From Nitrospirota bacterium (GTDB taxonomy: Bacteria; Nitrospirota; Nitrospiria; JACQBW01): 56,472 bases of DNA. The position numbers and the translations under genes are program-made. This document shows, one piece after another, positions 1 through 56,472 of the stretch; the stretch's first letter is position 1, and each line of letters begins with the position of its first letter. The stretch is from positions 1 through 56,472 of the forward strand of contig JACQBW010000030.1 in the NCBI GenBank assembly GCA_016194305.1, read 5' to 3'. The notes under the pieces were generated by a model. It had not been told where the DNA came from and made no database searches. It saw only the letters and a list, made by a program, of their open reading frames with translations.

Positions 1-358
1 TATAGGAATAGCCTTCCTCGATGATGGGATCCAGAAGCGCCGGGAGATAGGCCGGATCCATCTGTCCATCTCCATCCATCTTGACGATAATTTCGGCTTT
101 TTCGGATAAGGCATGTTGAATTCCGGTCAGTGTGGCTCCGCCAACTCCCTTGTTCCTGTCATGATGAACGACTCGGAGGCGTGGATCCTTTATCGTTTCA
201 AGAATTTGAGAAGTCTGGTCGAAGCTGGCATCATTGACTGCGATGATGAGATCAACAAATGGGGGCAGCTCCTGAATCACCTTTTGAATATGATCGGCGA
301 CATTGTAACAGGGAATGACCACGGCAATCTTAAAAAGTCTATAATTTTCGGTTTTCAA
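1..358 (-). CDS. Family 2 glycosyltransferase, N-terminal part (runs off the window)
   Basis: My reading of the minus strand gives an ORF that starts at TTG 358, directly after the mltG stop codon, and stays open to the window edge. It reads LKTENYRLFKIAVVIPCYN, then an AVNDASFDQT segment and a KMDGDGQMDP segment. These are the nucleotide-binding start, the first Asp and the DxD-type motif of GT-A fold family 2 transferases of the polyprenyl-phosphate sugar transferase type. It is the last visible gene of the pilT-alaS-mltG string. Upstream, within the mltG end, lies a GAGAGAG stretch that could serve as ribosome binding site. No other start precedes the stop codon, so the TTG start is likely. 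Acceptor and sugar cannot be told from this fragment. Confidence 0.8.
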   Translation of the reverse strand, partial: MKTENYRLFKIAVVIPCYNVADHIQKVIQELPPFVDLIIAVNDASFDQTSQILETIKDPRLRVVHHDRNKGVGGATLTGIQHALSEKAEIIVKMDGDGQMDPAYLPALLDPIIEEGYSY

Positions 359-1378
359 CTAGTCGGTTTCTCTCTCGATCTGATAACGCCTGACCGCTTT
401 ATTATGTTCTTTCAGGGTGGTTGAAAAATGGTGAGTGCCATTGTTTTTGGAAACAAAATAAAGGTAATCCACTGACGCGGGGTGCACTGCAGCAAGGAGC
501 GACTTTCTTCCGGGATTAGAGATAGGTCCCTCGGGGAGTCCTTTAAGCCGGTAGGTATTATAAGGGGTTTTGGTCAAAAGCATCTTTTTTGTAATTCTCC
601 CTGCGTAACCTTTGATATCATAGATAACAGTAGGATCGCTCTGCAATGGAATATTTTTGTTCAGCCGGTTGTGAAAAACGGCAGAAACCCAGTTCCTCTC
701 TTCTTCCAATCCCGTTTCACGTTCAATAATGGAAGCCAGCGTTACGACCTGGTGTCGTGACATTTTAAGTTGAGCGGCGGCCTGTTCGATATCCGGAGTA
801 TAAGCCTGAAAAAAGACAGAGACCATTTTTTTTATTATTTCTTCTGTTTTAATTCTTCTGGGGAAAAAATAGGTGCTTGGGAACAGGTATCCTTCAAGCG
901 ATTTCTCGCTTACATTCAATGACTGGATAAACGCCGGGTCATGACAGAGACGAAGGAATACCTCCTTGTTCGCGAGACCTTTTTCTGCCAGGAGGTCCGC
1001 AATCAGGGGAGAGGAAAATCCCTCGGGAATCGAGACTTCGTACTGGATTATTTTCCCTTTTCTCAGCAGGGCCAGAATATCAAGAGGAAGCATGCGCGAG
1101 TTAAAATCGTACTCTCCCGGATGGATGCTTTTTTCCGTCTGGGTCAATTTCCCAAGCACGATAAAATATTCCTTATAATGAATCAGGCCTTCTTTTGCCA
1201 GAAGATCAGCGACCACTCTCATATGTGCGCCGTCAGGAATATCAATGATCTTGTGGAATTCCTCCGTCTGAAACGGAAGATACAGATAGAGAAGAAGATG
1301 GATTGCAAGAAATAGGAAAATCCCTCCGAGCAGGAGGAGAAGGCTGAAGAACCCCCTCTGTTTCAGAGAGGAGCTCAT
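359..1378 (-). CDS. mltG: Endolytic murein transglycosylase MltG
   Basis: 339 aa, the usual MltG/YceG length. A single N-terminal membrane anchor (about residues 10-33) is followed by a LysM-like region and the catalytic YceG domain. The motif TLASIIERETG carries Glu219, which aligns with the catalytic Glu of E. coli MltG (E218). The enzyme cleaves nascent glycan strands at the inner membrane and so sets glycan length. The ATG overlaps the alaS stop by 4 bp (ATGA), and the next glycosyltransferase begins right after the stop, so translation is probably coupled along this string. Confidence 0.95.
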   Translation of the reverse strand: MSSSLKQRGFFSLLLLLGGIFLFLAIHLLLYLYLPFQTEEFHKIIDIPDGAHMRVVADLLAKEGLIHYKEYFIVLGKLTQTEKSIHPGEYDFNSRMLPLDILALLRKGKIIQYEVSIPEGFSSPLIADLLAEKGLANKEVFLRLCHDPAFIQSLNVSEKSLEGYLFPSTYFFPRRIKTEEIIKKMVSVFFQAYTPDIEQAAAQLKMSRHQVVTLASIIERETGLEEERNWVSAVFHNRLNKNIPLQSDPTVIYDIKGYAGRITKKMLLTKTPYNTYRLKGLPEGPISNPGRKSLLAAVHPASVDYLYFVSKNNGTHHFSTTLKEHNKAVRRYQIERETD

Positions 1379-4056
1379 CGGGGAGGAATTTTCAAAAGAT
1401 TGTGAATGATGGACTCGGACTTGGAAAGCACGTCATTCAATTTCTCAGGGTGCTTCCCCCCCCCCTGAGCTAATTCCGGTTTCCCCCCGCCCGTTCCTTC
1501 CAGAAGAAGAGATAGATTCTTGATGATCTCTCCGGCATGAAGCCGTTTTGTTGCGGCCGGGGAAAGGTGTGCGATCAGTGACACTTTTTCATCTTGAGCC
1601 GAACCGAGGATGATCAGATCGATATTCGGTCGTTTCATCGTATCCAGGGCCAGTCGAAGCTCTTTGGGATTCATATTGTCCATCTGCCGGATCAGTACAG
1701 AAAGCCCGTCGACATTCTGGAGTTCCGGTTTCTGCGCTTCCGATGCGGGCAAAAGCGCTTTTGCCTTGAGCGCGGAGATTTCCCGTTCCCTTTCCTTATC
1801 TGACAAGATAAAACGGTCCAGTTTTTGAGAAACTTCGGCCATATTTGTTTTGAGTTTTTCAGCCATCTTTTTTAAGATAGTTTCCACGGCCTTGAAGTCC
1901 CTATAAGCCCTTTTACCCGTGATGGCTTCAATTCGTCTGACCCCCGAGGCCACACTGCTTTCAGCGAGTATTTTAAATAGTCCGATATCTCCCGTGGCAC
2001 GACAATGAGTTCCCCCGCAGAGTTCCTGACTGAATTGTTTTTCTTCATCTTTGATTTGAACCACTCTGACTTCTTCCCCATATTTGTCCCCGAAAAAGGC
2101 AAGCGCCCCCTTGTTTAAAGCTTCTTCTATTCCCATGACATCGGAATGAACAGAGACATTTGCCAAGATCCGGTCATTGACGGTTTCCTCGATCTTTTCC
2201 TTTTCCTTCTCAGTGAGACCGACAAAATGATTGAAATCAAACCGAAGCCGTTCAGGTCCGACATACGAACCCGCCTGTTTGACATGATCTCCAAGGGTTT
2301 CCCTTAAAACAGCATGAAGAAGATGGGTGGCGGTATGGTTTCTTGCCGTCTGTTTTCGCCTCTCCGCATCGACCTTCAAATGGTAAGGATGATTGACGAA
2401 CATCTTTCCTTGCAGGATTCTGACTTGATGAAAAAAAAGATCCGGAACGGGTTTAAGCGTATCCAGAACCTCTCCCCGAACATCTTCCTTTTGAGCGGTT
2501 AAATCACCCTGGTCTCCAACCTGTCCTCCCCCTTCTCCATAAAACGGGGTTTCTTTAAAAAGACAGAGAACGGTCTCTCCCTGGGATGCCGCTTCAACGA
2601 GTTGATTTTCTTTGATCATGGCCAGGAGCGGGCTTGTGGTTTGAAGGAAATCGTATCCTAGAAATTTTGTTTTCCCATATTTCTTTGAAAGTGATTTATA
2701 AAGTGAGATGGATTCGGAGTCTTGCGCGCCAAACCGGCTGGCGGCTCTGGCCCGGGTTCTCTGGTTCTCCATTTCCAGATCAAAACCCTTTCTGTCAAGA
2801 AGATAACCCTCTTCCCCAGCGACATCTTCCAGTAAATCAAGCGGAAATCCATACGTATCATACAATTTAAAGACCATCTCGGCCGGGATCTGGGTCAGTT
2901 TTTCCCTTTTCATTTTTAGGAAAAATTCTTCAATAAGTTTCATGCCGAAGTCGAGCGTATGGATAAAGCGTTCTTCTTCTCCCTGAATGACCATGCGGAT
3001 ATGAGGCGCTTGCGTCTCCAATTCAGAATAAAAAGACTTCATCTGGAGGATGACACTTTCAGCAAGACGAAAAAGAAATGGTTCGGAAAGACCTAAAAAT
3101 CGTCCATGCCGTGCCGCTCTCCTCATGATTCGTCTGAGAACGTATCCCCGTCCTTCATTGGAAGGGGAGATGCCGTCCGAAATCAAAAAGGTCATTGCAC
3201 GAATATGGTCTGCAATGACCCGAATAGAAGTATCCTTTTTGAGATCCTTTCCATAAACCATGTTTGTGATTTGAGCGACATCCTGAATGATGGGCTGGAA
3301 AAGATCCGTTTCATAGTTACTCTGGACCCCCTGGCAAATCGCGGTCACCCGTTCGAGTCCCATCCCGGTATCGATACTCGGCTTTGGAAGCGGGTGGAGC
3401 TCTCCCTTGGCATCCCGGTTGTATTGCATGAAAACGAGATTCCAGATTTCAAGATAACGATCGCAATCGCACCCGAGCTTGCAAGTCGGTTTCCCGCAGC
3501 TGAGTTCGGGACCCTGATCGAAATGAATTTCAGAGCAGGGCCCGCAGGGCCCGGTCTCTCCCATCTGCCAGAAATTATCTTTTTCGTCTAGCTTAATGAT
3601 TCGGTCGCGAGGAACGATTTTGTCCCATAACAGCATTGACTCATCGTCGTCCTTGAAGATGGTGATCCAGAGCCGGTCAGGAGGGAGAAGGAGGATTTCG
3701 GTTACAAATTCCCAGGCGAAGGAAATGGCCTCTTTTTTGAAGTAGTTGCCAAAAGAAAAATTGCCGAGCATTTCAAAAAAGGTATGATGGCGCGCCGTTT
3801 TTCCGACATTTTCCAGATCGTTATGTTTTCCACCGGCGCGCATGCATTTCTGAATGGAAACGGCTCTGGAATAAGTTCTTTTTTCTTCGCCGAGAAAGAG
3901 CTGTTTAAACTGGACCATACCGGCATTTGTAAAAAGAAGCGTCGGATCACCTGCCGGGACGAGGGGAGAACTTTTGATCCGGGCATGGTCCTTTTTTTCA
4001 AAAAACTGGAAGAAGAGTTCACGGATTTCAGCCGAAGAGAGTTTTTTCCCCGTCAT
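1375..4056 (-). CDS. alaS: Alanyl-tRNA synthetase
   Basis: 893 aa, full length. It holds the class II catalytic core (RAGGKHNDLENVG at about 73-85), the editing domain with the zinc-site motifs HTATH (574-578) and CGGTH (680-684), and the C-Ala domain ending in the glycine-rich segment around GTGGGKPELAQGGG. It charges tRNA-Ala and clears misacylated Ser/Gly. The stop overlaps the mltG start by 4 bp and the start overlaps the pilT stop by 4 bp. A run of ten Gs on the coding strand (1456-1465) encodes the GGG near the C-terminus. Confidence 0.98.
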   Translation of the reverse strand: MTGKKLSSAEIRELFFQFFEKKDHARIKSSPLVPAGDPTLLFTNAGMVQFKQLFLGEEKRTYSRAVSIQKCMRAGGKHNDLENVGKTARHHTFFEMLGNFSFGNYFKKEAISFAWEFVTEILLLPPDRLWITIFKDDDESMLLWDKIVPRDRIIKLDEKDNFWQMGETGPCGPCSEIHFDQGPELSCGKPTCKLGCDCDRYLEIWNLVFMQYNRDAKGELHPLPKPSIDTGMGLERVTAICQGVQSNYETDLFQPIIQDVAQITNMVYGKDLKKDTSIRVIADHIRAMTFLISDGISPSNEGRGYVLRRIMRRAARHGRFLGLSEPFLFRLAESVILQMKSFYSELETQAPHIRMVIQGEEERFIHTLDFGMKLIEEFFLKMKREKLTQIPAEMVFKLYDTYGFPLDLLEDVAGEEGYLLDRKGFDLEMENQRTRARAASRFGAQDSESISLYKSLSKKYGKTKFLGYDFLQTTSPLLAMIKENQLVEAASQGETVLCLFKETPFYGEGGGQVGDQGDLTAQKEDVRGEVLDTLKPVPDLFFHQVRILQGKMFVNHPYHLKVDAERRKQTARNHTATHLLHAVLRETLGDHVKQAGSYVGPERLRFDFNHFVGLTEKEKEKIEETVNDRILANVSVHSDVMGIEEALNKGALAFFGDKYGEEVRVVQIKDEEKQFSQELCGGTHCRATGDIGLFKILAESSVASGVRRIEAITGKRAYRDFKAVETILKKMAEKLKTNMAEVSQKLDRFILSDKEREREISALKAKALLPASEAQKPELQNVDGLSVLIRQMDNMNPKELRLALDTMKRPNIDLIILGSAQDEKVSLIAHLSPAATKRLHAGEIIKNLSLLLEGTGGGKPELAQGGGKHPEKLNDVLSKSESIIHNLLKIPPR

Positions 4057-5255
4057 GAAGCTCCGAATCGATCGATTTTTATATCAGACCCTTTTGAGGG
4101 AGCCGCTGAACCGCCTTTATCGGACCCGCCGGCAGACGCGTTTCCTTTTCCCTGTAGGTCGTTCCAGTTAATATCGGTGGTCGTCTGAATCCCTTTTACT
4201 TTAAGCGTAAAGTCATCCGGATTGCTCGACCATCGGAGCGCTTCTTCAAAAGTAATCAATTTCTGCTGATAAAGACCGTAAAGCGATTGATCAAAAGTTT
4301 GCATGCCGTACTGAATTCCCCCGGTTGCGATAAATTCCGGTATTCTTCTTGTCTTATCCGCGTCGATGATGCACTCCTTGATGGTTTGAGTCGCCATCAT
4401 GATTTCAACTGCGGGAACCCGACCCTGTCCGTCGGCTCTTGGCACCAGCCTCTGGGAGATAATTCCTTTGAGGATAGACGAAAGCTGAAGACGAAGCTGT
4501 TTTTGCTGATAAGGGGGGAAAATCGATAGAATCCGGTTAATCGTCTCGGTGGCATCCAGCGTATGAAGGGTACTTAGCACCAGATGGCCGGTCTCCGCTG
4601 CCGTCATCGCGGTTGAAATGGTTTCGAAATCTCTCATTTCGCCGACGAGGATGACATCGGGATCCTGGCGAAGAGCCCCTCTTAATGAAGAACCGAATGA
4701 TTCCGCATCGGTCCCGATTTCCCGCTGGCTCACGATGCTTTTTCGATCCCGGTGCAGAACCTCGATCGGATCTTCAATGGTGATGATATTTTCGGATCTG
4801 TTTCTGTTTATATAGTCGATCATGGCGGCAAGCGTCGTCGATTTTCCGCTTCCCGTTGTCCCGGTGACCAGAATCAATCCCCTGGTTTCGTTGGCCAATT
4901 TCTCAATCGCTGGGGGAAGAACCAGTTCATTAATGGAGGCAACCTGGGTGGGAACAACACGGAAAACCATATTGATCGAGCCTCTTTGCTGGTAAGCATT
5001 GACCCTGAAACGTCCCAGGCCGGACGCGCTGTAGGCGAGGTCGACTTCATATTTATCCTTGAATTTTTGCTTCTGGAGCGGATTCATAATGCCCAAAGCA
5101 AGAGCAACCGCATTTTCACCGGTAATCTTCGGAAACTGTTCCAGCTGAGTCAAATGCCCATGGACACGGCAAATCGGATGACTTCCGACTTTTAAGTGGA
5201 GGTCGGAAGATTTCAGGGCAAGTGTGGCTTTGAGAAGTTCGTCAATATTCATCAT
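4053..5255 (-). CDS. pilT: Type IV pilus retraction ATPase, PilT/PilU family
   Basis: 400 aa. The N-terminal PAS-like region (SSDLHLKVG) is followed by the RecA-like ATPase core with Walker A GTTGSGKST (132-140), the Asp box and the Walker B region DPDVILVGEMRD. The C-terminal helix region reads YGMQTFDQSLYGLYQQ, closer to PilU-type sequences than to the AIRNLIRE motif of classical PilT. The protein would power pilus retraction at the inner membrane. Tail residues after about 365 are low complexity (Gly/Ser/Lys). A GGTAGGA ribosome site lies just before two tandem ATGs (5255 and 5252). No other pilus gene is in the window. Assignment to PilT rather than PilU is uncertain. Confidence 0.9.
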   Translation of the reverse strand: MMNIDELLKATLALKSSDLHLKVGSHPICRVHGHLTQLEQFPKITGENAVALALGIMNPLQKQKFKDKYEVDLAYSASGLGRFRVNAYQQRGSINMVFRVVPTQVASINELVLPPAIEKLANETRGLILVTGTTGSGKSTTLAAMIDYINRNRSENIITIEDPIEVLHRDRKSIVSQREIGTDAESFGSSLRGALRQDPDVILVGEMRDFETISTAMTAAETGHLVLSTLHTLDATETINRILSIFPPYQQKQLRLQLSSILKGIISQRLVPRADGQGRVPAVEIMMATQTIKECIIDADKTRRIPEFIATGGIQYGMQTFDQSLYGLYQQKLITFEEALRWSSNPDDFTLKVKGIQTTTDINWNDLQGKGNASAGGSDKGGSAAPSKGSDIKIDRFGAS

Positions 5256-5309
5256 GTTCCTACCTTATTAGAATTTTAATTGGAATCGTTTCTCTAATAA
5301 GTTTAGCGC

Positions 5310-5335
5310 AAAAATCGCTCTCCGACAAGGAGAGC
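5310..5335 (-). terminator. Rho-independent terminator of recA
   Basis: On the minus strand a 7-bp GC-rich stem (GCTCTCC/GGAGAGC, 5-nt loop) is followed by a T run, 12 nt past the recA stop codon. It separates recA from the pilT string. Confidence 0.85.
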
Positions 5336-5346
5336 CGGATACAGAA

Positions 5347-6438
5347 CTACTTGGCCGCTTTGGCTTCGTGAGGGGTCACCACTTTTACCGTCACCTGTTT
5401 TTTCGGCTCCGATTCGCTTTTCTTCACCTCTCCCGGCTTTCCGAGGCGATATTTCTCCTCAATCGCTTTTTCAGCTTCCAGAGCCAATCCGGGATTATTC
5501 TTAAAGAATTCCTTTGCGTTGTCCCTCCCCTGTCCGATACGTTCTCCTCTGAAAGAGTACCAGGCCCCGCTTTTTTCAATGATTCCTTTTTCAACACCAA
5601 GGTCGATAATCTCCCCGATCCGGGAGATGCCTTCATTGAACATCACATCAAATTCAGCCTGCTTAAAAGGCGGAGAGACCTTGTTCTTGACCACTTTCAC
5701 CCGGACGCGATTTCCAAACACCTCTGTGCCCTCTTTCAATGATTCGATTTTACGGATATCCAGTCTGACCGAAGCATAAAATTTTAGAGCATTTCCTCCT
5801 GTCGTTGTTTCCGGATTTCCAAACATCACGCCGATTTTCATTCTCATTTGATTAATAAAGATGACGGTTGTCATCGATTTACTGATAGCGGAGGTCAGTT
5901 TTCTCAATGCCTGGGACATCAATCGTGCCTGCAGCCCCATGTGTGAATCTCCCATTTCACCTTCCAGTTCCGCTCTCGGAACCAGGGCGGCGACTGAGTC
6001 AATCACGATAAGGTCTATTGCTCCGCTACGGACAAGTGTTTCCGCGATTTCCAGAGCCTGTTCGCCGGTATCCGGCTGAGAAATCAGAAGTTCCTCAGGT
6101 TTAACGCCGAGTTTTTTCGCATAGGAGATGTCAAGGGCATGTTCTGCATCGATAAAAGCGGCCGTTCCTCCAATCTTCTGGATTTCTGCGATGCCATGCA
6201 GCGTTAAAGTTGTTTTCCCGGAAGATTCCGGCCCGAAGATTTCGATGACTCTTCCCCGGGGAAAACCGCCAACTCCGAGAGCAATATCCAGTCCAAGGGA
6301 TCCGGTGGAAATCGCCGGGATTTCGGTGAGCGCTTCCTCGGCTCCGAGGCGCATGATAGACCCTTTTCCAAACTGTTTTTCGATCTGGCTGACCGCCAGT
6401 TCAATGGCTTTCTGTTTATTGCTGTCCTTTTCGATCAT
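5347..6438 (-). CDS. recA: Recombinase RecA
   Basis: 363 aa, typical length. Walker [10 protein letters not shown] sits at about 69-77, and the L1/L2 region motifs ([29 protein letters not shown]) are present. The C-terminal tail is charged and more variable. It forms ATP-dependent filaments on ssDNA for recombination and SOS coprotease activity. The start ATG at 6438 is preceded by AGAGGAG at good spacing. Upstream, cinA is on the same strand, an arrangement also known in Streptococcus. I saw no convincing LexA box of the E. coli or Bacillus type in the 75-bp gap. Confidence 0.98.
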
Positions 6439-6513
6439 GGATGGCTCCTCTTTTAATTTGCATTGATGTTTTGTAAATGACGATATCGACGGTACGGTAC
6501 TGTTTCCGTTTTC

Positions 6514-7755
6514 TTATGTTTTCTGAAGCCGATGTCTGATCATGTCGAGTGCTTTGGAAGAAGCGAACCATTTAAAAGCCTCCCGATCGACGGGGTAACG
6601 TGCTTCTTCCCAATAATTTCCTTTTCGGTCGGAAAGTCCAAAATAAACCAGTCCTATCGGCTTTCTCGAAGTTCCTCCTCCCGGGCCGGCAATTCCGGTG
6701 ATTGAAAGACCATAATCGCTCTGACTTACCGTTCGAATGCCTTCGGCCATCGCAAGGGCCACTCCCGGGCTGACCGCTCCATATTTTTTAATTAAAGAGG
6801 GAGATACTCCCAGCTGTTCGATCTTCGAACGGTTGCTATAGGTGACTGCGGAACCATTAAAATAGACAGAACTCCCCGGAATGTTGGTGAGACGATGGCT
6901 GACGAGCCCCCCTGTACAAGATTCCGCTATCGAAAGTGTTTTTTTTCTCCTTGCCAATTCCTGTCCCACGACTTTTTCCAGCGATTGCTCTCCCACGCCA
7001 TAGATTAAGTTTTTTAGTCGGGATTGAATAGTTTGATCAAATTTTCTCAATTGTTCCTTTGCTCTTTTCATCTTGAGTTCCTTGATGAGCAAAGAAACTT
7101 CAGCCCCAGTTCCCTTTGCCAGTAGACCTATCTGGACATTTTGAACTCCGGTGAGGTCTTTTAATATTTCATTCAATTGGGATTCTGAAATTCCAAAGGT
7201 TTTATAGCTCTTATACAATAACGCAGGTCGGGGACCACTGTTTTTTAAAATAAAATTGGAAACAACGGATTCCATCATGCCGCACATTTCGGCAGGAACC
7301 CCTGGCAACGAGATCAGAAAAGAATCGCTGGTTTTCATCATGAAGCCGTCTGCGATTCCAATCGAATTGGGGAAAAGCACCGCTTCTTTCGGAAACCAGG
7401 CCTGTCGTTCATGAATCTTTAGAAATCGTCTTTTTCGAAACTGAAATTTTTTTTTAAGCCGTTGGAGGACTTTCTGATTTAAAATCAAGGGTTTCCCCAT
7501 AGAGGCCGCCACAGCCTCACGTGTGACGTCATCCCAGGTGGGGCCTAATCCACCGGACAAAATGACCCAGTGCGATCTTTTTAATGCGGTGTCAATGGCA
7601 TGGGCAATATCCTCTTTCAGATCCCCGACCACGGATTTAAATCGCACGGATATCCCCAATGAAAAGAGAATCTGGGAGATCCGAGAGGAATTCGATTCGT
7701 TGACCCAGGGAAGAAGAAGTTCACTCCCAATCGTAATAATTTCAGCGCCATTCAT
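6514..7755 (-). CDS. cinA: CinA: MoCF-like domain plus nicotinamide-nucleotide amidase domain
   Basis: About 413 aa from ATG 7755. The N-terminal MoCF/COG1058 domain has GAEIITIGSELLL and SGGLGPTWDDVTREAV. The C-terminal PncC-type domain has AESCTGG with its catalytic Ser, plus YSNRSKIEQLGV and the SITGIAGPGGGT motif. CinA handles NMN and ADP-ribose type substrates in NAD salvage. A longer reading from 7779 is possible, but a strong promoter -10 (TACAAT, 7770-7775) falls inside that extension, and homologues begin at the GAEIITIG segment, so I chose 7755. No Shine-Dalgarno is visible. Confidence 0.92.
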   Translation of the reverse strand: MNGAEIITIGSELLLPWVNESNSSRISQILFSLGISVRFKSVVGDLKEDIAHAIDTALKRSHWVILSGGLGPTWDDVTREAVAASMGKPLILNQKVLQRLKKKFQFRKRRFLKIHERQAWFPKEAVLFPNSIGIADGFMMKTSDSFLISLPGVPAEMCGMMESVVSNFILKNSGPRPALLYKSYKTFGISESQLNEILKDLTGVQNVQIGLLAKGTGAEVSLLIKELKMKRAKEQLRKFDQTIQSRLKNLIYGVGEQSLEKVVGQELARRKKTLSIAESCTGGLVSHRLTNIPGSSVYFNGSAVTYSNRSKIEQLGVSPSLIKKYGAVSPGVALAMAEGIRTVSQSDYGLSITGIAGPGGGTSRKPIGLVYFGLSDRKGNYWEEARYPVDREAFKWFASSKALDMIRHRLQKT

Positions 7756-7769
7756 AGGAATTACGGAGG

Positions 7770-7798
7770 ATTGTAGCATTGGGGGCGGGGAGAGTCAA
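7770..7798 (-). promoter_or_regulatory. Promoter for cinA (sigma70-type)
   Basis: On the minus strand TTGACT (7798-7793) and TACAAT (7775-7770) are separated by 17 nt, with an extended TG before the -10. The -10 ends 14 nt before ATG 7755, leaving a leader of roughly 7 nt. Confidence 0.65.
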
Positions 7799-8439
7799 TG
7801 CGCCGGCGCGCTCTTTCCCCACAGTTCTTCGAGCCGCTGATCTCTCCCGCAATGGTGGCGGTAAAATCGGTAGCGAATCGGATTTTTGCTAAAGAAATCC
7901 TGATGGTATTTCTCGGCAGGGTAAAATTTTGAAGCGGCGGTGATTTGAGTCACAATGGGGTTTTTGAACGGTTTTGTTTTCTCGAGAGTGGCTTTGGATT
8001 CTTCCGCCCATTTTTTCTGCAAATCGGAATGGTAAAAAATTTCGCTTCGATACTGATTCCCAATGTCGCAAAATTGCTGATCAACGACCGTCGGATCCAC
8101 ATTATGCCAGAACACCTCCAGAAGTCTCTGATAACTTATTTTTTGAGGATCATAAACAATTTGTACCGATTCGGCATGGCCTGTTCCTCCGGCGGAGACC
8201 TGTTCATATCTGGGGTTTTCAAGGTGTCCCCCTGTATAACCCGAGGTGACTGACAACACCCCATCCAGTTTTTTGAACGGGGGAACCATGCACCAGAAGC
8301 AGCCTCCGGCAAATGTGGCCATTTCGGTAAAAGATCCCCCGATTCCTGCTTTTTCTTCCGCACGGACCGAACTTCCGGATTCAGGAATTGAGAATGAGCA
8401 GACCCCTAGAACGAAAATGAGAAAGATGATTCTTTTCAT
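7795..8439 (-). CDS. msrA: Exported peptide methionine sulfoxide reductase MsrA
   Basis: About 214 aa from ATG 8439, chosen because AGGAAAG lies about 9 nt upstream and a signal peptide (MKRIIFLIFVLGVCSFSI) follows directly. The GGCFWC motif holds the catalytic Cys. TGHAESVQIVYDP, DIGNQYRS and the C-terminal HHCGRD carry the other catalytic residues and a resolving Cys. It reduces Met-S-sulfoxide, here probably in the periplasm. The residue after GCFWCM is Val where most relatives have Glu; this Glu is not the catalytic one in E. coli MsrA. Thioredoxin reductase is encoded just upstream. Confidence 0.93.
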   Translation of the reverse strand: MKRIIFLIFVLGVCSFSIPESGSSVRAEEKAGIGGSFTEMATFAGGCFWCMVPPFKKLDGVLSVTSGYTGGHLENPRYEQVSAGGTGHAESVQIVYDPQKISYQRLLEVFWHNVDPTVVDQQFCDIGNQYRSEIFYHSDLQKKWAEESKATLEKTKPFKNPIVTQITAASKFYPAEKYHQDFFSKNPIRYRFYRHHCGRDQRLEELWGKSAPAH

Positions 8440-8576
8440 GCTGTTTGCTTTCCTGTACTTTGCGTGATCAATAATAATACTGTCGAATGAATGCAAACCT
8501 CAATCCGGTCGGAGGAGGTCCGTCTTTGAAAAGATGGTCCAGGTACCCTCCGGCCCTTCGACCATGAACTTCAGCA

Positions 8577-9509
8577 TTAATGGAGCTGGGATTCCAGGAA
8601 CCTCTCTGCATCGATGGCTGCCATACAGCCGGTGCCGGCGGCAGTGACCGCCTGCTTGTAAACAAAATCCTGGACATCTCCCGCTGCAAAGACTCCGGGG
8701 ATAGATGTCTTTGTCCCTCCAGAGGTGAGGATATATCCGTTCTCGTTAAGTTCGAGCTGACCTTTAAACAAGGCGGTATTGGGTTCATGCCCTATTGCAA
8801 TAAATACGCCGTCGCAGGACTCTTCCCGGCTACGGCCCGTTTTAACGTCTTTCAGGGTGACGCCGTCTACCTTGCCGTTTTCCTCTCCCAGGATACTCTC
8901 AATCTGGCTATTCCAGACAAACGATATTTTGGGATTTTTTCTGGCCCGGTCTTGCATGATTTTGGAAGCCCTTAACGAATCTCTTCGATGAATGACTTTG
9001 ACTTCCGAGGCGAATTTTGTGAGAAAATTGGCCTCTTCCAGAGCGGTGTCTCCCCCTCCAACCACCAGAACTTTTTTCCCTTTGAAAAAAAATCCGTCGC
9101 AGGTCGCGCATGCGGAAACGCCATGCCCCATCAGTTTTTTTTCAGACGCTATATTCAGGAGTTTGGCAGAAGCTCCGGAAGCGACGATGAGCGTTTTAGT
9201 GAACAGGACGCCCTCTTCCAGGGTGATTTTAAATGGTCTTGTTCCGAGATCCGTCTGTACCACATTCCCCTGGATAAATCGGGTGCCGAAACGTTCGGCC
9301 TGCTTTCTCATATCGACCATGAGATCGGGTCCCATGATTCCATTTGAAAAACCGGGATAATTTTCCACTTCCGTCGTGATGGTGAGTTGCCCTCCGGGCT
9401 GGGTTCCTTCGACAAGAAGGGGATTTAAATTAGCTCTGGACGCATAGATGGCGGCGGTTAGTCCCGCCGGTCCCGAACCGATAATCAAAACATTTTCTAC
9501 TTCCTGCAT
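8577..9509 (-). CDS. trxB: Thioredoxin reductase
   Basis: About 310 aa from ATG 9509, which is preceded by GGAGGAG at good spacing; the longer frame from 9557 has no such site. The FAD-binding [16 protein letters not shown] motif is N-terminal. The redox pair CATC is at 134-137. The NAD(P)H motif [10 protein letters not shown] and the FAD-contact AAGDVQD follow. It reduces thioredoxin with NADPH, and so feeds MsrA and other reductases. The gap to msrA is about 137 bp, so a shared transcript is possible but not certain. Confidence 0.96.
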
Positions 9510-9642
9510 GATACAGCTCCTCCATAACAGACCGATACTCACTGAACAATTTATCACTAAAATAAAGCTAAATCAAATGAGGTGGGGACAGCTCTTCCCG
9601 GCCTGATGCGCCTGTTTACAGAAAGTTCTTCCGGGATGGTCA

Positions 9643-9671
9643 TTGAAAAAAGATGGGGGAGCGTCTATACT
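9643..9671 (+). promoter_or_regulatory. Promoter for the PilZ-PpsR gene pair
   Basis: TTGAAA (9643-9648) and TATACT (9666-9671) are separated by exactly 17 nt, about 80 nt before the PilZ gene start. This lies in the 240-bp divergent gap between trxB and the PilZ gene. I see nothing else clear in that gap. Confidence 0.7.
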
Positions 9672-9749
9672 TTTAACATCAAGCGCCATGAAAAGCGACG
9701 CCAGAGATGAACGAATAGAGCTTGTTTAAAGGAAAGGGAATATAAGGCC

Positions 9750-10097
9750 ATGGTCAATAGACGTCAACATCCCCGTCTTGTCTTGTCAGGGTGGGTGGAA
9801 GTATTAAGAGATTCCCGTGAAAAAGTTGAAGTGTCGGGAATCAATATCGGGTCAGGCGGTATTGGCGTCTATAGCCCCTTAAAAATGGAAATTGACGAAG
9901 AGGTGACTTTGACACTTCACTTTATCGACCATCAGGTTGGAAAGGTTCCTGAAAGCCTGCGGGCAACCGTCAGATGGGTTAAGCCGATTGGAAATTATTA
10001 CGAAATTGGTTATCAATTTGGTTCGCTGGATCCGAATCATCAGGCCCTTTTAATTTCCTATATGGAATCCAGAAAAAAAGAACTGATTGATGAATGA
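9750..10097 (+). CDS. Single-domain PilZ protein (probable c-di-GMP binder)
   Basis: 115 aa, a stand-alone PilZ domain. The N-terminal RRQHPR supplies the RxxxR motif (R5, R9). The second motif region reads NIGSGGIGV; aligned to D/N-x-S-x-x-G, the Ser position is Gly, so c-di-GMP binding is likely but not assured. Its stop overlaps the start of the PpsR-type gene by 8 bp, which suggests coupled expression. The target is unknown; the cellulose synthase at 21-23 kb carries its own PilZ domains. Confidence 0.85.
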   Translation: MVNRRQHPRLVLSGWVEVLRDSREKVEVSGINIGSGGIGVYSPLKMEIDEEVTLTLHFIDHQVGKVPESLRATVRWVKPIGNYYEIGYQFGSLDPNHQALLISYMESRKKELIDE

Positions 10098-10914
10098 TGG
10101 AAGGAGAAATCACCAGCTCTTCATTGTTTCTGATTCAACCGGCGATACTGCCGAAAGGGCTGCCTTGGCCGTCCTGTCCCAGTTCAAAAACCGTCACCAG
10201 ATCGGGATAACCAGATTTAGAAACATCAAGTCCGAAATACAGGTCAAAGAAGTCATTCAAAGAGCCACCTCTGAACGCGCATTTATCGTATATACATTTG
10301 TCTCGGAGAGTTTGAGAAAATTGATGGACCAGGCCGCAGTTGAGGCCGACCTCCCGGCAGTGGACTTGATCGGACCGCTCCTCGGACGACTTGAAACCTA
10401 TCTTCATAAACTCCCTTCAGCAGAACCCGGACTGATTCATCGGGTGGATCAGCAATATCTGACCCGGATGGACGCGGTTCAGTTTGCTGTCAAACATGAC
10501 GATGGACAGTCTTTGCATACGCTCATTGAAGCGGATATGATCCTGGTCGGACCTTCCCGGTCGGGGAAAACCCCGCTCAGTATGTACTTGGCACAATTTG
10601 GCTGGAAAGTGGCCAATATTCCCCTGATCTTGAATATCACCCCTCCCCATCAGCTATTCCAGGCACCCCAGAATAAGATTATTGCTCTCCTGACCGATTT
10701 TGAACTTCTTACCAAGGTAAGAAAAGCCCGGATCAGGAATCTAAAACAGGCCCCTTCCATTAACTACGCAGACCCCTCGTACATTGATAAGGAACTTAAT
10801 TATTGTTCTGAAATCTATCGGTATCATCCAGACTGGAAAAAAGTTTCCGTTTCAGGAAGAGCGGTTGAAGAGGTGGCAGCAGACATACTGACCTTGCTGG
10901 GACTGCAAAAATAA
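10090..10914 (+). CDS. ppsR: PEP synthase/PPDK regulatory protein (bifunctional kinase-pyrophosphorylase, DUF299)
   Basis: About 274 aa from ATG 10090 (a TTG lies one codon earlier). The N-terminus FIVSDSTGDTAERAA and the P-loop-like GPSRSGKTP (154-162) are the family signature. Members phosphorylate and dephosphorylate PEP synthase or pyruvate phosphate dikinase on a Thr, using ADP and phosphate, and so switch gluconeogenic flux. The start lies inside the PilZ gene end. Neither target enzyme is encoded in this window, so the partner cannot be named. Confidence 0.9.
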   Translation: MNDGRRNHQLFIVSDSTGDTAERAALAVLSQFKNRHQIGITRFRNIKSEIQVKEVIQRATSERAFIVYTFVSESLRKLMDQAAVEADLPAVDLIGPLLGRLETYLHKLPSAEPGLIHRVDQQYLTRMDAVQFAVKHDDGQSLHTLIEADMILVGPSRSGKTPLSMYLAQFGWKVANIPLILNITPPHQLFQAPQNKIIALLTDFELLTKVRKARIRNLKQAPSINYADPSYIDKELNYCSEIYRYHPDWKKVSVSGRAVEEVAADILTLLGLQK

Positions 10915-10927
10915 ACCCTGGTTTTTC

Positions 10928-10956
10928 TTGACTTTTTTGGCCAAATTTTTCACAAT
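10928..10956 (+). promoter_or_regulatory. Candidate promoter for the LolA-like gene
   Basis: TTGACT (10928-10933), 17-nt spacer, CACAAT (10951-10956). It lies about 70 nt before the GTG start at 11028. Confidence 0.5.
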
Positions 10957-11027
10957 TAAGAATTATTTTGTCAAAAAAAGAGCTGGAGTCGCAGACGCGG
11001 GAAAGACATACAACGGAAAGGAAAATC

Positions 11028-11867
11028 GTGGACATATCGAAGAAATTTTATTGCGGGATTCTTGGTTTCGGAATTTTTGGCACAATCGTTGGAATTCTTT
11101 CTCCATCCGGAGTGATGGCATCAGAAGCGGGGGAAAAAGGGAATCAGATAATCGTCGAATCGAACAAGGTTTACGGAGGCAAGGACCAACAGTCCAAATT
11201 AACCTTTATTATCAAAGAGAGTGAAGGTGAAGAGCGTAAGTTGGTCATGAGACGTGCGTGGAAAAATTATAATGGAGAAAAAGGAATCGATTCCAAAGTC
11301 ATCATCTTTCAGGAATATCCTCCCGAAACGAATGGTTCGAGTTTTATGGGGTGGTTTTACAGGCCTTCTGCAGGAAAAAAAAATGAAGCCTGGTTATACA
11401 TTCCTCTCCTGAAAAAAATAGAACAGCTTCCCGACGCCAATAACCGGGACGAAACCTTTCAGGATTCGGATATCAAGCCGTCCGACATGATGGTCCGTTC
11501 CGTCCAGCTTGACGACCATCAATTCTTAAAGGAAGAAACGATTTCAAACAAGGTCTACGACGTTGTGGAATCAACTCCCAAAGAGAAAGACCCGGCTTAT
11601 CCTTACAGCAAAGTGCAAAGCTGGATTTCTAAGGATCAGCATCTCAAGGAGAAGGTGGATTACTATGACTATGAAGGCCGTCTCCTGAAACGCCAGCTGA
11701 TTTCGTGGAAAAAGGTAAAAAATGCCTCGGTCTGGGAAAAAGTGGTGACTTCAAATATGATCAAACATAATGTCACAACGTTAAATATTTCAGATATCAA
11801 AATAGACGCCGGTCTAGAGGATAGTTATTTTTCCCAAAGAACGATGAAATCTCAGGCAAAGAAGTAA
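11028..11867 (+). CDS. Outer-membrane lipoprotein-sorting (LolA-like) family protein
   Basis: About 280 aa from GTG 11028, chosen because AAAGGAAAATC precedes it and an N-terminal hydrophobic export signal (GILGFGIFGTIVGILSPSGVMA) follows. The body resembles the LolA-like family often annotated as outer membrane lipoprotein-sorting protein: an E-G-E-x-R-K-L-V-M-R-R strand, a GSSFMGWFYRPSAGKKNEAWLY-type segment, DIKPSDMM and a C-terminal LEDSYFSQRTM. It probably sits in the periplasm and binds a lipid-like ligand. Relatives commonly neighbour RND/MMPL lipid exporters. Here the next gene, 4 nt downstream, is a membrane sensor instead. Exact function unknown. Confidence 0.75.
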   Translation: MDISKKFYCGILGFGIFGTIVGILSPSGVMASEAGEKGNQIIVESNKVYGGKDQQSKLTFIIKESEGEERKLVMRRAWKNYNGEKGIDSKVIIFQEYPPETNGSSFMGWFYRPSAGKKNEAWLYIPLLKKIEQLPDANNRDETFQDSDIKPSDMMVRSVQLDDHQFLKEETISNKVYDVVESTPKEKDPAYPYSKVQSWISKDQHLKEKVDYYDYEGRLLKRQLISWKKVKNASVWEKVVTSNMIKHNVTTLNISDIKIDAGLEDSYFSQRTMKSQAKK

Positions 11868-11871
11868 CACG

Positions 11872-13680
11872 ATGACGACACAGGTGAGAAAAACAGGACT
11901 GCAGAACAAACTGGTTCTTTCGATTTTGGGTGTTGGACTTTTATCTGTCTTCCTCGTCTTGACCTTTGTCTATATTATTGGCAAAAGAAGCCTAAAGGAG
12001 TCCATCGGGTTGAATTTCAAAAAGCTGGCTGAGGCGAGCGGCGAAAACTTAAATACGCTCATTAACAACCATCTGGAAGAAGCGACGCTCATTGCCTCGT
12101 CAAACAGCATCCTGTCAGCCGTGGAGGAATCCAATCAATTTTATGAAGGGGCAACGGATCAGGAAATTCAAAAAAGAATTGAAGAGATTGAGCAGCGATG
12201 GGTGCATGCTTCCGGCTTTGATGCCTATCTGATGGAAGTCCAGAACAATAAAGCGACATTCTATTTAAACACGTTTATTAACCAGGAGAATGAAAAAGGA
12301 GTTCATTCTTTGCTTTTGGTAACGAATAACCGGGGTGCCCTGGTTGCCGCCAGTAAAAGCCCGTCTCACTATTCTTATTCCGGAGAGCCGTGGTGGCAGA
12401 TGACACTGGCAGGAGGAAAAGGAAAAACCTATATCAGTAATATTGAATGGAACGCCGAACTAGGGAATCAGACCTTATCGATTGGAACCCCGATTTTAAA
12501 AAATGGCAAAGTGATCGGTGTATTTTATATGGTCCATGATGCCCACCTTCTTTTTCACTCCCTGGGACTCGCCAAGGTGGGAAAAACCGACCATGCCGTG
12601 ATCGTCGATTCAGAAAGAAAAGTCTTGTTTGACCCGCTCCAGCCGAAACCGACTCAGATACTTTTGCCCGAGCTTGCCAGAGAGGTATTAAACGGCGAGA
12701 CCGGGTGGATTTCTTCCCGATACGATCTTTTTTTCGGCGGAAGAGATTCTATCAATGGTTTTTCTCCCGTTAAATTAACCTATTCAAGTTCCGGCCAGGA
12801 GTCCTTTGCCGGAACCCGATGGACTGTCTTGACCAGTCAGGATCCGAAAGAAACCTATGCCCCCATTTACACTTTACTGATTTGGATCGGACTGATCGGA
12901 CTGATCGGGGCCGCCCTCATTGGTGTTTTTGGACTGGTAATCTCCAGAGGTATTGTTCGACCGATTTCAACTTTGATCGAGGGTACCGAATTGATTGGCG
13001 GGGGGAATTTGAATCATCATATTCAAATTACGACAGGCGATGAAATTGAGGATCTTGCCAAACATTTTAATGATATGACGTTAAAATTGAAAATATTTTA
13101 TTTCAAGCTGGAAGAAGAGGTGAGATCCAGAACGAAGGAGCTGGAATACCAAAAGAATGAAATATCAGCGCTCTATTCGATCGTAACGGTATTGAATCAA
13201 TCGAGAGAGCTGAAGGAAATTCTGGAAAACTCGCTTGCCAAAGTCGTTGAGTTGATGGCTGCCTCCTCCGGAGTGATCTGGATGATGGACGAAAAGACAA
13301 GCCACTATACTATCCGGGCGTCTCATCAACTGGTGCTCAACCCGATACAGCTTGAAAGCTTGATGAAAGTGCTTGAATCTGTCGGGTCAAAAGTCATTCT
13401 CGAAGGGACCTCATGGGTTTCAGAAAACGTAACGGTTCAGGAGGATATCACCAAGATCGCTTACAGCGATATCGGATTCTTTTCAGTCTATGCCATTCCG
13501 CTCTCTTCCAAAAAGAGGGTTGTTGGCGTCTTCTTCCTGCTCTATAAGAATATTCGGGGACTCTCTTCTAATGAAATTACCATGCTGGAATCGTTTGGAA
13601 ATCAGATGGGAGTGGCCATCGAGCACGCGCTTCTATTTTCCAGATTAAAAAGCATTTCCCCTGCCCTTCCCAAAGAGTAG
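11872..13680 (+). CDS. Membrane sensor: Cache - HAMP - coiled coil - GAF, no output domain
   Basis: 602 aa. TM1 is at about 15-37, then a large periplasmic double-Cache-like region, TM2 at about 333-360 (LIWIGLIGLIGAALIGVFGLVIS), and a HAMP domain starting at RGIVRPISTLIEGTELIGGGNL with the DEIEDLAKHFNDM helix. A coiled coil (EEEVRSRTKELEYQKNEISAL) leads to a GAF domain ending LESFGNQMGVAIEHALLFSRL. It stops there: no HisKA/HATPase, GGDEF, EAL or methyl-accepting domain is encoded, and the next ORF is fabI. It must act through a partner or be an evolutionary truncation. It probably shares a transcript with the LolA-like gene. Confidence 0.85.
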   Translation: MTTQVRKTGLQNKLVLSILGVGLLSVFLVLTFVYIIGKRSLKESIGLNFKKLAEASGENLNTLINNHLEEATLIASSNSILSAVEESNQFYEGATDQEIQKRIEEIEQRWVHASGFDAYLMEVQNNKATFYLNTFINQENEKGVHSLLLVTNNRGALVAASKSPSHYSYSGEPWWQMTLAGGKGKTYISNIEWNAELGNQTLSIGTPILKNGKVIGVFYMVHDAHLLFHSLGLAKVGKTDHAVIVDSERKVLFDPLQPKPTQILLPELAREVLNGETGWISSRYDLFFGGRDSINGFSPVKLTYSSSGQESFAGTRWTVLTSQDPKETYAPIYTLLIWIGLIGLIGAALIGVFGLVISRGIVRPISTLIEGTELIGGGNLNHHIQITTGDEIEDLAKHFNDMTLKLKIFYFKLEEEVRSRTKELEYQKNEISALYSIVTVLNQSRELKEILENSLAKVVELMAASSGVIWMMDEKTSHYTIRASHQLVLNPIQLESLMKVLESVGSKVILEGTSWVSENVTVQEDITKIAYSDIGFFSVYAIPLSSKKRVVGVFFLLYKNIRGLSSNEITMLESFGNQMGVAIEHALLFSRLKSISPALPKE

Positions 13681-13768
13681 ACATATCCTTGAAGGGGATT
13701 GTTTGAGAGAACGGATTGTTATAAGATAGGGCGTGAGTTGAAAATCAGACAGGATCGGAGATTGAAAA

Positions 13769-14536
13769 TTGAGCATGCTTCGTGGAAAAAAAGGAATTAT
13801 TTTTGGAGTGGCCAATGAAAGGAGTATCGCCTGGGGAATTGCCCAGGCCCTTCATCGCGAAGGGGTTGACCTGGCTTTTACCTTTGTGGGAGATGCCCTT
13901 GAAAAGAGGGTGCGGCCTTTAGCGGAAAGTTTAGGTTCGAAAATTGTCATCCCTTGTGATGTTTCGAGCGATCAACAGATCGAGTCGGTATTCCACCAAT
14001 TAAGGAATCATTGGGACCGGGTTGACATTGTCATTCATTCGGTCGCGTTTGCCAAGAAAGAGGAGTTGAAAGGGGCATTTATGGAAACATCGCGTGAGGG
14101 ATTTCGCCTTGCGCTGGATGTCAGTGCTTATTCCTTTGTAGCAATTGCCCGAAGTGCGGTTCCGATGATGAAAGAAGGGGGAAGCATGATCACCTTAAGC
14201 TATTTCGGTGCTGAAAAGGTGATTCCTCACTACAATGTGATGGGAGTTGCCAAGGCTGCGCTGGAAGCGGCTGTTCGCGCACTTGCGGTCGATCTTGGAC
14301 CGCAGAAAATAAGGGTCAATGCCATTTCGGCCGGACCGATTAAAACGCTTGCAGCCGCCGGGATCTCTGATTTTAAAGTCATTGGACACCATGTGGAATC
14401 CAGAGCTCCGCTTCGAAAAATTGTTTCCATCGAAGAAGTGGGAAATACGGCCCTTTTTCTCTGCAGTCCGTTGGCCTCCGGAATTACCGGTGAGATTCTC
14501 CATGTTGATGCCGGATATAATATTATCGGAATGTAG
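13769..14536 (+). CDS. fabI: Enoyl-[acyl-carrier-protein] reductase (NADH) FabI
   Basis: 255 aa, short-chain dehydrogenase fold. The N-terminal GVANERSIAWGIA is the FabI cofactor motif. The catalytic pair is Y155-x6-K162 (YNVMGVAK), with the FabI-type second Tyr at 145 (YFGAEK). It performs the last reduction of each fatty-acid elongation cycle. Start: TTG 13769 has GGAG 8 nt upstream, while ATG 13775 is 14 nt away, so I kept TTG. The antiporter gene follows after 29 bp. Confidence 0.95.
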   Translation: MSMLRGKKGIIFGVANERSIAWGIAQALHREGVDLAFTFVGDALEKRVRPLAESLGSKIVIPCDVSSDQQIESVFHQLRNHWDRVDIVIHSVAFAKKEELKGAFMETSREGFRLALDVSAYSFVAIARSAVPMMKEGGSMITLSYFGAEKVIPHYNVMGVAKAALEAAVRALAVDLGPQKIRVNAISAGPIKTLAAAGISDFKVIGHHVESRAPLRKIVSIEEVGNTALFLCSPLASGITGEILHVDAGYNIIGM

Positions 14537-14565
14537 AAAAGGACAAATCTCGAAAATTAAAATCA

Positions 14566-16179
14566 ATGGATAGCTTAGAAATCGGCTTGACGCTTTTTTT
14601 TGCTGTGGCTGTTGTTGGGGCCATTTCCAAAAAAGTTCCGATTCCTCTGCCGCTTCTTCAGGTTACCAGCGGGTTCCTTCTCTCCTTCTTGCCGGGATTT
14701 CGTAGTATTCTGCTAGATCCTGGTTTCTTTTTTTCCTTCTTTATTCCTCCGCTTCTTTTTGCCGATGGTTGGTTAATTCCAAAAAGGGATCTTGCCAGGG
14801 TTCTCCGGCCAGTGCTCCTTCTCGCCCTCGGTCTGGTCATTTTTACAATAGTGGTTGTTGGATACTTGATTCACTCCCTGATTCCGGCTATTCCTTTGGC
14901 CGCAGCATTCGCTTTGGGAGCGATTATTTCACCCACCGATGCCGTCGCAGTCTCGGCCATTACAGAAAAACTGAAAATGCCTAACCGATTGACCCATATT
15001 GTTCAAGGAGAGAGCTTGATCAATGACGCGTCCGGACTGGTGGCATTTAAATTTGCGGTGGCCGCTGTCTTAACCGGAACTTTTTCAATTCAAACCGCCG
15101 GTATCAGCTTTTTGATTTTATCTGTGGGGGGAGGCCTCGTCGGTTTTCTGATTTCCTGGCTTATTGGAGCGACCCGGGTCTGGCTGGTGAAAGGAAAATT
15201 TTCCGAACCCACCATTGAAACAATATTATCGCTTCTGTCTCCCTATGCGGCTTATTTTGCGGCCGAACTGTTACATGTGTCCGGGATCCTGGCTGTTGTT
15301 TCGGCCGGAATCTATGCGGGGATACACGATACCCGGAATCTGACGACCGAGACCAGGCGGCAAACCTGGGAAGTGTGGAATACACTCCTCTTTTCATTTA
15401 ACGGTCTTGTCTTTATTTTGCTGGGAATTCAATTAAACCGTGTCATTGACGGTATTTCGGATTTCTGGTTCGGAGAACTTTTTGTTTACGCAATGGTTTT
15501 GTCCGCTACAGTGATTCTGGTCAGAATAATCTGGGTATTCCCAGGTGCCTATATTCCCCGGTGGTTATTTAAGGGAATTCGAAACCGGGAAAAAGCGCCC
15601 GAACCCAGGAATGTTTTTATCCTGGGATGGGCAGGAATACGTGGCTCTGTCACGCTGGCAGCGGCGCTTTCTCTTCCCCTTACGACTGCATCAGGAGTCC
15701 CCTTTCCGGGCAGAAGTGTCCTGGTCTTTCTGGCGAGCAGCGTCATTATTGTCACAATGGTCCTGAATGGCCTGACCCTTCCTCTTTTTCTTCGCTGGCT
15801 AAAAATTTCAGGCGACGGTATTTCTGAAAAGGAAGAGCTTGAAGCCAGAATCGCGGTGGCACAGGCGGCGATCCTGCGAATCCAGCAGCATGTGAATCCT
15901 CTCAGTTCACCCTATGAACAGGGATTTGCGGCCGAACTGATTTCCTTTTATGAACGAAAGATCCAGCACCTGACGAATCAGGAAGTGGATCAAAACGATA
16001 TTAAAACCGAACTCAAAATAGAACGTAACATCCGCTTCAACGCGCTCGATGCGGAACGACAGGAGCTTTTTAACTTGCACAAAAAGAAAAAAATAAATGA
16101 GGAAGTGTTGAGGAATATTCAAAGGGATATCGACAACCTGGAATCCGGATTGGGGGCGCTTACCGTTCATGACCCCTGA
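14566..16179 (+). CDS. Na+/H+ antiporter, CPA1 (NhaP/NHE-like) family
   Basis: 537 aa with about 12 hydrophobic segments in the first 420 residues and a charged cytoplasmic tail. Family motifs include ALGAIISPTDAVAV, GESLINDASGLVAFKF and WAGIRGSVTLAAALSLP. The Asp residues in PTDAVA and INDASG are the ones expected for cation/proton exchange. The tail contains repeated Glu/Lys helices (KIQHLTNQEVDQNDIKTEL). It likely exports Na+ or K+ for pH and salt balance. It is convergent with cstA; the 28-bp gap has a short CCCC/GGGG inverted repeat but no T run. Confidence 0.92.
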   Translation: MDSLEIGLTLFFAVAVVGAISKKVPIPLPLLQVTSGFLLSFLPGFRSILLDPGFFFSFFIPPLLFADGWLIPKRDLARVLRPVLLLALGLVIFTIVVVGYLIHSLIPAIPLAAAFALGAIISPTDAVAVSAITEKLKMPNRLTHIVQGESLINDASGLVAFKFAVAAVLTGTFSIQTAGISFLILSVGGGLVGFLISWLIGATRVWLVKGKFSEPTIETILSLLSPYAAYFAAELLHVSGILAVVSAGIYAGIHDTRNLTTETRRQTWEVWNTLLFSFNGLVFILLGIQLNRVIDGISDFWFGELFVYAMVLSATVILVRIIWVFPGAYIPRWLFKGIRNREKAPEPRNVFILGWAGIRGSVTLAAALSLPLTTASGVPFPGRSVLVFLASSVIIVTMVLNGLTLPLFLRWLKISGDGISEKEELEARIAVAQAAILRIQQHVNPLSSPYEQGFAAELISFYERKIQHLTNQEVDQNDIKTELKIERNIRFNALDAERQELFNLHKKKKINEEVLRNIQRDIDNLESGLGALTVHDP

Positions 16180-16207
16180 ATGCTTTCGGGGTGAAGCGGG
16201 AAAGAAT

Positions 16208-18163
16208 TTAACAGCAGGTCTTGCTGGAGTCGGGCTTGAAATAGTCCCCGCCATATTCGGTGGAACTTACCGGTTTCTTTAAAATCAGACAATTAAACCA
16301 CTTTCTTCCGGAATCAATCAGAATAATGACCGCCAGGCCGGCAATCAGCAGGATAAAGGAAAGATTCAAATAATAGGAGATGGCTTCGGAGGGGCTGGAC
16401 GAGGATTCCGCTTTGTGTAGAAAAATCTGGCTGAGATAAAATACTGCCGTAAAGTTACTGACGGCCATAAAGAGCATCGGAAGGGCGGTCACCCAGAGAT
16501 ATTTTTCCTTCTTCATCACGATAAGTACGGTCGTTCCAACACAGAGGGCCAGCATTCCGAGAAGTTGATTGGCCGCGCCAAACATCGGCCAGATGGTACT
16601 GATGCTCCCGGTTGAAATGAGATAGGCCCAAAGAACGACCACGATAAAAGTGGCCAGCCAGGCTCCGGGAGCCCAACTATAGTTTTTGAACGGTGCATAA
16701 ACCTTACCGATCATTTCTTGAACCAGAAATCTCCCTACCCGTGTTCCTGCGTCGATTGTCGTTAAAATAAATAACGCTTCGAATAACAGGGCGAACTGAT
16801 ACCAGTAGGCCATCAGGTGTTTGAGTCCCGGGATCGACGAAAAAATGTAGGCCATTCCGACGGCTAGCGATACCGCCCCCCCGGGCCTTCCGGAAACATC
16901 GACCTGGACAAGGTCAGAGAGATGTTTGATCTGACCGGGAGGAAAACCGAGTTGAGCAATAGCGTCGATACCGAGCTTGGTGTTGATGGCAAAATAATCT
17001 CCCGGAATCATTATCCCGGCCGCGATGACGGCCATGACGCCGACAAACCCTTCCATAAGCGTGGTCCCGTATCCAATCAGGCGGGCATCGGTTTCAAGAT
17101 TGATCATTTTGGGGGTTGTACCGGATGCAACCAGAGCATGAAATCCTGAAATTGCGCCGCAGGCAATCGTGATAAACATAAAGGGAAAGAGGGTCCCCGG
17201 GATAATCGGACCTCCGCCATGGATAAATCGCGTAACGGGGGGCATTTGAATCACCGGAGATATGATGATCACGCCGATCGCCAACAGGACGACCACGCCG
17301 ATTTTCATAAAGGTCGAAAGATAATCGCGTGGCGTCAGGAGAATCCAGACCGGAAGTGTCGCGGCGGCAAAGCCATAAAGGGCAAGAGCGTAGACGAGCG
17401 TTTGGCGTTCAAGAGAAAAATAGGCGGCATAGGGAGAATTGAGTACAAGTCGTCCTCCGATCACTGAAATCAAAAGCAGAGCAATCCCGATTACAGTGAT
17501 TTCCTTCACCCGGCCGGGACGGAGAAATTTCATGTAAATTCCCATAAATAAGCCGATGGGAATCGTTAAAAAAATGGCAAGCGTTCCCCACGGATTGTGG
17601 AACAGGGCATTGACCACGGCAAGCCCCATTCCCGCCATGGCAATGACAATGATAAGCAAGACGGCAATTCCCGCTGCGATCCCGGTGACCGGACCGATTT
17701 CATCCAGCGCAATTTGAGGGAAGGAGCGGCCGTTCCGTCTCATGGATCCGACGAGTGTAATAAAATCATGCACCCCTCCTGCGACGACTGATCCGACCAG
17801 GATCCATAAAAAACCGGGCAGATAGCCGAATTGCGCCGCCAGTATCGGGCCCAATAAAGGCCCTGCTCCGACGACAGCGGCAAAATGGTGTCCAAATAGG
17901 ACGGGTTTTGAGGTGGGATAAAAATTTTTCCCATCGTAAAGCCGGTGGGCCGGAGTGATCCGGGCGTCATTGAGTTCGACGACCTGATTAGCCAGAAAGA
18001 GACCGTAGAAGCGGTACCCCAGTGTATAGATGCAAATCGCTGACACAACAAGCCAAAGGGCATTCACCTTTTCATCCGGGAAGAAGACTCCGGTCACAAT
18101 GGCTAAAGAAAAGGCTCCGATAAGCGCGAGAACGATCCAGAACATGGAACGAAGAACTTTCAA
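16208..18163 (-). CDS. cstA: CstA-family carbon starvation / pyruvate-peptide transporter
   Basis: About 651 aa with some 16 hydrophobic segments. Family landmarks are YRFYGLFLANQVVELND, HRLYDGKNFYPT, VLFGHHFAAVVGAGPLLGPILAAQ and TIDAGTRVGRFL. CstA proteins import peptides or pyruvate under carbon limitation. The C-terminus ends in CC. Start: a longer frame begins at ATG 18190 inside psiE, but AGGAGG sits at about 18175 and TTG 18163 follows it and the psiE stop, so I prefer 18163 (ATG 18145 is another choice). It is in one operon with psiE. Confidence 0.9.
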   Translation of the reverse strand: MKVLRSMFWIVLALIGAFSLAIVTGVFFPDEKVNALWLVVSAICIYTLGYRFYGLFLANQVVELNDARITPAHRLYDGKNFYPTSKPVLFGHHFAAVVGAGPLLGPILAAQFGYLPGFLWILVGSVVAGGVHDFITLVGSMRRNGRSFPQIALDEIGPVTGIAAGIAVLLIIVIAMAGMGLAVVNALFHNPWGTLAIFLTIPIGLFMGIYMKFLRPGRVKEITVIGIALLLISVIGGRLVLNSPYAAYFSLERQTLVYALALYGFAAATLPVWILLTPRDYLSTFMKIGVVVLLAIGVIIISPVIQMPPVTRFIHGGGPIIPGTLFPFMFITIACGAISGFHALVASGTTPKMINLETDARLIGYGTTLMEGFVGVMAVIAAGIMIPGDYFAINTKLGIDAIAQLGFPPGQIKHLSDLVQVDVSGRPGGAVSLAVGMAYIFSSIPGLKHLMAYWYQFALLFEALFILTTIDAGTRVGRFLVQEMIGKVYAPFKNYSWAPGAWLATFIVVVLWAYLISTGSISTIWPMFGAANQLLGMLALCVGTTVLIVMKKEKYLWVTALPMLFMAVSNFTAVFYLSQIFLHKAESSSSPSEAISYYLNLSFILLIAGLAVIILIDSGRKWFNCLILKKPVSSTEYGGDYFKPDSSKTCC

Positions 18164-18167
18164 GTTG

Positions 18168-18635
18168 TTATGCTTTCCTCCTTTTATCAATGAGGTACAG
18201 GGCGGTTCCCAACGCGACCACGACTAATGCATTGACTCCGAGATCCATCAGATAACGATAAAAAGTCTGATCGTTGGTCATTTCCATGAATGAAATTTCA
18301 GCGCCGGCTGTCAACATTTTACGGGTGGCGGCAATAATACCGATGTAAAGAAACGGCTCGAGAAGAATGTCTTGCGATTTCAAATAATTGATGATTGTTC
18401 TGAGGATCTCCATAATGATCATCACGAGAAGGAGATCATTGATGAACCTCAGTATGGCATGGAGAAATCCCTTGTGAATTTCTCCGACAAAGGAAATCCA
18501 GCTGTAGAAAAATGCCCCCACGCCGATAAGCAGGAAAGAGATTCCGGTCATCAAATAGATTACTTTATCGAATTTCTCCATCCATTCGGCGGACTTATTC
18601 CCCGCGAGATTTTCTAAATTATTTTTTGAATCCAT
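18168..18635 (-). CDS. psiE: PsiE-family phosphate-starvation-inducible membrane protein
   Basis: 155 aa with four hydrophobic segments (about 26-50, 62-80, 95-112, 130-150) and the family region INDLLLVMIIMEILRTIINYL. AAAGGA precedes the ATG at 8 nt. PsiE belongs to the Pho regulon in E. coli, though its function is unknown. I found no copy of the local Pho-box repeat upstream of this gene, so phosphate control is not supported here. It lies directly before cstA. Confidence 0.85.
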   Translation of the reverse strand: MDSKNNLENLAGNKSAEWMEKFDKVIYLMTGISFLLIGVGAFFYSWISFVGEIHKGFLHAILRFINDLLLVMIIMEILRTIINYLKSQDILLEPFLYIGIIAATRKMLTAGAEISFMEMTNDQTFYRYLMDLGVNALVVVALGTALYLIDKRRKA

Positions 18636-18690
18636 TTCTGATTTCCTTTCTCAGGTCATGTGGACATCTTATAACGCCGCGCCGGTTCAG

Positions 18691-19368
18691 TTACCGGATA
18701 TTACGGTAACATGAAGCCAATCGCCGAGGAGATACCCCGAGTTGATATCCGATCATAAACAGCCGATTGCGCAAAGTGGTGTAAAAGATTCCTTCCTTTT
18801 TCCATCGGCGGGAAGAGGTGGTGATTTTGTCTCTTAAGATGGCGATACGGCCCTCTTTTTTCATCCGGGTGGCGAAGGCCACGTCTTCCAAAATTGGAAG
18901 ATCGGGAAACCCCTCCAATTTTTGAAAGAGCGCACGAGTGATGAATATTCCCTGATCCCCATATGGAATTCGAGTGAACCGGCTTCTGAAATTGGCAAGC
19001 CCGGCGACGATCCTCATCAGAATATTTCGACTGTCGAAAGCCAGTTGAAACGCTCCTCCTACCGCATGAAGGCTGGTTATCGCAGGAACGATTTTTCCGA
19101 TCCCTCCGGTGGCAATGGTCGAATCGGCGTGGAGGAAGAGGAGAATCTCTCCTTCCGCATGCCGGGCCCCCTCGTTCATCTGCCGGGCCCTTCCCGGAGG
19201 AGTAACAAAAACCTTTCGGGTATACTCCTTTGCGATCGCCACGGTCTCATCCTGACTCCCGCCGTCCACGACGATTAAATCGAGATCCATGCTCTTTTTT
19301 AATCGATTCAGTGTTCCTCTTAATACCTTTTCCTCATTGAGCGTTGGAACAATGACTGAGATTTTCAT
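18691..19368 (-). CDS. Family 2 glycosyltransferase of the TIGR04283 type
   Basis: 225 aa. The N-terminus ISVIVPTLNEEKVL, the VVDGGSQDET motif, GRARQMNEGARHAEGEILLFLHADS and the acceptor-side GDQGIFITRALFQKLEGFPDLPILEDVAF match the rSAM/selenodomain-associated transferase 2 (TIGR04283) group. It is cytoplasmic or membrane-associated, with no TM segment. The sugar and acceptor are unknown; some relatives take part in arsenosugar or other small-molecule pathways. It starts 17 bp after the polyprenyl synthase stop and is probably co-transcribed with it. Confidence 0.88.
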   Translation of the reverse strand: MKISVIVPTLNEEKVLRGTLNRLKKSMDLDLIVVDGGSQDETVAIAKEYTRKVFVTPPGRARQMNEGARHAEGEILLFLHADSTIATGGIGKIVPAITSLHAVGGAFQLAFDSRNILMRIVAGLANFRSRFTRIPYGDQGIFITRALFQKLEGFPDLPILEDVAFATRMKKEGRIAILRDKITTSSRRWKKEGIFYTTLRNRLFMIGYQLGVSPRRLASCYRNIR

Positions 19369-19385
19369 TTGAAATCGGGACGGGA

Positions 19386-20402
19386 CTAGCGGTTTCGGGT
19401 GATGACATAATCTGCAATAATATTCAGGGCATTTTTGTGACGGGAGGGAAGAAAAGAGGAGATCTGTTCTTTTGCTTTTTCGCAGAATGATTCCGCTTGC
19501 TGGAGGGCATACTCGCAGGAACGGTATTCTCCCAGCAACTTTTGAATAAACACCAGCTCTTTGTCTGAAAACTGATTTTGATGAAACATTTCTTCGATTT
19601 TAGTGCGCTCTGCGGGACCGCATTTTGACATCAGGTGAAGGAGGGGCATTGTAATTTTGCCTTCCTTAAAATCTTGTCCGAGCGTCTTTCCAAGAAGTTC
19701 CTTTTCAGCCATATAATCGAGTGTGTCATCGGCAATCTGATAGGCAATACCGAGATTGAGACCAAATCGGGAAAGCGCATCGAGATCTTTTTCCGGGGCG
19801 CCTGCCAGGAGACCCCCCACACGGCAGGAAAGAGAAATCAGGGATGCGGTTTTAAATTCGATAATTTTTAAGTAATCTTTTTCGGTCATTGAGAAGTTGT
19901 GGGTATTAATGAGCTGAAGAATTTCCCCCTCGCTCAGTGTTTGGCAAGTGTGTGAGAGAAGGAAATTCAGATCATCCCGATTCAAGCCGACAGTTTCAAT
20001 AAAAGCCCTTGAAAACAGGTAATCTCCGACCAGGATGCTGGCCTGATTTCCCCAAACCATTCGCGCGGCTTTTTTCCCCCGGCGCAGACTCGCTTCGTCC
20101 ACCACGTCGTCATGAAGCAAGGTCGCCGTATGGATAAATTCCATGACGCTTCCCAGAATAATGTGGTCCTTTCCTTTGTAAGCAAAAAGGCGCGACGCGA
20201 TAATCAAAAGTAACGGTCGAAGTCTTTTCCCGCCACTCTGCAGAATATGGAAAAAAACATCGTTAATAAGGCCGATACTTGATGAAAGAGAATCTTTGAT
20301 CTGATTTTCAACAGACTGTATATCTTCTTGATAACTAAGGAGAACTTCATCCATTGTTTGAGGAGATGATTTAAGTTGAGTCGAATTGGCATTGGTTTTC
20401 AT
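19386..20402 (-). CDS. ispB: Trans-polyprenyl diphosphate synthase (IspB/octaprenyl type)
   Basis: 338 aa. Both Asp-rich motifs are intact: DDVVDEASLRRG (first DDxxD) and QIADDTLDYMA (second). GGKRLRP binds diphosphate. It extends FPP with IPP to make the side chain of quinones. No Shine-Dalgarno lies before ATG 20402; a consensus promoter ends just upstream. Chain length cannot be read with certainty from the sequence; the residues before the first DDxxD (FIHTATLLHDD) have small side chains, as expected for a long-chain enzyme. Confidence 0.92.
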   Translation of the reverse strand: MKTNANSTQLKSSPQTMDEVLLSYQEDIQSVENQIKDSLSSSIGLINDVFFHILQSGGKRLRPLLLIIASRLFAYKGKDHIILGSVMEFIHTATLLHDDVVDEASLRRGKKAARMVWGNQASILVGDYLFSRAFIETVGLNRDDLNFLLSHTCQTLSEGEILQLINTHNFSMTEKDYLKIIEFKTASLISLSCRVGGLLAGAPEKDLDALSRFGLNLGIAYQIADDTLDYMAEKELLGKTLGQDFKEGKITMPLLHLMSKCGPAERTKIEEMFHQNQFSDKELVFIQKLLGEYRSCEYALQQAESFCEKAKEQISSFLPSRHKNALNIIADYVITRNR

Positions 20403-20413
20403 ACGGTAAATTG

Positions 20414-20442
20414 ATACTAGGATAGTGAGTTTATTTTGTCAA
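20414..20442 (-). promoter_or_regulatory. Promoter for the polyprenyl synthase gene
   Basis: Minus-strand TTGACA (20442-20437) and TAGTAT (20419-20414) with a 17-nt spacer. The -10 ends 11 nt before the ATG, so the leader would be only about 4 nt. Confidence 0.7.
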
Positions 20443-20449
20443 GAATGAA

Positions 20450-21178
20450 TTAAGAAGAGGCAATTCCAACTTCATCTGGTGAAATAGGTCTGAATTCTCC
20501 TGGTTTAAGCTCTCCGAGTTCAAGTTTTCCAATTCGTATTCGAACCAGATTTTCAACCCGGCAGCCCAAATGTTCAAATGACTTGCGAATCTGGCGATTC
20601 TTACCTTCTTCGAGGGTCAATTCAAGCCAGCAAGACTTTTTATTTTCCCTTATTTTCTCAATATTTATAGGCAGATAGGATAGTTTGTCAGAGAGTTTAA
20701 GCCCTTTGCTGATTTTGAAAATCTCTTCTTCTTTTATAGATCGATTTACTTTGACGTGATAAGTCTTGGGAAGTTTGGAAACCGGGGAGACAATTTTATC
20801 GGCCCAGGCCGTATCGTTCGTGAGCAAAAGGAGACCCGAGCTTTCTTTATCGAGTCTCCCCACAGGAAATATCCAGGAAAATTCGGAATGAAGGAGATCG
20901 TAGACAGTCTTCCTCCCTTTTTCGTCACTTCTTGTTGTCACGATCCCTTTTGGTTTATGCATCATGTAATACACCTTTTTGGCGTTCGTCGCTTTTTGAT
21001 TGTAAATGAACAGATTTTGAATGGGGAATTCTACGGAATATTCGGGATCCCGGATGATTTTGTTCCCGATTCTCACTTTTCCTGAAATGATCATTTCTGC
21101 CGCGACGGTTCGGGAAGCGATCCCCATTTTTGACAGGGCTCGTGACAATTCTGCTTTTTTCTTTGGGAAGGATCTCAC
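20450..21178 (-). CDS. Ribosomal pseudouridine synthase, RsuA/RluB/RluF family
   Basis: 242 aa. An N-terminal S4 RNA-binding domain (LSRALSKMGIASRTVAAEMI, VRIGN) precedes the catalytic domain with GRLDKESSGLLLLTND; Asp110 is the nucleophile. The C-terminal GKNRQIRKSFEHLG is the RluB/E/F-type motif. It isomerises a uridine in rRNA (RluB-like 23S or RsuA-like 16S; not resolved). It is divergent from bcsA, with a 77-bp gap. Confidence 0.9.
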   Translation of the reverse strand: MRSFPKKKAELSRALSKMGIASRTVAAEMIISGKVRIGNKIIRDPEYSVEFPIQNLFIYNQKATNAKKVYYMMHKPKGIVTTRSDEKGRKTVYDLLHSEFSWIFPVGRLDKESSGLLLLTNDTAWADKIVSPVSKLPKTYHVKVNRSIKEEEIFKISKGLKLSDKLSYLPINIEKIRENKKSCWLELTLEEGKNRQIRKSFEHLGCRVENLVRIRIGKLELGELKPGEFRPISPDEVGIASS

Positions 21179-21241
21179 GTGAGGAGTTTAACACAGGACA
21201 GAACAAGTTGGGAGCCGATAACAGCAGGATTTTTTAAATTT

Positions 21242-21258
21242 GCTACAATTTAAGCATG
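21242..21258 (+). promoter_or_regulatory. Extended -10 promoter abutting the bcsA start
   Basis: TG-C-TACAAT (TG at 21242-21243 via 21241 onward, -10 21244-21249) followed by 6 nt and the ATG at 21256. No matching -35 and no Shine-Dalgarno is visible, so transcription would start at or next to the A of the ATG. Confidence 0.55.
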
Positions 21259-23619
21259 ATAAATATGCTTAATATACCAGGGTATCCATTTCTGCTTTCT
21301 ATCATCTTAATTTTACTGGCGATTTTACTGACTCACCAAGAGGTCTATTCTGAAAAAATCAAATGGATCGTCATGCTCGTTTCTCTCTTTGCGGGGGGGC
21401 GGTATCTCTACTGGCGATGGGCTTACACGATTAACAGGGAAGACCCTCTTAGCGGAGCAATAAGCTGGATCGTCTATGGCGCTGAAATTTACGGTTTCAT
21501 TTCGGTAGTATTATTTTATCTTCAGATTGGCAAACCGGTCACTCATCAGGCAAAACCTCCGAAGGATGAGGACTTTCCTCGCGTTGATATTTTTGTCACC
21601 ATTTTTGATGAATCTCTCGACATTTTATATAAAACGCTTGTCGGGTGCACTTCCCTTGATTACCCTCCTCACCTTCTCCGCATTTATGTCCTGGATGATG
21701 GATATCGCCCTGGTGTCAGGGCGATGAGTAATGAGCTCGGGTGTCAATATTTAAGCCGTCCGAATCGCAAAGACGCAAAAGCTGGAAATCTCAATTACGG
21801 TCTGGCCCATTCGTCCGGGGAGTTTATCATGGTGCTGGATTGTGATCACATTCCTGTGCGGTCCTTTTTGAAAGAAACATTGGGTTTCTTTAAAGATGAA
21901 AAGGTTGCTTTGGTTCAGACTCCACATTATTTCTACAATCCCGATACCTTTCAGCGCAATTTAAGATTAGAGAGAGAAATCGTTAACGAACAGGATCTGT
22001 TTTTCTATGTGATTCAACCGGGAAAGGATCGTCATAATGCCAGTTTCTATGCCGGAAGCGGAGCTGTTTTTCGCCGGACTCCACTCGAAAAAATCGGAGG
22101 TATTCAGACTAAAACTTTGACAGAAGATCTTCATACCAGCATGGTTCTTCATTCGAAAGGATTTAAATCGATATATCTCAATAAAATCCTTGCAGCCGGT
22201 CTGGCCCCAGAGAGCTACAGGAGTTACTTAAAGCAGCGGCAACGGTGGACTCGCGGGGGAGTTCAGGTCTTTCTAATGGATAATCCAATCTGGAAATGGG
22301 GTCTTTCGTTTATGCAAAGACTGAATTATCTCGGATCGATTCTCTATTTTTTCCATGGATGGGCCCGATTAATCTATCTGGTTGCCCCGCTTTCTTACTT
22401 GCTGCTCGGTCGAGCTCCTCTTACTGCGGCTGTCCCGGACTTGTTAAATTTCTATCTGCCTTACTACCTCATAGGATTGATGGCATTTAATCGAGTCAGT
22501 CTCGGTTATCGTAGTTCATTCTGGTCCGATATGTATGAAACGGTCATGTGTTTTTTTATCAGTTGGACGGCATTTGCAACGTTTTTCAGTCCGAAAAAAA
22601 ATACTTTCTTTGTAACACCAAAGGGAATTCAATTTTCGGAAACAAAATTAGACTGGTCCATGGTTGTGCCACATCTTATTGTAGGACTATTGCTGGTCGC
22701 CGGGTTAGGTGTCGGAGGATACAAAGCCGTTTATGGAGAAATCAATCGTGATGCCGCTCTATTGAGCGGATTTTGGACTCTTTACAATCTCATTGTGATC
22801 ATAGGTGCCATTGTCTTGGCAAGGGAGCAGCTTCAAAATAGGACTTCATCGCGTATTTTCAGGTCAATAAAATGTGAAATAAGTATTGGGAAACGCGTCA
22901 TAAACGGCATGACGACTGATTTGAGCGAGACGGGATTGTCAATGGTGTCGAAGGAAGATCCGCAGCTCTTTTTCCCTGCAGAGGAAAAAATCAGGTTGGT
23001 CCACAATTCTCCAAAATCTCAACGTCCAGCCTTCAGACTGTCACTTCCTCCTGACGCCCGGATTAAGCTTGTCGGAGAACTTGGAGAGACGACCGAGCTA
23101 AAAGGAGAAGTGATCCGGTATGATTTTCTTCCAACTGGAGAAGTGAGTATCGGTATACGATTTTTACAAATAGCCGGTCCTCAGCGTCAGAGTTTGATCC
23201 GTCAGATCTATTGTTTTCCAGGTTTTTGGCAAGAGAATCATCGGAAATCGGCAAAAAGTTTCAGATCGCTAGGTTTTATGGTATCTTCTCCATTTCGAAC
23301 ATTTATCAAGGAGAAGATCATTCGAAGATTGTCTCCGAGACTTCCGAGAAAGTTCAAATGTGAAGTGAAAGTGGGCGATCGAACCTTTAAAGGAGAAACC
23401 GAAGACATCAGTTATCAAGGTGTTTCTCTTCGATTGTCAAGCAGGGAAATATTAAAAAGAAATGTGGAGTTGTTGCTCTACAATCGATCGATCATATTTC
23501 GAACCCAGGGTGAAATTGTTCACTGTTCCAAGGTGAGCGGGAAGGGCCTCATTTATGGTGTCCGTTTCCTTTCGCGTCAGGATCCCGAACTAGCTCTGTT
23601 TTTGTCAAAAAAATTTTAG
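21256..23619 (+). CDS. bcsA: Cellulose synthase catalytic subunit (BcsA-like) with two PilZ domains
   Basis: 787 aa. TM segments flank a family 2 GT core with DDG (147-149), DCD (195-197), TED (289-291) and QRQRW (327-331), followed by the gating-loop motif FFVTPKG (451-457). This is the full processive beta-glucan synthase set. A first PilZ domain follows the last TM (RTSSR 529-533, DLSETG 555-560). A second PilZ domain lies at the C-terminus (RLSPR 691-695, DISYQG 717-722). Both keep RxxxR and DxSxxG, so c-di-GMP should control synthesis. bcsG follows 29 bp later. No BcsB partner is encoded in the window. Confidence 0.92.
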   Translation: MINMLNIPGYPFLLSIILILLAILLTHQEVYSEKIKWIVMLVSLFAGGRYLYWRWAYTINREDPLSGAISWIVYGAEIYGFISVVLFYLQIGKPVTHQAKPPKDEDFPRVDIFVTIFDESLDILYKTLVGCTSLDYPPHLLRIYVLDDGYRPGVRAMSNELGCQYLSRPNRKDAKAGNLNYGLAHSSGEFIMVLDCDHIPVRSFLKETLGFFKDEKVALVQTPHYFYNPDTFQRNLRLEREIVNEQDLFFYVIQPGKDRHNASFYAGSGAVFRRTPLEKIGGIQTKTLTEDLHTSMVLHSKGFKSIYLNKILAAGLAPESYRSYLKQRQRWTRGGVQVFLMDNPIWKWGLSFMQRLNYLGSILYFFHGWARLIYLVAPLSYLLLGRAPLTAAVPDLLNFYLPYYLIGLMAFNRVSLGYRSSFWSDMYETVMCFFISWTAFATFFSPKKNTFFVTPKGIQFSETKLDWSMVVPHLIVGLLLVAGLGVGGYKAVYGEINRDAALLSGFWTLYNLIVIIGAIVLAREQLQNRTSSRIFRSIKCEISIGKRVINGMTTDLSETGLSMVSKEDPQLFFPAEEKIRLVHNSPKSQRPAFRLSLPPDARIKLVGELGETTELKGEVIRYDFLPTGEVSIGIRFLQIAGPQRQSLIRQIYCFPGFWQENHRKSAKSFRSLGFMVSSPFRTFIKEKIIRRLSPRLPRKFKCEVKVGDRTFKGETEDISYQGVSLRLSSREILKRNVELLLYNRSIIFRTQGEIVHCSKVSGKGLIYGVRFLSRQDPELALFLSKKF

Positions 23620-23648
23620 TCCAGAAATGAAATACGGGTATTTTATTA

Positions 23649-25160
23649 ATGGGAATGTGGAATTTCTATTTTTTCTTAAAGTACTATCTTTTTTATAAGA
23701 GTATTATCCAGATTCATTTCTTATTAAACCTACTCCTTCTAATTTTCCTTATTATTCCTGTTCCGGAGGGATTTAAAAAGAGAAGTGAGCTAAATGCAAT
23801 AAAGCTTGTCGTAAGTCTTTTTTTGGCGCTCCTTTTGTTATGGTACGATTCCTGGCTCCCTTCCTTCAAGAAGGTATTAGATTTTATCTTCGATGAAGGG
23901 ATTCCTTTAAAAGAGTACCTCATACAATTTTCACACGGTTTTTTAAATTTGATGGAAATGACAATAATAGGTGCGATTTTGCTCATTTGTTTTATCGCCT
24001 ATCGCAAAGAAATTCGCATCACGCCAATCTCATTGATTCTGTTGCTCACGGTTCCGTTGCAAAGTTACCATCATGAATTCAGCGACAAATCAGATAGGGC
24101 CAGAGCTCAAATTTTTGATGCAGACTTAAAAAAATCCATCCATTTTGTTGGGCCCGTTATAAACGGAGACGGTGAAGACATTATGATTTTGCATGTTTGT
24201 TCGCTCTCGTGGGATGACCTCAAAGAGGTGGGCCTGGATAAAGATCCCTTTTTCAACCAATATGATATTCTGATGACCCAATTTAATGGAGTAACATCCT
24301 ACAGTGGGCCATCAGCCATCAGGCTTTTGCGAGCGAACTGTGGACAAGTTCCCCATCAATCTCTTTATCAAAATGTTCCAGAAGAATGCTATCTATTTTC
24401 TGCTCTTCAATCTGTTGGTTTTACGGAAAATGCCATCATGAATCATGATGGAGTTTACGGTCATTTTTCAAAGGAAATTCAGGAGCTCGGGCATTTGGTA
24501 TCTCCCCAGATACCCAGTGACCTGCCGGTCCAGGCCTATAATTTTGACGGATCTGCAATATATGATGATTTTGCAGTTCTTGATAAATGGTGGAAGGAAA
24601 GGCAAGAAAACCCTTCGAGACAGGTGGCAGTGTATTACAATACCATTTCTCTTCATGATGGTGCCCATTTTAAGGATGAAAATGAATGGTGGAAACACGA
24701 TCGAAAGGAACGATATCGATCCGCGGTGTCAAAGCTTTTTTCGGATTTGGAGAGATTTTATCAATTAGTTGAGTCAACAAATAGAAGAGGGATAATTCTG
24801 TTTGTGCCTGAACATGGTATGGCTTTAAGGGGAAGCAGGATCCAGGTGGCAGGCTTGAGAGAAATTCCACTGCCTCAAATAACCACCGTTCCTGTGGGGA
24901 TCAAATATTTCGGGATCAAAAAATCCCATCGGGATATTCAACCCTTAATCGTTTCAAAGCCGGTCAGCTATTTGGCGCTCTCGTTCCTGATTTCTCAATT
25001 CATCAAGACTGGCCTAAACGATACTGATGCAAGTCAGATTCCAGAAACCGACTTTATGTCAGAAAATGATGGAGCCAAAGTGGTCAAGTATGAAGGAGAA
25101 TTCTATATAAACGCGAAAGACAAACAATGGAAAAAGCTCACGTCGGAACAGATGAATTAG
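23649..25160 (+). CDS. bcsG: Cellulose phosphoethanolamine transferase BcsG
   Basis: 503 aa. The N-terminus (GMWNFYFFLKYY) and four to five TM segments up to about residue 138 match BcsG, followed by a periplasmic alkaline-phosphatase-fold domain. The catalytic set known from E. coli BcsG can be placed by spacing: C184 (HVCSLSWDD), S219 nucleophile (SYSGPSAIRLLRANCGQ), disulfide C231-C247, and E388-H389 (VPEHG). It transfers phosphoethanolamine from a phospholipid to cellulose on the periplasmic face. Its presence argues that the neighbouring synthase makes cellulose rather than another glucan. Confidence 0.93.
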   Translation: MGMWNFYFFLKYYLFYKSIIQIHFLLNLLLLIFLIIPVPEGFKKRSELNAIKLVVSLFLALLLLWYDSWLPSFKKVLDFIFDEGIPLKEYLIQFSHGFLNLMEMTIIGAILLICFIAYRKEIRITPISLILLLTVPLQSYHHEFSDKSDRARAQIFDADLKKSIHFVGPVINGDGEDIMILHVCSLSWDDLKEVGLDKDPFFNQYDILMTQFNGVTSYSGPSAIRLLRANCGQVPHQSLYQNVPEECYLFSALQSVGFTENAIMNHDGVYGHFSKEIQELGHLVSPQIPSDLPVQAYNFDGSAIYDDFAVLDKWWKERQENPSRQVAVYYNTISLHDGAHFKDENEWWKHDRKERYRSAVSKLFSDLERFYQLVESTNRRGIILFVPEHGMALRGSRIQVAGLREIPLPQITTVPVGIKYFGIKKSHRDIQPLIVSKPVSYLALSFLISQFIKTGLNDTDASQIPETDFMSENDGAKVVKYEGEFYINAKDKQWKKLTSEQMN

Positions 25161-25180
25161 TTTGATAAAAGGAGAAGAAT

Positions 25181-25948
25181 GTGGATTTGCCTAATATGAA
25201 AAATCTTGTCGCACTTTGCGTAATTTTTTTCTTAAACTCCTTTGTCGCCTGGGGATATGAGGCGCTCCCGGGTTCCACATGGGGTCAAATCAGTCACGAT
25301 GATGACACCCTTGTCGGAAACGGAACGATGGGATATATCAATCAAGGAATAGACTGGACGACCCTTCCTGGCGGAATAAAGTTTAATACATTTGGCGAAG
25401 TGCGTTACCGATTCCGAAGCGAAAACAGGGCTTATTATAATACCTATGGTGAAGCCCTCGGACTGGAATTTAAGAAATCGATATTTCACCTGGGAGCCGA
25501 TTATGTTTGGGAGACTTATCCTGAATTGTCAGACCATTCGAACAAAGTGCAATATTACTTAACCTGGTTCTATGATTGGGATCTCCAAAAGAAAAGAACG
25601 ACCGGAACTAAGGGATTCCCCGGTGCATTCTGGGGCACGGTGACCCATGACGTAGACAGTCTGGTTGGAACCGGAACAATGGGATATGTCAATCAGGGAA
25701 TCGACTGGACGACTCTTCCGGGAGGGGTTATTTTCAATACCTTTGCCGAGGCCCGATGGCGCTTTCGAAGCGAAAACAGGGACTACTTTGACGCCTATAG
25801 CGAAGCGGCGGGGGTCGAATTTAAGAAATCAGCTTTTCATCTGGGGATAGACTATCTCTGGGAAAAATATCCAGATTTAAATGACTATTCAGACAAACTT
25901 CAATTTTATCTTACCTGGTATACCGACTGGAATTTAAAGCCAAAATAA
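25181..25948 (+). CDS. Secreted protein of two tandem ~105-aa repeats, third gene of the cellulose cluster
   Basis: 255 aa from GTG 25181, with AAAAGGAG 6 nt upstream (ATG 25196 is an alternative). A signal peptide spans about 6-25. Two repeats, offset by 117 residues, start at STWGQISHDDDTLVG (32) and AFWGTVTHDVDSLVG (149). Both contain TMGY-I/V-NQGIDWTTLPGG, RFRSENR, GLEFKKS/GVEFKKS, FHLG-DY-WE-YP-L-D and end in YLTW-x2-DW. Alternating hydrophobic/aromatic strands suggest a beta structure, perhaps outer-membrane or periplasmic. I recognise no named family. Position 20 bp after bcsG suggests a role in export or anchoring of modified cellulose. Confidence 0.8.
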   Translation: MDLPNMKNLVALCVIFFLNSFVAWGYEALPGSTWGQISHDDDTLVGNGTMGYINQGIDWTTLPGGIKFNTFGEVRYRFRSENRAYYNTYGEALGLEFKKSIFHLGADYVWETYPELSDHSNKVQYYLTWFYDWDLQKKRTTGTKGFPGAFWGTVTHDVDSLVGTGTMGYVNQGIDWTTLPGGVIFNTFAEARWRFRSENRDYFDAYSEAAGVEFKKSAFHLGIDYLWEKYPDLNDYSDKLQFYLTWYTDWNLKPK

Positions 25949-26136
25949 GTTGACAAATCCAGTCAGGTAATGCTAAAAACCTAATTTCCCTTAAAGCTCC
26001 TCCTAGCAGTTAAGTGATATGGGTCAATCAAGGCGATATCTGCTAAACTCGCTTATCGGAGTGGTTTCTTAACACAGGCAAATTTTAATTTGTTAGATTT
26101 TCCGGTTGTATTTAAAGAATGCCGAGGTGAGTGAGT

Positions 26137-26191
26137 GTCGTCACGAAGAAGTGACGACAGGCTACGAACGCCGCCGAGACGGTGAGGCGGC
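26137..26191. repeat. Intergenic double-hairpin element
   Basis: Two consecutive perfect inverted repeats: GTCGTCAC/GTGACGAC (8-bp stem, 6-nt loop, 26137-26158) and GCCGCC/GGCGGC (26170-26191). They lie in the 390-bp gene-free gap between the cellulose cluster and tRNA-Leu, which otherwise holds only a possible TTGACA at 25950 with a poor -10. It is likely a REP-like or terminator-type structure. Confidence 0.55.
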
Positions 26192-26340
26192 CGGGGGGAT
26201 TGAAATTTCTTTTAGCATGTTCTAAAACGCAGAATTAATGGAACTGGGCGACAACCACCTCGCTTGCGGGGCGAAGCGGGTCTCTTTACCCAGCGGAGCT
26301 ATTATTTGGTAGTTAAGAGATAGAAATTCAGTTAAAAAAA

Positions 26341-26422
26341 GCCGAAGTGGTGGAACTGGTAGACACGCACGTTTGAGGGGCGTGTGGGGCAACCCGTGGG
26401 GGTTCAAATCCCCCCTTCGGCA
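26341..26422 (+). tRNA. tRNA-Leu (anticodon GAG)
   Basis: The acceptor stem GCCGAAG pairs with CTTCGGC, the discriminator is A, and CCA is not encoded. The anticodon loop reads TTGAGGG, so the anticodon is GAG, decoding CTC/CTT. The long variable arm typical of tRNA-Leu and the T loop TTCAAAT are present. Confidence 0.95.
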
Positions 26423-26464
26423 TCCTTGTTTTTCTTTGAATTCGATAGTGGAGTTTCCTCCCAT

Positions 26465-26761
26465 TTACCCACCGGCTATGGCTCCTACGATGATAAATGG
26501 CTCTGCGCCACAGGCCACCTTGTCGGGTAGCAGAGCGTCCGGAGATTCGAAAGACAGATCTTCCCCGCATGTAAAAAATCGGAGAAAGGGTCGGCGCTGC
26601 TGAGTGGTATGTTCACGAATTGTTCCTGCCAGCATTGGGTATTGCGCTTCGAGCGCATCAAGGATTGAACGCTGAGTAACGAGTCCCTTCACATTAAGTT
26701 GAACTTCTCCATCGGTTTTCGCTAGCGTTCGCAAATGATAGGGAAGTACAATCCGGATCAT
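26465..26761 (-). CDS. MoaD/ThiS-like ubiquitin-fold protein ending in Gly-Gly
   Basis: 98 aa from ATG 26761, whose ATGA overlaps the stop of the BNR gene (4 bp). It starts [14 protein letters not shown], has the [17 protein letters not shown] helix typical of MoaD, and ends exactly in AIAGG before the stop. The terminal GG is the site that MoeB/ThiF-type enzymes adenylate before sulfur transfer or conjugation. No such activating enzyme is nearby. It contains one Cys in the [19 protein letters not shown] region. Function with the BNR partner is unknown. Confidence 0.8.
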
Positions 26762-27945
26762 TTCAGTGTTTGAACTTCTACAGATAATACGGCCGGAAGT
26801 TGATGGACGATAGCATTCCAACTATCTCCGCCATCTGACGATACGTACACCTGCCCTCCGGTGGTACCGAAATAAATACCGCACGAGTCGAGCGAATCGA
26901 CAGCCATTGCATCTCGCAAGATGTTGACGTAACAATCCTTTTGTGGGAGTCCTTTGGTCAGAGCATCCCACTGGTTACCACCTGTACGGCTTCGGTAAAC
27001 GCGCAGCTTTCCATCGGGTGGATAATGTTCAGAGTCGCTTTTGATGGGTATCACGTATATCGTATTCGGCTCGTGTGCATGGACGTCTATCACAAACCCG
27101 AAATCGGTCGGCAAATTGCCGCTGACCTCTTGCCAGGACTCACCTCCATTATCACTGCGCATAACATCCCAGTGCTTCTGCATGAACAGCACATCGGGCC
27201 GTGCCGGGTGCATCGCGATGCGATGAACACAATGTCCTACTTCGGCATTCGGGTCGGCAATGTGTTGAGATACCAGTCCCCGATTAATTGGTTTCCACGT
27301 CTTGCCGGTGTCATCGGTACGGAACACCCCCGCAGCCGAGATTGCAGTGTACATTCGACCGGGATTTTTCTGGTCGAGGAGGATGGAGTGTAAACACATG
27401 CCCCCGGCCCCTGGTGACCATTTTGGTCCTGTGCCATGGCCTCGAAGACCTGAAAGTTCGTGCCAGCTTTTTCCGCCATCGGTTGTACGAAAAAGCGCGG
27501 CGTCTTCCACACCCGCGTAAATGGTATCCGGGTTGGTAAAAGACGGCTCAAGATGCCAAACACGTTTAAACTCCCATGGGTGCTGTGTACCGTCATACCA
27601 CTGGTGAGTCGTAAGTGTTTTTCCGGTTTCGTGAGATTTGTCGTAGACGAATTTGTTGCTCTCACCTTTTGGCATACCCTCAGGCGTAGTCATCGGCTCA
27701 CCAGGTGGCGTACCAGGTTGGAACCATGTTTCCCCCCCATCATCCGAGCGCTGGATGATCTGTCCGAACCAACTGCTGGTTTGCGACGCATAGATTCGAT
27801 CAGGGTTTATCGGTGAACCTTTGATATGGTAGATTTCCCAACCGCCAAAATGAGGACCGCTAATCTCCCATTTTGCCCGTTTGCCGTCCGAGGTCAGAAT
27901 AAATGCCCCTTTGCGCGTTCCCACCAGTACTCTTACACTGCCCAT
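26758..27945 (-). CDS. BNR/Asp-box repeat beta-propeller protein (sialidase-like fold)
   Basis: 395 aa, no signal peptide. At least five Asp-box motifs (S/T-x-D-x-G-x-x-W) occur: [32 protein letters not shown] and SSDGGDSW, plus a degenerate SRTGGNQW. It starts [14 protein letters not shown]. This is a six- or seven-bladed propeller as in exo-alpha-sialidase-like or VPS10-like proteins, but no sialidase catalytic Arg triad can be assigned. AGGAGGAGG precedes the ATG. It is translationally coupled to the MoaD-like gene. Annotation as glycosidase would be unsafe. Confidence 0.85.
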
Positions 27946-28149
27946 ACCCTCCTCCTCATTTAAGACTTCCTTGTGGCAATTCCCAGGTCATGGAACGGGA
28001 TGATTTTACCATAGGTTGCTCCGAAATGGGAATAAGGTGCCAAATCGCTTTTTCTGCTTTTAGAAATATCAAACCCGTATTTTTTTAAGTGAAAAACAGA
28101 CCGCGCTCGATTATGATCTGAAAAGAAGTCGTTTATCACAGGAAAAAAA

Positions 28150-28448
28150 ATGGCAGATCTCACGATTGATATTCAAAAAGTGGAAAAAGAGTGGGAATCC
28201 GCGGATTTCGTGGAAGTCTTTGGATCGATCCTCCTGGCCAGGTCTGGAGAAATTACATTCATGATGTCGATGAGCTGGTCATGTTAGTAGAAGGGGAAGT
28301 GGAAATTGAAATGAATGGGTTATCTTTTCATCTCAAGAGAGGAGAAGAATTTCTTATTCCTGCCTATTGCGATCATACCGTCCGGAATGCCGGAAAAGGC
28401 AGGTCCCGTTGGCTCTATTCCTATAAAACGAATACTAAGAATAAATAA
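28150..28448 (+). pseudogene. Small cupin-domain gene with an apparent -1 frameshift
   Basis: From ATG 28150 (AGGA 7-8 nt upstream) the reading is MADLTIDIQKVEKEWES, then it loses frame near 28198-28203. From there the -1 frame reads RGFRGSLWIDPPGQVW, then DELVMLVEGEVEIEMNG, RGEEFLIPAYCDHTVRN and WLYSYK, a complete cupin barrel half with the metal-site His region. One extra C in TCCGCG would restore a single ORF of about 99 codons. It may be a real mutation, a sequencing error or programmed slippage; there is no obvious slippery heptamer. The downstream frame alone could start at GTG 28191. Confidence 0.75.
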
Positions 28449-28497
28449 CAACAAGATCCTGCTGAAATCAGAGATTCCGGTCAGAACGGCTTCAGGA

Positions 28498-28525
28498 TTG
28501 ACAGAGAGGAAATCCATGGTATCTT
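28498..28525 (+). promoter_or_regulatory. Promoter immediately before the 89-aa gene
   Basis: TTGACA (28498-28503), 16-nt spacer, TATCTT (28520-28525) with an extended TG one base before it. The -10 ends 6 nt before ATG 28532. Confidence 0.6.
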
Positions 28526-28531
28526 TTAAAC

Positions 28532-28801
28532 ATGGACGATTTTGACCCGATTCTCAATAAACTGGAAGATCGATTTAATCAATTTATTCGTTGCGGAGAG
28601 GTGATGAAATTGATGGATTTACTGGCCCGGCAGGGTCTTTGGATCGATTTTTCGATTCAGCCCGGAGGGCCGGGTCTATTAACAGGCGAAAAGAACAGAA
28701 TGGTTCCGAGTCCTTTAAAAGACGAAGTTCTTTGCAGAATGTATCGATGGATGAAAGATTACGATCGTTCCTTTCTAAAGGCAAATAAAATCAAGGAATA
28801 A
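28532..28801 (+). CDS. Unknown 89-aa protein
   Basis: 89 aa, acidic N-terminus (MDDFDPILNKLEDRFNQF) and probable helical content, with a central PGGPGLLTGEKNRMV segment and a C-terminal MYRWMKDYDRSF. No Shine-Dalgarno is seen, but a good promoter ends 6 nt before the ATG, which supports it as a real, possibly leaderless gene. I recognise no family. It is convergent with gpmI (18 bp between stops). Confidence 0.6.
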   Translation: MDDFDPILNKLEDRFNQFIRCGEVMKLMDLLARQGLWIDFSIQPGGPGLLTGEKNRMVPSPLKDEVLCRMYRWMKDYDRSFLKANKIKE

Positions 28802-28818
28802 CTGAATTTAAACAAGTC

Positions 28819-30360
28819 TCATCTTTTAATCAGGGATTCTCCCGTCATTTCCGCCGGTTTCTGAATATCCATGACCTCTAATATCGTGGGAGCAATATCC
28901 GCCAGGACGCCTCTTTCTTTTAAATGATAGGGTGTCTCCGAAATCAGGATGAAAGGAACCGGAAAGGTGGTATGAGCCGTATGAGGTTCTCCGGTTTGAT
29001 AATCCTTCATTTGCTCCAGATTCCCATGATCCGCCGTAATCATGACGGTTCCATGATGTTGTTGAATGGCTCCGACAATCTGTTCAAGACAATGATCAAT
29101 TGTTTCCGCGGCGATAAGCGCCGCAGGGAAAATACCGGTGTGTCCGACCATGTCCGGATTGGCCAGGTTCAAAACGATAAACTGAAATTTTTCGGCTTGA
29201 ATTTCTTTGATTAATTTATCGGTGACTTCCTGTGCGCTCATTTGGGGTTTCAGGTCATACGTGGCCACTTCCCGGGGCGAGGGAATTAAGATCCGCTCTT
29301 CTCCGGGATAAACAGTCTCTTTACCCCCATTAAAGAAATAGGTGACATGGGCATATTTCTCCGTTTCGGCGATTCGAAGCTGTTTTAATCCGAGATGACT
29401 GATGATCTCTCCTAACAAGGCATTCAGAGAGGTGGGAGGGAAAGCGGCGGGGAGAATATGGTTCTCGTCATACTGGGTCATGGTGACCACACGAATATCC
29501 GGAGGCGCTGTCCCCCGGTCAAAAGAGGTAAATGATTTTGACGTCAGTGCCATTGTTAATTCCCGTGCGCGGTCAGCCCTGAAATTAAAAAAGATGACCC
29601 CATCCCCGTTCTGAATCGGACCGACCGGTCTTTCATTCTGGTAAATAACCGCCGGTTTAACAAATTCGTCGGTCACGCCCTCCTGATAACTTTTTTGAAT
29701 CGCGTCTGTGGGAGAAGAGGCCGGATTTCCTGTTCCTGGTACCAGGGCATCGTATGCCTTCTTGACCCGGTCCCATCTTCTGTCCCGATCCATCGCGTAG
29801 TATCGGCCACTGACTGTTGCGATCTGACCCACGCCGATTTTCGAAATAAATTCAAGAAGAGGTTCGAGATAAAGAAGAGCGCTCTTGGGCGGTGTATCTC
29901 TTCCATCCAGGAATGGGTGAATAAAGACTTTCTCCAGACCGTTTAATTTTGCCAGCTCCAGGAGTGCGTAGAGATGTTCGATATGGCTATGAACCCCGCC
30001 ATCCGACAAGAGTCCCGCCAGATGCAGCGCCCTTTTATCTCTCTTCAAGTCTTTGATCAGATTAAGAAAGACAGGGTTTTTGAAAAAGGATTTGTCCCGG
30101 ATCGATTTGTTGATTCTGAGAAGTTCCTGGTATACCACGCGCCCGGCGCCAATATTGAGATGCCCGACTTCTGAGTTTCCCATCTGACCTTCTGGCAAGC
30201 CCACATACTCGCCTGAGGTCATGATCTGGCAATGCGGAACTTTGGACAAAAGTTTTTTATAATAAGGGGTGCGGGCTTGTACGATGGCATTGAAATCTGG
30301 ATTGGGGTTGATTCCCCATCCGTCAAGTATGATGAGCAAAACAGGGGTATTTTTGACCAT
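28819..30360 (-). CDS. gpmI: 2,3-bisphosphoglycerate-independent phosphoglycerate mutase
   Basis: 513 aa, full length. LIILDGWG gives the first metal Asp. GNSEVGHLNIGAGR carries the phosphorylated Ser (about residue 63), and the HPFLDGRDTPP, FFNFRADRARE and TADHGNLEQM metal-site motifs are all present. It interconverts 3- and 2-phosphoglycerate in glycolysis and gluconeogenesis using Mn2+. It follows the LapAB-like gene by 15 bp on the minus strand. Confidence 0.97.
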   Translation of the reverse strand: MVKNTPVLLIILDGWGINPNPDFNAIVQARTPYYKKLLSKVPHCQIMTSGEYVGLPEGQMGNSEVGHLNIGAGRVVYQELLRINKSIRDKSFFKNPVFLNLIKDLKRDKRALHLAGLLSDGGVHSHIEHLYALLELAKLNGLEKVFIHPFLDGRDTPPKSALLYLEPLLEFISKIGVGQIATVSGRYYAMDRDRRWDRVKKAYDALVPGTGNPASSPTDAIQKSYQEGVTDEFVKPAVIYQNERPVGPIQNGDGVIFFNFRADRARELTMALTSKSFTSFDRGTAPPDIRVVTMTQYDENHILPAAFPPTSLNALLGEIISHLGLKQLRIAETEKYAHVTYFFNGGKETVYPGEERILIPSPREVATYDLKPQMSAQEVTDKLIKEIQAEKFQFIVLNLANPDMVGHTGIFPAALIAAETIDHCLEQIVGAIQQHHGTVMITADHGNLEQMKDYQTGEPHTAHTTFPVPFILISETPYHLKERGVLADIAPTILEVMDIQKPAEMTGESLIKR

Positions 30361-30374
30361 GCGGCGTGAACCGG

Positions 30375-31727
30375 TTAACCCTTGGCGACCATAATCGGAT
30401 TTTCAGTATCGGAAGAAGTTTCTTCCAGAATAGGGCAGGCGGTATAAGAGTTCCAACGTCCGCATCGGTGGCACCGGCCGGACCATTCCACCGTGTGATA
30501 ATCGCAAAGCGGGCAATAATAGGGGACTTTGACGGACTCCTTTAAATGGAGCGCCTTCTTGAAAGCTTCGACGGCCTTGGCCGGAAAGCCCTTTCGCGCA
30601 TAAATCAGACCTAACAATTTATAGAGATCCGGGAACCGTCCTTCATAATTCTCAATGGATATCAATAAATTATAGGCATCGTCGATCATTTCAAGCCGGA
30701 AATAAAGCTTACCCAGGTAAAATTTATTGACAATGTTTGAAGGGTCCCGTCTGACGATGCTCTGATAAAAACCGATGATTCGGGTCGGCTGGCCCATTTC
30801 AAGATAGAGATCTTCTATCCGAAAAAGAAGGGTGTGGTGCCCATTGAGAATAAATGCCTTTTCCCAAAACTCTCCGGCTTCTTCAACTTTGTTCTCATTG
30901 ATCAAAACTTCTCCCAAGCCAATGTATGCGGGGAGGAAATTTTTTTCCATTTTAAAAGCACTTTTAAAATATTTCTTGGCGTGATCCAGTTCTCCGTTTT
31001 CAAGAAAACCTTTCCCCACCTCATATTTTAATCCAAGGAGAAGGTCATGGGCATCTTTAAGCCCCTGCGAAGAAAAATCCCCTTCGTTTTTCAAGATTTT
31101 CTCCTGAAGCGCATGAGCTTCTTCCCATTTTCCAAGGAGAATATAGACGTCTCTTAGTTTGGTTAAGGCCTGCAGGTCGGATTCCTGAAGTGCAACCGCC
31201 TCTTTAAGAACGCCAACCGCCTCTTCAAAACGGCCGCTTTCCTCATAATCTCTGGATAGCGCAAACAGGATTTCCCGATTCTGTTCATCCAGGCCTTTCG
31301 CCTTTCTATGCAACCGGACGGATTCGTTGAAATTCTTTTCTATCCGGAAAGCATTGCCGAGACGGAGCAGAGAATCGACATGATTCGGTTTTAATACCAG
31401 GATTCTTTGGAAAAGCCCAATGGCTTCTTTATTTTTTTTGGAGAGGAAGGTGTTCACGGCGTGGGTGTACATTTCCTGGATTTTGTTCTCTTTCTTTTGT
31501 TGTCTGGAAAATTTCCAGTTTAAGAAGAGATTTTTGGTTTCCCGGACTCCCGCGGAGAAGATAACAAAAAGACCGCCAAAGGCAATGGAAAATAAGACCA
31601 GACCGGCGACAGAAATATCAAGGGTGGAAGTCTGAGTGAGACGAAGCGTCACATGGGAGGGATTGAGATAATCGATGTATCCCAGCACCAGCATTAATAG
31701 AACAAAGATTACGAGAAACAGCCGCAT
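30375..31727 (-). CDS. lapB: LapA-like membrane domain fused to LapB-like TPR/rubredoxin protein
   Basis: 450 aa. The first ~75 residues hold two TM segments separated by NPSHVTLRLTQTSTLDIS, the layout of LapA/YciS (DUF1049). Then come about eight TPR repeats (for example KEAIGLFQRILVLKPNHVDSLLRLG). The C-terminus has a rubredoxin-like zinc ribbon with C405/C408 and C419/C422 (CPLC, CHRC). In E. coli LapB acts with FtsH to degrade LpxC and so limits LPS synthesis, and LapA is a separate adjacent gene. Here both seem joined. The gene symbol is by architecture only. Confidence 0.8.
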   Translation of the reverse strand: MRLFLVIFVLLMLVLGYIDYLNPSHVTLRLTQTSTLDISVAGLVLFSIAFGGLFVIFSAGVRETKNLFLNWKFSRQQKKENKIQEMYTHAVNTFLSKKNKEAIGLFQRILVLKPNHVDSLLRLGNAFRIEKNFNESVRLHRKAKGLDEQNREILFALSRDYEESGRFEEAVGVLKEAVALQESDLQALTKLRDVYILLGKWEEAHALQEKILKNEGDFSSQGLKDAHDLLLGLKYEVGKGFLENGELDHAKKYFKSAFKMEKNFLPAYIGLGEVLINENKVEEAGEFWEKAFILNGHHTLLFRIEDLYLEMGQPTRIIGFYQSIVRRDPSNIVNKFYLGKLYFRLEMIDDAYNLLISIENYEGRFPDLYKLLGLIYARKGFPAKAVEAFKKALHLKESVKVPYYCPLCDYHTVEWSGRCHRCGRWNSYTACPILEETSSDTENPIMVAKG

Positions 31728-31753
31728 AAAGAACTATCCTTTAGGGTGCCCGG

Positions 31754-32134
31754 TTATCCGATTCGCCTTTTTTTCCCGGCCGATTTTGTTTCCACTTCCA
31801 GTTCGATTCTGGGAGCGTCTCCCCACAAACCGTCCAAATTGTAAAAAGCGCGTTCTTCTTTTCGAAAGAGGTGGACAATCACGTCGTCATAGTCAAGGAG
31901 AATCCAATGCGAACCTTTTGCTCCCTCGATGCCCAGTGCTTGAATGCCCTTTTTCCCCAACTCTTTTTCGATTTCATCTGTTACGGCGCTTAACTGGGGC
32001 TGCGAGTCAACAGAACAGATTACAAAATATTCCGTCAGAGCGGTCAACTCCGTCACTTCGTAAACAACAATATCTTCTCCCTTTTTTTCGAGGGCAGATC
32101 TGGCTGAAATGAGCGCTTTTTCTCTGGATGAAAT
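31754..32134 (-). CDS. rsfS: Ribosomal silencing factor RsfS (Iojap), apparently non-AUG start
   Basis: The conserved core runs from ALEKKGEDIVVYEVTELT through EYFVICSVDSQPQL to GSHWILLDYDDVIVHLF and FYNLDGLWGDAP, the RsfS signature; it blocks subunit joining via L14 in starvation. The first canonical start in frame is GTG 32056, which would remove the conserved N-terminal helix. The frame continues upstream (ISSREKALISARSALEKKGED) with no ATG, GTG or TTG. AAAAAGGA sits just before ATA 32140/ATT 32134, so I place the start at ATT 32134 (about 126 aa). Confidence 0.82.
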   Translation of the reverse strand: MSSREKALISARSALEKKGEDIVVYEVTELTALTEYFVICSVDSQPQLSAVTDEIEKELGKKGIQALGIEGAKGSHWILLDYDDVIVHLFRKEERAFYNLDGLWGDAPRIELEVETKSAGKKRRIG

Positions 32135-32156
32135 CGTTATCCGTTTCCTTTTTATT

Positions 32157-32819
32157 TTAGAAAAAAATCCTTTTTTTCATTATAAAAGATTTAACAGGTT
32201 CGGGCAAGAGTTTATTATCAAAATCCTTGCCAGATCTCAATTTTTCTCTGATATTGGAGGAAGAAATCGGATACGGTTCAATGACGAGGAGAGTTGGGCC
32301 GGGGAAAGCGTTGGATTTTAGCTCCAGCCGGTCAATTTCTTTCCTGTCCAGCATGGCGAGTTGTTTTGGAGAAGTTTGAGCAAAATAGGGGAGGGAAGAT
32401 AACTGGATGAATTTGTAGCCCGGTCTCGAAACGACGACGAAATGGACCGATTCAAGGAGTGAAAGCGGTTCTTTCCACGATTCGAGTTCCAAAAACGCGT
32501 CAAGACCGATGATGAAGAAATAACTTTCATCCGGCGATTTCCGTTTTAGGACCCTGACGGTATCGATGGTATAGGAGCGATCTGGCCGCATTATTTCGAT
32601 ATCGGATACTTTGAGATAAGGGTAGGCTTCAATCGCCAGACGGACCATTTCATATCGATCAGCCGGAGAGGCGAGTTCTTCATCCAGTTTGTGCGGGGGG
32701 ACACCGGTAGGAATCAGAATAATTTCATCGAGAGACAAACGGGAATGGACTTCCAACGCCAGGTGAAGATGCCCCAAATGAATGGGATTGAAAGTTCCAC
32801 CCAGCAGTCCAATTTTCAT
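32157..32819 (-). CDS. nadD: Nicotinate-nucleotide adenylyltransferase
   Basis: 220 aa. GLLGGTFNPIHLGHLHLA carries the nucleotidyltransferase GxFxPxHxGH motif and ISSSNIREKL is the SxTxxR-type motif. It makes deamido-NAD from NaMN and ATP. The ATG overlaps the proA stop by 4 bp and rsfS follows within 25 bp, the common nadD-rsfS pairing. Confidence 0.95.
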   Translation of the reverse strand: MKIGLLGGTFNPIHLGHLHLALEVHSRLSLDEIILIPTGVPPHKLDEELASPADRYEMVRLAIEAYPYLKVSDIEIMRPDRSYTIDTVRVLKRKSPDESYFFIIGLDAFLELESWKEPLSLLESVHFVVVSRPGYKFIQLSSLPYFAQTSPKQLAMLDRKEIDRLELKSNAFPGPTLLVIEPYPISSSNIREKLRSGKDFDNKLLPEPVKSFIMKKRIFF

Positions 32820-34072
32820 TCTCGAATCTGGCCGTTTCCAAAAACGACAAACTTCTTGGACGTGAGCTCACGGAGCCCCATCGGACCCCGGGCATGGATA
32901 CGTGATGTGCTGATTCCAATTTCTGCTCCCAGTCCGAACTGATACCCGTCGTTTAGGCGAGTTGAGGCATTGATCATCACCGCGGACGCGTCGATTTCAT
33001 TGAGAAATTTCACTCCCTGGCTGTAATTTTCAGTAATAATCGATTCGGTATGCCGGGACCCATACTGTTCGATATGGGCCATGGCCTCTTCGAGCGAGGC
33101 CACCACTTTAATAGAAAGAATCAAATCAAGATATTCTGTTCGATAATCCGATTCGGTAGCCGGTTTAACAAATTCCCCGTAATTTTGAGTTTCAGGACAG
33201 CCTCTGATTTCCACCCCGCGCTGATTCAGTTTATCGAGAAGGTCGGGAAGTAAAAGAGGGGCTGCTTTTGCATGAATGAGAAGCGTTTCCATTGCGTTAC
33301 ACGTTCCGGGCCGTTGAACTTTCGCATTAAGTGCTATCTTCAGCGCCATTTCGAGATTGGCGTCGGAGTCGACATAAATGTGGCAAAGCCCCTTATCATG
33401 TTTGATGACCGGGATACGTGAACCTTCCGTAACGGCCTGAATAAGCCCTTCGCCTCCTCGCGGTATGACGAGATCGATTTCTTCATCCATTTTTAGAAGC
33501 TCGGCAGTGACTCCCCGGTCGGTTTTATTGATAAACGTGACTGCCCCTTCCGGAACGTTAAACATCTTTAACGCTTCCACAAAGAGCTCCGCCAGTTTTT
33601 GATTGGAATGGATCGCTTCAGATCCCCCCTTGAGAATGACGCTATTCCCCGATTTTAAGCAGAGACTGGCGGAATCAATAGTGACATTCGGGCGAGATTC
33701 ATAAATAATCGCAATGACCCCGATGGGAACCGTCATCTGGCCGACTCTCATTCCGTTGGGTCTCTTCTTCAGGTGGAGCACTTCCCCAACGGGATCGGGC
33801 AATGCGGCAACCTCCTTTAACCCGTCTGCCATTTCTTCGATTCTTTTCCGATTCAGCGTCAGTCGTTCTATTTTGGCGGCTTCGAGTTTTTGCTCCCGGG
33901 CATTTTCCAGATCTTTTAGATTTTCCTGAAGAATATCTTTTTCAAATTTGACCAGGAGGCCTGCCACCGTGAGTAAAATATTATTCTTGATCGGAGCGTC
34001 TAAAATAGCCAGTTTTCTGGAAGCTGATTTGGCGCTTTTGCAGAGGGGTTGTAGGTATTCCTGATAGTTCAT
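32816..34072 (-). CDS. proA: Gamma-glutamyl phosphate reductase
   Basis: 418 aa. QRPGTCNAMETLLIH carries the catalytic Cys, and the Rossmann region includes GVIAIIYESRPNVTIDSA and LKGGSEAIHSN. It reduces gamma-glutamyl phosphate to the semialdehyde in proline synthesis. It lies 46 bp after proB and overlaps nadD by 4 bp, forming proB-proA-nadD-rsfS. Confidence 0.97.
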   Translation of the reverse strand: MNYQEYLQPLCKSAKSASRKLAILDAPIKNNILLTVAGLLVKFEKDILQENLKDLENAREQKLEAAKIERLTLNRKRIEEMADGLKEVAALPDPVGEVLHLKKRPNGMRVGQMTVPIGVIAIIYESRPNVTIDSASLCLKSGNSVILKGGSEAIHSNQKLAELFVEALKMFNVPEGAVTFINKTDRGVTAELLKMDEEIDLVIPRGGEGLIQAVTEGSRIPVIKHDKGLCHIYVDSDANLEMALKIALNAKVQRPGTCNAMETLLIHAKAAPLLLPDLLDKLNQRGVEIRGCPETQNYGEFVKPATESDYRTEYLDLILSIKVVASLEEAMAHIEQYGSRHTESIITENYSQGVKFLNEIDASAVMINASTRLNDGYQFGLGAEIGISTSRIHARGPMGLRELTSKKFVVFGNGQIRE

Positions 34073-34117
34073 AGAAAGAAATTCCTTTTTAGTTTATTTG
34101 AACCTGTTGGTCACTTA

Positions 34118-35236
34118 CTAATCGAGCAAAACCAGGTTATTGCGGTGAATCACCTCATCGGCAAACTTATATCCCAATACCTTCTCTATATCCGTTGTTT
34201 TGATTCCTTTAATCTGGTTGATCTCATGGGCTGGGTAATTGACCAGGCCTTTTGCGATCTCTTTTCCGTCCCGATTCAGACAATTCACAGCGTCGCCAGC
34301 CATAAAATTCCCTTCGACAGAAGTAATCCCGGAGGGAAGTAGACTTCTTCCCCGATGCACAAGGGCGGTCGAAGCCCCTTCATCCAGATAAATTTCTCCT
34401 TTGGATTTGATTGAAAAAGCAATCCAGTGTTTTCGGCTGGTCAGTCTCTCTCCTTTAAGATGGAAGAGGGTTCCGATTTTCTTTCCTGCGAAAGCCTGTG
34501 TTAAATTGCCTGAAACAGTTCCATTCAAAAGCAGGGTCTGCACGCCATAGGCCCCCACCTTTTTTGCGGCGTCAATCTTGGACCTCATACCGCCGGTTCC
34601 TTCCAGGGTACCGCTTCCGCTCGCATTTCTTTCTATTTCATCTGTTATTTCAACTACTTCGGACAAGAGTTTTGCCTCGGGGTCTACCCTGGGGTCCGCC
34701 GTAAAGAGTCCATCGACGTCGGTGAGAATGATCAGCAACTGCGCATCGATCAGATTGGTAACGAGAGCGGCAAGATGGTCGTTGTCTCCGAACTTGATTT
34801 CGTCGAAGGAGACGGTGTCATTTTCATTAACGATCGGAATGACCTGATGATCAAAAAGTGCAAAAAAGGTATTCCGGGAATTCAAGAATCTTTTTCGGTC
34901 GGCAAGATCTTCTCCGGTCAGCAAGATCTGGGCGACCGGGATTCTATGGGTCTTAAAGGTTTTTTCATAAAGCCACATGAGCTGACTCTGTCCCGCGGCA
35001 GCGGCGGCCTGTTTGAGCGGAATTGACTTGGGCCGCTCCTTTAAACCGAGTTTTTCCATTCCGGCTAAGATCGCTCCGGATGAAACCAGAACCACCTCAA
35101 TCCCCCCCGTCTTGAGACGAGCAATCTCTTCAGCCAACTCTTCGATCCGGCTCTTATTTAATCCGACTCCTCTGGAGGCAATAATGCGGCTTCCAATCTT
35201 AATAACGACCCGTTTGCAATTTTTGATTGATCGCAT
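34118..35236 (-). CDS. proB: Glutamate 5-kinase with PUA domain
   Basis: 372 aa: amino-acid kinase domain (VVIKIGSRIIA, LVSSGAILAG, NENDTVSFDEIKFGDNDHLAALV, TDVDGLF) and a C-terminal PUA domain (GEIYLDEGASTALVHRGRSLLPSGI). It phosphorylates glutamate as the first and feedback-inhibited step to proline. It starts 3 bp after the obgE stop (35239), so obgE-proB-proA are very likely one transcript. Confidence 0.97.
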   Translation of the reverse strand: MRSIKNCKRVVIKIGSRIIASRGVGLNKSRIEELAEEIARLKTGGIEVVLVSSGAILAGMEKLGLKERPKSIPLKQAAAAAGQSQLMWLYEKTFKTHRIPVAQILLTGEDLADRKRFLNSRNTFFALFDHQVIPIVNENDTVSFDEIKFGDNDHLAALVTNLIDAQLLIILTDVDGLFTADPRVDPEAKLLSEVVEITDEIERNASGSGTLEGTGGMRSKIDAAKKVGAYGVQTLLLNGTVSGNLTQAFAGKKIGTLFHLKGERLTSRKHWIAFSIKSKGEIYLDEGASTALVHRGRSLLPSGITSVEGNFMAGDAVNCLNRDGKEIAKGLVNYPAHEINQIKGIKTTDIEKVLGYKFADEVIHRNNLVLLD

Positions 35237-35238
35237 GT

Positions 35239-36267
35239 TTATGCTTTTGAAATAAGTTCTGAATGACGGATCTGGTCCACCCGGCTTCCTAACAGCTGAA
35301 TGAGTGGCTCGAGCCCTGAATGGGTGACGGCTGAAAAGGCTAGAAAATCGTATTGATTCTTTTTGCAGAATTGCTGAAGCTTTTTTAGTTTTTCCCCTGA
35401 TTCCTGAATATCGATCTTGGAGGCCCCCACAATAAAGGGTTTAAGCGTTAAATCACGGTGATAGCACTCGAGTTCGTTTCGAATGATTTGAAAGCTTTCT
35501 AAAGGGTCTTCGTCTGTCATTTCTGAAATATCAATTAAATGTAGCAGAATCGACGTTCTTTCGACATGACGCAAAAATTGAAACCCGAGGCCTTTTCCCT
35601 CGTGCGCTCCTTCAATGAGTCCGGGAATGTCAGCTACCACAAAGCTTTTTTGATCCCCCCAGGCGACGACTCCGAGCTGGGGAGTCAGCGTGGTGAAGGG
35701 GTAATCTGCAATTTTAGGGTGAGCTGAAGAGATCGCTGAAATCAGGGTCGATTTCCCTGCATTCGGGAACCCGACCAGCCCGACATCGGCAAGAAGTTTG
35801 AGCTCAAGAAGAAGTGTTTTCTCTTCTCCCGGAAATCCGGGCTCCGCAAAAGTGGGCGCCTGAACCGTTGGGGTTGCAAAGTGTGCATTCCCTTTTCCCC
35901 CGCGACCTCCTTTGGCACCTACGAAGGTCTCTCCCGGGGCAACCAGGTCCGCCAGAACTTCTTCTGAGCCAAAATCCTTGATAGTCGTCCCCACCGGGAC
36001 CGGAATAACCAGGTCCGGGCTGTTCTTGCCATACATTTTTTTCCCTTGGCCATGTTCCGCATGTTTGACGAAATAATTCTGCTGGTATCGCAAGTCAATC
36101 AGGGTGTTTAAATGTGGAGAGGCTTCGAAGACAATACTTCCTCCTTTCCCTCCGTCTCCTCCGTCAGGTCCCCCGCGGGGAACAAATTTTTCGCGGCGAA
36201 AACTGGTACAGCCGTTACCCCCGTCTCCGGCTCTGAGATAGATTTTAACTTGATCTATAAAATTCAT
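35239..36267 (-). CDS. obgE: Obg-family GTPase ObgE/CgtA
   Basis: 342 aa: N-terminal glycine-rich Obg fold (GGPDGGDGGKGGSIVFEA), then the G domain with GFPNAGKSTL (G1), DIPGLIEGAHEGKGLG (G3) and GASKID (G4). It works in 50S assembly and stringent control. No Shine-Dalgarno precedes the ATG; an extended -10 ends 6 nt upstream. The gene sits near rpmA and rplU as in many bacteria, but an acetyltransferase gene is inserted between. Confidence 0.96.
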   Translation of the reverse strand: MNFIDQVKIYLRAGDGGNGCTSFRREKFVPRGGPDGGDGGKGGSIVFEASPHLNTLIDLRYQQNYFVKHAEHGQGKKMYGKNSPDLVIPVPVGTTIKDFGSEEVLADLVAPGETFVGAKGGRGGKGNAHFATPTVQAPTFAEPGFPGEEKTLLLELKLLADVGLVGFPNAGKSTLISAISSAHPKIADYPFTTLTPQLGVVAWGDQKSFVVADIPGLIEGAHEGKGLGFQFLRHVERTSILLHLIDISEMTDEDPLESFQIIRNELECYHRDLTLKPFIVGASKIDIQESGEKLKKLQQFCKKNQYDFLAFSAVTHSGLEPLIQLLGSRVDQIRHSELISKA

Positions 36268-36273
36268 AGGAAC

Positions 36274-36300
36274 ATTTTATCATTATTAGAAAGGGTTCAA
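36274..36300 (-). promoter_or_regulatory. Extended -10 promoter abutting obgE
   Basis: Minus-strand TTGAAC (36300-36295), 15-nt spacer ending in TGA, TAAAAT (36279-36274), then 6 nt to ATG 36267. The TG of TGA forms an extended -10. Confidence 0.55.
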
Positions 36301-36308
36301 CAACCCCA

Positions 36309-36863
36309 TTATGGCTGATTTAAAGCCAGCCACTCGTCTTTGCTGATTCCATAAACTTCCAGTGTGTAAATCCTGCTCCCTTTGTAGAGAGGCTCCTCCT
36401 GAGTTGACCGATAGGTCATCCCCGCATTTATGAGGACTTTCTTTGATGCAATGTTTTCAGGTTGGCACTGCCCCTCAATCCAGTGGAATTCACCCTGGCC
36501 GAACCAGGCTTCAATAAATGCGATGACCGCTTCTGTCATGAGGCCCTGATTTCGAAAGTTCTTATCCAGGGAAAACCCGATGGCACCCGTTCTTTCAACC
36601 GGGAACCATTTGAAGAAACCAATCATCCCGATTTTGGTCAGTGACTTTTTCAGGACCACTTTATAATTTGAAGGGGGATGCGGGGAAGAATAAAACAATA
36701 AGGTTTGCACTGCGGAAAAAAAGGAGAGTGCCTCCTCCCGCGCAGGGGTTTGTCTTTTTTGGGGAGTCCCCTGACAGGAAATCAGGCTCGCCCGGGGATC
36801 TTCATCCGAATTGAGTTCGATAATAAGGCGAGGAGTCTCCAGTCTGGATATAATCCTGGACAT
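36309..36863 (-). CDS. GNAT acetyltransferase, RimJ/RimL type
   Basis: About 184 aa from ATG 36863, 5 nt after TAAGGAG (GTG 36869 is too close to that site). ETPRLIIE at the N-terminus, GFSLDKNFRNQGLMTEAV with the acetyl-CoA pyrophosphate loop, and CQPENIASKKVLINAGM are typical of the RimJ/RimL group. The substrate is unknown, likely a protein N-terminus or small amine. It is inserted between rpmA and obgE, which are usually adjacent. Confidence 0.85.
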   Translation of the reverse strand: MSRIISRLETPRLIIELNSDEDPRASLISCQGTPQKRQTPAREEALSFFSAVQTLLFYSSPHPPSNYKVVLKKSLTKIGMIGFFKWFPVERTGAIGFSLDKNFRNQGLMTEAVIAFIEAWFGQGEFHWIEGQCQPENIASKKVLINAGMTYRSTQEEPLYKGSRIYTLEVYGISKDEWLALNQP

Positions 36864-36899
36864 GCGCACTCCTTACATCTTACCTGTTACAGTTCAGGA

Positions 36900-37163
36900 T
36901 TAGGCAGCTGCGGCAGGAATGACAGAGATGAATTTTCTTTTATTGGCCTTGATTTCAAATTTGATATGGCCATCGACTTTAGAAAAAATCGTATCGTCTT
37001 TCCCGATACCGACATTGAGACCGGGATGAAAAAGTGTGCCTCTCTGTCTGACGATAATAGAGCCCGCGGGAACCCATTCTCCACCGAATCGTTTGACGCC
37101 TAATCGCTGAGAATTGCTATCGCGGCCGTTTTTGGAAGACCCTACGCCCTTCTTATGTGCCAT
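36900..37163 (-). CDS. rpmA: 50S ribosomal protein L27
   Basis: 87 aa. [29 protein letters not shown] is the L27 N-terminus that reaches the peptidyl transferase centre; no N-terminal cleavage extension is present. AAGGA lies 9 nt before ATG 37163. It follows rplU by 16 bp. Confidence 0.97.
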
Positions 37164-37179
37164 TGCAAAGTTTCCTTAT

Positions 37180-37497
37180 CTATACCGTAATTTCTTTAAT
37201 CTTAACTCTCGTAAAAGACTGCCTGTGCCCCCGGGTTCTACGGTAGTTCTTTCTCCGTTTTTTCTTAAAAACCAGAATTTTTCGGCTACGGTCCTGAAGA
37301 ACGATTTCAGCCGTGACTTTTGCATTCTTAATTAAGGGAGTCCCCACTTGAATTTCCTGGTCATCGAGATGGAGCAAGGCAACTTGCTGAAGCTCAATCG
37401 TATCCCCGAGATTTCCTTCAATCTTTTCCAGATCGACAAACTTTCCTGGGGTGACCTGATACTGTTTTCCACCATTTTCAATTATGGCATATGACAT
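37180..37497 (-). CDS. rplU: 50S ribosomal protein L21
   Basis: About 105 aa from ATG 37497, chosen for GGAGGATTGAGCAG directly before it and for the typical start MSYAIIENGGKQYQV. The C-terminus has KRRKNYRRTRGHRQSFTRVKI, the L21 rRNA-binding tail. It is in an operon with rpmA. Confidence 0.97.
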   Translation of the reverse strand: MSYAIIENGGKQYQVTPGKFVDLEKIEGNLGDTIELQQVALLHLDDQEIQVGTPLIKNAKVTAEIVLQDRSRKILVFKKKRRKNYRRTRGHRQSFTRVKIKEITV

Positions 37498-37561
37498 CTG
37501 CTCAATCCTCCGCAAAAACTAACAAAATAGCATATTTTCTAAGAATCAGTCAATAGCTATT

Positions 37562-37915
37562 TTAGCGCCATTGTTTCGAAAACTCCTCTTCTTGAAATCC
37601 GACGGTGCTCTTTTTCCCATCCGTGACAAGGGGTCTTTTTATGAGCCGACCATCCTGGCTCAACATCACAATAATATCATCTTCCGACAGCTTCTTGATC
37701 AGTTCTTTCATATTTTTTGCACGATATTGGACTCCGCTCCGATTGAGAAATTGAGACACGGTTTTACCGCTCTGCCGGATTATCATTTTTAATTCCGTGA
37801 CGGAAGGGGGAGAGGTGGTAATGTCAATTTCCTGAAACGGGAGTCTCTTGCCGGTCAGATATCGCTTCGCTTTAACGCAAGTTTGGCATTTGGCGTAGTG
37901 GTAAAACTTAAGCAT
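37562..37915 (-). CDS. ArsC/Spx-family thioredoxin-fold protein
   Basis: 117 aa. The N-terminus LKFYHYAKCQTCVKAKRYL has a CxxC, followed by the family region PLVTDGKKSTVGFQEEEF. This is the ArsC-like/YffB/Spx superfamily. True arsenate reductases keep an Arg triad; I see RLIKRPLV but cannot confirm activity. It could be a reductase or a redox regulator. It stands alone between rplU and tRNA-Met. Confidence 0.85.
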   Translation of the reverse strand: MLKFYHYAKCQTCVKAKRYLTGKRLPFQEIDITTSPPSVTELKMIIRQSGKTVSQFLNRSGVQYRAKNMKELIKKLSEDDIIVMLSQDGRLIKRPLVTDGKKSTVGFQEEEFSKQWR

Positions 37916-37993
37916 ATCGACTAGCGGCTCCCTGTCACTATCGGACCTGGACTGTCAGAAAGTTCGAGACTCTGTTTCCTGCAGAAAGAGTAA

Positions 37994-38066
37994 TAGCGGC
38001 GGACGGGATCGAACCGCCGACCCAGTGATTATGATTCACTTGCTCTACCGACTGAGCTACGCCGCC
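37994..38066 (-). tRNA. tRNA-Met (anticodon CAT), elongator type
   Basis: 73 nt on the minus strand. The acceptor GGCGGCG pairs with CGCCGCT (one G-U) and the discriminator is A. The anticodon loop is ATCATAA, giving CAT. The first pair is paired, unlike initiator tRNA. A lysidine-modified tRNA-Ile2 cannot be fully excluded, but the GGCGGCGTAGCTCAG start fits elongator Met. Confidence 0.93.
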
Positions 38067-38187
38067 CTGAATGAGTAGAAACTCTTTTCTTATCATTTCC
38101 TCATGATCTTTGTCAATCTCTTATCAAGCCATCTCCGCTCTGTTGAGTGGGAAACTTGGTCCTGATTTCTTTCCTTTCCTGAGAGAA

Positions 38188-38205
38188 TTTTACCCATTTT
38201 TTACA
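38188..38205 (+). promoter_or_regulatory. Candidate Pho box A, before the HTH gene
   Basis: TTTTACC, 4-nt spacer CATT, TTTTACA: two 7-bp direct repeats with 11-bp period. GATATT lies 16 nt after the second repeat as a possible -10. Confidence 0.5.
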
Positions 38206-38283
38206 ACAAACTGAACGTCTTGATATTTAAGTCTCCCAAATTGGGAAAATCAATGCTTACGGATCGTAAGGAGAGGTGTCTGT

Positions 38284-38694
38284 ATGATGGAACTCAATCA
38301 GGTCATTTTTCAAAAAAGAATCGCGCTATTCAGTCTGGTCGGCGAACTTCACAATGTGTCAGAGGCTTGCAAAAAAATAGGGGTCTCCCGTCAATATTTT
38401 TACGAACTCCGTAAAGATTATCAAAAACAGGGAGAAGAAGCTTTAAAGGTGAAGGACCGAAAAAAGCCAAATTTGAAAAACAGAGTCGCTCCCGAAATCG
38501 AAAAGGCGGTCGTCTCCATGGCATTCCAGAATCCGGCTTATGGTCAGGTTCGTGTCGCTCTCGAATTGAATAGAAGTGGCGTTCTGATCTCGCCTGGAGG
38601 AGTCCGTTCGATCTGGAAACGGAACGGATTGGAAAACTATCAAAAAAGAATTTCTCGTCTGAAGGAACGCTTCCTGATTCCAATTACGATCTGA
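38284..38694 (+). CDS. Stand-alone HTH protein resembling the N-terminus of an IS481-type transposase
   Basis: 136 aa from ATG 38284 (a second ATG follows at 38287); AAGGAG is about 10 nt upstream. An HTH region (VSEACKKIGVSRQYFYELRKDY) is followed by a second winged/homeodomain-like region (YGQVRVALELNRSGVLISPGGVRSIWKRNGL), as in IS481/IS3-like transposases. The DDE catalytic domain is absent, and nothing resembling it follows in the next 190 bp. It has its own ribosome site and lies 79 bp after a Pho-box-like repeat, so it may be a domesticated DNA-binding protein. A decayed insertion sequence is the alternative. Confidence 0.75.
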   Translation: MMELNQVIFQKRIALFSLVGELHNVSEACKKIGVSRQYFYELRKDYQKQGEEALKVKDRKKPNLKNRVAPEIEKAVVSMAFQNPAYGQVRVALELNRSGVLISPGGVRSIWKRNGLENYQKRISRLKERFLIPITI

Positions 38695-38775
38695 AGCCTC
38701 AGGCGCCAGCCATACGATTTTTTCCAAAATAATGCACTTATTCCAATTTGTCACGAGAAAGAGTGTACTTTTCGA

Positions 38776-38804
38776 GTTTACAGGAATTTTACACTATTAT
38801 GACC
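38776..38804 (+). promoter_or_regulatory. Candidate Pho box B, before the orphan PhoB paralogue
   Basis: Three repeats in 11-bp register: GTTTACA, GGAA, TTTTACA, CTAT, TATGACC. The -10 is not clear; TTTATT at 38812-38817 is possible. The rest of the 190-bp gap shows nothing else. Confidence 0.55.
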
Positions 38805-38885
38805 GCTCCGATTTATTGTGCGCTTAGACTACGCAAAATGAGTGAACCTCGTCGATTCGGTAAAAAAGCGTTTCTGGAAACTTAA

Positions 38886-39578
38886 ATGTTAAAGAAAAAA
38901 ATCGTTGTCCTCGAAGATGAACCTCACATTACCGAACTTTTGACACATCTATTTGAAAAAGAAGGGTATATCGTACGATCCTCTTCTGACGGAATTACTG
39001 GATTTCGAAAAATAAAAGAAGAAAAACCCGATATCCTGGTTCTGGACCTTATGATTCCGGGAATGGATGGTCTCGAGGTTTGTAAAAAGGTGAGAGGCGA
39101 TGCTTCAGTGTCGTCCCTTCCTATACTCATGCTGACCGCAAAAGGGGAAGAATCCAATAAAATAATCGGACTTGAGCTTGGTGCGGATGATTATATGAGC
39201 AAACCTTTCAGTCAGAAAGAGCTCTTGAGCCGGGTTAAAGCGGTATTAAGAAGAGCCCATCCCCCGGCGACCTCTGGCAAGATCTATCATTATCAGAGTG
39301 TTTCCCTGGACACAGAACGGCATGAAGTCCGGGTCGATCAGAGAAATATTCTTCTGACCGCAAAAGAGTTTAAACTCCTCGAACACTTGATTATCAATAA
39401 AGGGAGGGTTCTCACGCGAGAGATCCTTTTGAATTCTATTTGGGGTTATGATTATTTTGGCACGACCCGCACCGTCGATGTTCATGTCAGCCGTCTCCGA
39501 GAAAAAATCCCGGTTTTGGCTCCTCAAATTTTATCGATCAATCAATTGGGTTATAAGCTAAAAGATGACTCAGAATAA
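38886..39578 (+). CDS. PhoB-like OmpR-family response regulator (orphan)
   Basis: 230 aa: receiver domain (LEDEPHITELL, phospho-Asp in ILVLDLMIPGMDG, K in DDYMSKPFS) and a winged-helix DNA-binding domain. The recognition region GYDYFGTTRTVDVHVSRLREKIP is almost identical to that of the phoB gene at 53 kb, so both should bind similar DNA. No histidine kinase gene adjoins it. A small Cys-rich protein gene follows. Confidence 0.92.
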   Translation: MLKKKIVVLEDEPHITELLTHLFEKEGYIVRSSSDGITGFRKIKEEKPDILVLDLMIPGMDGLEVCKKVRGDASVSSLPILMLTAKGEESNKIIGLELGADDYMSKPFSQKELLSRVKAVLRRAHPPATSGKIYHYQSVSLDTERHEVRVDQRNILLTAKEFKLLEHLIINKGRVLTREILLNSIWGYDYFGTTRTVDVHVSRLREKIPVLAPQILSINQLGYKLKDDSE

Positions 39579-39649
39579 CGAGATTCCGAAAACTCCGAGA
39601 GAGTCCTTGGAAAAAATGCTTCGTTACCAAAACGAGAAAGGAAAAAAAG

Positions 39650-39853
39650 ATGATTTGTCCAAATTTATTAATAAATACCAGCCCCAGGCTAGAATGCAGA
39701 TGTGCTTCAACAGTTGAGAAACCTGAAGTTGGAACCGCTGACGTCAATCAATATTGTGCCACGGACCAATATGCTTCTTGTCCCAATTATCAAATGAAGA
39801 TATCCGGTTTCAAGCGTGATATTCATCGTGAGGTCTTCCGAGCCCTCGGGTAA
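39650..39853 (+). CDS. Small cysteine-rich protein
   Basis: 67 aa from ATG 39650, with GAAAGGA 8 nt upstream. Cys residues at 3, 16, 18, 36 and 44 (MICP, ECRC, YCATDQYASCP) suggest metal or Fe-S binding or disulfides. The C-terminus is basic (FKRDIHREVFRALG). I know no characterised family. A 50-aa ORF in another frame overlaps its start but lacks a ribosome site. Position behind the orphan regulator suggests co-expression and perhaps control of it. Confidence 0.65.
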   Translation: MICPNLLINTSPRLECRCASTVEKPEVGTADVNQYCATDQYASCPNYQMKISGFKRDIHREVFRALG

Positions 39854-40009
39854 CAAGAATCATGTGGTCAATTTCATGCCTCTTCTCTATTTACCTATTT
39901 TTCTTCAATTCCTTTAGATTCAGTCCATTGCATGACTTTTAGAATCGCATAGTTTTTTCGACAATTGACAGAGGCTATTGTCAAATTTGGATTAATGAGG
40001 ATATACTCC

Positions 40010-40852
40010 ATGAGTATGAATCCTATTCAAATGTTACTTTTTGCTATATTACAAGGGATAAGTGAACTCTTTCCAATCAGCAGTTTGGGTCACGGCGTCC
40101 TGGTTCCGGCCCTCCTCGGATGGGATCTAAACCGGCAAAATCCTGATTTTTTGCCGTTCCTCGTCCTGCTTCACCTTGGTACGGCGGGCGCGTTATTTAT
40201 CTATTTCTGGCGGGATTGGAAAGAGCTGCTTTCTGCCGGATTGTTCCCAAAGAAAGAACAATCTTCTCAATCGAATTTTCGGCTTTTCTGGCTGTTGGTC
40301 GTTGCAACCCTTCCTGCAGGGGTCATTGGCCTCCTGTTTGAGAAAAAACTAAGGCTGCTCTTTGGGGGATTTAGTCTCATTGTCCTGTTTCTCATGATCA
40401 ACGGCATCATCCTGATACTTGGCGACCGATTAAAACACCAGAAGGCAAGTCATCGCTTGGAGAGTTTAAGTTGGCAAAAAGCGATTTCAATCGGTCTGGC
40501 GCAAGCAGTTGCTTTAATCCCGGGCATTTCCCGTTCGGGGATTACCCTGATTGCAGGGTTGCGGAGCGGGCTCGATTACGCTGAAGCGGCTCACTTTTCA
40601 TTTCTTCTCGCCACGCCAATCATTGGGGCAGCAGGACTTCTTGAAGTTCCCAAGCTATTTGCTGAAAGTGCACGTCTCGACCTTCTAATGGTTCTGATTT
40701 CAGGTGTGGTAGCCGGTCTCTTTGCCTATTTGAGTGTTTGGTTCCTGATGCGATATTTCAAGACCCATGAAATCAAAGCTTTAAGGCCTTTCGGATTCTA
40801 CTGCATCAGCTTTGGCCTTGTGGCGTTGGTCTGGCATTACCTCTTTTTTTGA
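40010..40852 (+). CDS. uppP: Undecaprenyl-diphosphatase UppP/BacA
   Basis: About 280 aa from ATG 40010, with GAGGA 8 nt upstream; the longer frame from 39965 adds a non-homologous start. Motifs: LQGISELFPISSLGH and IPGISRSGIT, the two catalytic segments, in a protein with about eight TM segments. It removes phosphate from undecaprenyl diphosphate to recycle the lipid carrier, and gives bacitracin resistance. Its place inside the phosphate region may reflect phosphate recovery, but no Pho-box repeat precedes it. Confidence 0.92.
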   Translation: MSMNPIQMLLFAILQGISELFPISSLGHGVLVPALLGWDLNRQNPDFLPFLVLLHLGTAGALFIYFWRDWKELLSAGLFPKKEQSSQSNFRLFWLLVVATLPAGVIGLLFEKKLRLLFGGFSLIVLFLMINGIILILGDRLKHQKASHRLESLSWQKAISIGLAQAVALIPGISRSGITLIAGLRSGLDYAEAAHFSFLLATPIIGAAGLLEVPKLFAESARLDLLMVLISGVVAGLFAYLSVWFLMRYFKTHEIKALRPFGFYCISFGLVALVWHYLFF

Positions 40853-41045
40853 TCTAGTCCTAATACAGTCCCCCCTCCTCAAAATATTCAAACTTCTTTA
40901 GAATTCGCATGATCGCTAACTCCAAAACTTTGGCGGATCAAATTTTATTTGGGAGGGGAATGTTCAGAAGAGGGAGTGATAAACCATTACTAAAATCTTT
41001 TTAAATATTAAATTGGTCCTTGACAATTCTTGAATTTTGTCGTTT

Positions 41046-41063
41046 ATTTACTCCGAATTTACA
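41046..41063 (+). promoter_or_regulatory. Candidate Pho box C, before the porin gene
   Basis: ATTTACT, spacer CCGA, ATTTACA; a weaker TTTTGTC repeat lies 11 bp earlier. TATAAA (41080-41085) begins 17 bases after the last repeat base, leaving 16 nt between, the same as at pstS. The rest of this 295-bp gap shows no gene. Confidence 0.65.
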
Positions 41064-41147
41064 CATATTTGCTTTGAAATATAAACAAGAGCATTACTCT
41101 TTCGGGAAATTTTAATAATCGTTTATTTAATACAAAGGAGAGTCATA

Positions 41148-42302
41148 ATGAAGCAAAAGTTCATAAATTCTATTTTAGGGCTTGCCATCGTTGCAGTGGC
41201 TGCGCTCGGAATGGTTCAGACGGTTAAAGCGGTCGAGTTGGATAAAGGTCTGAGCATTGACGTTCTCGGTTTCGTTGATTTCTTGGCAGTATCAGGAGAT
41301 AGCTATAAAAATACGGCTGCAACGGGATCGGCTCCCGCGATTACAGGGGATGTCAATGCAGGAAAAGATAACGGCTATCATTTCACTCGGGCTTACATTA
41401 CTGCAAAAGACAAGCTAAATGATGACCTGATGGTTCGATTGACCTACGATCAAAATGGTGGAACAGGCCAAAGATCTTTTGTTAAATTTATCTATGGAGA
41501 TTATACTTTTTATCCGGGTCAGCATGTAATTCTCGGACTCCAACCAACTCTTTTTACCGGTTACGAAGAAGCATTTTATACCTTTCGCTTTCTCGACAAA
41601 GTCTTCACAGACCGTCAGGGGATCTTGACGACCTCTGATCAGGGTGTCAGCGTCGCAGGAACTTTTATGGACAAAATGCTCGATTACCAGGTCGGCGTAT
41701 TTGAGGGCGAGGGATACAGCAGCGCGTGGGATGGTCAGGGTTTTGCTTATGTCGGACGCGTTGGGTTCAATATGCAAGGGGTCACCGTTTCCCTGTACGA
41801 TCTGATGGAAACAAAACGAGGTGGTTTTGCGGAAGAAAATCCAACCCGCCTCATTGCATTTGTAACCTATGGAACCCCGGTGTTTCGTGTTGCGGGACAA
41901 TATTTGACTGCGGATGATAATAAATCTGGTGTAAATCAAACAGCTTCTGGAGCTGTTCGTGGTGCGACTGGGACCAATCTGGCTCAGGGCCAATTTAATA
42001 AAGGAAATGGTTATTCAGTATGGGCCTATTCACGGATTCCAGGTATTGATCCTCTACGTGTTCTCGTTCGGTATGATTATATGAAACCGGATACCGATTT
42101 TGACAACAACACCAAAGGTACAGCGATCAATGGAAATGTCAATCCGGGAACCAATACACTTTTGAAGTTAGCATTCAGCTATGATTTAAGCAAAACAGTC
42201 ATTGTGGCTCTGGAAGATAACATTATTACGAATAAGATAGACAATGTGGGAACCAGCGCGACCGACAATATTTTGGGTGTAAAGGCTCAGGTCGGGTTTT
42301 AA
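41148..42302 (+). CDS. Outer-membrane porin, probably phosphate-regulated
   Basis: 384 aa. A signal peptide (MKQKFINSILGLAIVAVAALGMVQTVKA) precedes a body of alternating amphipathic strands (for example MVRLTYDQNG, FVKFIYGDYTFY, VTVSLYDLMET) and the last residue is Phe (AQVGF), the BAM signal of outer-membrane barrels. It could be an OprO/OprP-like phosphate or anion porin, judged by its place before pstS and its Pho-box-like promoter. Sequence alone does not fix selectivity. AAAGGAGAG precedes ATG 41148. Confidence 0.8.
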   Translation: MKQKFINSILGLAIVAVAALGMVQTVKAVELDKGLSIDVLGFVDFLAVSGDSYKNTAATGSAPAITGDVNAGKDNGYHFTRAYITAKDKLNDDLMVRLTYDQNGGTGQRSFVKFIYGDYTFYPGQHVILGLQPTLFTGYEEAFYTFRFLDKVFTDRQGILTTSDQGVSVAGTFMDKMLDYQVGVFEGEGYSSAWDGQGFAYVGRVGFNMQGVTVSLYDLMETKRGGFAEENPTRLIAFVTYGTPVFRVAGQYLTADDNKSGVNQTASGAVRGATGTNLAQGQFNKGNGYSVWAYSRIPGIDPLRVLVRYDYMKPDTDFDNNTKGTAINGNVNPGTNTLLKLAFSYDLSKTVIVALEDNIITNKIDNVGTSATDNILGVKAQVGF

Positions 42303-42345
42303 TAGTAACAGATTACAATAGCATAATAGTATAGATGTTTAGCCC

Positions 42346-42383
42346 CCAGGTATGGGAGAAAAACTGATTTCTTCCATACCTGG
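42346..42383. terminator. Strong hairpin after the porin gene
   Basis: A 16-bp stem with one G-U (arms starting CCAGGTATGG and ending CCATACCTGG, loop AACTGA), 44 nt after the porin stop. The following T run is weak, so it could terminate or stabilise the transcript. Confidence 0.6.
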
Positions 42384-42438
42384 CAATTTCCTCTCAATCT
42401 TTTCCTCGGCACCACTCTTATTTAAATCCCGATAACTA

Positions 42439-42456
42439 TTTTACACCGATTTTACA
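42439..42456 (+). promoter_or_regulatory. Candidate Pho box D, before pstS
   Basis: Perfect direct repeat TTTTACA, spacer CCGA, TTTTACA. TATAAA (42473-42478) follows after 16 nt. The ATG of pstS is 82 bp downstream of the repeat. Confidence 0.7.
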
Positions 42457-42537
42457 TCCAATTGATTGCACCTATAAACGAGAGGTCTATCTTTTGAACC
42501 GATTCATAAAATTACAAACCTAATCCAAAGGACCAAA

Positions 42538-43578
42538 ATGATGAAATTCAAATTTAAGTTATTAATTCTGATTCTGTCTATCGGCTTAATTTCCGGAACA
42601 GCAGGATCACTTCTTGCTGCAGATGCCTTGTTAATTAACGGTGCAGGTGCAACCTTCCCCTATCCGATTTACTCCAAATGGTTTGATGAATTTGCAAAAA
42701 AGAATGCCGATCTCCATTTTAACTATCAGTCCGTCGGGAGCGGAGCCGGAATTCGTCAGGTGAGTGAAATGACCGTTGATTTCGGCGCAACCGATGGGCC
42801 GATGAACGATGATCAGCTTAAGACGAGCAAACAGAAACTCCTTCATTTTCCGACGGTTCTTGGCGCGGTCGTTCCCACCTATAATATTCCCGAAGTAAAC
42901 GCAGAAATTAATTTTACCGGGCCGGTCCTCGCCAAGATCTTTTTGGGTCAGATGACCAAATGGAACGACCCGGAAATTGTCAAAACCAATCCGTCACTGA
43001 AATTTCCGGAAAAAGAGATTGTCGTCGTCCATCGTTCAGATGGTTCCGGGACCTCTTATATCTGGACCGATTTCTTATCTAAAGTGAGTCACGATTGGAT
43101 GGAGAAGGTCGGCAAAGCGACTTCTGTGAACTGGCCGGTTGGACTTGGCGGTAAAGGGAACGAAGGGGTAGCCGGGCTCGTCAAACAGACCCCCTATTCG
43201 ATTGGCTATGTCGAGCTGATTTATGCCATTCAAAATAAAATGGAGTATGGCAAAGTTCAAAATCAGGCCGGAACTTTTGTAAAAGCGTCTCTTGCCTCGG
43301 TGAGCGAAGCGGCTGCCGGGGCGTCCAAGAACATCCCGGATGATTTTCGAGTCTCCATAACCGATGCCCCGGGTCCAAATATCTATCCCATCTCATCTTT
43401 TACCTGGTTACTGATTCCTGAAGAAATTAAAGATCCGAAAAAGGGGAAAGCGATTGTCGATTTTCTGAAATGGATGCTTCATGACGGTCAGAGCCTCACG
43501 GATGCGCTCTCTTACGCGAAGCTTCCCAAGGAAGTCGTGCAAAAAGAAGAAAAGGCGATTACCAAAATTAAATATTAG
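42538..43578 (+). CDS. pstS: Phosphate ABC transporter substrate-binding protein PstS
   Basis: 346 aa with a signal peptide ending near SLLAADA. INGAGATFPYPIYSKWFDEF, YQSVGSGAGIRQ, DFGATDGPM and RSDGSGTSYIWTDFLS are the phosphate-contact segments of PstS. It captures phosphate in the periplasm for PstCAB, which here are encoded 5-8 kb away on the other strand. AAAGGACC precedes ATG 42538. A terminator follows. Confidence 0.97.
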   Translation: MMKFKFKLLILILSIGLISGTAGSLLAADALLINGAGATFPYPIYSKWFDEFAKKNADLHFNYQSVGSGAGIRQVSEMTVDFGATDGPMNDDQLKTSKQKLLHFPTVLGAVVPTYNIPEVNAEINFTGPVLAKIFLGQMTKWNDPEIVKTNPSLKFPEKEIVVVHRSDGSGTSYIWTDFLSKVSHDWMEKVGKATSVNWPVGLGGKGNEGVAGLVKQTPYSIGYVELIYAIQNKMEYGKVQNQAGTFVKASLASVSEAAAGASKNIPDDFRVSITDAPGPNIYPISSFTWLLIPEEIKDPKKGKAIVDFLKWMLHDGQSLTDALSYAKLPKEVVQKEEKAITKIKY

Positions 43579-43606
43579 TTTCTTTTTGGTACTGAATGTA
43601 TTGATC

Positions 43607-43640
43607 TGCCGGTCGGATGTCTCTGACCGGCATTTTTTTT
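43607..43640 (+). terminator. Rho-independent terminator of pstS
   Basis: 8-bp stem TGCCGGTC/GACCGGCA with a 10-nt loop followed by eight Ts, 29 nt past the pstS stop. Confidence 0.9.
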
Positions 43641-43744
43641 GACTGTTAGAATGTAAGGCATCTCGAGAAATGTCTCTGCCTGACGGAAATTGAACAGGGA
43701 TTCATATTTCACTTTCAAAATGTTAATATGACTCAAAAGTAAAA

Positions 43745-45070
43745 ATGGGGTCAATGTTTTTGATTGTCAGGATTCTTATTATTATCGCTTCAATCATGAT
43801 CACGTTTCCGGCCCGCCTTACCCACGGTGCCACGGTTGAGAATGGTTCTTCTTACACTCTGGAGCAATGTTATCTTCTTGCTCTGGCACGGAGTGAAATC
43901 ATCGCGTCTCAAATAGAATTGATCAATCAGGCTGAGGAACATATTCTGGAACATCGGGCCTCGTTTTCCCCAACGGTTAATTTCAGTTCAAATCTGACAA
44001 CGCAGCAAACTCCCGACAATCCCCTCCTCCAGTCTGTTTTTTCAGCCAATCAGGCCACTGCGCAGGTGACTGCGAAGGAGAATCTCTTTAATGGCTTTCG
44101 GGATTTTGCGGTCGTTCGGCAAAAAACTTCTGAAAAAGAGGCCGCCCGATATGCGAAAGCCGAGGCAGAAGTCCGGCTTTTTGAAGATACGGCACAGTCT
44201 TTTTACAATGTTCTTGCTTATGAACATGATATTTCCAACTTTGAAAATGAGATTGCCGCGAATCAAAAGAGAAAGGAGGATCTGAAGGCCCGGATACGGG
44301 TCGCTCAGGCGAGGGAATCGGATCTGGTCTCGGTCGAATCCGCTATCGCCTCGCTGGAGGCGGTATTGTCGAATGCGATGGGACTTCTTTCCGTGGCCAG
44401 GGAGGTGTTTGCTTTTTTGACTGGCCTCCCCAACAATACGGCGGTTGTCGATGTTGAGATCTATCCTCAACAGTTAGGTGAACCGGAAAAATGGATGGAA
44501 AGTTATGAAAGGAGGCCCGATATTCAGGAGGCCAAATGGAATCTCAACGCTGCGGAAAGAGGCGTCCATGCCGCACAGGGAGGATATTATCCCTCGGTGG
44601 ATCTCCTTGCAGATTACTACCTGACCCGCCCCGGACTCTATTCAGGGATAAACTGGGATCTACAGCTCAATATCACGCTCCCACTCTTTTCAGGAGGGCT
44701 GATTCAATCTCAGGTCAGAGATGCAGAATCTCAAATGCGCCAAAAGGAAACGGTCTTGTCGCAGACGAAAAGGGAAGCCGAACGGGACATTCGGTCAGCG
44801 TATAATATGCTGAAGGCGGATCTCATCCAGGTCTCCAAACTGGAAAAGGCCGCTGAATTGGCCCAGCGGAACTATGAACTTCTCTTGAAGGATAACCAGT
44901 TTGGTAACGTGTCCAATATCGATCTGCTTCAGGCATTGGCGAATGCCCATCAACTGAAGAGAGGGAGGGATCATGCCCGTTTCAATGCAAAATTGGATTA
45001 CGCAAAACTCCAGGCTGTTTCTTCCGCCAGAGATCTTTCCAGTCCTCGAGACCCAGGAGTCAATCGATGA
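43745..45070 (+). CDS. TolC-family outer-membrane efflux protein
   Basis: 441 aa with a signal peptide (about 1-28). The two-fold OEP repeat is visible: LEQCYLLALARSEIIASQIELI near the start and the second half at RRPDIQEAKWNLNAAERGVHAAQGGYYPSVDLLADY. Long coiled-coil helices (KRKEDLKARIRVAQARESDLVSV) form the periplasmic tunnel. It provides the outer-membrane exit for the following adaptor, permease and ATPase genes, to which it is joined by a 4-bp overlap. The substrate is unknown. Confidence 0.9.
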   Translation: MGSMFLIVRILIIIASIMITFPARLTHGATVENGSSYTLEQCYLLALARSEIIASQIELINQAEEHILEHRASFSPTVNFSSNLTTQQTPDNPLLQSVFSANQATAQVTAKENLFNGFRDFAVVRQKTSEKEAARYAKAEAEVRLFEDTAQSFYNVLAYEHDISNFENEIAANQKRKEDLKARIRVAQARESDLVSVESAIASLEAVLSNAMGLLSVAREVFAFLTGLPNNTAVVDVEIYPQQLGEPEKWMESYERRPDIQEAKWNLNAAERGVHAAQGGYYPSVDLLADYYLTRPGLYSGINWDLQLNITLPLFSGGLIQSQVRDAESQMRQKETVLSQTKREAERDIRSAYNMLKADLIQVSKLEKAAELAQRNYELLLKDNQFGNVSNIDLLQALANAHQLKRGRDHARFNAKLDYAKLQAVSSARDLSSPRDPGVNR

Positions 45071-45882
45071 AGCAAGTCATCATGTGGATCCAGGCCCATA
45101 AGATCGTTGTTGTTCTGATTTTCATTGCCTTCGCGGTATGGATGATCGGCTTAAGGTTTCAGAAAATCCAGAGCGATAAAGGAACCTATTCTGATCCGGT
45201 GCAGAAGGGAACGATTATTGAAAGTGTTTATGGCATCGGGACCGTAACGGCAAACAGGACCTATCAGCTGAAGTCAGGTGTGACCAGTATTATCCGGAAA
45301 CTTTATGTCAAAGAAGGTGACCAGGTCAAAAGAGGAAACCCGCTGGTTGCAATCGAAGGAACCGCGCTCATGACCGCTCCATTTGACGGCACAATAACCT
45401 CTCTTCCCTTTCGAAACGGTGAATCTGTTTTTTCCCAGACTGTGATTCTCAATTTGGTCGATCTTTCGGATCGATATCTCGTCGTCTCCCTGGAACAGCA
45501 GGGGGCCATTCATATCCGGCATGGTCAGAAGACAAAAATCAGTTTCGAAGGGATGCGGGAAACCTCATATGAAGGAGTCGTGGAGTCGGTCTATTCGAAA
45601 GAAGATAACTTCCTGGTCCGGATCAATACGCCTGATCTCCCGCCACAAATCCTCCCCGGGATGACGGCAGATGTGGCGATCGGAATTGCCGAACATAAGG
45701 ATGTTCTCGTGGTGCCGGTGGCCTCTATCTTAACGGGAAGGGTCCAGGTGAAGCGCAACAACGAAAAGCCCTTTTCAGTACAGATCAAAACGGGACTGAT
45801 TGACGGTGCAATGGCGGAGCTCATATCGGGCGATATTCGGCCCGGAGACCGGCTACTGATCCTCCGAAAGGTGGCTCCATGA
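45067..45882 (+). CDS. HlyD/MacA-like periplasmic adaptor
   Basis: 271 aa, shorter than most MacA. One N-terminal TM (about 10-27) anchors it, then biotinyl-lipoyl-like halves (GVTSIIRKLYVKEGDQVKRGNPLVAIEG and MTAPFDGTITSLPFRNGESV) with almost no intervening hairpin, and a beta-barrel with PGMTADVAIGIAEHKDVLVVP. It links the permease to the TolC-type protein. The near absence of the coiled-coil hairpin is unusual for a partner of TolC. The start overlaps the TolC gene by 4 bp and its stop overlaps the permease start by 4 bp. Confidence 0.88.
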   Translation: MKQVIMWIQAHKIVVVLIFIAFAVWMIGLRFQKIQSDKGTYSDPVQKGTIIESVYGIGTVTANRTYQLKSGVTSIIRKLYVKEGDQVKRGNPLVAIEGTALMTAPFDGTITSLPFRNGESVFSQTVILNLVDLSDRYLVVSLEQQGAIHIRHGQKTKISFEGMRETSYEGVVESVYSKEDNFLVRINTPDLPPQILPGMTADVAIGIAEHKDVLVVPVASILTGRVQVKRNNEKPFSVQIKTGLIDGAMAELISGDIRPGDRLLILRKVAP

Positions 45883-47135
45883 TCTCTCTTGCGATTCGTT
45901 ACATGCTTGCTCGCCGGAGGCAGACACTCCTGACGCTCCTCGGCATCTTCTTCGGAACCGCTGCATTTATTTCGCTTTCAGGTCTAATGCTTGGCTTCAG
46001 GGAATTCCTCATCGATCAGCTGGTCAATAACAGCGCTCACGTTCATATCCAGGTGAGAGAGGAGTTTTTGACGGACCATTCCCTGGATCAATCATTTTAT
46101 GGAAAGCAAATTAAGACCGTATTTTGGAATGTTCCCCCGTCCGGAAGAAAAGACTACGCCATCGTGGAGAATCCGCAAAACTGGTATAAGCGTTTGAATG
46201 CGGATCCACGTGTAGAAGGGTTCTCTCCTCAATTGACGGCGAGTGTGATCTTCAGCAAAGGGAAAGCGACTGCCCCGGGAACCCTGGTCGGCTGCGACCC
46301 GGTTCAACAGGTGAAAATCACGACAATTGGAAATTATGTGACCGAAGGGAGATGGAACGAACTGGCCGCAGGAGGAAACCGGATCATCCTGGGAGACGAT
46401 CTGAGAAAGAAACTTGGGGTGCGCCTTTACCAGAATATCCTGGTGTCCCTGGCAAACAGCAAGCCGACCCCGTTTCAGGTGGTGGCCTTCTTTAAAACGG
46501 GCAATAAACTTGCAGATAGCCAGGCGTACGGAGGATTGGCAGATGTGCAAAAGGTTAACCGGACCTCCAATCAGGTGAACGAAATCAGCGTCAGGCTCCA
46601 TGATTTCTCCCAGTCGGCGCAAATGGCGACCGCCTGGTCCAAAATCTCCCCCGAAAAGGTCGAAAGCTGGGACCAGCAGAATGCCAGTTTCCTCAGTGTC
46701 TTCTTTTTTCAGGATATCATCCGGTACCTTTCGATCGGGGTGATTCTGGTGGTTGCCGGATTTGGTATTTATAATATTTTGAACATGACCGTCATGCATA
46801 AAAAAAGAGACATCGCCATCCTTCGTTCAATGGGGTATGCCACGGGTGACATCGTCCTCCTCTTTTTTTCACAGGGTCTGATCCTGGGCCTCCTCGGATC
46901 TGCTTGCGGTCTGATATTCGGGTATCTAATATCGAATTACCTCTCCACGATACCCTTTCAGGGAGGTCCCGCCGGAGGCAGCCTGACCGGCACTTTGATG
47001 ATCTCCCGAAATCCGAATATTTATATCCAGGCCGGAATTCTTGGAATCGTCTCTTCCTGTATTGCGGCGATTCTCCCTGCCCGTTCGGCAGGTCGGCTTG
47101 CTCCCATTGAAATCATCCGTGCCGGAGCGGAGTAA
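45879..47135 (+). CDS. MacB/FtsX-type ABC transporter permease
   Basis: 418 aa. TM1 (LTLLGIFFGTAAFISLSGLML), a large periplasmic MacB_PCD domain (about 45-270), then three C-terminal TMs with the FtsX core (IGVILVVAGFGIYNILNMTVMHKKRDIAILRSMGYATGDIVLLFFSQG in part). This topology belongs to mechanotransmission-type ABC proteins (MacB, LolCDE). The start ATG overlaps the adaptor gene by 4 bp; the ATPase gene follows after 3 bp. The substrate may be a lipoprotein, lipid, peptide or drug. Confidence 0.9.
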   Translation: MISLAIRYMLARRRQTLLTLLGIFFGTAAFISLSGLMLGFREFLIDQLVNNSAHVHIQVREEFLTDHSLDQSFYGKQIKTVFWNVPPSGRKDYAIVENPQNWYKRLNADPRVEGFSPQLTASVIFSKGKATAPGTLVGCDPVQQVKITTIGNYVTEGRWNELAAGGNRIILGDDLRKKLGVRLYQNILVSLANSKPTPFQVVAFFKTGNKLADSQAYGGLADVQKVNRTSNQVNEISVRLHDFSQSAQMATAWSKISPEKVESWDQQNASFLSVFFFQDIIRYLSIGVILVVAGFGIYNILNMTVMHKKRDIAILRSMGYATGDIVLLFFSQGLILGLLGSACGLIFGYLISNYLSTIPFQGGPAGGSLTGTLMISRNPNIYIQAGILGIVSSCIAAILPARSAGRLAPIEIIRAGAE

Positions 47136-47138
47136 ATT

Positions 47139-47795
47139 GTGGGAATTATAGCGAAAAAAATCGGAAAAGTGATCGGAGATCCGCCAACACGGGTCCTTAC
47201 GGATATCACGTTGGAGATCAAAAGCGGCGAGTTTGTCGCCCTGACAGGACGTTCCGGTTCTGGCAAGAGCACCCTATTATATCTTCTAAGTAGTCTCGAT
47301 GGGGCCTCGGAAGGTTTAATCGAGATTGACGGGATCGAGATCAGCAGGATGGATAAACTTGCGCTGAACCGGTTTAGAAACGAAAAGATCGGGTTTGTTT
47401 TTCAGTTTCATTATCTTATCGCCGAGTTAAGTGCTTTGGAAAATACCCTGCTCCCGGCTAGAAAGACCAAACAAGAGTCGAAAAAAAAGAACTATGCCGA
47501 ATCGTTGTTAGATCAGTTCGGTTTGGGAAACAAGCTAAACCGTTTTCCCCGCCAGCTCTCCGGAGGAGAACAACAGCGGGTCGCGATTGCCCGATCTCTT
47601 GTCATGGAGCCCCGGTTTCTTTTTGCCGATGAACCGACCGGATCATTGGATTCCATAAATGGCAGACTGGTCATCGATATTTTACGCGAAGTGAACAGGA
47701 AAAGCGGAACCACTATTTTGATGGTGACCCACGATCAGGCCTATGCCAGCCTGGCGAATCGTCAAATTCAACTCGCCGATGGAAGAATGATTTAG
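47139..47795 (+). CDS. LolD/MacB-type ABC transporter ATPase
   Basis: 218 aa from GTG 47139. Walker A GRSGSGKST, Q loop FVFQFHYLI, signature LSGGEQQRVAIARSL, Walker B FLFADEPTG and switch His in VTHDQ are all intact. It powers the MacB-like permease encoded 3 bp upstream. Together the four genes form a complete tripartite exporter of the MacAB-TolC kind, with the ATPase as a separate chain. Confidence 0.93.
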   Translation: MGIIAKKIGKVIGDPPTRVLTDITLEIKSGEFVALTGRSGSGKSTLLYLLSSLDGASEGLIEIDGIEISRMDKLALNRFRNEKIGFVFQFHYLIAELSALENTLLPARKTKQESKKKNYAESLLDQFGLGNKLNRFPRQLSGGEQQRVAIARSLVMEPRFLFADEPTGSLDSINGRLVIDILREVNRKSGTTILMVTHDQAYASLANRQIQLADGRMI

Positions 47796-47833
47796 AAAAA
47801 GCGATTGTTAAAGCTAAGTATTTAGCTCAGCGA

Positions 47834-47878
47834 GGAAACCGAGCGTGGAGCATCCGAGCTAGCTCTGGAAGCGTTTCC
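47834..47878. repeat. REP-like intergenic element 2 (between ABC ATPase and phoU)
   Basis: Outer arms GGAAAC (47834-47839) and GTTTCC (47873-47878) enclose a sequence beginning CGAGCGTGGAGC. The layout and the AACCG(G)AGCGT core resemble element 3 on the other side of phoU. Confidence 0.5.
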
Positions 47879-47900
47879 CAGCGGACATAAGATTTTAAAT

Positions 47901-47935
47901 CCGGCTTTGCCGGTGAAGGGGGCGACGCGAGCCCC
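47901..47935 (-). terminator. Double hairpin, probable phoU terminator
   Basis: Read on the minus strand, GGGGC/GCCCC (47935-47919) is followed by CCGGC/GCCGG with a 3-nt loop (47913-47901) and then ATTTAAAAT. It lies directly after the phoU stop at 47940, in the convergent gap with the exporter operon. Confidence 0.6.
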
Positions 47936-47939
47936 TAAA

Positions 47940-48605
47940 TCAGGGCACAATGTGACGGATGATCTTCCCTTCGATCAGATAAATCACCAGTTCGGCGATA
48001 TTGGTCGCGTGGTCGGCAATCCTTTCCATATATTTTGAAATAAAGCTGATCCGGATTGCCTGTGTGATCGTGTGATGTTCTTCCAGCATGAGGGCCAGAA
48101 GTTCATGAAAGATCTGATGGTTGAGCTGATCAACCCGGTCATCGTCGCGACAGACTTTACGTGCCATTTCTCCATTGCCGTTAACAAAAGCATCGAGCGA
48201 TTCCCGGACCATCTGCTGGGTATACTTGGCCATCTGTTGAATATCGGCATAGGCTTTAACCGATTTCAATTCCGGTTCTTCAATAAGTTCAATCGCCCGT
48301 TCCGAAATATTTTCGGCCAGATCACTCATCCGTTCCAGTTCAGTCGAGGCCTTCATCGCGGTGGTAATGAATCTTAAATCCTTTGCCATTGGCTGGTGAA
48401 GTGCGATCAGTTTGAGGCATTCTTCGTCTATTTCAACATCGAGTGCATTGACCTGATGATCATTGATGATGACTTCTCGAGCAAGGACAGAATCTCGTTC
48501 TGTCAATGCTTTAACCGCTTTGGCGATCTGTTCCTCAACCAGGGCCCCCATACGGAGGATTGTTTCCTTCAATGCGTTTAGTTCTAAATCAAAATGCCGT
48601 TCCAT
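47940..48605 (-). CDS. phoU: Phosphate transport regulator PhoU
   Basis: About 221 aa from ATG 48605, chosen for AGGAG 7 nt upstream and the typical start MERHFDLELNALKE. It has two three-helix PhoU repeats, each with a metal-binding helix (ELERMSDLAENI and YMERIADHATNI). It links PstSCAB to PhoR and keeps the Pho response off when phosphate is plentiful. It is the last gene of the phoB-phoR-pstCAB-phoU string, separated from pstB by a 166-bp gap holding a structured element. Confidence 0.96.
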   Translation of the reverse strand: MERHFDLELNALKETILRMGALVEEQIAKAVKALTERDSVLAREVIINDHQVNALDVEIDEECLKLIALHQPMAKDLRFITTAMKASTELERMSDLAENISERAIELIEEPELKSVKAYADIQQMAKYTQQMVRESLDAFVNGNGEMARKVCRDDDRVDQLNHQIFHELLALMLEEHHTITQAIRISFISKYMERIADHATNIAELVIYLIEGKIIRHIVP

Positions 48606-48685
48606 AAGTAAACTCCTAAAATACAAAACTCTTTTTTGAACATTGGCTGTTGAGTAGGGTTTCAGCTGTGAGGCCGCAGGAGTAA

Positions 48686-48724
48686 GGCAACCGGAGCGTA
48701 CAGGGTCGGTACGTGAGGATTGCC
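48686..48724. repeat. REP-like intergenic element 3 (between pstB and phoU)
   Basis: Nested inverted repeats: GGCAA (48686-48690) with TTGCC (48720-48724) outside, CGTAC (48697-48701) with GTACG (48709-48713) inside. A further GATGAT/ATCATC hairpin follows at about 48744-48760. Confidence 0.55.
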
Positions 48725-48771
48725 GAACGACGAGAACAAAGCAGATGATCCCTAATCATCAGCCAGAAAGC

Positions 48772-49539
48772 CTACCCAAATCTCCCTGTGATATAGTCCT
48801 CTGTCTTGGTTTCTTTTGGATTGGTAAAAATCTGCTTTGTTTCCCCAAACTCAATCATTTCGCCGAGAAGGAAGAACCCGGTGAAGTCGGAGATCCGGGC
48901 CGCTTGCTGCATATTATGGGTCACGATGATCACGCTGTATAATTTTTTAAGTTCAAGCAAGAGCTCTTCAATTCGGGAAGTCGCGATCGGATCCAGAGCG
49001 GAAGTGGGTTCGTCAAGAAGAAGGACTTCCGGTTCAACAGCCAGGGCACGCGCGATGCAGAGCCTTTGTTGTTGTCCTCCCGATAAGGAAAGGGCCGATT
49101 TGCCGAGCACATCCTTGACCTCATCCCATAGTGCTGAATTCTTGAGCGACCGTTCAACCCGCTCGTCGAGAAGTGACCGGTTTTTGAGACCGTTTAGTTT
49201 CATTCCCGACGCGACATTGTCATAAATGGACATCGTGGGAAAGGGATTCGCTTTTTGAAAGACCATTCCCACTCTTCGCCGGACCAGAACCGGATCGATA
49301 CCCGGACCGTAAATATCCTGGCCATCTAAACGAACTGTCCCATTGGCTCTTGCTCCCGGAATGACTTCATGAAGTCTGTTAAGACAGCGGATAAAGGTCG
49401 ATTTTCCGCATCCGGAAGGGCCGATCACCGCGGTAATCTGTTGGCCGAGGGTTACCATTTGAATATTTCTAAGAACCTGGGTTTCTCCAAACCAGGCATT
49501 GAGTTTTTCAATTTCAAAAACAGGTTTTGAGGCGGGCAT
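48772..49539 (-). CDS. pstB: Phosphate ABC transporter ATP-binding protein PstB
   Basis: 255 aa. [13 protein letters not shown] start, Walker [31 protein letters not shown]-loop region typical of Pst[17 protein letters not shown] signature, [12 protein letters not shown] Walker B and VTHNMQQA switch His. It energises the PstCA channel. It lies 8 bp after pstA. Confidence 0.98.
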
Positions 49540-49547
49540 GATTTCTG

Positions 49548-50393
49548 TTATCCCAATCTTTTCTGAAAAATCCAGCGGGAGATGATATTCATTCCAAGAA
49601 TCAAGAGAAGAAGAACCATCCCCGCCGTCCAGGCCAGCTTATGCCATTCCTCGTAGGGAGATATGGCGTACGTATAAATCATTACGGGAAGCGAGGACAC
49701 CGGTTCAAATAGAGACCGATTCCAATACTGATTTCCAAAAGCGGTAAAAAGCAATGGGGCTGTTTCTCCTGATATTCTGGCCAATCCTAACATGATTCCG
49801 GTAACAATTCCCCGGCTGGCGCTGGGAATAACGATAAATATCACCATCTTCCACTCTGGCAATCCAAGTGCGAGGGCCGCCTCCCGGATTGTATCGGGAA
49901 CCAATTTCAAAAATTCTTCACTATTTCTGACCATGATCGGAATTAACATTATTCCAAGTGCAATGCCTCCGGATAGAAGTGAAAAGTGTCCCATTGGAAG
50001 TACTATGAGGATATAAGCAAAGATCCCGATGACAATGGAGGGAATACTGTTCATGAGATCAGCTGCATATCGTACACAAAATCCGATCACGTTCTTCTTT
50101 CCATATTCCGAGAGATAAAGTCCTCCCATGAAGCCAAGGGGAATACCCATTAATCCTGCCAGTCCCATCAGTTTTAGCGATCCCACAATAGCGTTGGCCA
50201 TCCCTCCTCCGCTCTCTCCGACCGGTTTGGGAAGATGGGTAAAAAAAGCGGGACTAAAGGAGCCAATTCCGTGAAACACAATATAGCCCAGTATAAAAAA
50301 GAGAATCGAAATGACAAGAACCGAACTCAGACCAGTAAGAAAAAGCATAAAATAATTGATCATTTTTCGCCTGATGGCAAATGCTGATGTCAT
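49548..50393 (-). CDS. pstA: Phosphate ABC transporter permease PstA
   Basis: 281 aa with six TM segments and the EAA-type coupling loop ([31 protein letters not shown]). [12 protein letters not shown] is the family motif. It forms the inner-membrane channel with PstC. The start overlaps the pstC stop by 4 bp. Confidence 0.96.
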
Positions 50394-51394
50394 GATCTTC
50401 CCTCAAACTTTGCTGTAACGCTATAAATAAGCAGCCTCGCCAGGGCATGGATCAAAATCGTGACGACGAATAGGATTAACCCGATTTCGATGAGAGATTG
50501 GATATAAAAATCGGATGTTGCTTCTGTAAATTCGTTGGCGATGACGGCGGCCATAGTGTAAGCCGGTTCAAATAAAGAGAGTTTAATATCTGGCCGGTTT
50601 CCGATGACCATTGTAACCGCCATCGTCTCCCCGAGCGCCCGGGCAAGCGCGAGAAATACCGACCCCATAATTCCGGATCGGGCAAACGGGAGGACGGCTA
50701 CCCAAATCATTTCCCAACGGGTGGCGCCGAGCGATAGAATTGCCTCCCGCTGTGTGGAGGGGACCGCTAACAGGACTTCACGGGAAACTGAAATAATAAA
50801 GGGGAGAATCATAATGGCGAGAATGATACCGGCTGTCAACATTCCGACGCCGTAGGGTGTACCCTTAAAAAAGGGGAGAAAACCGAAAGTGGATTTCAAA
50901 AAAGCTTCACCGCTATTTCGCATCCAGGGAACGAGAATGAATATACCGACGATTCCATAAATAACGCTTGGAATAGCTGCCAGGAGTTCAACCATAAAAC
51001 TGATGGGGTTGGAAAGCCACCAGGGGCAGAGTTCCGAGAGAAAAATGGCCATCCCGAGACCAATCGGCACAGCCAGAAGGAGGGCAAGAAACGAGGTTAT
51101 CAGGGTCCCATAGAGAAAGGTAAGGGCTCCGAACTGTTCGCCGACGGGGTCCCAGACGGTTTTCCAGAGGAAAGAGAATCCAAATTTTTCAATAGGTAGG
51201 TGTGAGTGAATGACCAGTTGGACGGCGATCAGAAGTGTCACTCCGAGAATCGAAAGAGCACCCAGTAACACTCCATTTTTGAACAGAAAATTGAGGAGCT
51301 GGCTTTTTCGAAAGAAGTGAAAGAACTCCCTGGAGGGATCAGCGCTATTCATAAAAGAAGTCATCCATTTAATCAAAATATTGGGTTTTATCAA
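50390..51394 (-). CDS. pstC: Phosphate ABC transporter permease PstC
   Basis: 334 aa with six TM segments. AAIPSVIYGIVGIFILVPW, the coupling loop REAILSLGATRWEMIWVAVLPFARSGI and ALARALGETMAVTMVIGN identify PstC. The start is unsure: TTG 51394 gives the longest frame, while ATG 51364 and ATG 51352 are both plausible and none has a strong ribosome site. A Pho-box-like repeat lies 37-54 bp upstream of TTG 51394. Confidence 0.95.
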   Translation of the reverse strand: MIKPNILIKWMTSFMNSADPSREFFHFFRKSQLLNFLFKNGVLLGALSILGVTLLIAVQLVIHSHLPIEKFGFSFLWKTVWDPVGEQFGALTFLYGTLITSFLALLLAVPIGLGMAIFLSELCPWWLSNPISFMVELLAAIPSVIYGIVGIFILVPWMRNSGEAFLKSTFGFLPFFKGTPYGVGMLTAGIILAIMILPFIISVSREVLLAVPSTQREAILSLGATRWEMIWVAVLPFARSGIMGSVFLALARALGETMAVTMVIGNRPDIKLSLFEPAYTMAAVIANEFTEATSDFYIQSLIEIGLILFVVTILIHALARLLIYSVTAKFEGRS

Positions 51395-51430
51395 GCTTAA
51401 TGATTGATAATCACATCTTGATCAAATTTG

Positions 51431-51448
51431 GGTCACAACCGTGTAAAC
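51431..51448 (-). promoter_or_regulatory. Candidate Pho box E, before pstC
   Basis: Minus strand: GTTTACA (51448-51442), CGGT, TGTGACC (51437-51431), then CAAA and TTTGATC in the same 11-bp register. Its second repeat resembles the third repeat (TATGACC) at box B. No clear -10 follows. Confidence 0.45.
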
Positions 51449-51507
51449 TTCCTTGATCCTTGCCGGTCAGGATGATCGTTTGCTCATGTTGACCTTTTCA
51501 TGAGGAA

Positions 51508-53226
51508 TCAGGAGGCGGGGAATCGGACGGAAAATGTCGAGCCTTCGTTGGGATAACTTTCGACTCCGACAGATCCGCCGTGAGCTTCGATGAGATGCTT
51601 TACAATCGAAAGCCCGAGACCGGTTCCTCCGATTTCTCGAGATCGCGCACGGTCTACGCGGTAGAATCGTTCAAAAATCCGGTTTTGATCCACCAGTGGG
51701 ATGCCGATTCCATTGTCTTTGACAAAAAGTTCGATCCGGTCGTTCTTTTTCTGACTTCCAATAAGTATCTTCCCTTTTTCTGGGGTATATTTAATGGCGT
51801 TTTCAATGAGGTTGATGAATATCCGGGTCAGTTTGTCCGGATCAGCCTTTAAGACTAAATCTTCGGAGGTCTGAATTTCAATGGTTTGACCTTTCTTTTC
51901 GGCAAGAGGGTAGAGAGATGCGACCGTTTTCTCTAAAAACGGCTTGACCGAAATGGAAGTCAGTTGAAGTTTTTCCTTTCCTGACTCAATTCTCGCGAGT
52001 TCAAGGAGGTCCGAAACGATATTTTCCATCCGCTGGGACTGTTTTTGAAGGATCGCAAGAAATTTTTTTTCCTCCTCGGAATGGGAGGATTCCATTTCCG
52101 ATAGCGCCTCAAGGTACCCTTTGATCGAGGTGAGTGGCGTTCTCAACTCATGAGAAACATTTGCGACAAAATCTTTACGGATCCGTTCAAGTCGCCTCAT
52201 TTCAGTAATTTCGTGAAAAACCAAAACCATATAAAAGTTTTCGTCGTCATTTCCCCCCAAAGCGACAGAGGCCTGAACCTGGAAAAAAGATTCTCGCGGA
52301 TGGGTAAAGGAGATATCGAGAGATTGATTCTTCCGATCGGCCAAGGCCTCACGAATCAATTCATTTAATTCGTGATGACGAATCAATTCATAATAATAGG
52401 TCTCCTTATGAACGGGACCTTGTAGCGAGAACATCTGGTTTAGGGAAGGATTCGTTAATAATACCATTCCTTCTGAATTGAGAATCATAATTCCTTCGAT
52501 CATTCCATTCAGAACTGCTGAAAGCTGAGATCGTTCACCGGAAATTTCTTTCAATCTAAGAGAGATTTCATCGGCCATCTGATTGAAGCTTTTTGCCATA
52601 AATTCGATTTCATCCCCGGTTCGAATACGAATCCGTTGCGATAAATCCCCTTTTCCAAACGAATGGGCCGCCTGCGTGATTTCTTGAAGAGGCCGGGTGA
52701 GTCTTTTTGAAAAAAGGAAAGCAACCGGAATAGATGAAATAAATACAGCCAGAAAAACAAAAAAAAGGTTTTTCTTCATCCGGGAAGTTTGATCGGACAG
52801 TTCAGTCAAAGGGACTGCCAGCCGGACGAAACCAACGAGTTCATTTTCGATTTTTACCGGCACCGCGAGATAGACCATTCGCATTTTAACGGATTCCGAA
52901 AAGCGGATTGAAGTTCCGGTTCCATTGAACATCGCTTCTTGAATCTCCGGCCTCTGCAGATGATTTTCCATCGCCTGAAGTGCCGATCCCTTTTCATAGG
53001 AATCGCCAAGTACCACGCCATCTTTCCGGATGACCGTGATGCGGGCATGGACCTGATCCCCCAGCTTTTCAACTCTTGCGGCGAGCAAATTCTGGCGGTC
53101 CGGATCGATCAGGAGAGGGTTCAATAGAGTTCCGGCGAGGATTGCCTGGGGTAACAAATCTTTCTTGATTTGGAAGATATGCTCATTTTCGAGAAAATCG
53201 GAAGTGAACTGGCCCACCATTTCCAA
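51508..53226 (-). CDS. phoR: PhoR-like sensor histidine kinase, N-terminal TM apparently lost
   Basis: 572 aa from TTG 53226 (ATG 53220 alternative). Periplasmic-type sensor region, one TM (151-173), HAMP (SKRLTRPLQEITQAAHSFGKGDL), PAS (about 230-300), HisKA with His359 in NVSHELRTPL, and HATPase with NLIENAIKYTP, DNGIGI and GGTGLGLSIVKHL. No TM1 precedes the sensor region. In another frame from ATG 53273, overlapping the phoB end, the sequence MKNETVQTQKLSRRILWKWW looks like the lost N-terminus, so a frame-changing deletion near 53220 is likely. It pairs with PhoB. Confidence 0.9.
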   Translation of the reverse strand: MEMVGQFTSDFLENEHIFQIKKDLLPQAILAGTLLNPLLIDPDRQNLLAARVEKLGDQVHARITVIRKDGVVLGDSYEKGSALQAMENHLQRPEIQEAMFNGTGTSIRFSESVKMRMVYLAVPVKIENELVGFVRLAVPLTELSDQTSRMKKNLFFVFLAVFISSIPVAFLFSKRLTRPLQEITQAAHSFGKGDLSQRIRIRTGDEIEFMAKSFNQMADEISLRLKEISGERSQLSAVLNGMIEGIMILNSEGMVLLTNPSLNQMFSLQGPVHKETYYYELIRHHELNELIREALADRKNQSLDISFTHPRESFFQVQASVALGGNDDENFYMVLVFHEITEMRRLERIRKDFVANVSHELRTPLTSIKGYLEALSEMESSHSEEEKKFLAILQKQSQRMENIVSDLLELARIESGKEKLQLTSISVKPFLEKTVASLYPLAEKKGQTIEIQTSEDLVLKADPDKLTRIFINLIENAIKYTPEKGKILIGSQKKNDRIELFVKDNGIGIPLVDQNRIFERFYRVDRARSREIGGTGLGLSIVKHLIEAHGGSVGVESYPNEGSTFSVRFPAS

Positions 53227-53262
53227 AGAATTCTACGGGATAGTTTTTGAGTTTGGACCGTT

Positions 53263-53946
53263 TCATTCTTCATCTTTTATTTTATAGCCAAGCGACTTGA
53301 CGGTGACCACGGCATCAGCCAGAAGGGGAATTTTTTCCCGGATTCTCCCGATATGGACGTCAACGGTACGGGTGGTGCCAAAATAGTCGTATCCCCAGAC
53401 ATGATTTAAGAGGGCATCCCGGGTCTGAACTCTTCCCCGATTTTTTAACAAGATTTCCAGGAGACCAAACTCTTTAGATGTGAGAGAAACCTCTTTATCA
53501 TTGAGTCGTACCTCATGCCGAACTGGATCGAGAGTGAGTGGGCCATATCTCAGAACCGCGGGAGTTTCAGCTGGCGAGGATCGCCGGAGAAGAGACTTCA
53601 CGCGAGCCACCAGTTCTCTCGGGGAAAAGGGTTTCGTCAGATAATCATCTGCCCCAAGCTCCAGACCCAGAACCTTGTCGAATTCCTCCCCTTTGGCAGT
53701 CAGCATGAGAATCGGTACTGAAGCGGTTTCAGTTTTACCCCGAAGCTTTTTGCAGATTTCAAGGCCATCCATCCCCGGAAGCATTAAATCCAGTATGAGT
53801 AGATCGGGCCGGCTCCGCTGAATCTCAGTCAACCCTTTTGCCCCATCCGAGATATGGGTCACCCGATAGCCCTCTTTTTCGAGATAAAGTTTGATTAAAC
53901 TGGCAATGTCGGGTTCATCTTCTATGGTGAGAATATGGAGAGGCAT
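53263..53946 (-). CDS. phoB: Phosphate regulon response regulator PhoB
   Basis: 227 aa. Receiver domain with IEDEPDIASLI, phospho-Asp in LILDLMLPGMDG and Lys in DDYLTKPFSP; winged-helix domain with recognition region GYDYFGTTRTVDVHIGRIREKIP. It lies directly upstream of phoR, which in turn precedes pstCAB-phoU. It is expected to bind the TTTTACA-type direct repeats found across this region. Upstream there is only a single CTTTACA half site. Confidence 0.95.
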   Translation of the reverse strand: MPLHILTIEDEPDIASLIKLYLEKEGYRVTHISDGAKGLTEIQRSRPDLLILDLMLPGMDGLEICKKLRGKTETASVPILMLTAKGEEFDKVLGLELGADDYLTKPFSPRELVARVKSLLRRSSPAETPAVLRYGPLTLDPVRHEVRLNDKEVSLTSKEFGLLEILLKNRGRVQTRDALLNHVWGYDYFGTTRTVDVHIGRIREKIPLLADAVVTVKSLGYKIKDEE

Positions 53947-54001
53947 GCTGGCATTATCTATGAATCCTCAGACTCTGTAAAGAGGGGAGGAAATAAATGA
54001 C

Positions 54002-54030
54002 TTGACAATCAAATTAATAAAGTATACTAT
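54002..54030 (+). promoter_or_regulatory. Promoter of the Rrf2 gene
   Basis: TTGACA (54002-54007), 17-nt spacer, TACTAT (54025-54030), about 28 nt before the ATG. Confidence 0.7.
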
Positions 54031-54046
54031 TCAGATCAAAATAGTA
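54025..54046. promoter_or_regulatory. Palindromic operator over the Rrf2 gene -10
   Basis: Perfect 7-bp arms TACTATT and AATAGTA with an 8-nt centre. It covers the -10 box and probable start site, a position suited to autorepression. Confidence 0.6.
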
Positions 54047-54057
54047 GACATTAAAAA

Positions 54058-54510
54058 ATGTTATCCAAAAAAGCAAAATATGCCCTGAAAGCCCTTCTGG
54101 TTCTGACTGGAGAAGAAGGGAAGGGGCCGGTTTTAATTTCGACGATTGCAAGGCAGGAGAGAATTCCAAAGAAATTCCTGGAGCAAATTCTCCTTGAGCT
54201 TAAAAAACAGGGGATACTTCAGAGCCAAAAAGGGAAAGGGGGAGGATATCTTCTGGGAAGGTCATCTCGTGAAATCATGATGGGTCAAATTGTTCGGATT
54301 ATCGATGGCCCTCTGGCTCCACTTCCCTGTGTCAGTCAGACCGCTTATCGAAAGTGCGCGGAATGTCACGATGAGTTAACCTGTGGTATCAGAATGGTCA
54401 TGAAAGAGGTACGAGATTCTACGGCAAAGATATTGGATCGGATTAGCATGTCGGAAGTACTAAGAAATGTAAAAACTTTAGAACGACTGACTCATTTTAA
54501 GACAGTCTGA
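54058..54510 (+). CDS. Rrf2-family transcriptional regulator with four cysteines
   Basis: 150 aa. N-terminal winged helix (KKAKYALKALLVLT, ERIPKKFLEQILLELKKQGIL, KGGGYLLGR) is typical of Rrf2. Cys91, 100, 103 and 109 (PLPCVSQTAYRKCAECHDELTCG) could ligate an Fe-S cluster or sense redox/sulfur state. It is followed by sulfate uptake genes, so control of sulfur assimilation is the likely role, as for CymR/CysR-type members. No strong ribosome site precedes ATG 54058. Confidence 0.9.
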   Translation: MLSKKAKYALKALLVLTGEEGKGPVLISTIARQERIPKKFLEQILLELKKQGILQSQKGKGGGYLLGRSSREIMMGQIVRIIDGPLAPLPCVSQTAYRKCAECHDELTCGIRMVMKEVRDSTAKILDRISMSEVLRNVKTLERLTHFKTV

Positions 54511-54538
54511 CATGGCCAGATCTATTTTTTTAATGATT

Positions 54539-54559
54539 AGTCTATTTACTCCATAGACT
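54539..54559. promoter_or_regulatory. Palindrome before sbp, candidate Rrf2 site
   Basis: Perfect 7-bp arms AGTCTAT and ATAGACT with a 7-nt centre, 60 bp before the sbp start. It shares the CTATT...ATAG core with the palindrome at 54025. Confidence 0.5.
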
Positions 54560-54599
54560 TAAGAGGGAATAAGAAAATTCTCCGAAAGGAATGATGCGA

Positions 54600-55622
54600 A
54601 TGTTACCTCAAAAAATATTCAAATTTATCCTGTCTTCTTTGATGATGTTGGTGCTGTTTCATCCCTATCAAGTCCAAGCGGCAACCACGTTGTTAAACGT
54701 CTCCTATGATCCGACGAGAGAGTTGTACCAGGAATACAATGCGGCATTTGTAAAGTACTGGGAGGGAAAGACCAGGGAGAAGATTGTGATCAATCAATCG
54801 CATGGTGGTTCAGGGAAACAGGCCCGGGCGGTCATTGACGGGCTGGAGGCGGACGTGGTGACGCTGGCATTGGCCTATGATATCGATGAAATCTCGGAAA
54901 GAGGACAGTTGCTGCCCAAGAATTGGCAGTCACGCCTTCCTCACCAGAGTTCGCCTTACACCTCGACGATTGTCTTTCTTGTTCGAAAGGGTAACCCGAA
55001 GGGGATCAAAGATTGGCCCGATCTGATCAAGCCGGGTGTCGGCATTATCCCGGCCAACCCTAAAACCTCAGGGGGTGCCCGCTGGACTTACCTGGCGGCC
55101 TACGGATATGCGTTGAAAGCCAACAATGGGGATGACGCCAAGGCCCGGGCCTATATCAGTGCTTTTTACAAGAATGTTCCTGTCCTTGATTCAGGGGCAA
55201 GAGGCGCAACAACCACCTTTGTCGAGCGCGGGATCGGCGATGTTCTGGTCGGCTGGGAAAATGAGGCACTCCTTGCCTTGAAAGAACTGGGCAATCAAAA
55301 GGTAGAAATCGTGGTTCCCTCCATCAGTATCCTTGCCCAGCCACCGGTTGCCCTGGTTGACAAAACAGTTGATAAACATAAGAGCCGTCCGGTAGCAGAA
55401 GCTTATTTGAACTATCTTTATAGTGAAGAAGGCCAGGAAATCGCCGGAAAAAACTTCTATCGTCCTGTAGATCCCAAAATTGCCGGGCGATATGCGAAGC
55501 AGTATCCCAAGTTGACTCTTTTTACGATTGACGATACTTTCGGGGGATGGCAAAAGGCTCAGAAACTTCATTTTTCTGATGGGGGAATTTTCGATCAAAT
55601 TTATCAACCCGCATCGAAATAA
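54600..55622 (+). CDS. sbp: Sulfate ABC transporter substrate-binding protein
   Basis: About 340 aa. Signal peptide [20 protein letters not shown] to about PYQVQA, then [44 protein letters not shown] and [15 protein letters not shown], the sulfate-binding segments of Sbp/CysP. Three ATGs lie in frame (54591, 54594, 54600); AAAGGA directly before the first makes 54600 best spaced. It delivers sulfate or thiosulfate to CysTWA. Confidence 0.94.
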
Positions 55623-55640
55623 AAAGGGCGTCTATTCAGA

Positions 55641-56465
55641 ATGATTTTTAAGAAACGAAATATCCTGCCTGGATTCGGACTCACCATCGGGTTTACGCTG
55701 TTTTATCTTTGCCTGATTGTACTGATCCCTCTCTCGGCCATTTTTTTCAAAACGACTTCTCTAAGTTGGAGTCAGTTCTGGCTCGTCGTCACTGCGCCGC
55801 GCGTTTTGGCCTCCTATAAAATTACGTTTGGAGCGTCATTGATTGCGGCTTTAATCAATGTCTTTTTTGGATTTCTGGTTGCCTGGGTACTTGTCCGATA
55901 CACGTTTCCCTTCCGCAGAATACTCGATTCTCTCGTCGATCTCCCGTTTGCTCTCCCCACAGCCGTTGCCGGAATCACCTTGACGACGTTGTTTTCAGCC
56001 AAAGGGTGGATCGGACAATATCTCGAACCGCTCGGAATTAAGGTAACCTATGCACCGCTCGGAATTGTCATTGCATTGACCTTTATCGGGCTTCCATTTG
56101 TCGTTCGGACGGTACAACCTATTTTGGAATCGCTTGATTATGAAATAGAAGAAGCTTCGGCCAGCCTGGGGGCCAATCGTTGGCAGACCTTTGCCAAGAT
56201 TCTGTTTCCGCAAATGTTTCCAGCGCTTCTGACCGGTTTTTCGATGGCATTTGCGCGGGCCGTGGGAGAATATGGTTCGGTTATTTTTATCTCCGGAAAC
56301 ATGCCGATGCGTACTGAAATTACACCGCTTTTGATCATTACTAAACTGGAACAATACGATTATGCCGGTGCGACCGCAATTGCCTTGGTGATGTTGATTG
56401 CCTCATTCTGTCTCCTTCTGATTATCAATCTGCTTCAATGGTGGAGCAACAAGCGATATGCCTGA
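55641..56465 (+). CDS. cysT: Sulfate ABC transporter permease CysT
   Basis: 274 aa with six TM segments. DLPFALPTAVAGITLTTLF, the coupling loop EEASASLGANRWQTFAKILFPQMFPALLTG and ARAVGEYGSVIFISGNMPMRTEI are CysT/CysU hallmarks. It starts 18 bp after sbp and forms the sulfate channel with CysW, expected just beyond the window. Confidence 0.95.
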   Translation: MIFKKRNILPGFGLTIGFTLFYLCLIVLIPLSAIFFKTTSLSWSQFWLVVTAPRVLASYKITFGASLIAALINVFFGFLVAWVLVRYTFPFRRILDSLVDLPFALPTAVAGITLTTLFSAKGWIGQYLEPLGIKVTYAPLGIVIALTFIGLPFVVRTVQPILESLDYEIEEASASLGANRWQTFAKILFPQMFPALLTGFSMAFARAVGEYGSVIFISGNMPMRTEITPLLIITKLEQYDYAGATAIALVMLIASFCLLLIINLLQWWSNKRYA

Positions 56466-56472
56466 TCGAACG
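56458..56472 (+). CDS. Possible start of cysW (cut by window end)
   Basis: ATG 56458 overlaps the cysT stop by 8 bp and reads MPDRT before the window ends. GGAG lies about 11 nt upstream. The identity is inferred only from the usual sbp-cysT-cysW-cysA order. Confidence 0.3.

Follow-up and report, generated by a model that had tools for sequence, protein, structure and literature searches.

Cellulose synthesis in bacteria is held to require BcsB, or at least its tail anchor, for synthase activity. In Escherichia coli this anchor sits in a groove formed by TM helices 1-3 of BcsA and is the sole part of BcsB required in vitro (PMC11470070); a BcsA N-terminal domain of about 140 residues recruits the phosphoethanolamine transferase BcsG (PMC11379886). 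BcsA-like synthases working without BcsB have been described, namely the cyanobacterial XcsA, which has an HlyD partner ('type IV'; PMC12430437), and BgsA, which makes a mixed-linkage glucan (PMC5567048). Systems devoid of BcsC are also known, in alphaproteobacterial and type III operons (PMC7112194, PMC11470070). The literature searched, the coverage of which is incomplete, contained no account of a BcsG locus devoid of BcsB.

The window analysed here, a stretch of 56,472 nucleotides, is an entire contig of a draft genome of a Nitrospirota bacterium (2.27 Mb, 37 contigs, 95% complete). A sequence-only reading had described at 21256-25948 a bcsA-bcsG pair followed by a third, secreted gene; the three same-strand open reading frames were confirmed (Table 1), with gaps of 29 nt between the bcsA-like gene and bcsG, and of 20 nt between bcsG and the third gene, hereafter gene 3. 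They form an isolated operon, flanked upstream by a divergent gene on the minus strand (20450-21178) and downstream of gene 3 by minus-strand ORFs; none of BcsE, BcsF, BcsQ and BcsR is encoded within the operon itself. The favoured reading, to which a probability of about 0.6 is assigned, is that the operon encodes a BcsB-independent, c-di-GMP-controlled beta-glucan synthase acting together with a phosphoethanolamine transferase, and that the polymer is exported via a compact gene 3 barrel, which would replace the barrel of BcsC.

Table 1. Position of the operon genes and of their domains within the window
Feature	Position	Strand	Basis
BcsA-like GT2 synthase, 787 aa: three N-terminal TM helices, GT2, C-terminal TMs, two PilZ	21256..23619	+	ORF, profile matches, motifs
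Synthase, first TM helix (residues 9-25), equivalent to TM2 of E. coli BcsA	21280..21330	+	hydropathy scan, PDB alignment
Synthase, PilZ 1, RxxxR (RTSSR) and DxSxxG (DLSETG), limits approximate	22837..23220	+	Pfam, motifs
Synthase, PilZ 2, extra, C-terminal, RLSPR ... DISYQG (residues 690-776)	23323..23583	+	Pfam
bcsG (503 aa), phosphoethanolamine transferase with conserved catalytic residues	23649..25160	+	Pfam, NCBIfam, structure alignment
Gene 3, 255 aa, secreted beta protein with two repeats, outer-membrane barrel by prediction	25181..25948	+	repeats, AF2, Foldseek, columns
Gene 3, predicted signal peptide	25181..25258	+	sequence; helix 6-22 in AF2 model
Gene 3, repeat 1 plus linker, six strands	25262..25612	+	repeat alignment, AF2
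Gene 3, repeat 2, six strands; identity to repeat 1 is 73/111	25613..25945	+	repeat alignment, AF2

The synthase contains the motifs LDDG, DCDH, TED, QxxRW, FxVTxK, RxxxR and DxSxxG, and thus carries both the catalytic motifs (D, DxD, TED, QxxRW, FxVTxK) and the PilZ domain found in members of canonical Bcs systems. Since its score against TIGR03030, 592 bits, lies below the cut-off of 699, it is designated as BcsA-like and not as canonical BcsA. By hydropathy and sequence reading only, three TM helices precede the GT domain, whereas four are found, by the same means, in E. coli BcsA and in the BcsB-type BcsAs of Nitrospirota-like loci. Alignment to the PDB structure pairs residue 22 with residue 185 of E. 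coli BcsA, and TM1 is absent; a longer N-terminus is ruled out by an in-frame stop at 21235, upstream of the start. Beginning at the TM2 equivalent, the protein also lacks the E. coli-type N-terminal domain for BcsG recruitment. At its other end, two PilZ domains are present, as in several synthases from loci without BcsB (L061, L071, L073, L074, L076), while the BcsB-type BcsAs tested against Pfam show one PilZ match each.

The N-terminus varies among relatives. Hydropathy and reading of the sequences indicate two N-terminal TM helices in many of their synthases; others have three together with a further hydrophobic stretch at the N-terminus, set apart from them, or with a segment of signal type and TPRs. 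Periplasmic-type TPRs are fused to the synthase N-terminus in two genomes (G157 and G265). The window operon encodes no periplasmic scaffold; in relatives, TPRs are joined either to the synthase or to gene 3.

The second gene matches PF11658 with 455 bits, scores above the TIGR03368 cut-off and aligns with the solved structures of BcsG. Residues C184, S219, H336, E388 and H389 correspond to C243, S278, H396, E442 and H443 of the E. coli enzyme and are conserved, so that, on sequence grounds, its identification as BcsG is certain. The motifs of the synthase and these five aligned residues bear out the initial claim that both enzymes retain all their catalytic residues. Relative to type II systems, the window thus holds a BcsG with conserved catalytic residues, and no BcsG-recruiting domain on the synthase. 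bcsG was detected in 15 of 396 genomes of the phylum. In one genome (G223) a bcsG fragment occurs without an adjoining synthase, which is the kind of remnant expected if loci of this type were decaying cellulose operons. For the window locus such an origin is very improbable: its three genes are intact and tightly spaced, their catalytic motifs are conserved, and the bcsA-bcsG-gene 3 order is preserved in the f7 relatives, in which synthase and gene 3 show about 59-61% identity.

The absence of adjacent bcsB, bcsC and bcsZ, pointed out in the sequence-only reading, was found to extend to the whole genome. Profile searches, in each of which the E. coli positive control was detected, gave no match in the window genome (95% complete draft) for BcsB, even at E<=10, for the BCSC_C barrel (PF05420) or for GH8, the domain of BcsZ. 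The search for bcsB and bcsC elsewhere in the genome had been set beforehand as a check of that reading, and neither was found. Nor was BcsB detected above the cut-off in nine further genomes (up to 99% complete) in which the BcsG locus is intact. When the search was relaxed to E<=10 over 14 genomes, sub-threshold scraps appeared in three only, and a hidden BcsB was rejected for the window genome, where nothing was returned. Among the 15 BcsG genomes, BcsB is present in three (G005, G118 and G146), which also contain GH8, with a short match in G146; GH8 is absent from the other twelve. A draft in 37 contigs leaves room for BcsB and BcsC within the unassembled 5% of the genome. This explanation is nevertheless highly improbable, as the same absence recurs in the nine other intact-locus genomes, and as the synthase is devoid of the docking helix for BcsB and belongs to a phylogenetically distinct lineage.

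The latter point derives from a tree in which sequences from E. coli, Enterobacter, Cereibacter, Sinorhizobium, Caballeronia, Nitrospirota and 'Deltaproteobacteria' were sampled, and HlyD-type synthases were added. Eleven BcsAs regarded as BcsB-type are united in a single clade (support 100/99), which excludes the window synthase; an adjoining BcsB was seen for ten of them, and none was detected for Sinorhizobium L102 in the part of the sequence read. Outside this clade fall the window synthase and 16 further synthases associated with gene 3, in a group of eight, which includes the window (100/99), and in a second group of nine (100/100). A first tree, built with fewer outgroups, separated synthases with and without BcsB at 100/99. 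The union of the two gene-3-associated groups, relative to the rhizobial HlyD-type synthases, is supported at only 61/42, and a single origin of the gene-3 synthases is for this reason not established. The window synthase is thus neither within the BcsB-type clade nor above the TIGR03030 cut-off, and BcsB, likewise part of a canonical Bcs system, is missing from its genome. The initial description as a BcsA without BcsB stands as to the absence of BcsB, but not as a simple loss; a BcsA that recently lost BcsB is not favoured, given the position of the synthase outside the BcsB clade.

The same position bears on the nature of the product. The synthase could make another beta-glucan, for instance a mixed-linkage 1,3;1,4 polymer, which BcsG would then decorate; this would be compatible with an export role of gene 3. 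Such a product would fit the score below the TIGR03030 cut-off, the precedent of BgsA and a deepest-level split from the rhizobial HlyD-type synthases that is not firm. It is considered unlikely, though still to be reckoned with, as the operon contains BcsG, a known cellulose phosphoethanolamine transferase, the group of eight is separated with firm support from the BgsA type, and the window synthase is, by tblastn, about 37% identical to true BcsAs, against about 30-35% for rhizobial synthases of the HlyD type.

The BcsG tree is discordant with that of the synthases, and its deep part is poorly supported. The BcsG of G146, encoded in a BcsB-containing operon, groups with those of BcsB-less loci featuring a '470-aa membrane protein' (100/99), which suggests, at the sequence level, that bcsG, perhaps together with gene 3, may have passed between synthase types.

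Gene 3 encodes a protein which begins with an N-terminal hydrophobic segment, followed by two closely similar repeats of about 110 aa, in keeping with its description as a secreted repeat protein. No match above the Pfam cut-off and none in NCBIfam was obtained, in agreement with its supposed novelty; it is, however, not a single new gene, but part of a family distributed over several phyla. The protein has no PF05420 match, and the window copy has no TPR, two features of the BcsC exporter. An AF2 model, based on eight sequences (pLDDT 87, pTM 0.76), shows one helix of signal type and, in each repeat, six strands, 12 in total, with lengths of 11-17 residues. The Foldseek PDB matches listed for it are outer-membrane barrels, including BrkA, invasin, EspP, OmpG, NanC and PgaA (4y25); among these matches listed, E-values are down to 1.7e-6, with a query TM-score of only about 0.27-0.43. 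Alignment columns within the strands alternate between hydrophobic and polar residues, with conserved N, E, R, D and Q on one face; conserved W and Y are also found in the strands of the family, and the C-terminus lacks the usual terminal Phe/Trp beta-signal. From these models, the outer-membrane barrel reading has fair support for the two-repeat members. For a single-repeat member, AF2 produced six strands at low confidence (pLDDT 72), and Foldseek returned no confident match. Single-repeat members may need to oligomerise in order to form a barrel.

Of 296 genomes surveyed in the phylum, 17 contain homologues of gene 3. In 16 of these 17 the homologue adjoins a synthase of the BcsA/GT2 type or shares its operon, whether or not bcsG is present as well. 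The exception is G064, where the family member has no synthase neighbour; at locus L083 the member adjoins ATPase-subunit-like genes. Several arrangements were observed. The order bcsA-bcsG-gene 3 is found in the window and in L056-L059, and bcsA-gene 3 with a divergent bcsG in L061 and L064. In L063, L066 and L069 the order is bcsA-'470-aa membrane protein'-gene 3-bcsG; the same order occurs without an adjoining bcsG in L084 and L086-L088, and L085 and L094 are partial. Four loci (L071-L074) contain bcsA-gene 3 without bcsG. Gene 3 is also present in operons with BcsB and BcsZ (L060, L065, L077, L082), and therefore it does not replace BcsB: L060/L079, from one genome, show the order bcsA-bcsB-bcsZ-bcsG-gene 3, while in L065 and L082 bcsA-bcsB-bcsZ is followed by a gene for a protein made of TPRs and, at its end, two gene-3 repeats, and then by bcsG (fusion gene: L065 12587-15775; L082 6919-9360). 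The TPRs of the L082 fusion were confirmed by Pfam, and the BCSC_C barrel was not found in G118, the genome of L065.

Gene 3 was detected in 10 of 13 BcsG genomes and in 7 of 283 others (Fisher p=4e-12, not corrected for relatedness), on the assumption, suggested by the handles, that all 296 genomes of the gene 3 survey are among the 396 of the BcsG survey. The expected conservation with bcsG is thus real, but gene 3 follows the synthase more generally: several gene-3/synthase loci have no adjoining bcsG, and a role mainly as a BcsG partner was rejected. Judged by gene 3, the named organisms nearest to the window genome are metagenome bins of Nitrospirota; among named organisms, the family is found in bins deposited as Nitrospirota, Nitrospinota, Krumholzibacteriota, Deltaproteobacteria, Elusimicrobia and UBP1. 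No relatives were found in viral contigs, and no gene 3 relatives in plasmids.

The TPR fusion places the gene-3 repeats in the slot of the BcsC barrel and, in combination with the predicted barrel, speaks for a function in export. The early suggestion that gene 3 could replace part of the export machinery is retained as a putative role in the place of the BcsC barrel. Gene 3 might instead be a periplasmic or outer-membrane accessory, which by glucan binding, anchoring or shielding would hold the polymer at the cell surface, while export would proceed via a general pore, for example TolC, together with an HlyD-like adaptor whose gene lies elsewhere. Rhizobial BcsB-less BcsA-like synthases were indeed found together with HlyD-type genes, and the cyanobacterial ones also use HlyD-type partners (PMC12430437); the TM-scores of gene 3 to barrels are weak, and the six strands of single-repeat members are too few for an ordinary monomeric barrel. 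The 12 barrel-type strands predicted for two-repeat members and the C-terminal fusion to TPRs in two operons argue against an accessory function, which is regarded as rather improbable.

Under the favoured, barrel-export reading, we infer the following for the activity of the operon, its product, and the outer-membrane location and export role of gene 3. An inner-membrane GT2 synthase, activated by c-di-GMP through its two PilZ domains, would polymerise a beta-glucan, most likely cellulose, and thread the chain across the inner membrane without BcsB. BcsG would dock on the synthase by means other than the E. coli N-terminal domain, and add phosphoethanolamine to the emerging chain in the periplasm. 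The two joined repeats of gene 3 would form a small 12-strand outer-membrane barrel, and the chain would exit through or with it, the barrel doing the job of the C-terminal barrel of BcsC. This reading is weakened by the low TM-scores, the poor single-repeat model, the missing beta-signal, the small width of a 12-strand barrel and the family members of G064 and L083. More tentatively, gene 3 might represent a new, portable family of export barrels, built from repeats and sited in the outer membrane, which would serve synthase-dependent polysaccharides whether or not the synthase depends on BcsB, and in which the TPR fusion would be an alternative 'BcsC' and single-repeat forms would be six-strand subunits that assemble; three genes would then suffice for the synthesis and secretion of a phosphoethanolamine-glucan.

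A BcsG-containing lineage without BcsB, BCSC_C and one helix of the N-terminal docking groove offers a natural test of the role of BcsB, and the operon is a candidate for a very small system that would produce phosphoethanolamine cellulose. The gene-3 family has so far no name in Pfam or NCBIfam; it would mark export loci in Nitrospirota and in other, mostly uncultured phyla. Within an incomplete coverage of the literature, and relative to the Pfam and NCBIfam libraries, what appears to be new is the occurrence of BcsG in a BcsB-less locus, together with the gene-3 family.

With the E. coli type II system (BcsRQABEFGZC) the operon shares a GT2/PilZ synthase, the BcsG phosphoethanolamine transferase and c-di-GMP motifs; it differs in being devoid of the BcsB crown, BcsC and BcsZ, in the addition of gene 3, and in a synthase with three instead of four N-terminal TM helices, a second PilZ domain and no BcsG-recruiting domain. 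Type III systems (Rhodobacter, Agrobacterium) are similar in that the BcsC barrel is often absent, but they keep BcsB, often have BcsK, and contain no BcsG (PMC11470070). In the XcsA/HlyD and BgsA/HlyD systems the place of gene 3 is taken by an adaptor of the HlyD type, joined by TolC in the model for cyanobacteria, and BcsG is absent. The NfrB-NfrA system of E. coli (NGR) also pairs a BcsA-like, c-di-GMP-dependent synthase with an outer-membrane barrel (PMC8669472), but there c-di-GMP is sensed by a MshEN-like domain rather than by PilZ, BcsG is absent and NfrA combines TPRs with a 16-strand barrel. Relative to BcsC, PgaA and NfrA, gene 3 is akin through the fusion of its repeats to TPRs in the BcsC slot (L065, L082) and through PgaA being among its Foldseek matches, but it is built from two six-strand repeats, about 220 aa in all, and not from a 16-strand domain; the TPR part is missing in the window, and the predicted 12-strand barrel would be narrower than those of PgaA and NfrA, which have 16 strands.

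In one sub-family of the relatives, the synthase is separated from gene 3 by a conserved hydrophobic protein of ~470 aa, possibly a second glycosyltransferase; Pfam gives no match for it or its relatives. In both operons in which a TPR domain is fused to gene-3 repeats, bcsA is separated from bcsB by an additional gene, encoding 331-353 aa, the L082 copy of which weakly matches DHHA1.

The BcsA-type synthases of two bcsA-gene 3 loci without bcsG carry a TPR domain and an N-terminal signal-type segment ahead of the first TM helix. A protein of 1156 aa matches both BcsA and BcsZ, an apparent synthase-cellulase fusion.

A diverged second homologue of gene 3, made up of one repeat only, is present in the genome of the window, adjoining a GT2 of 367 aa which is not a BcsA. 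Downstream of the window operon, the minus-strand ORFs overlapping a tRNA gene are probably spurious.

The BcsG proteins of L063, L066 and L069 carry Thr, not Ser, where E. coli BcsG has its nucleophile, S278.

Coordinates of the features (L, loci of relatives; G, genomes; C, contigs)
Feature	Location	Remark
~470-aa hydrophobic protein	L063:3122-4564	relatives in L066, L069, L084-L088, L094
TPR-fused BcsA-type synthases	L073:7485-10490; L074:8539-11580	
BcsA + BcsZ protein	L096:6064-9534	G119:C22
331-353-aa inserted gene	L065:8127-9122; L082:2539-3600	
Single-repeat gene-3 homologue	L070:8856-9335	G000:C1:86858-87238
GT2	L070:9308-10411	
tRNA-Leu(gag)	window 26341-26422	directly downstream of operon
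Minus-strand ORFs	window 26222-26570
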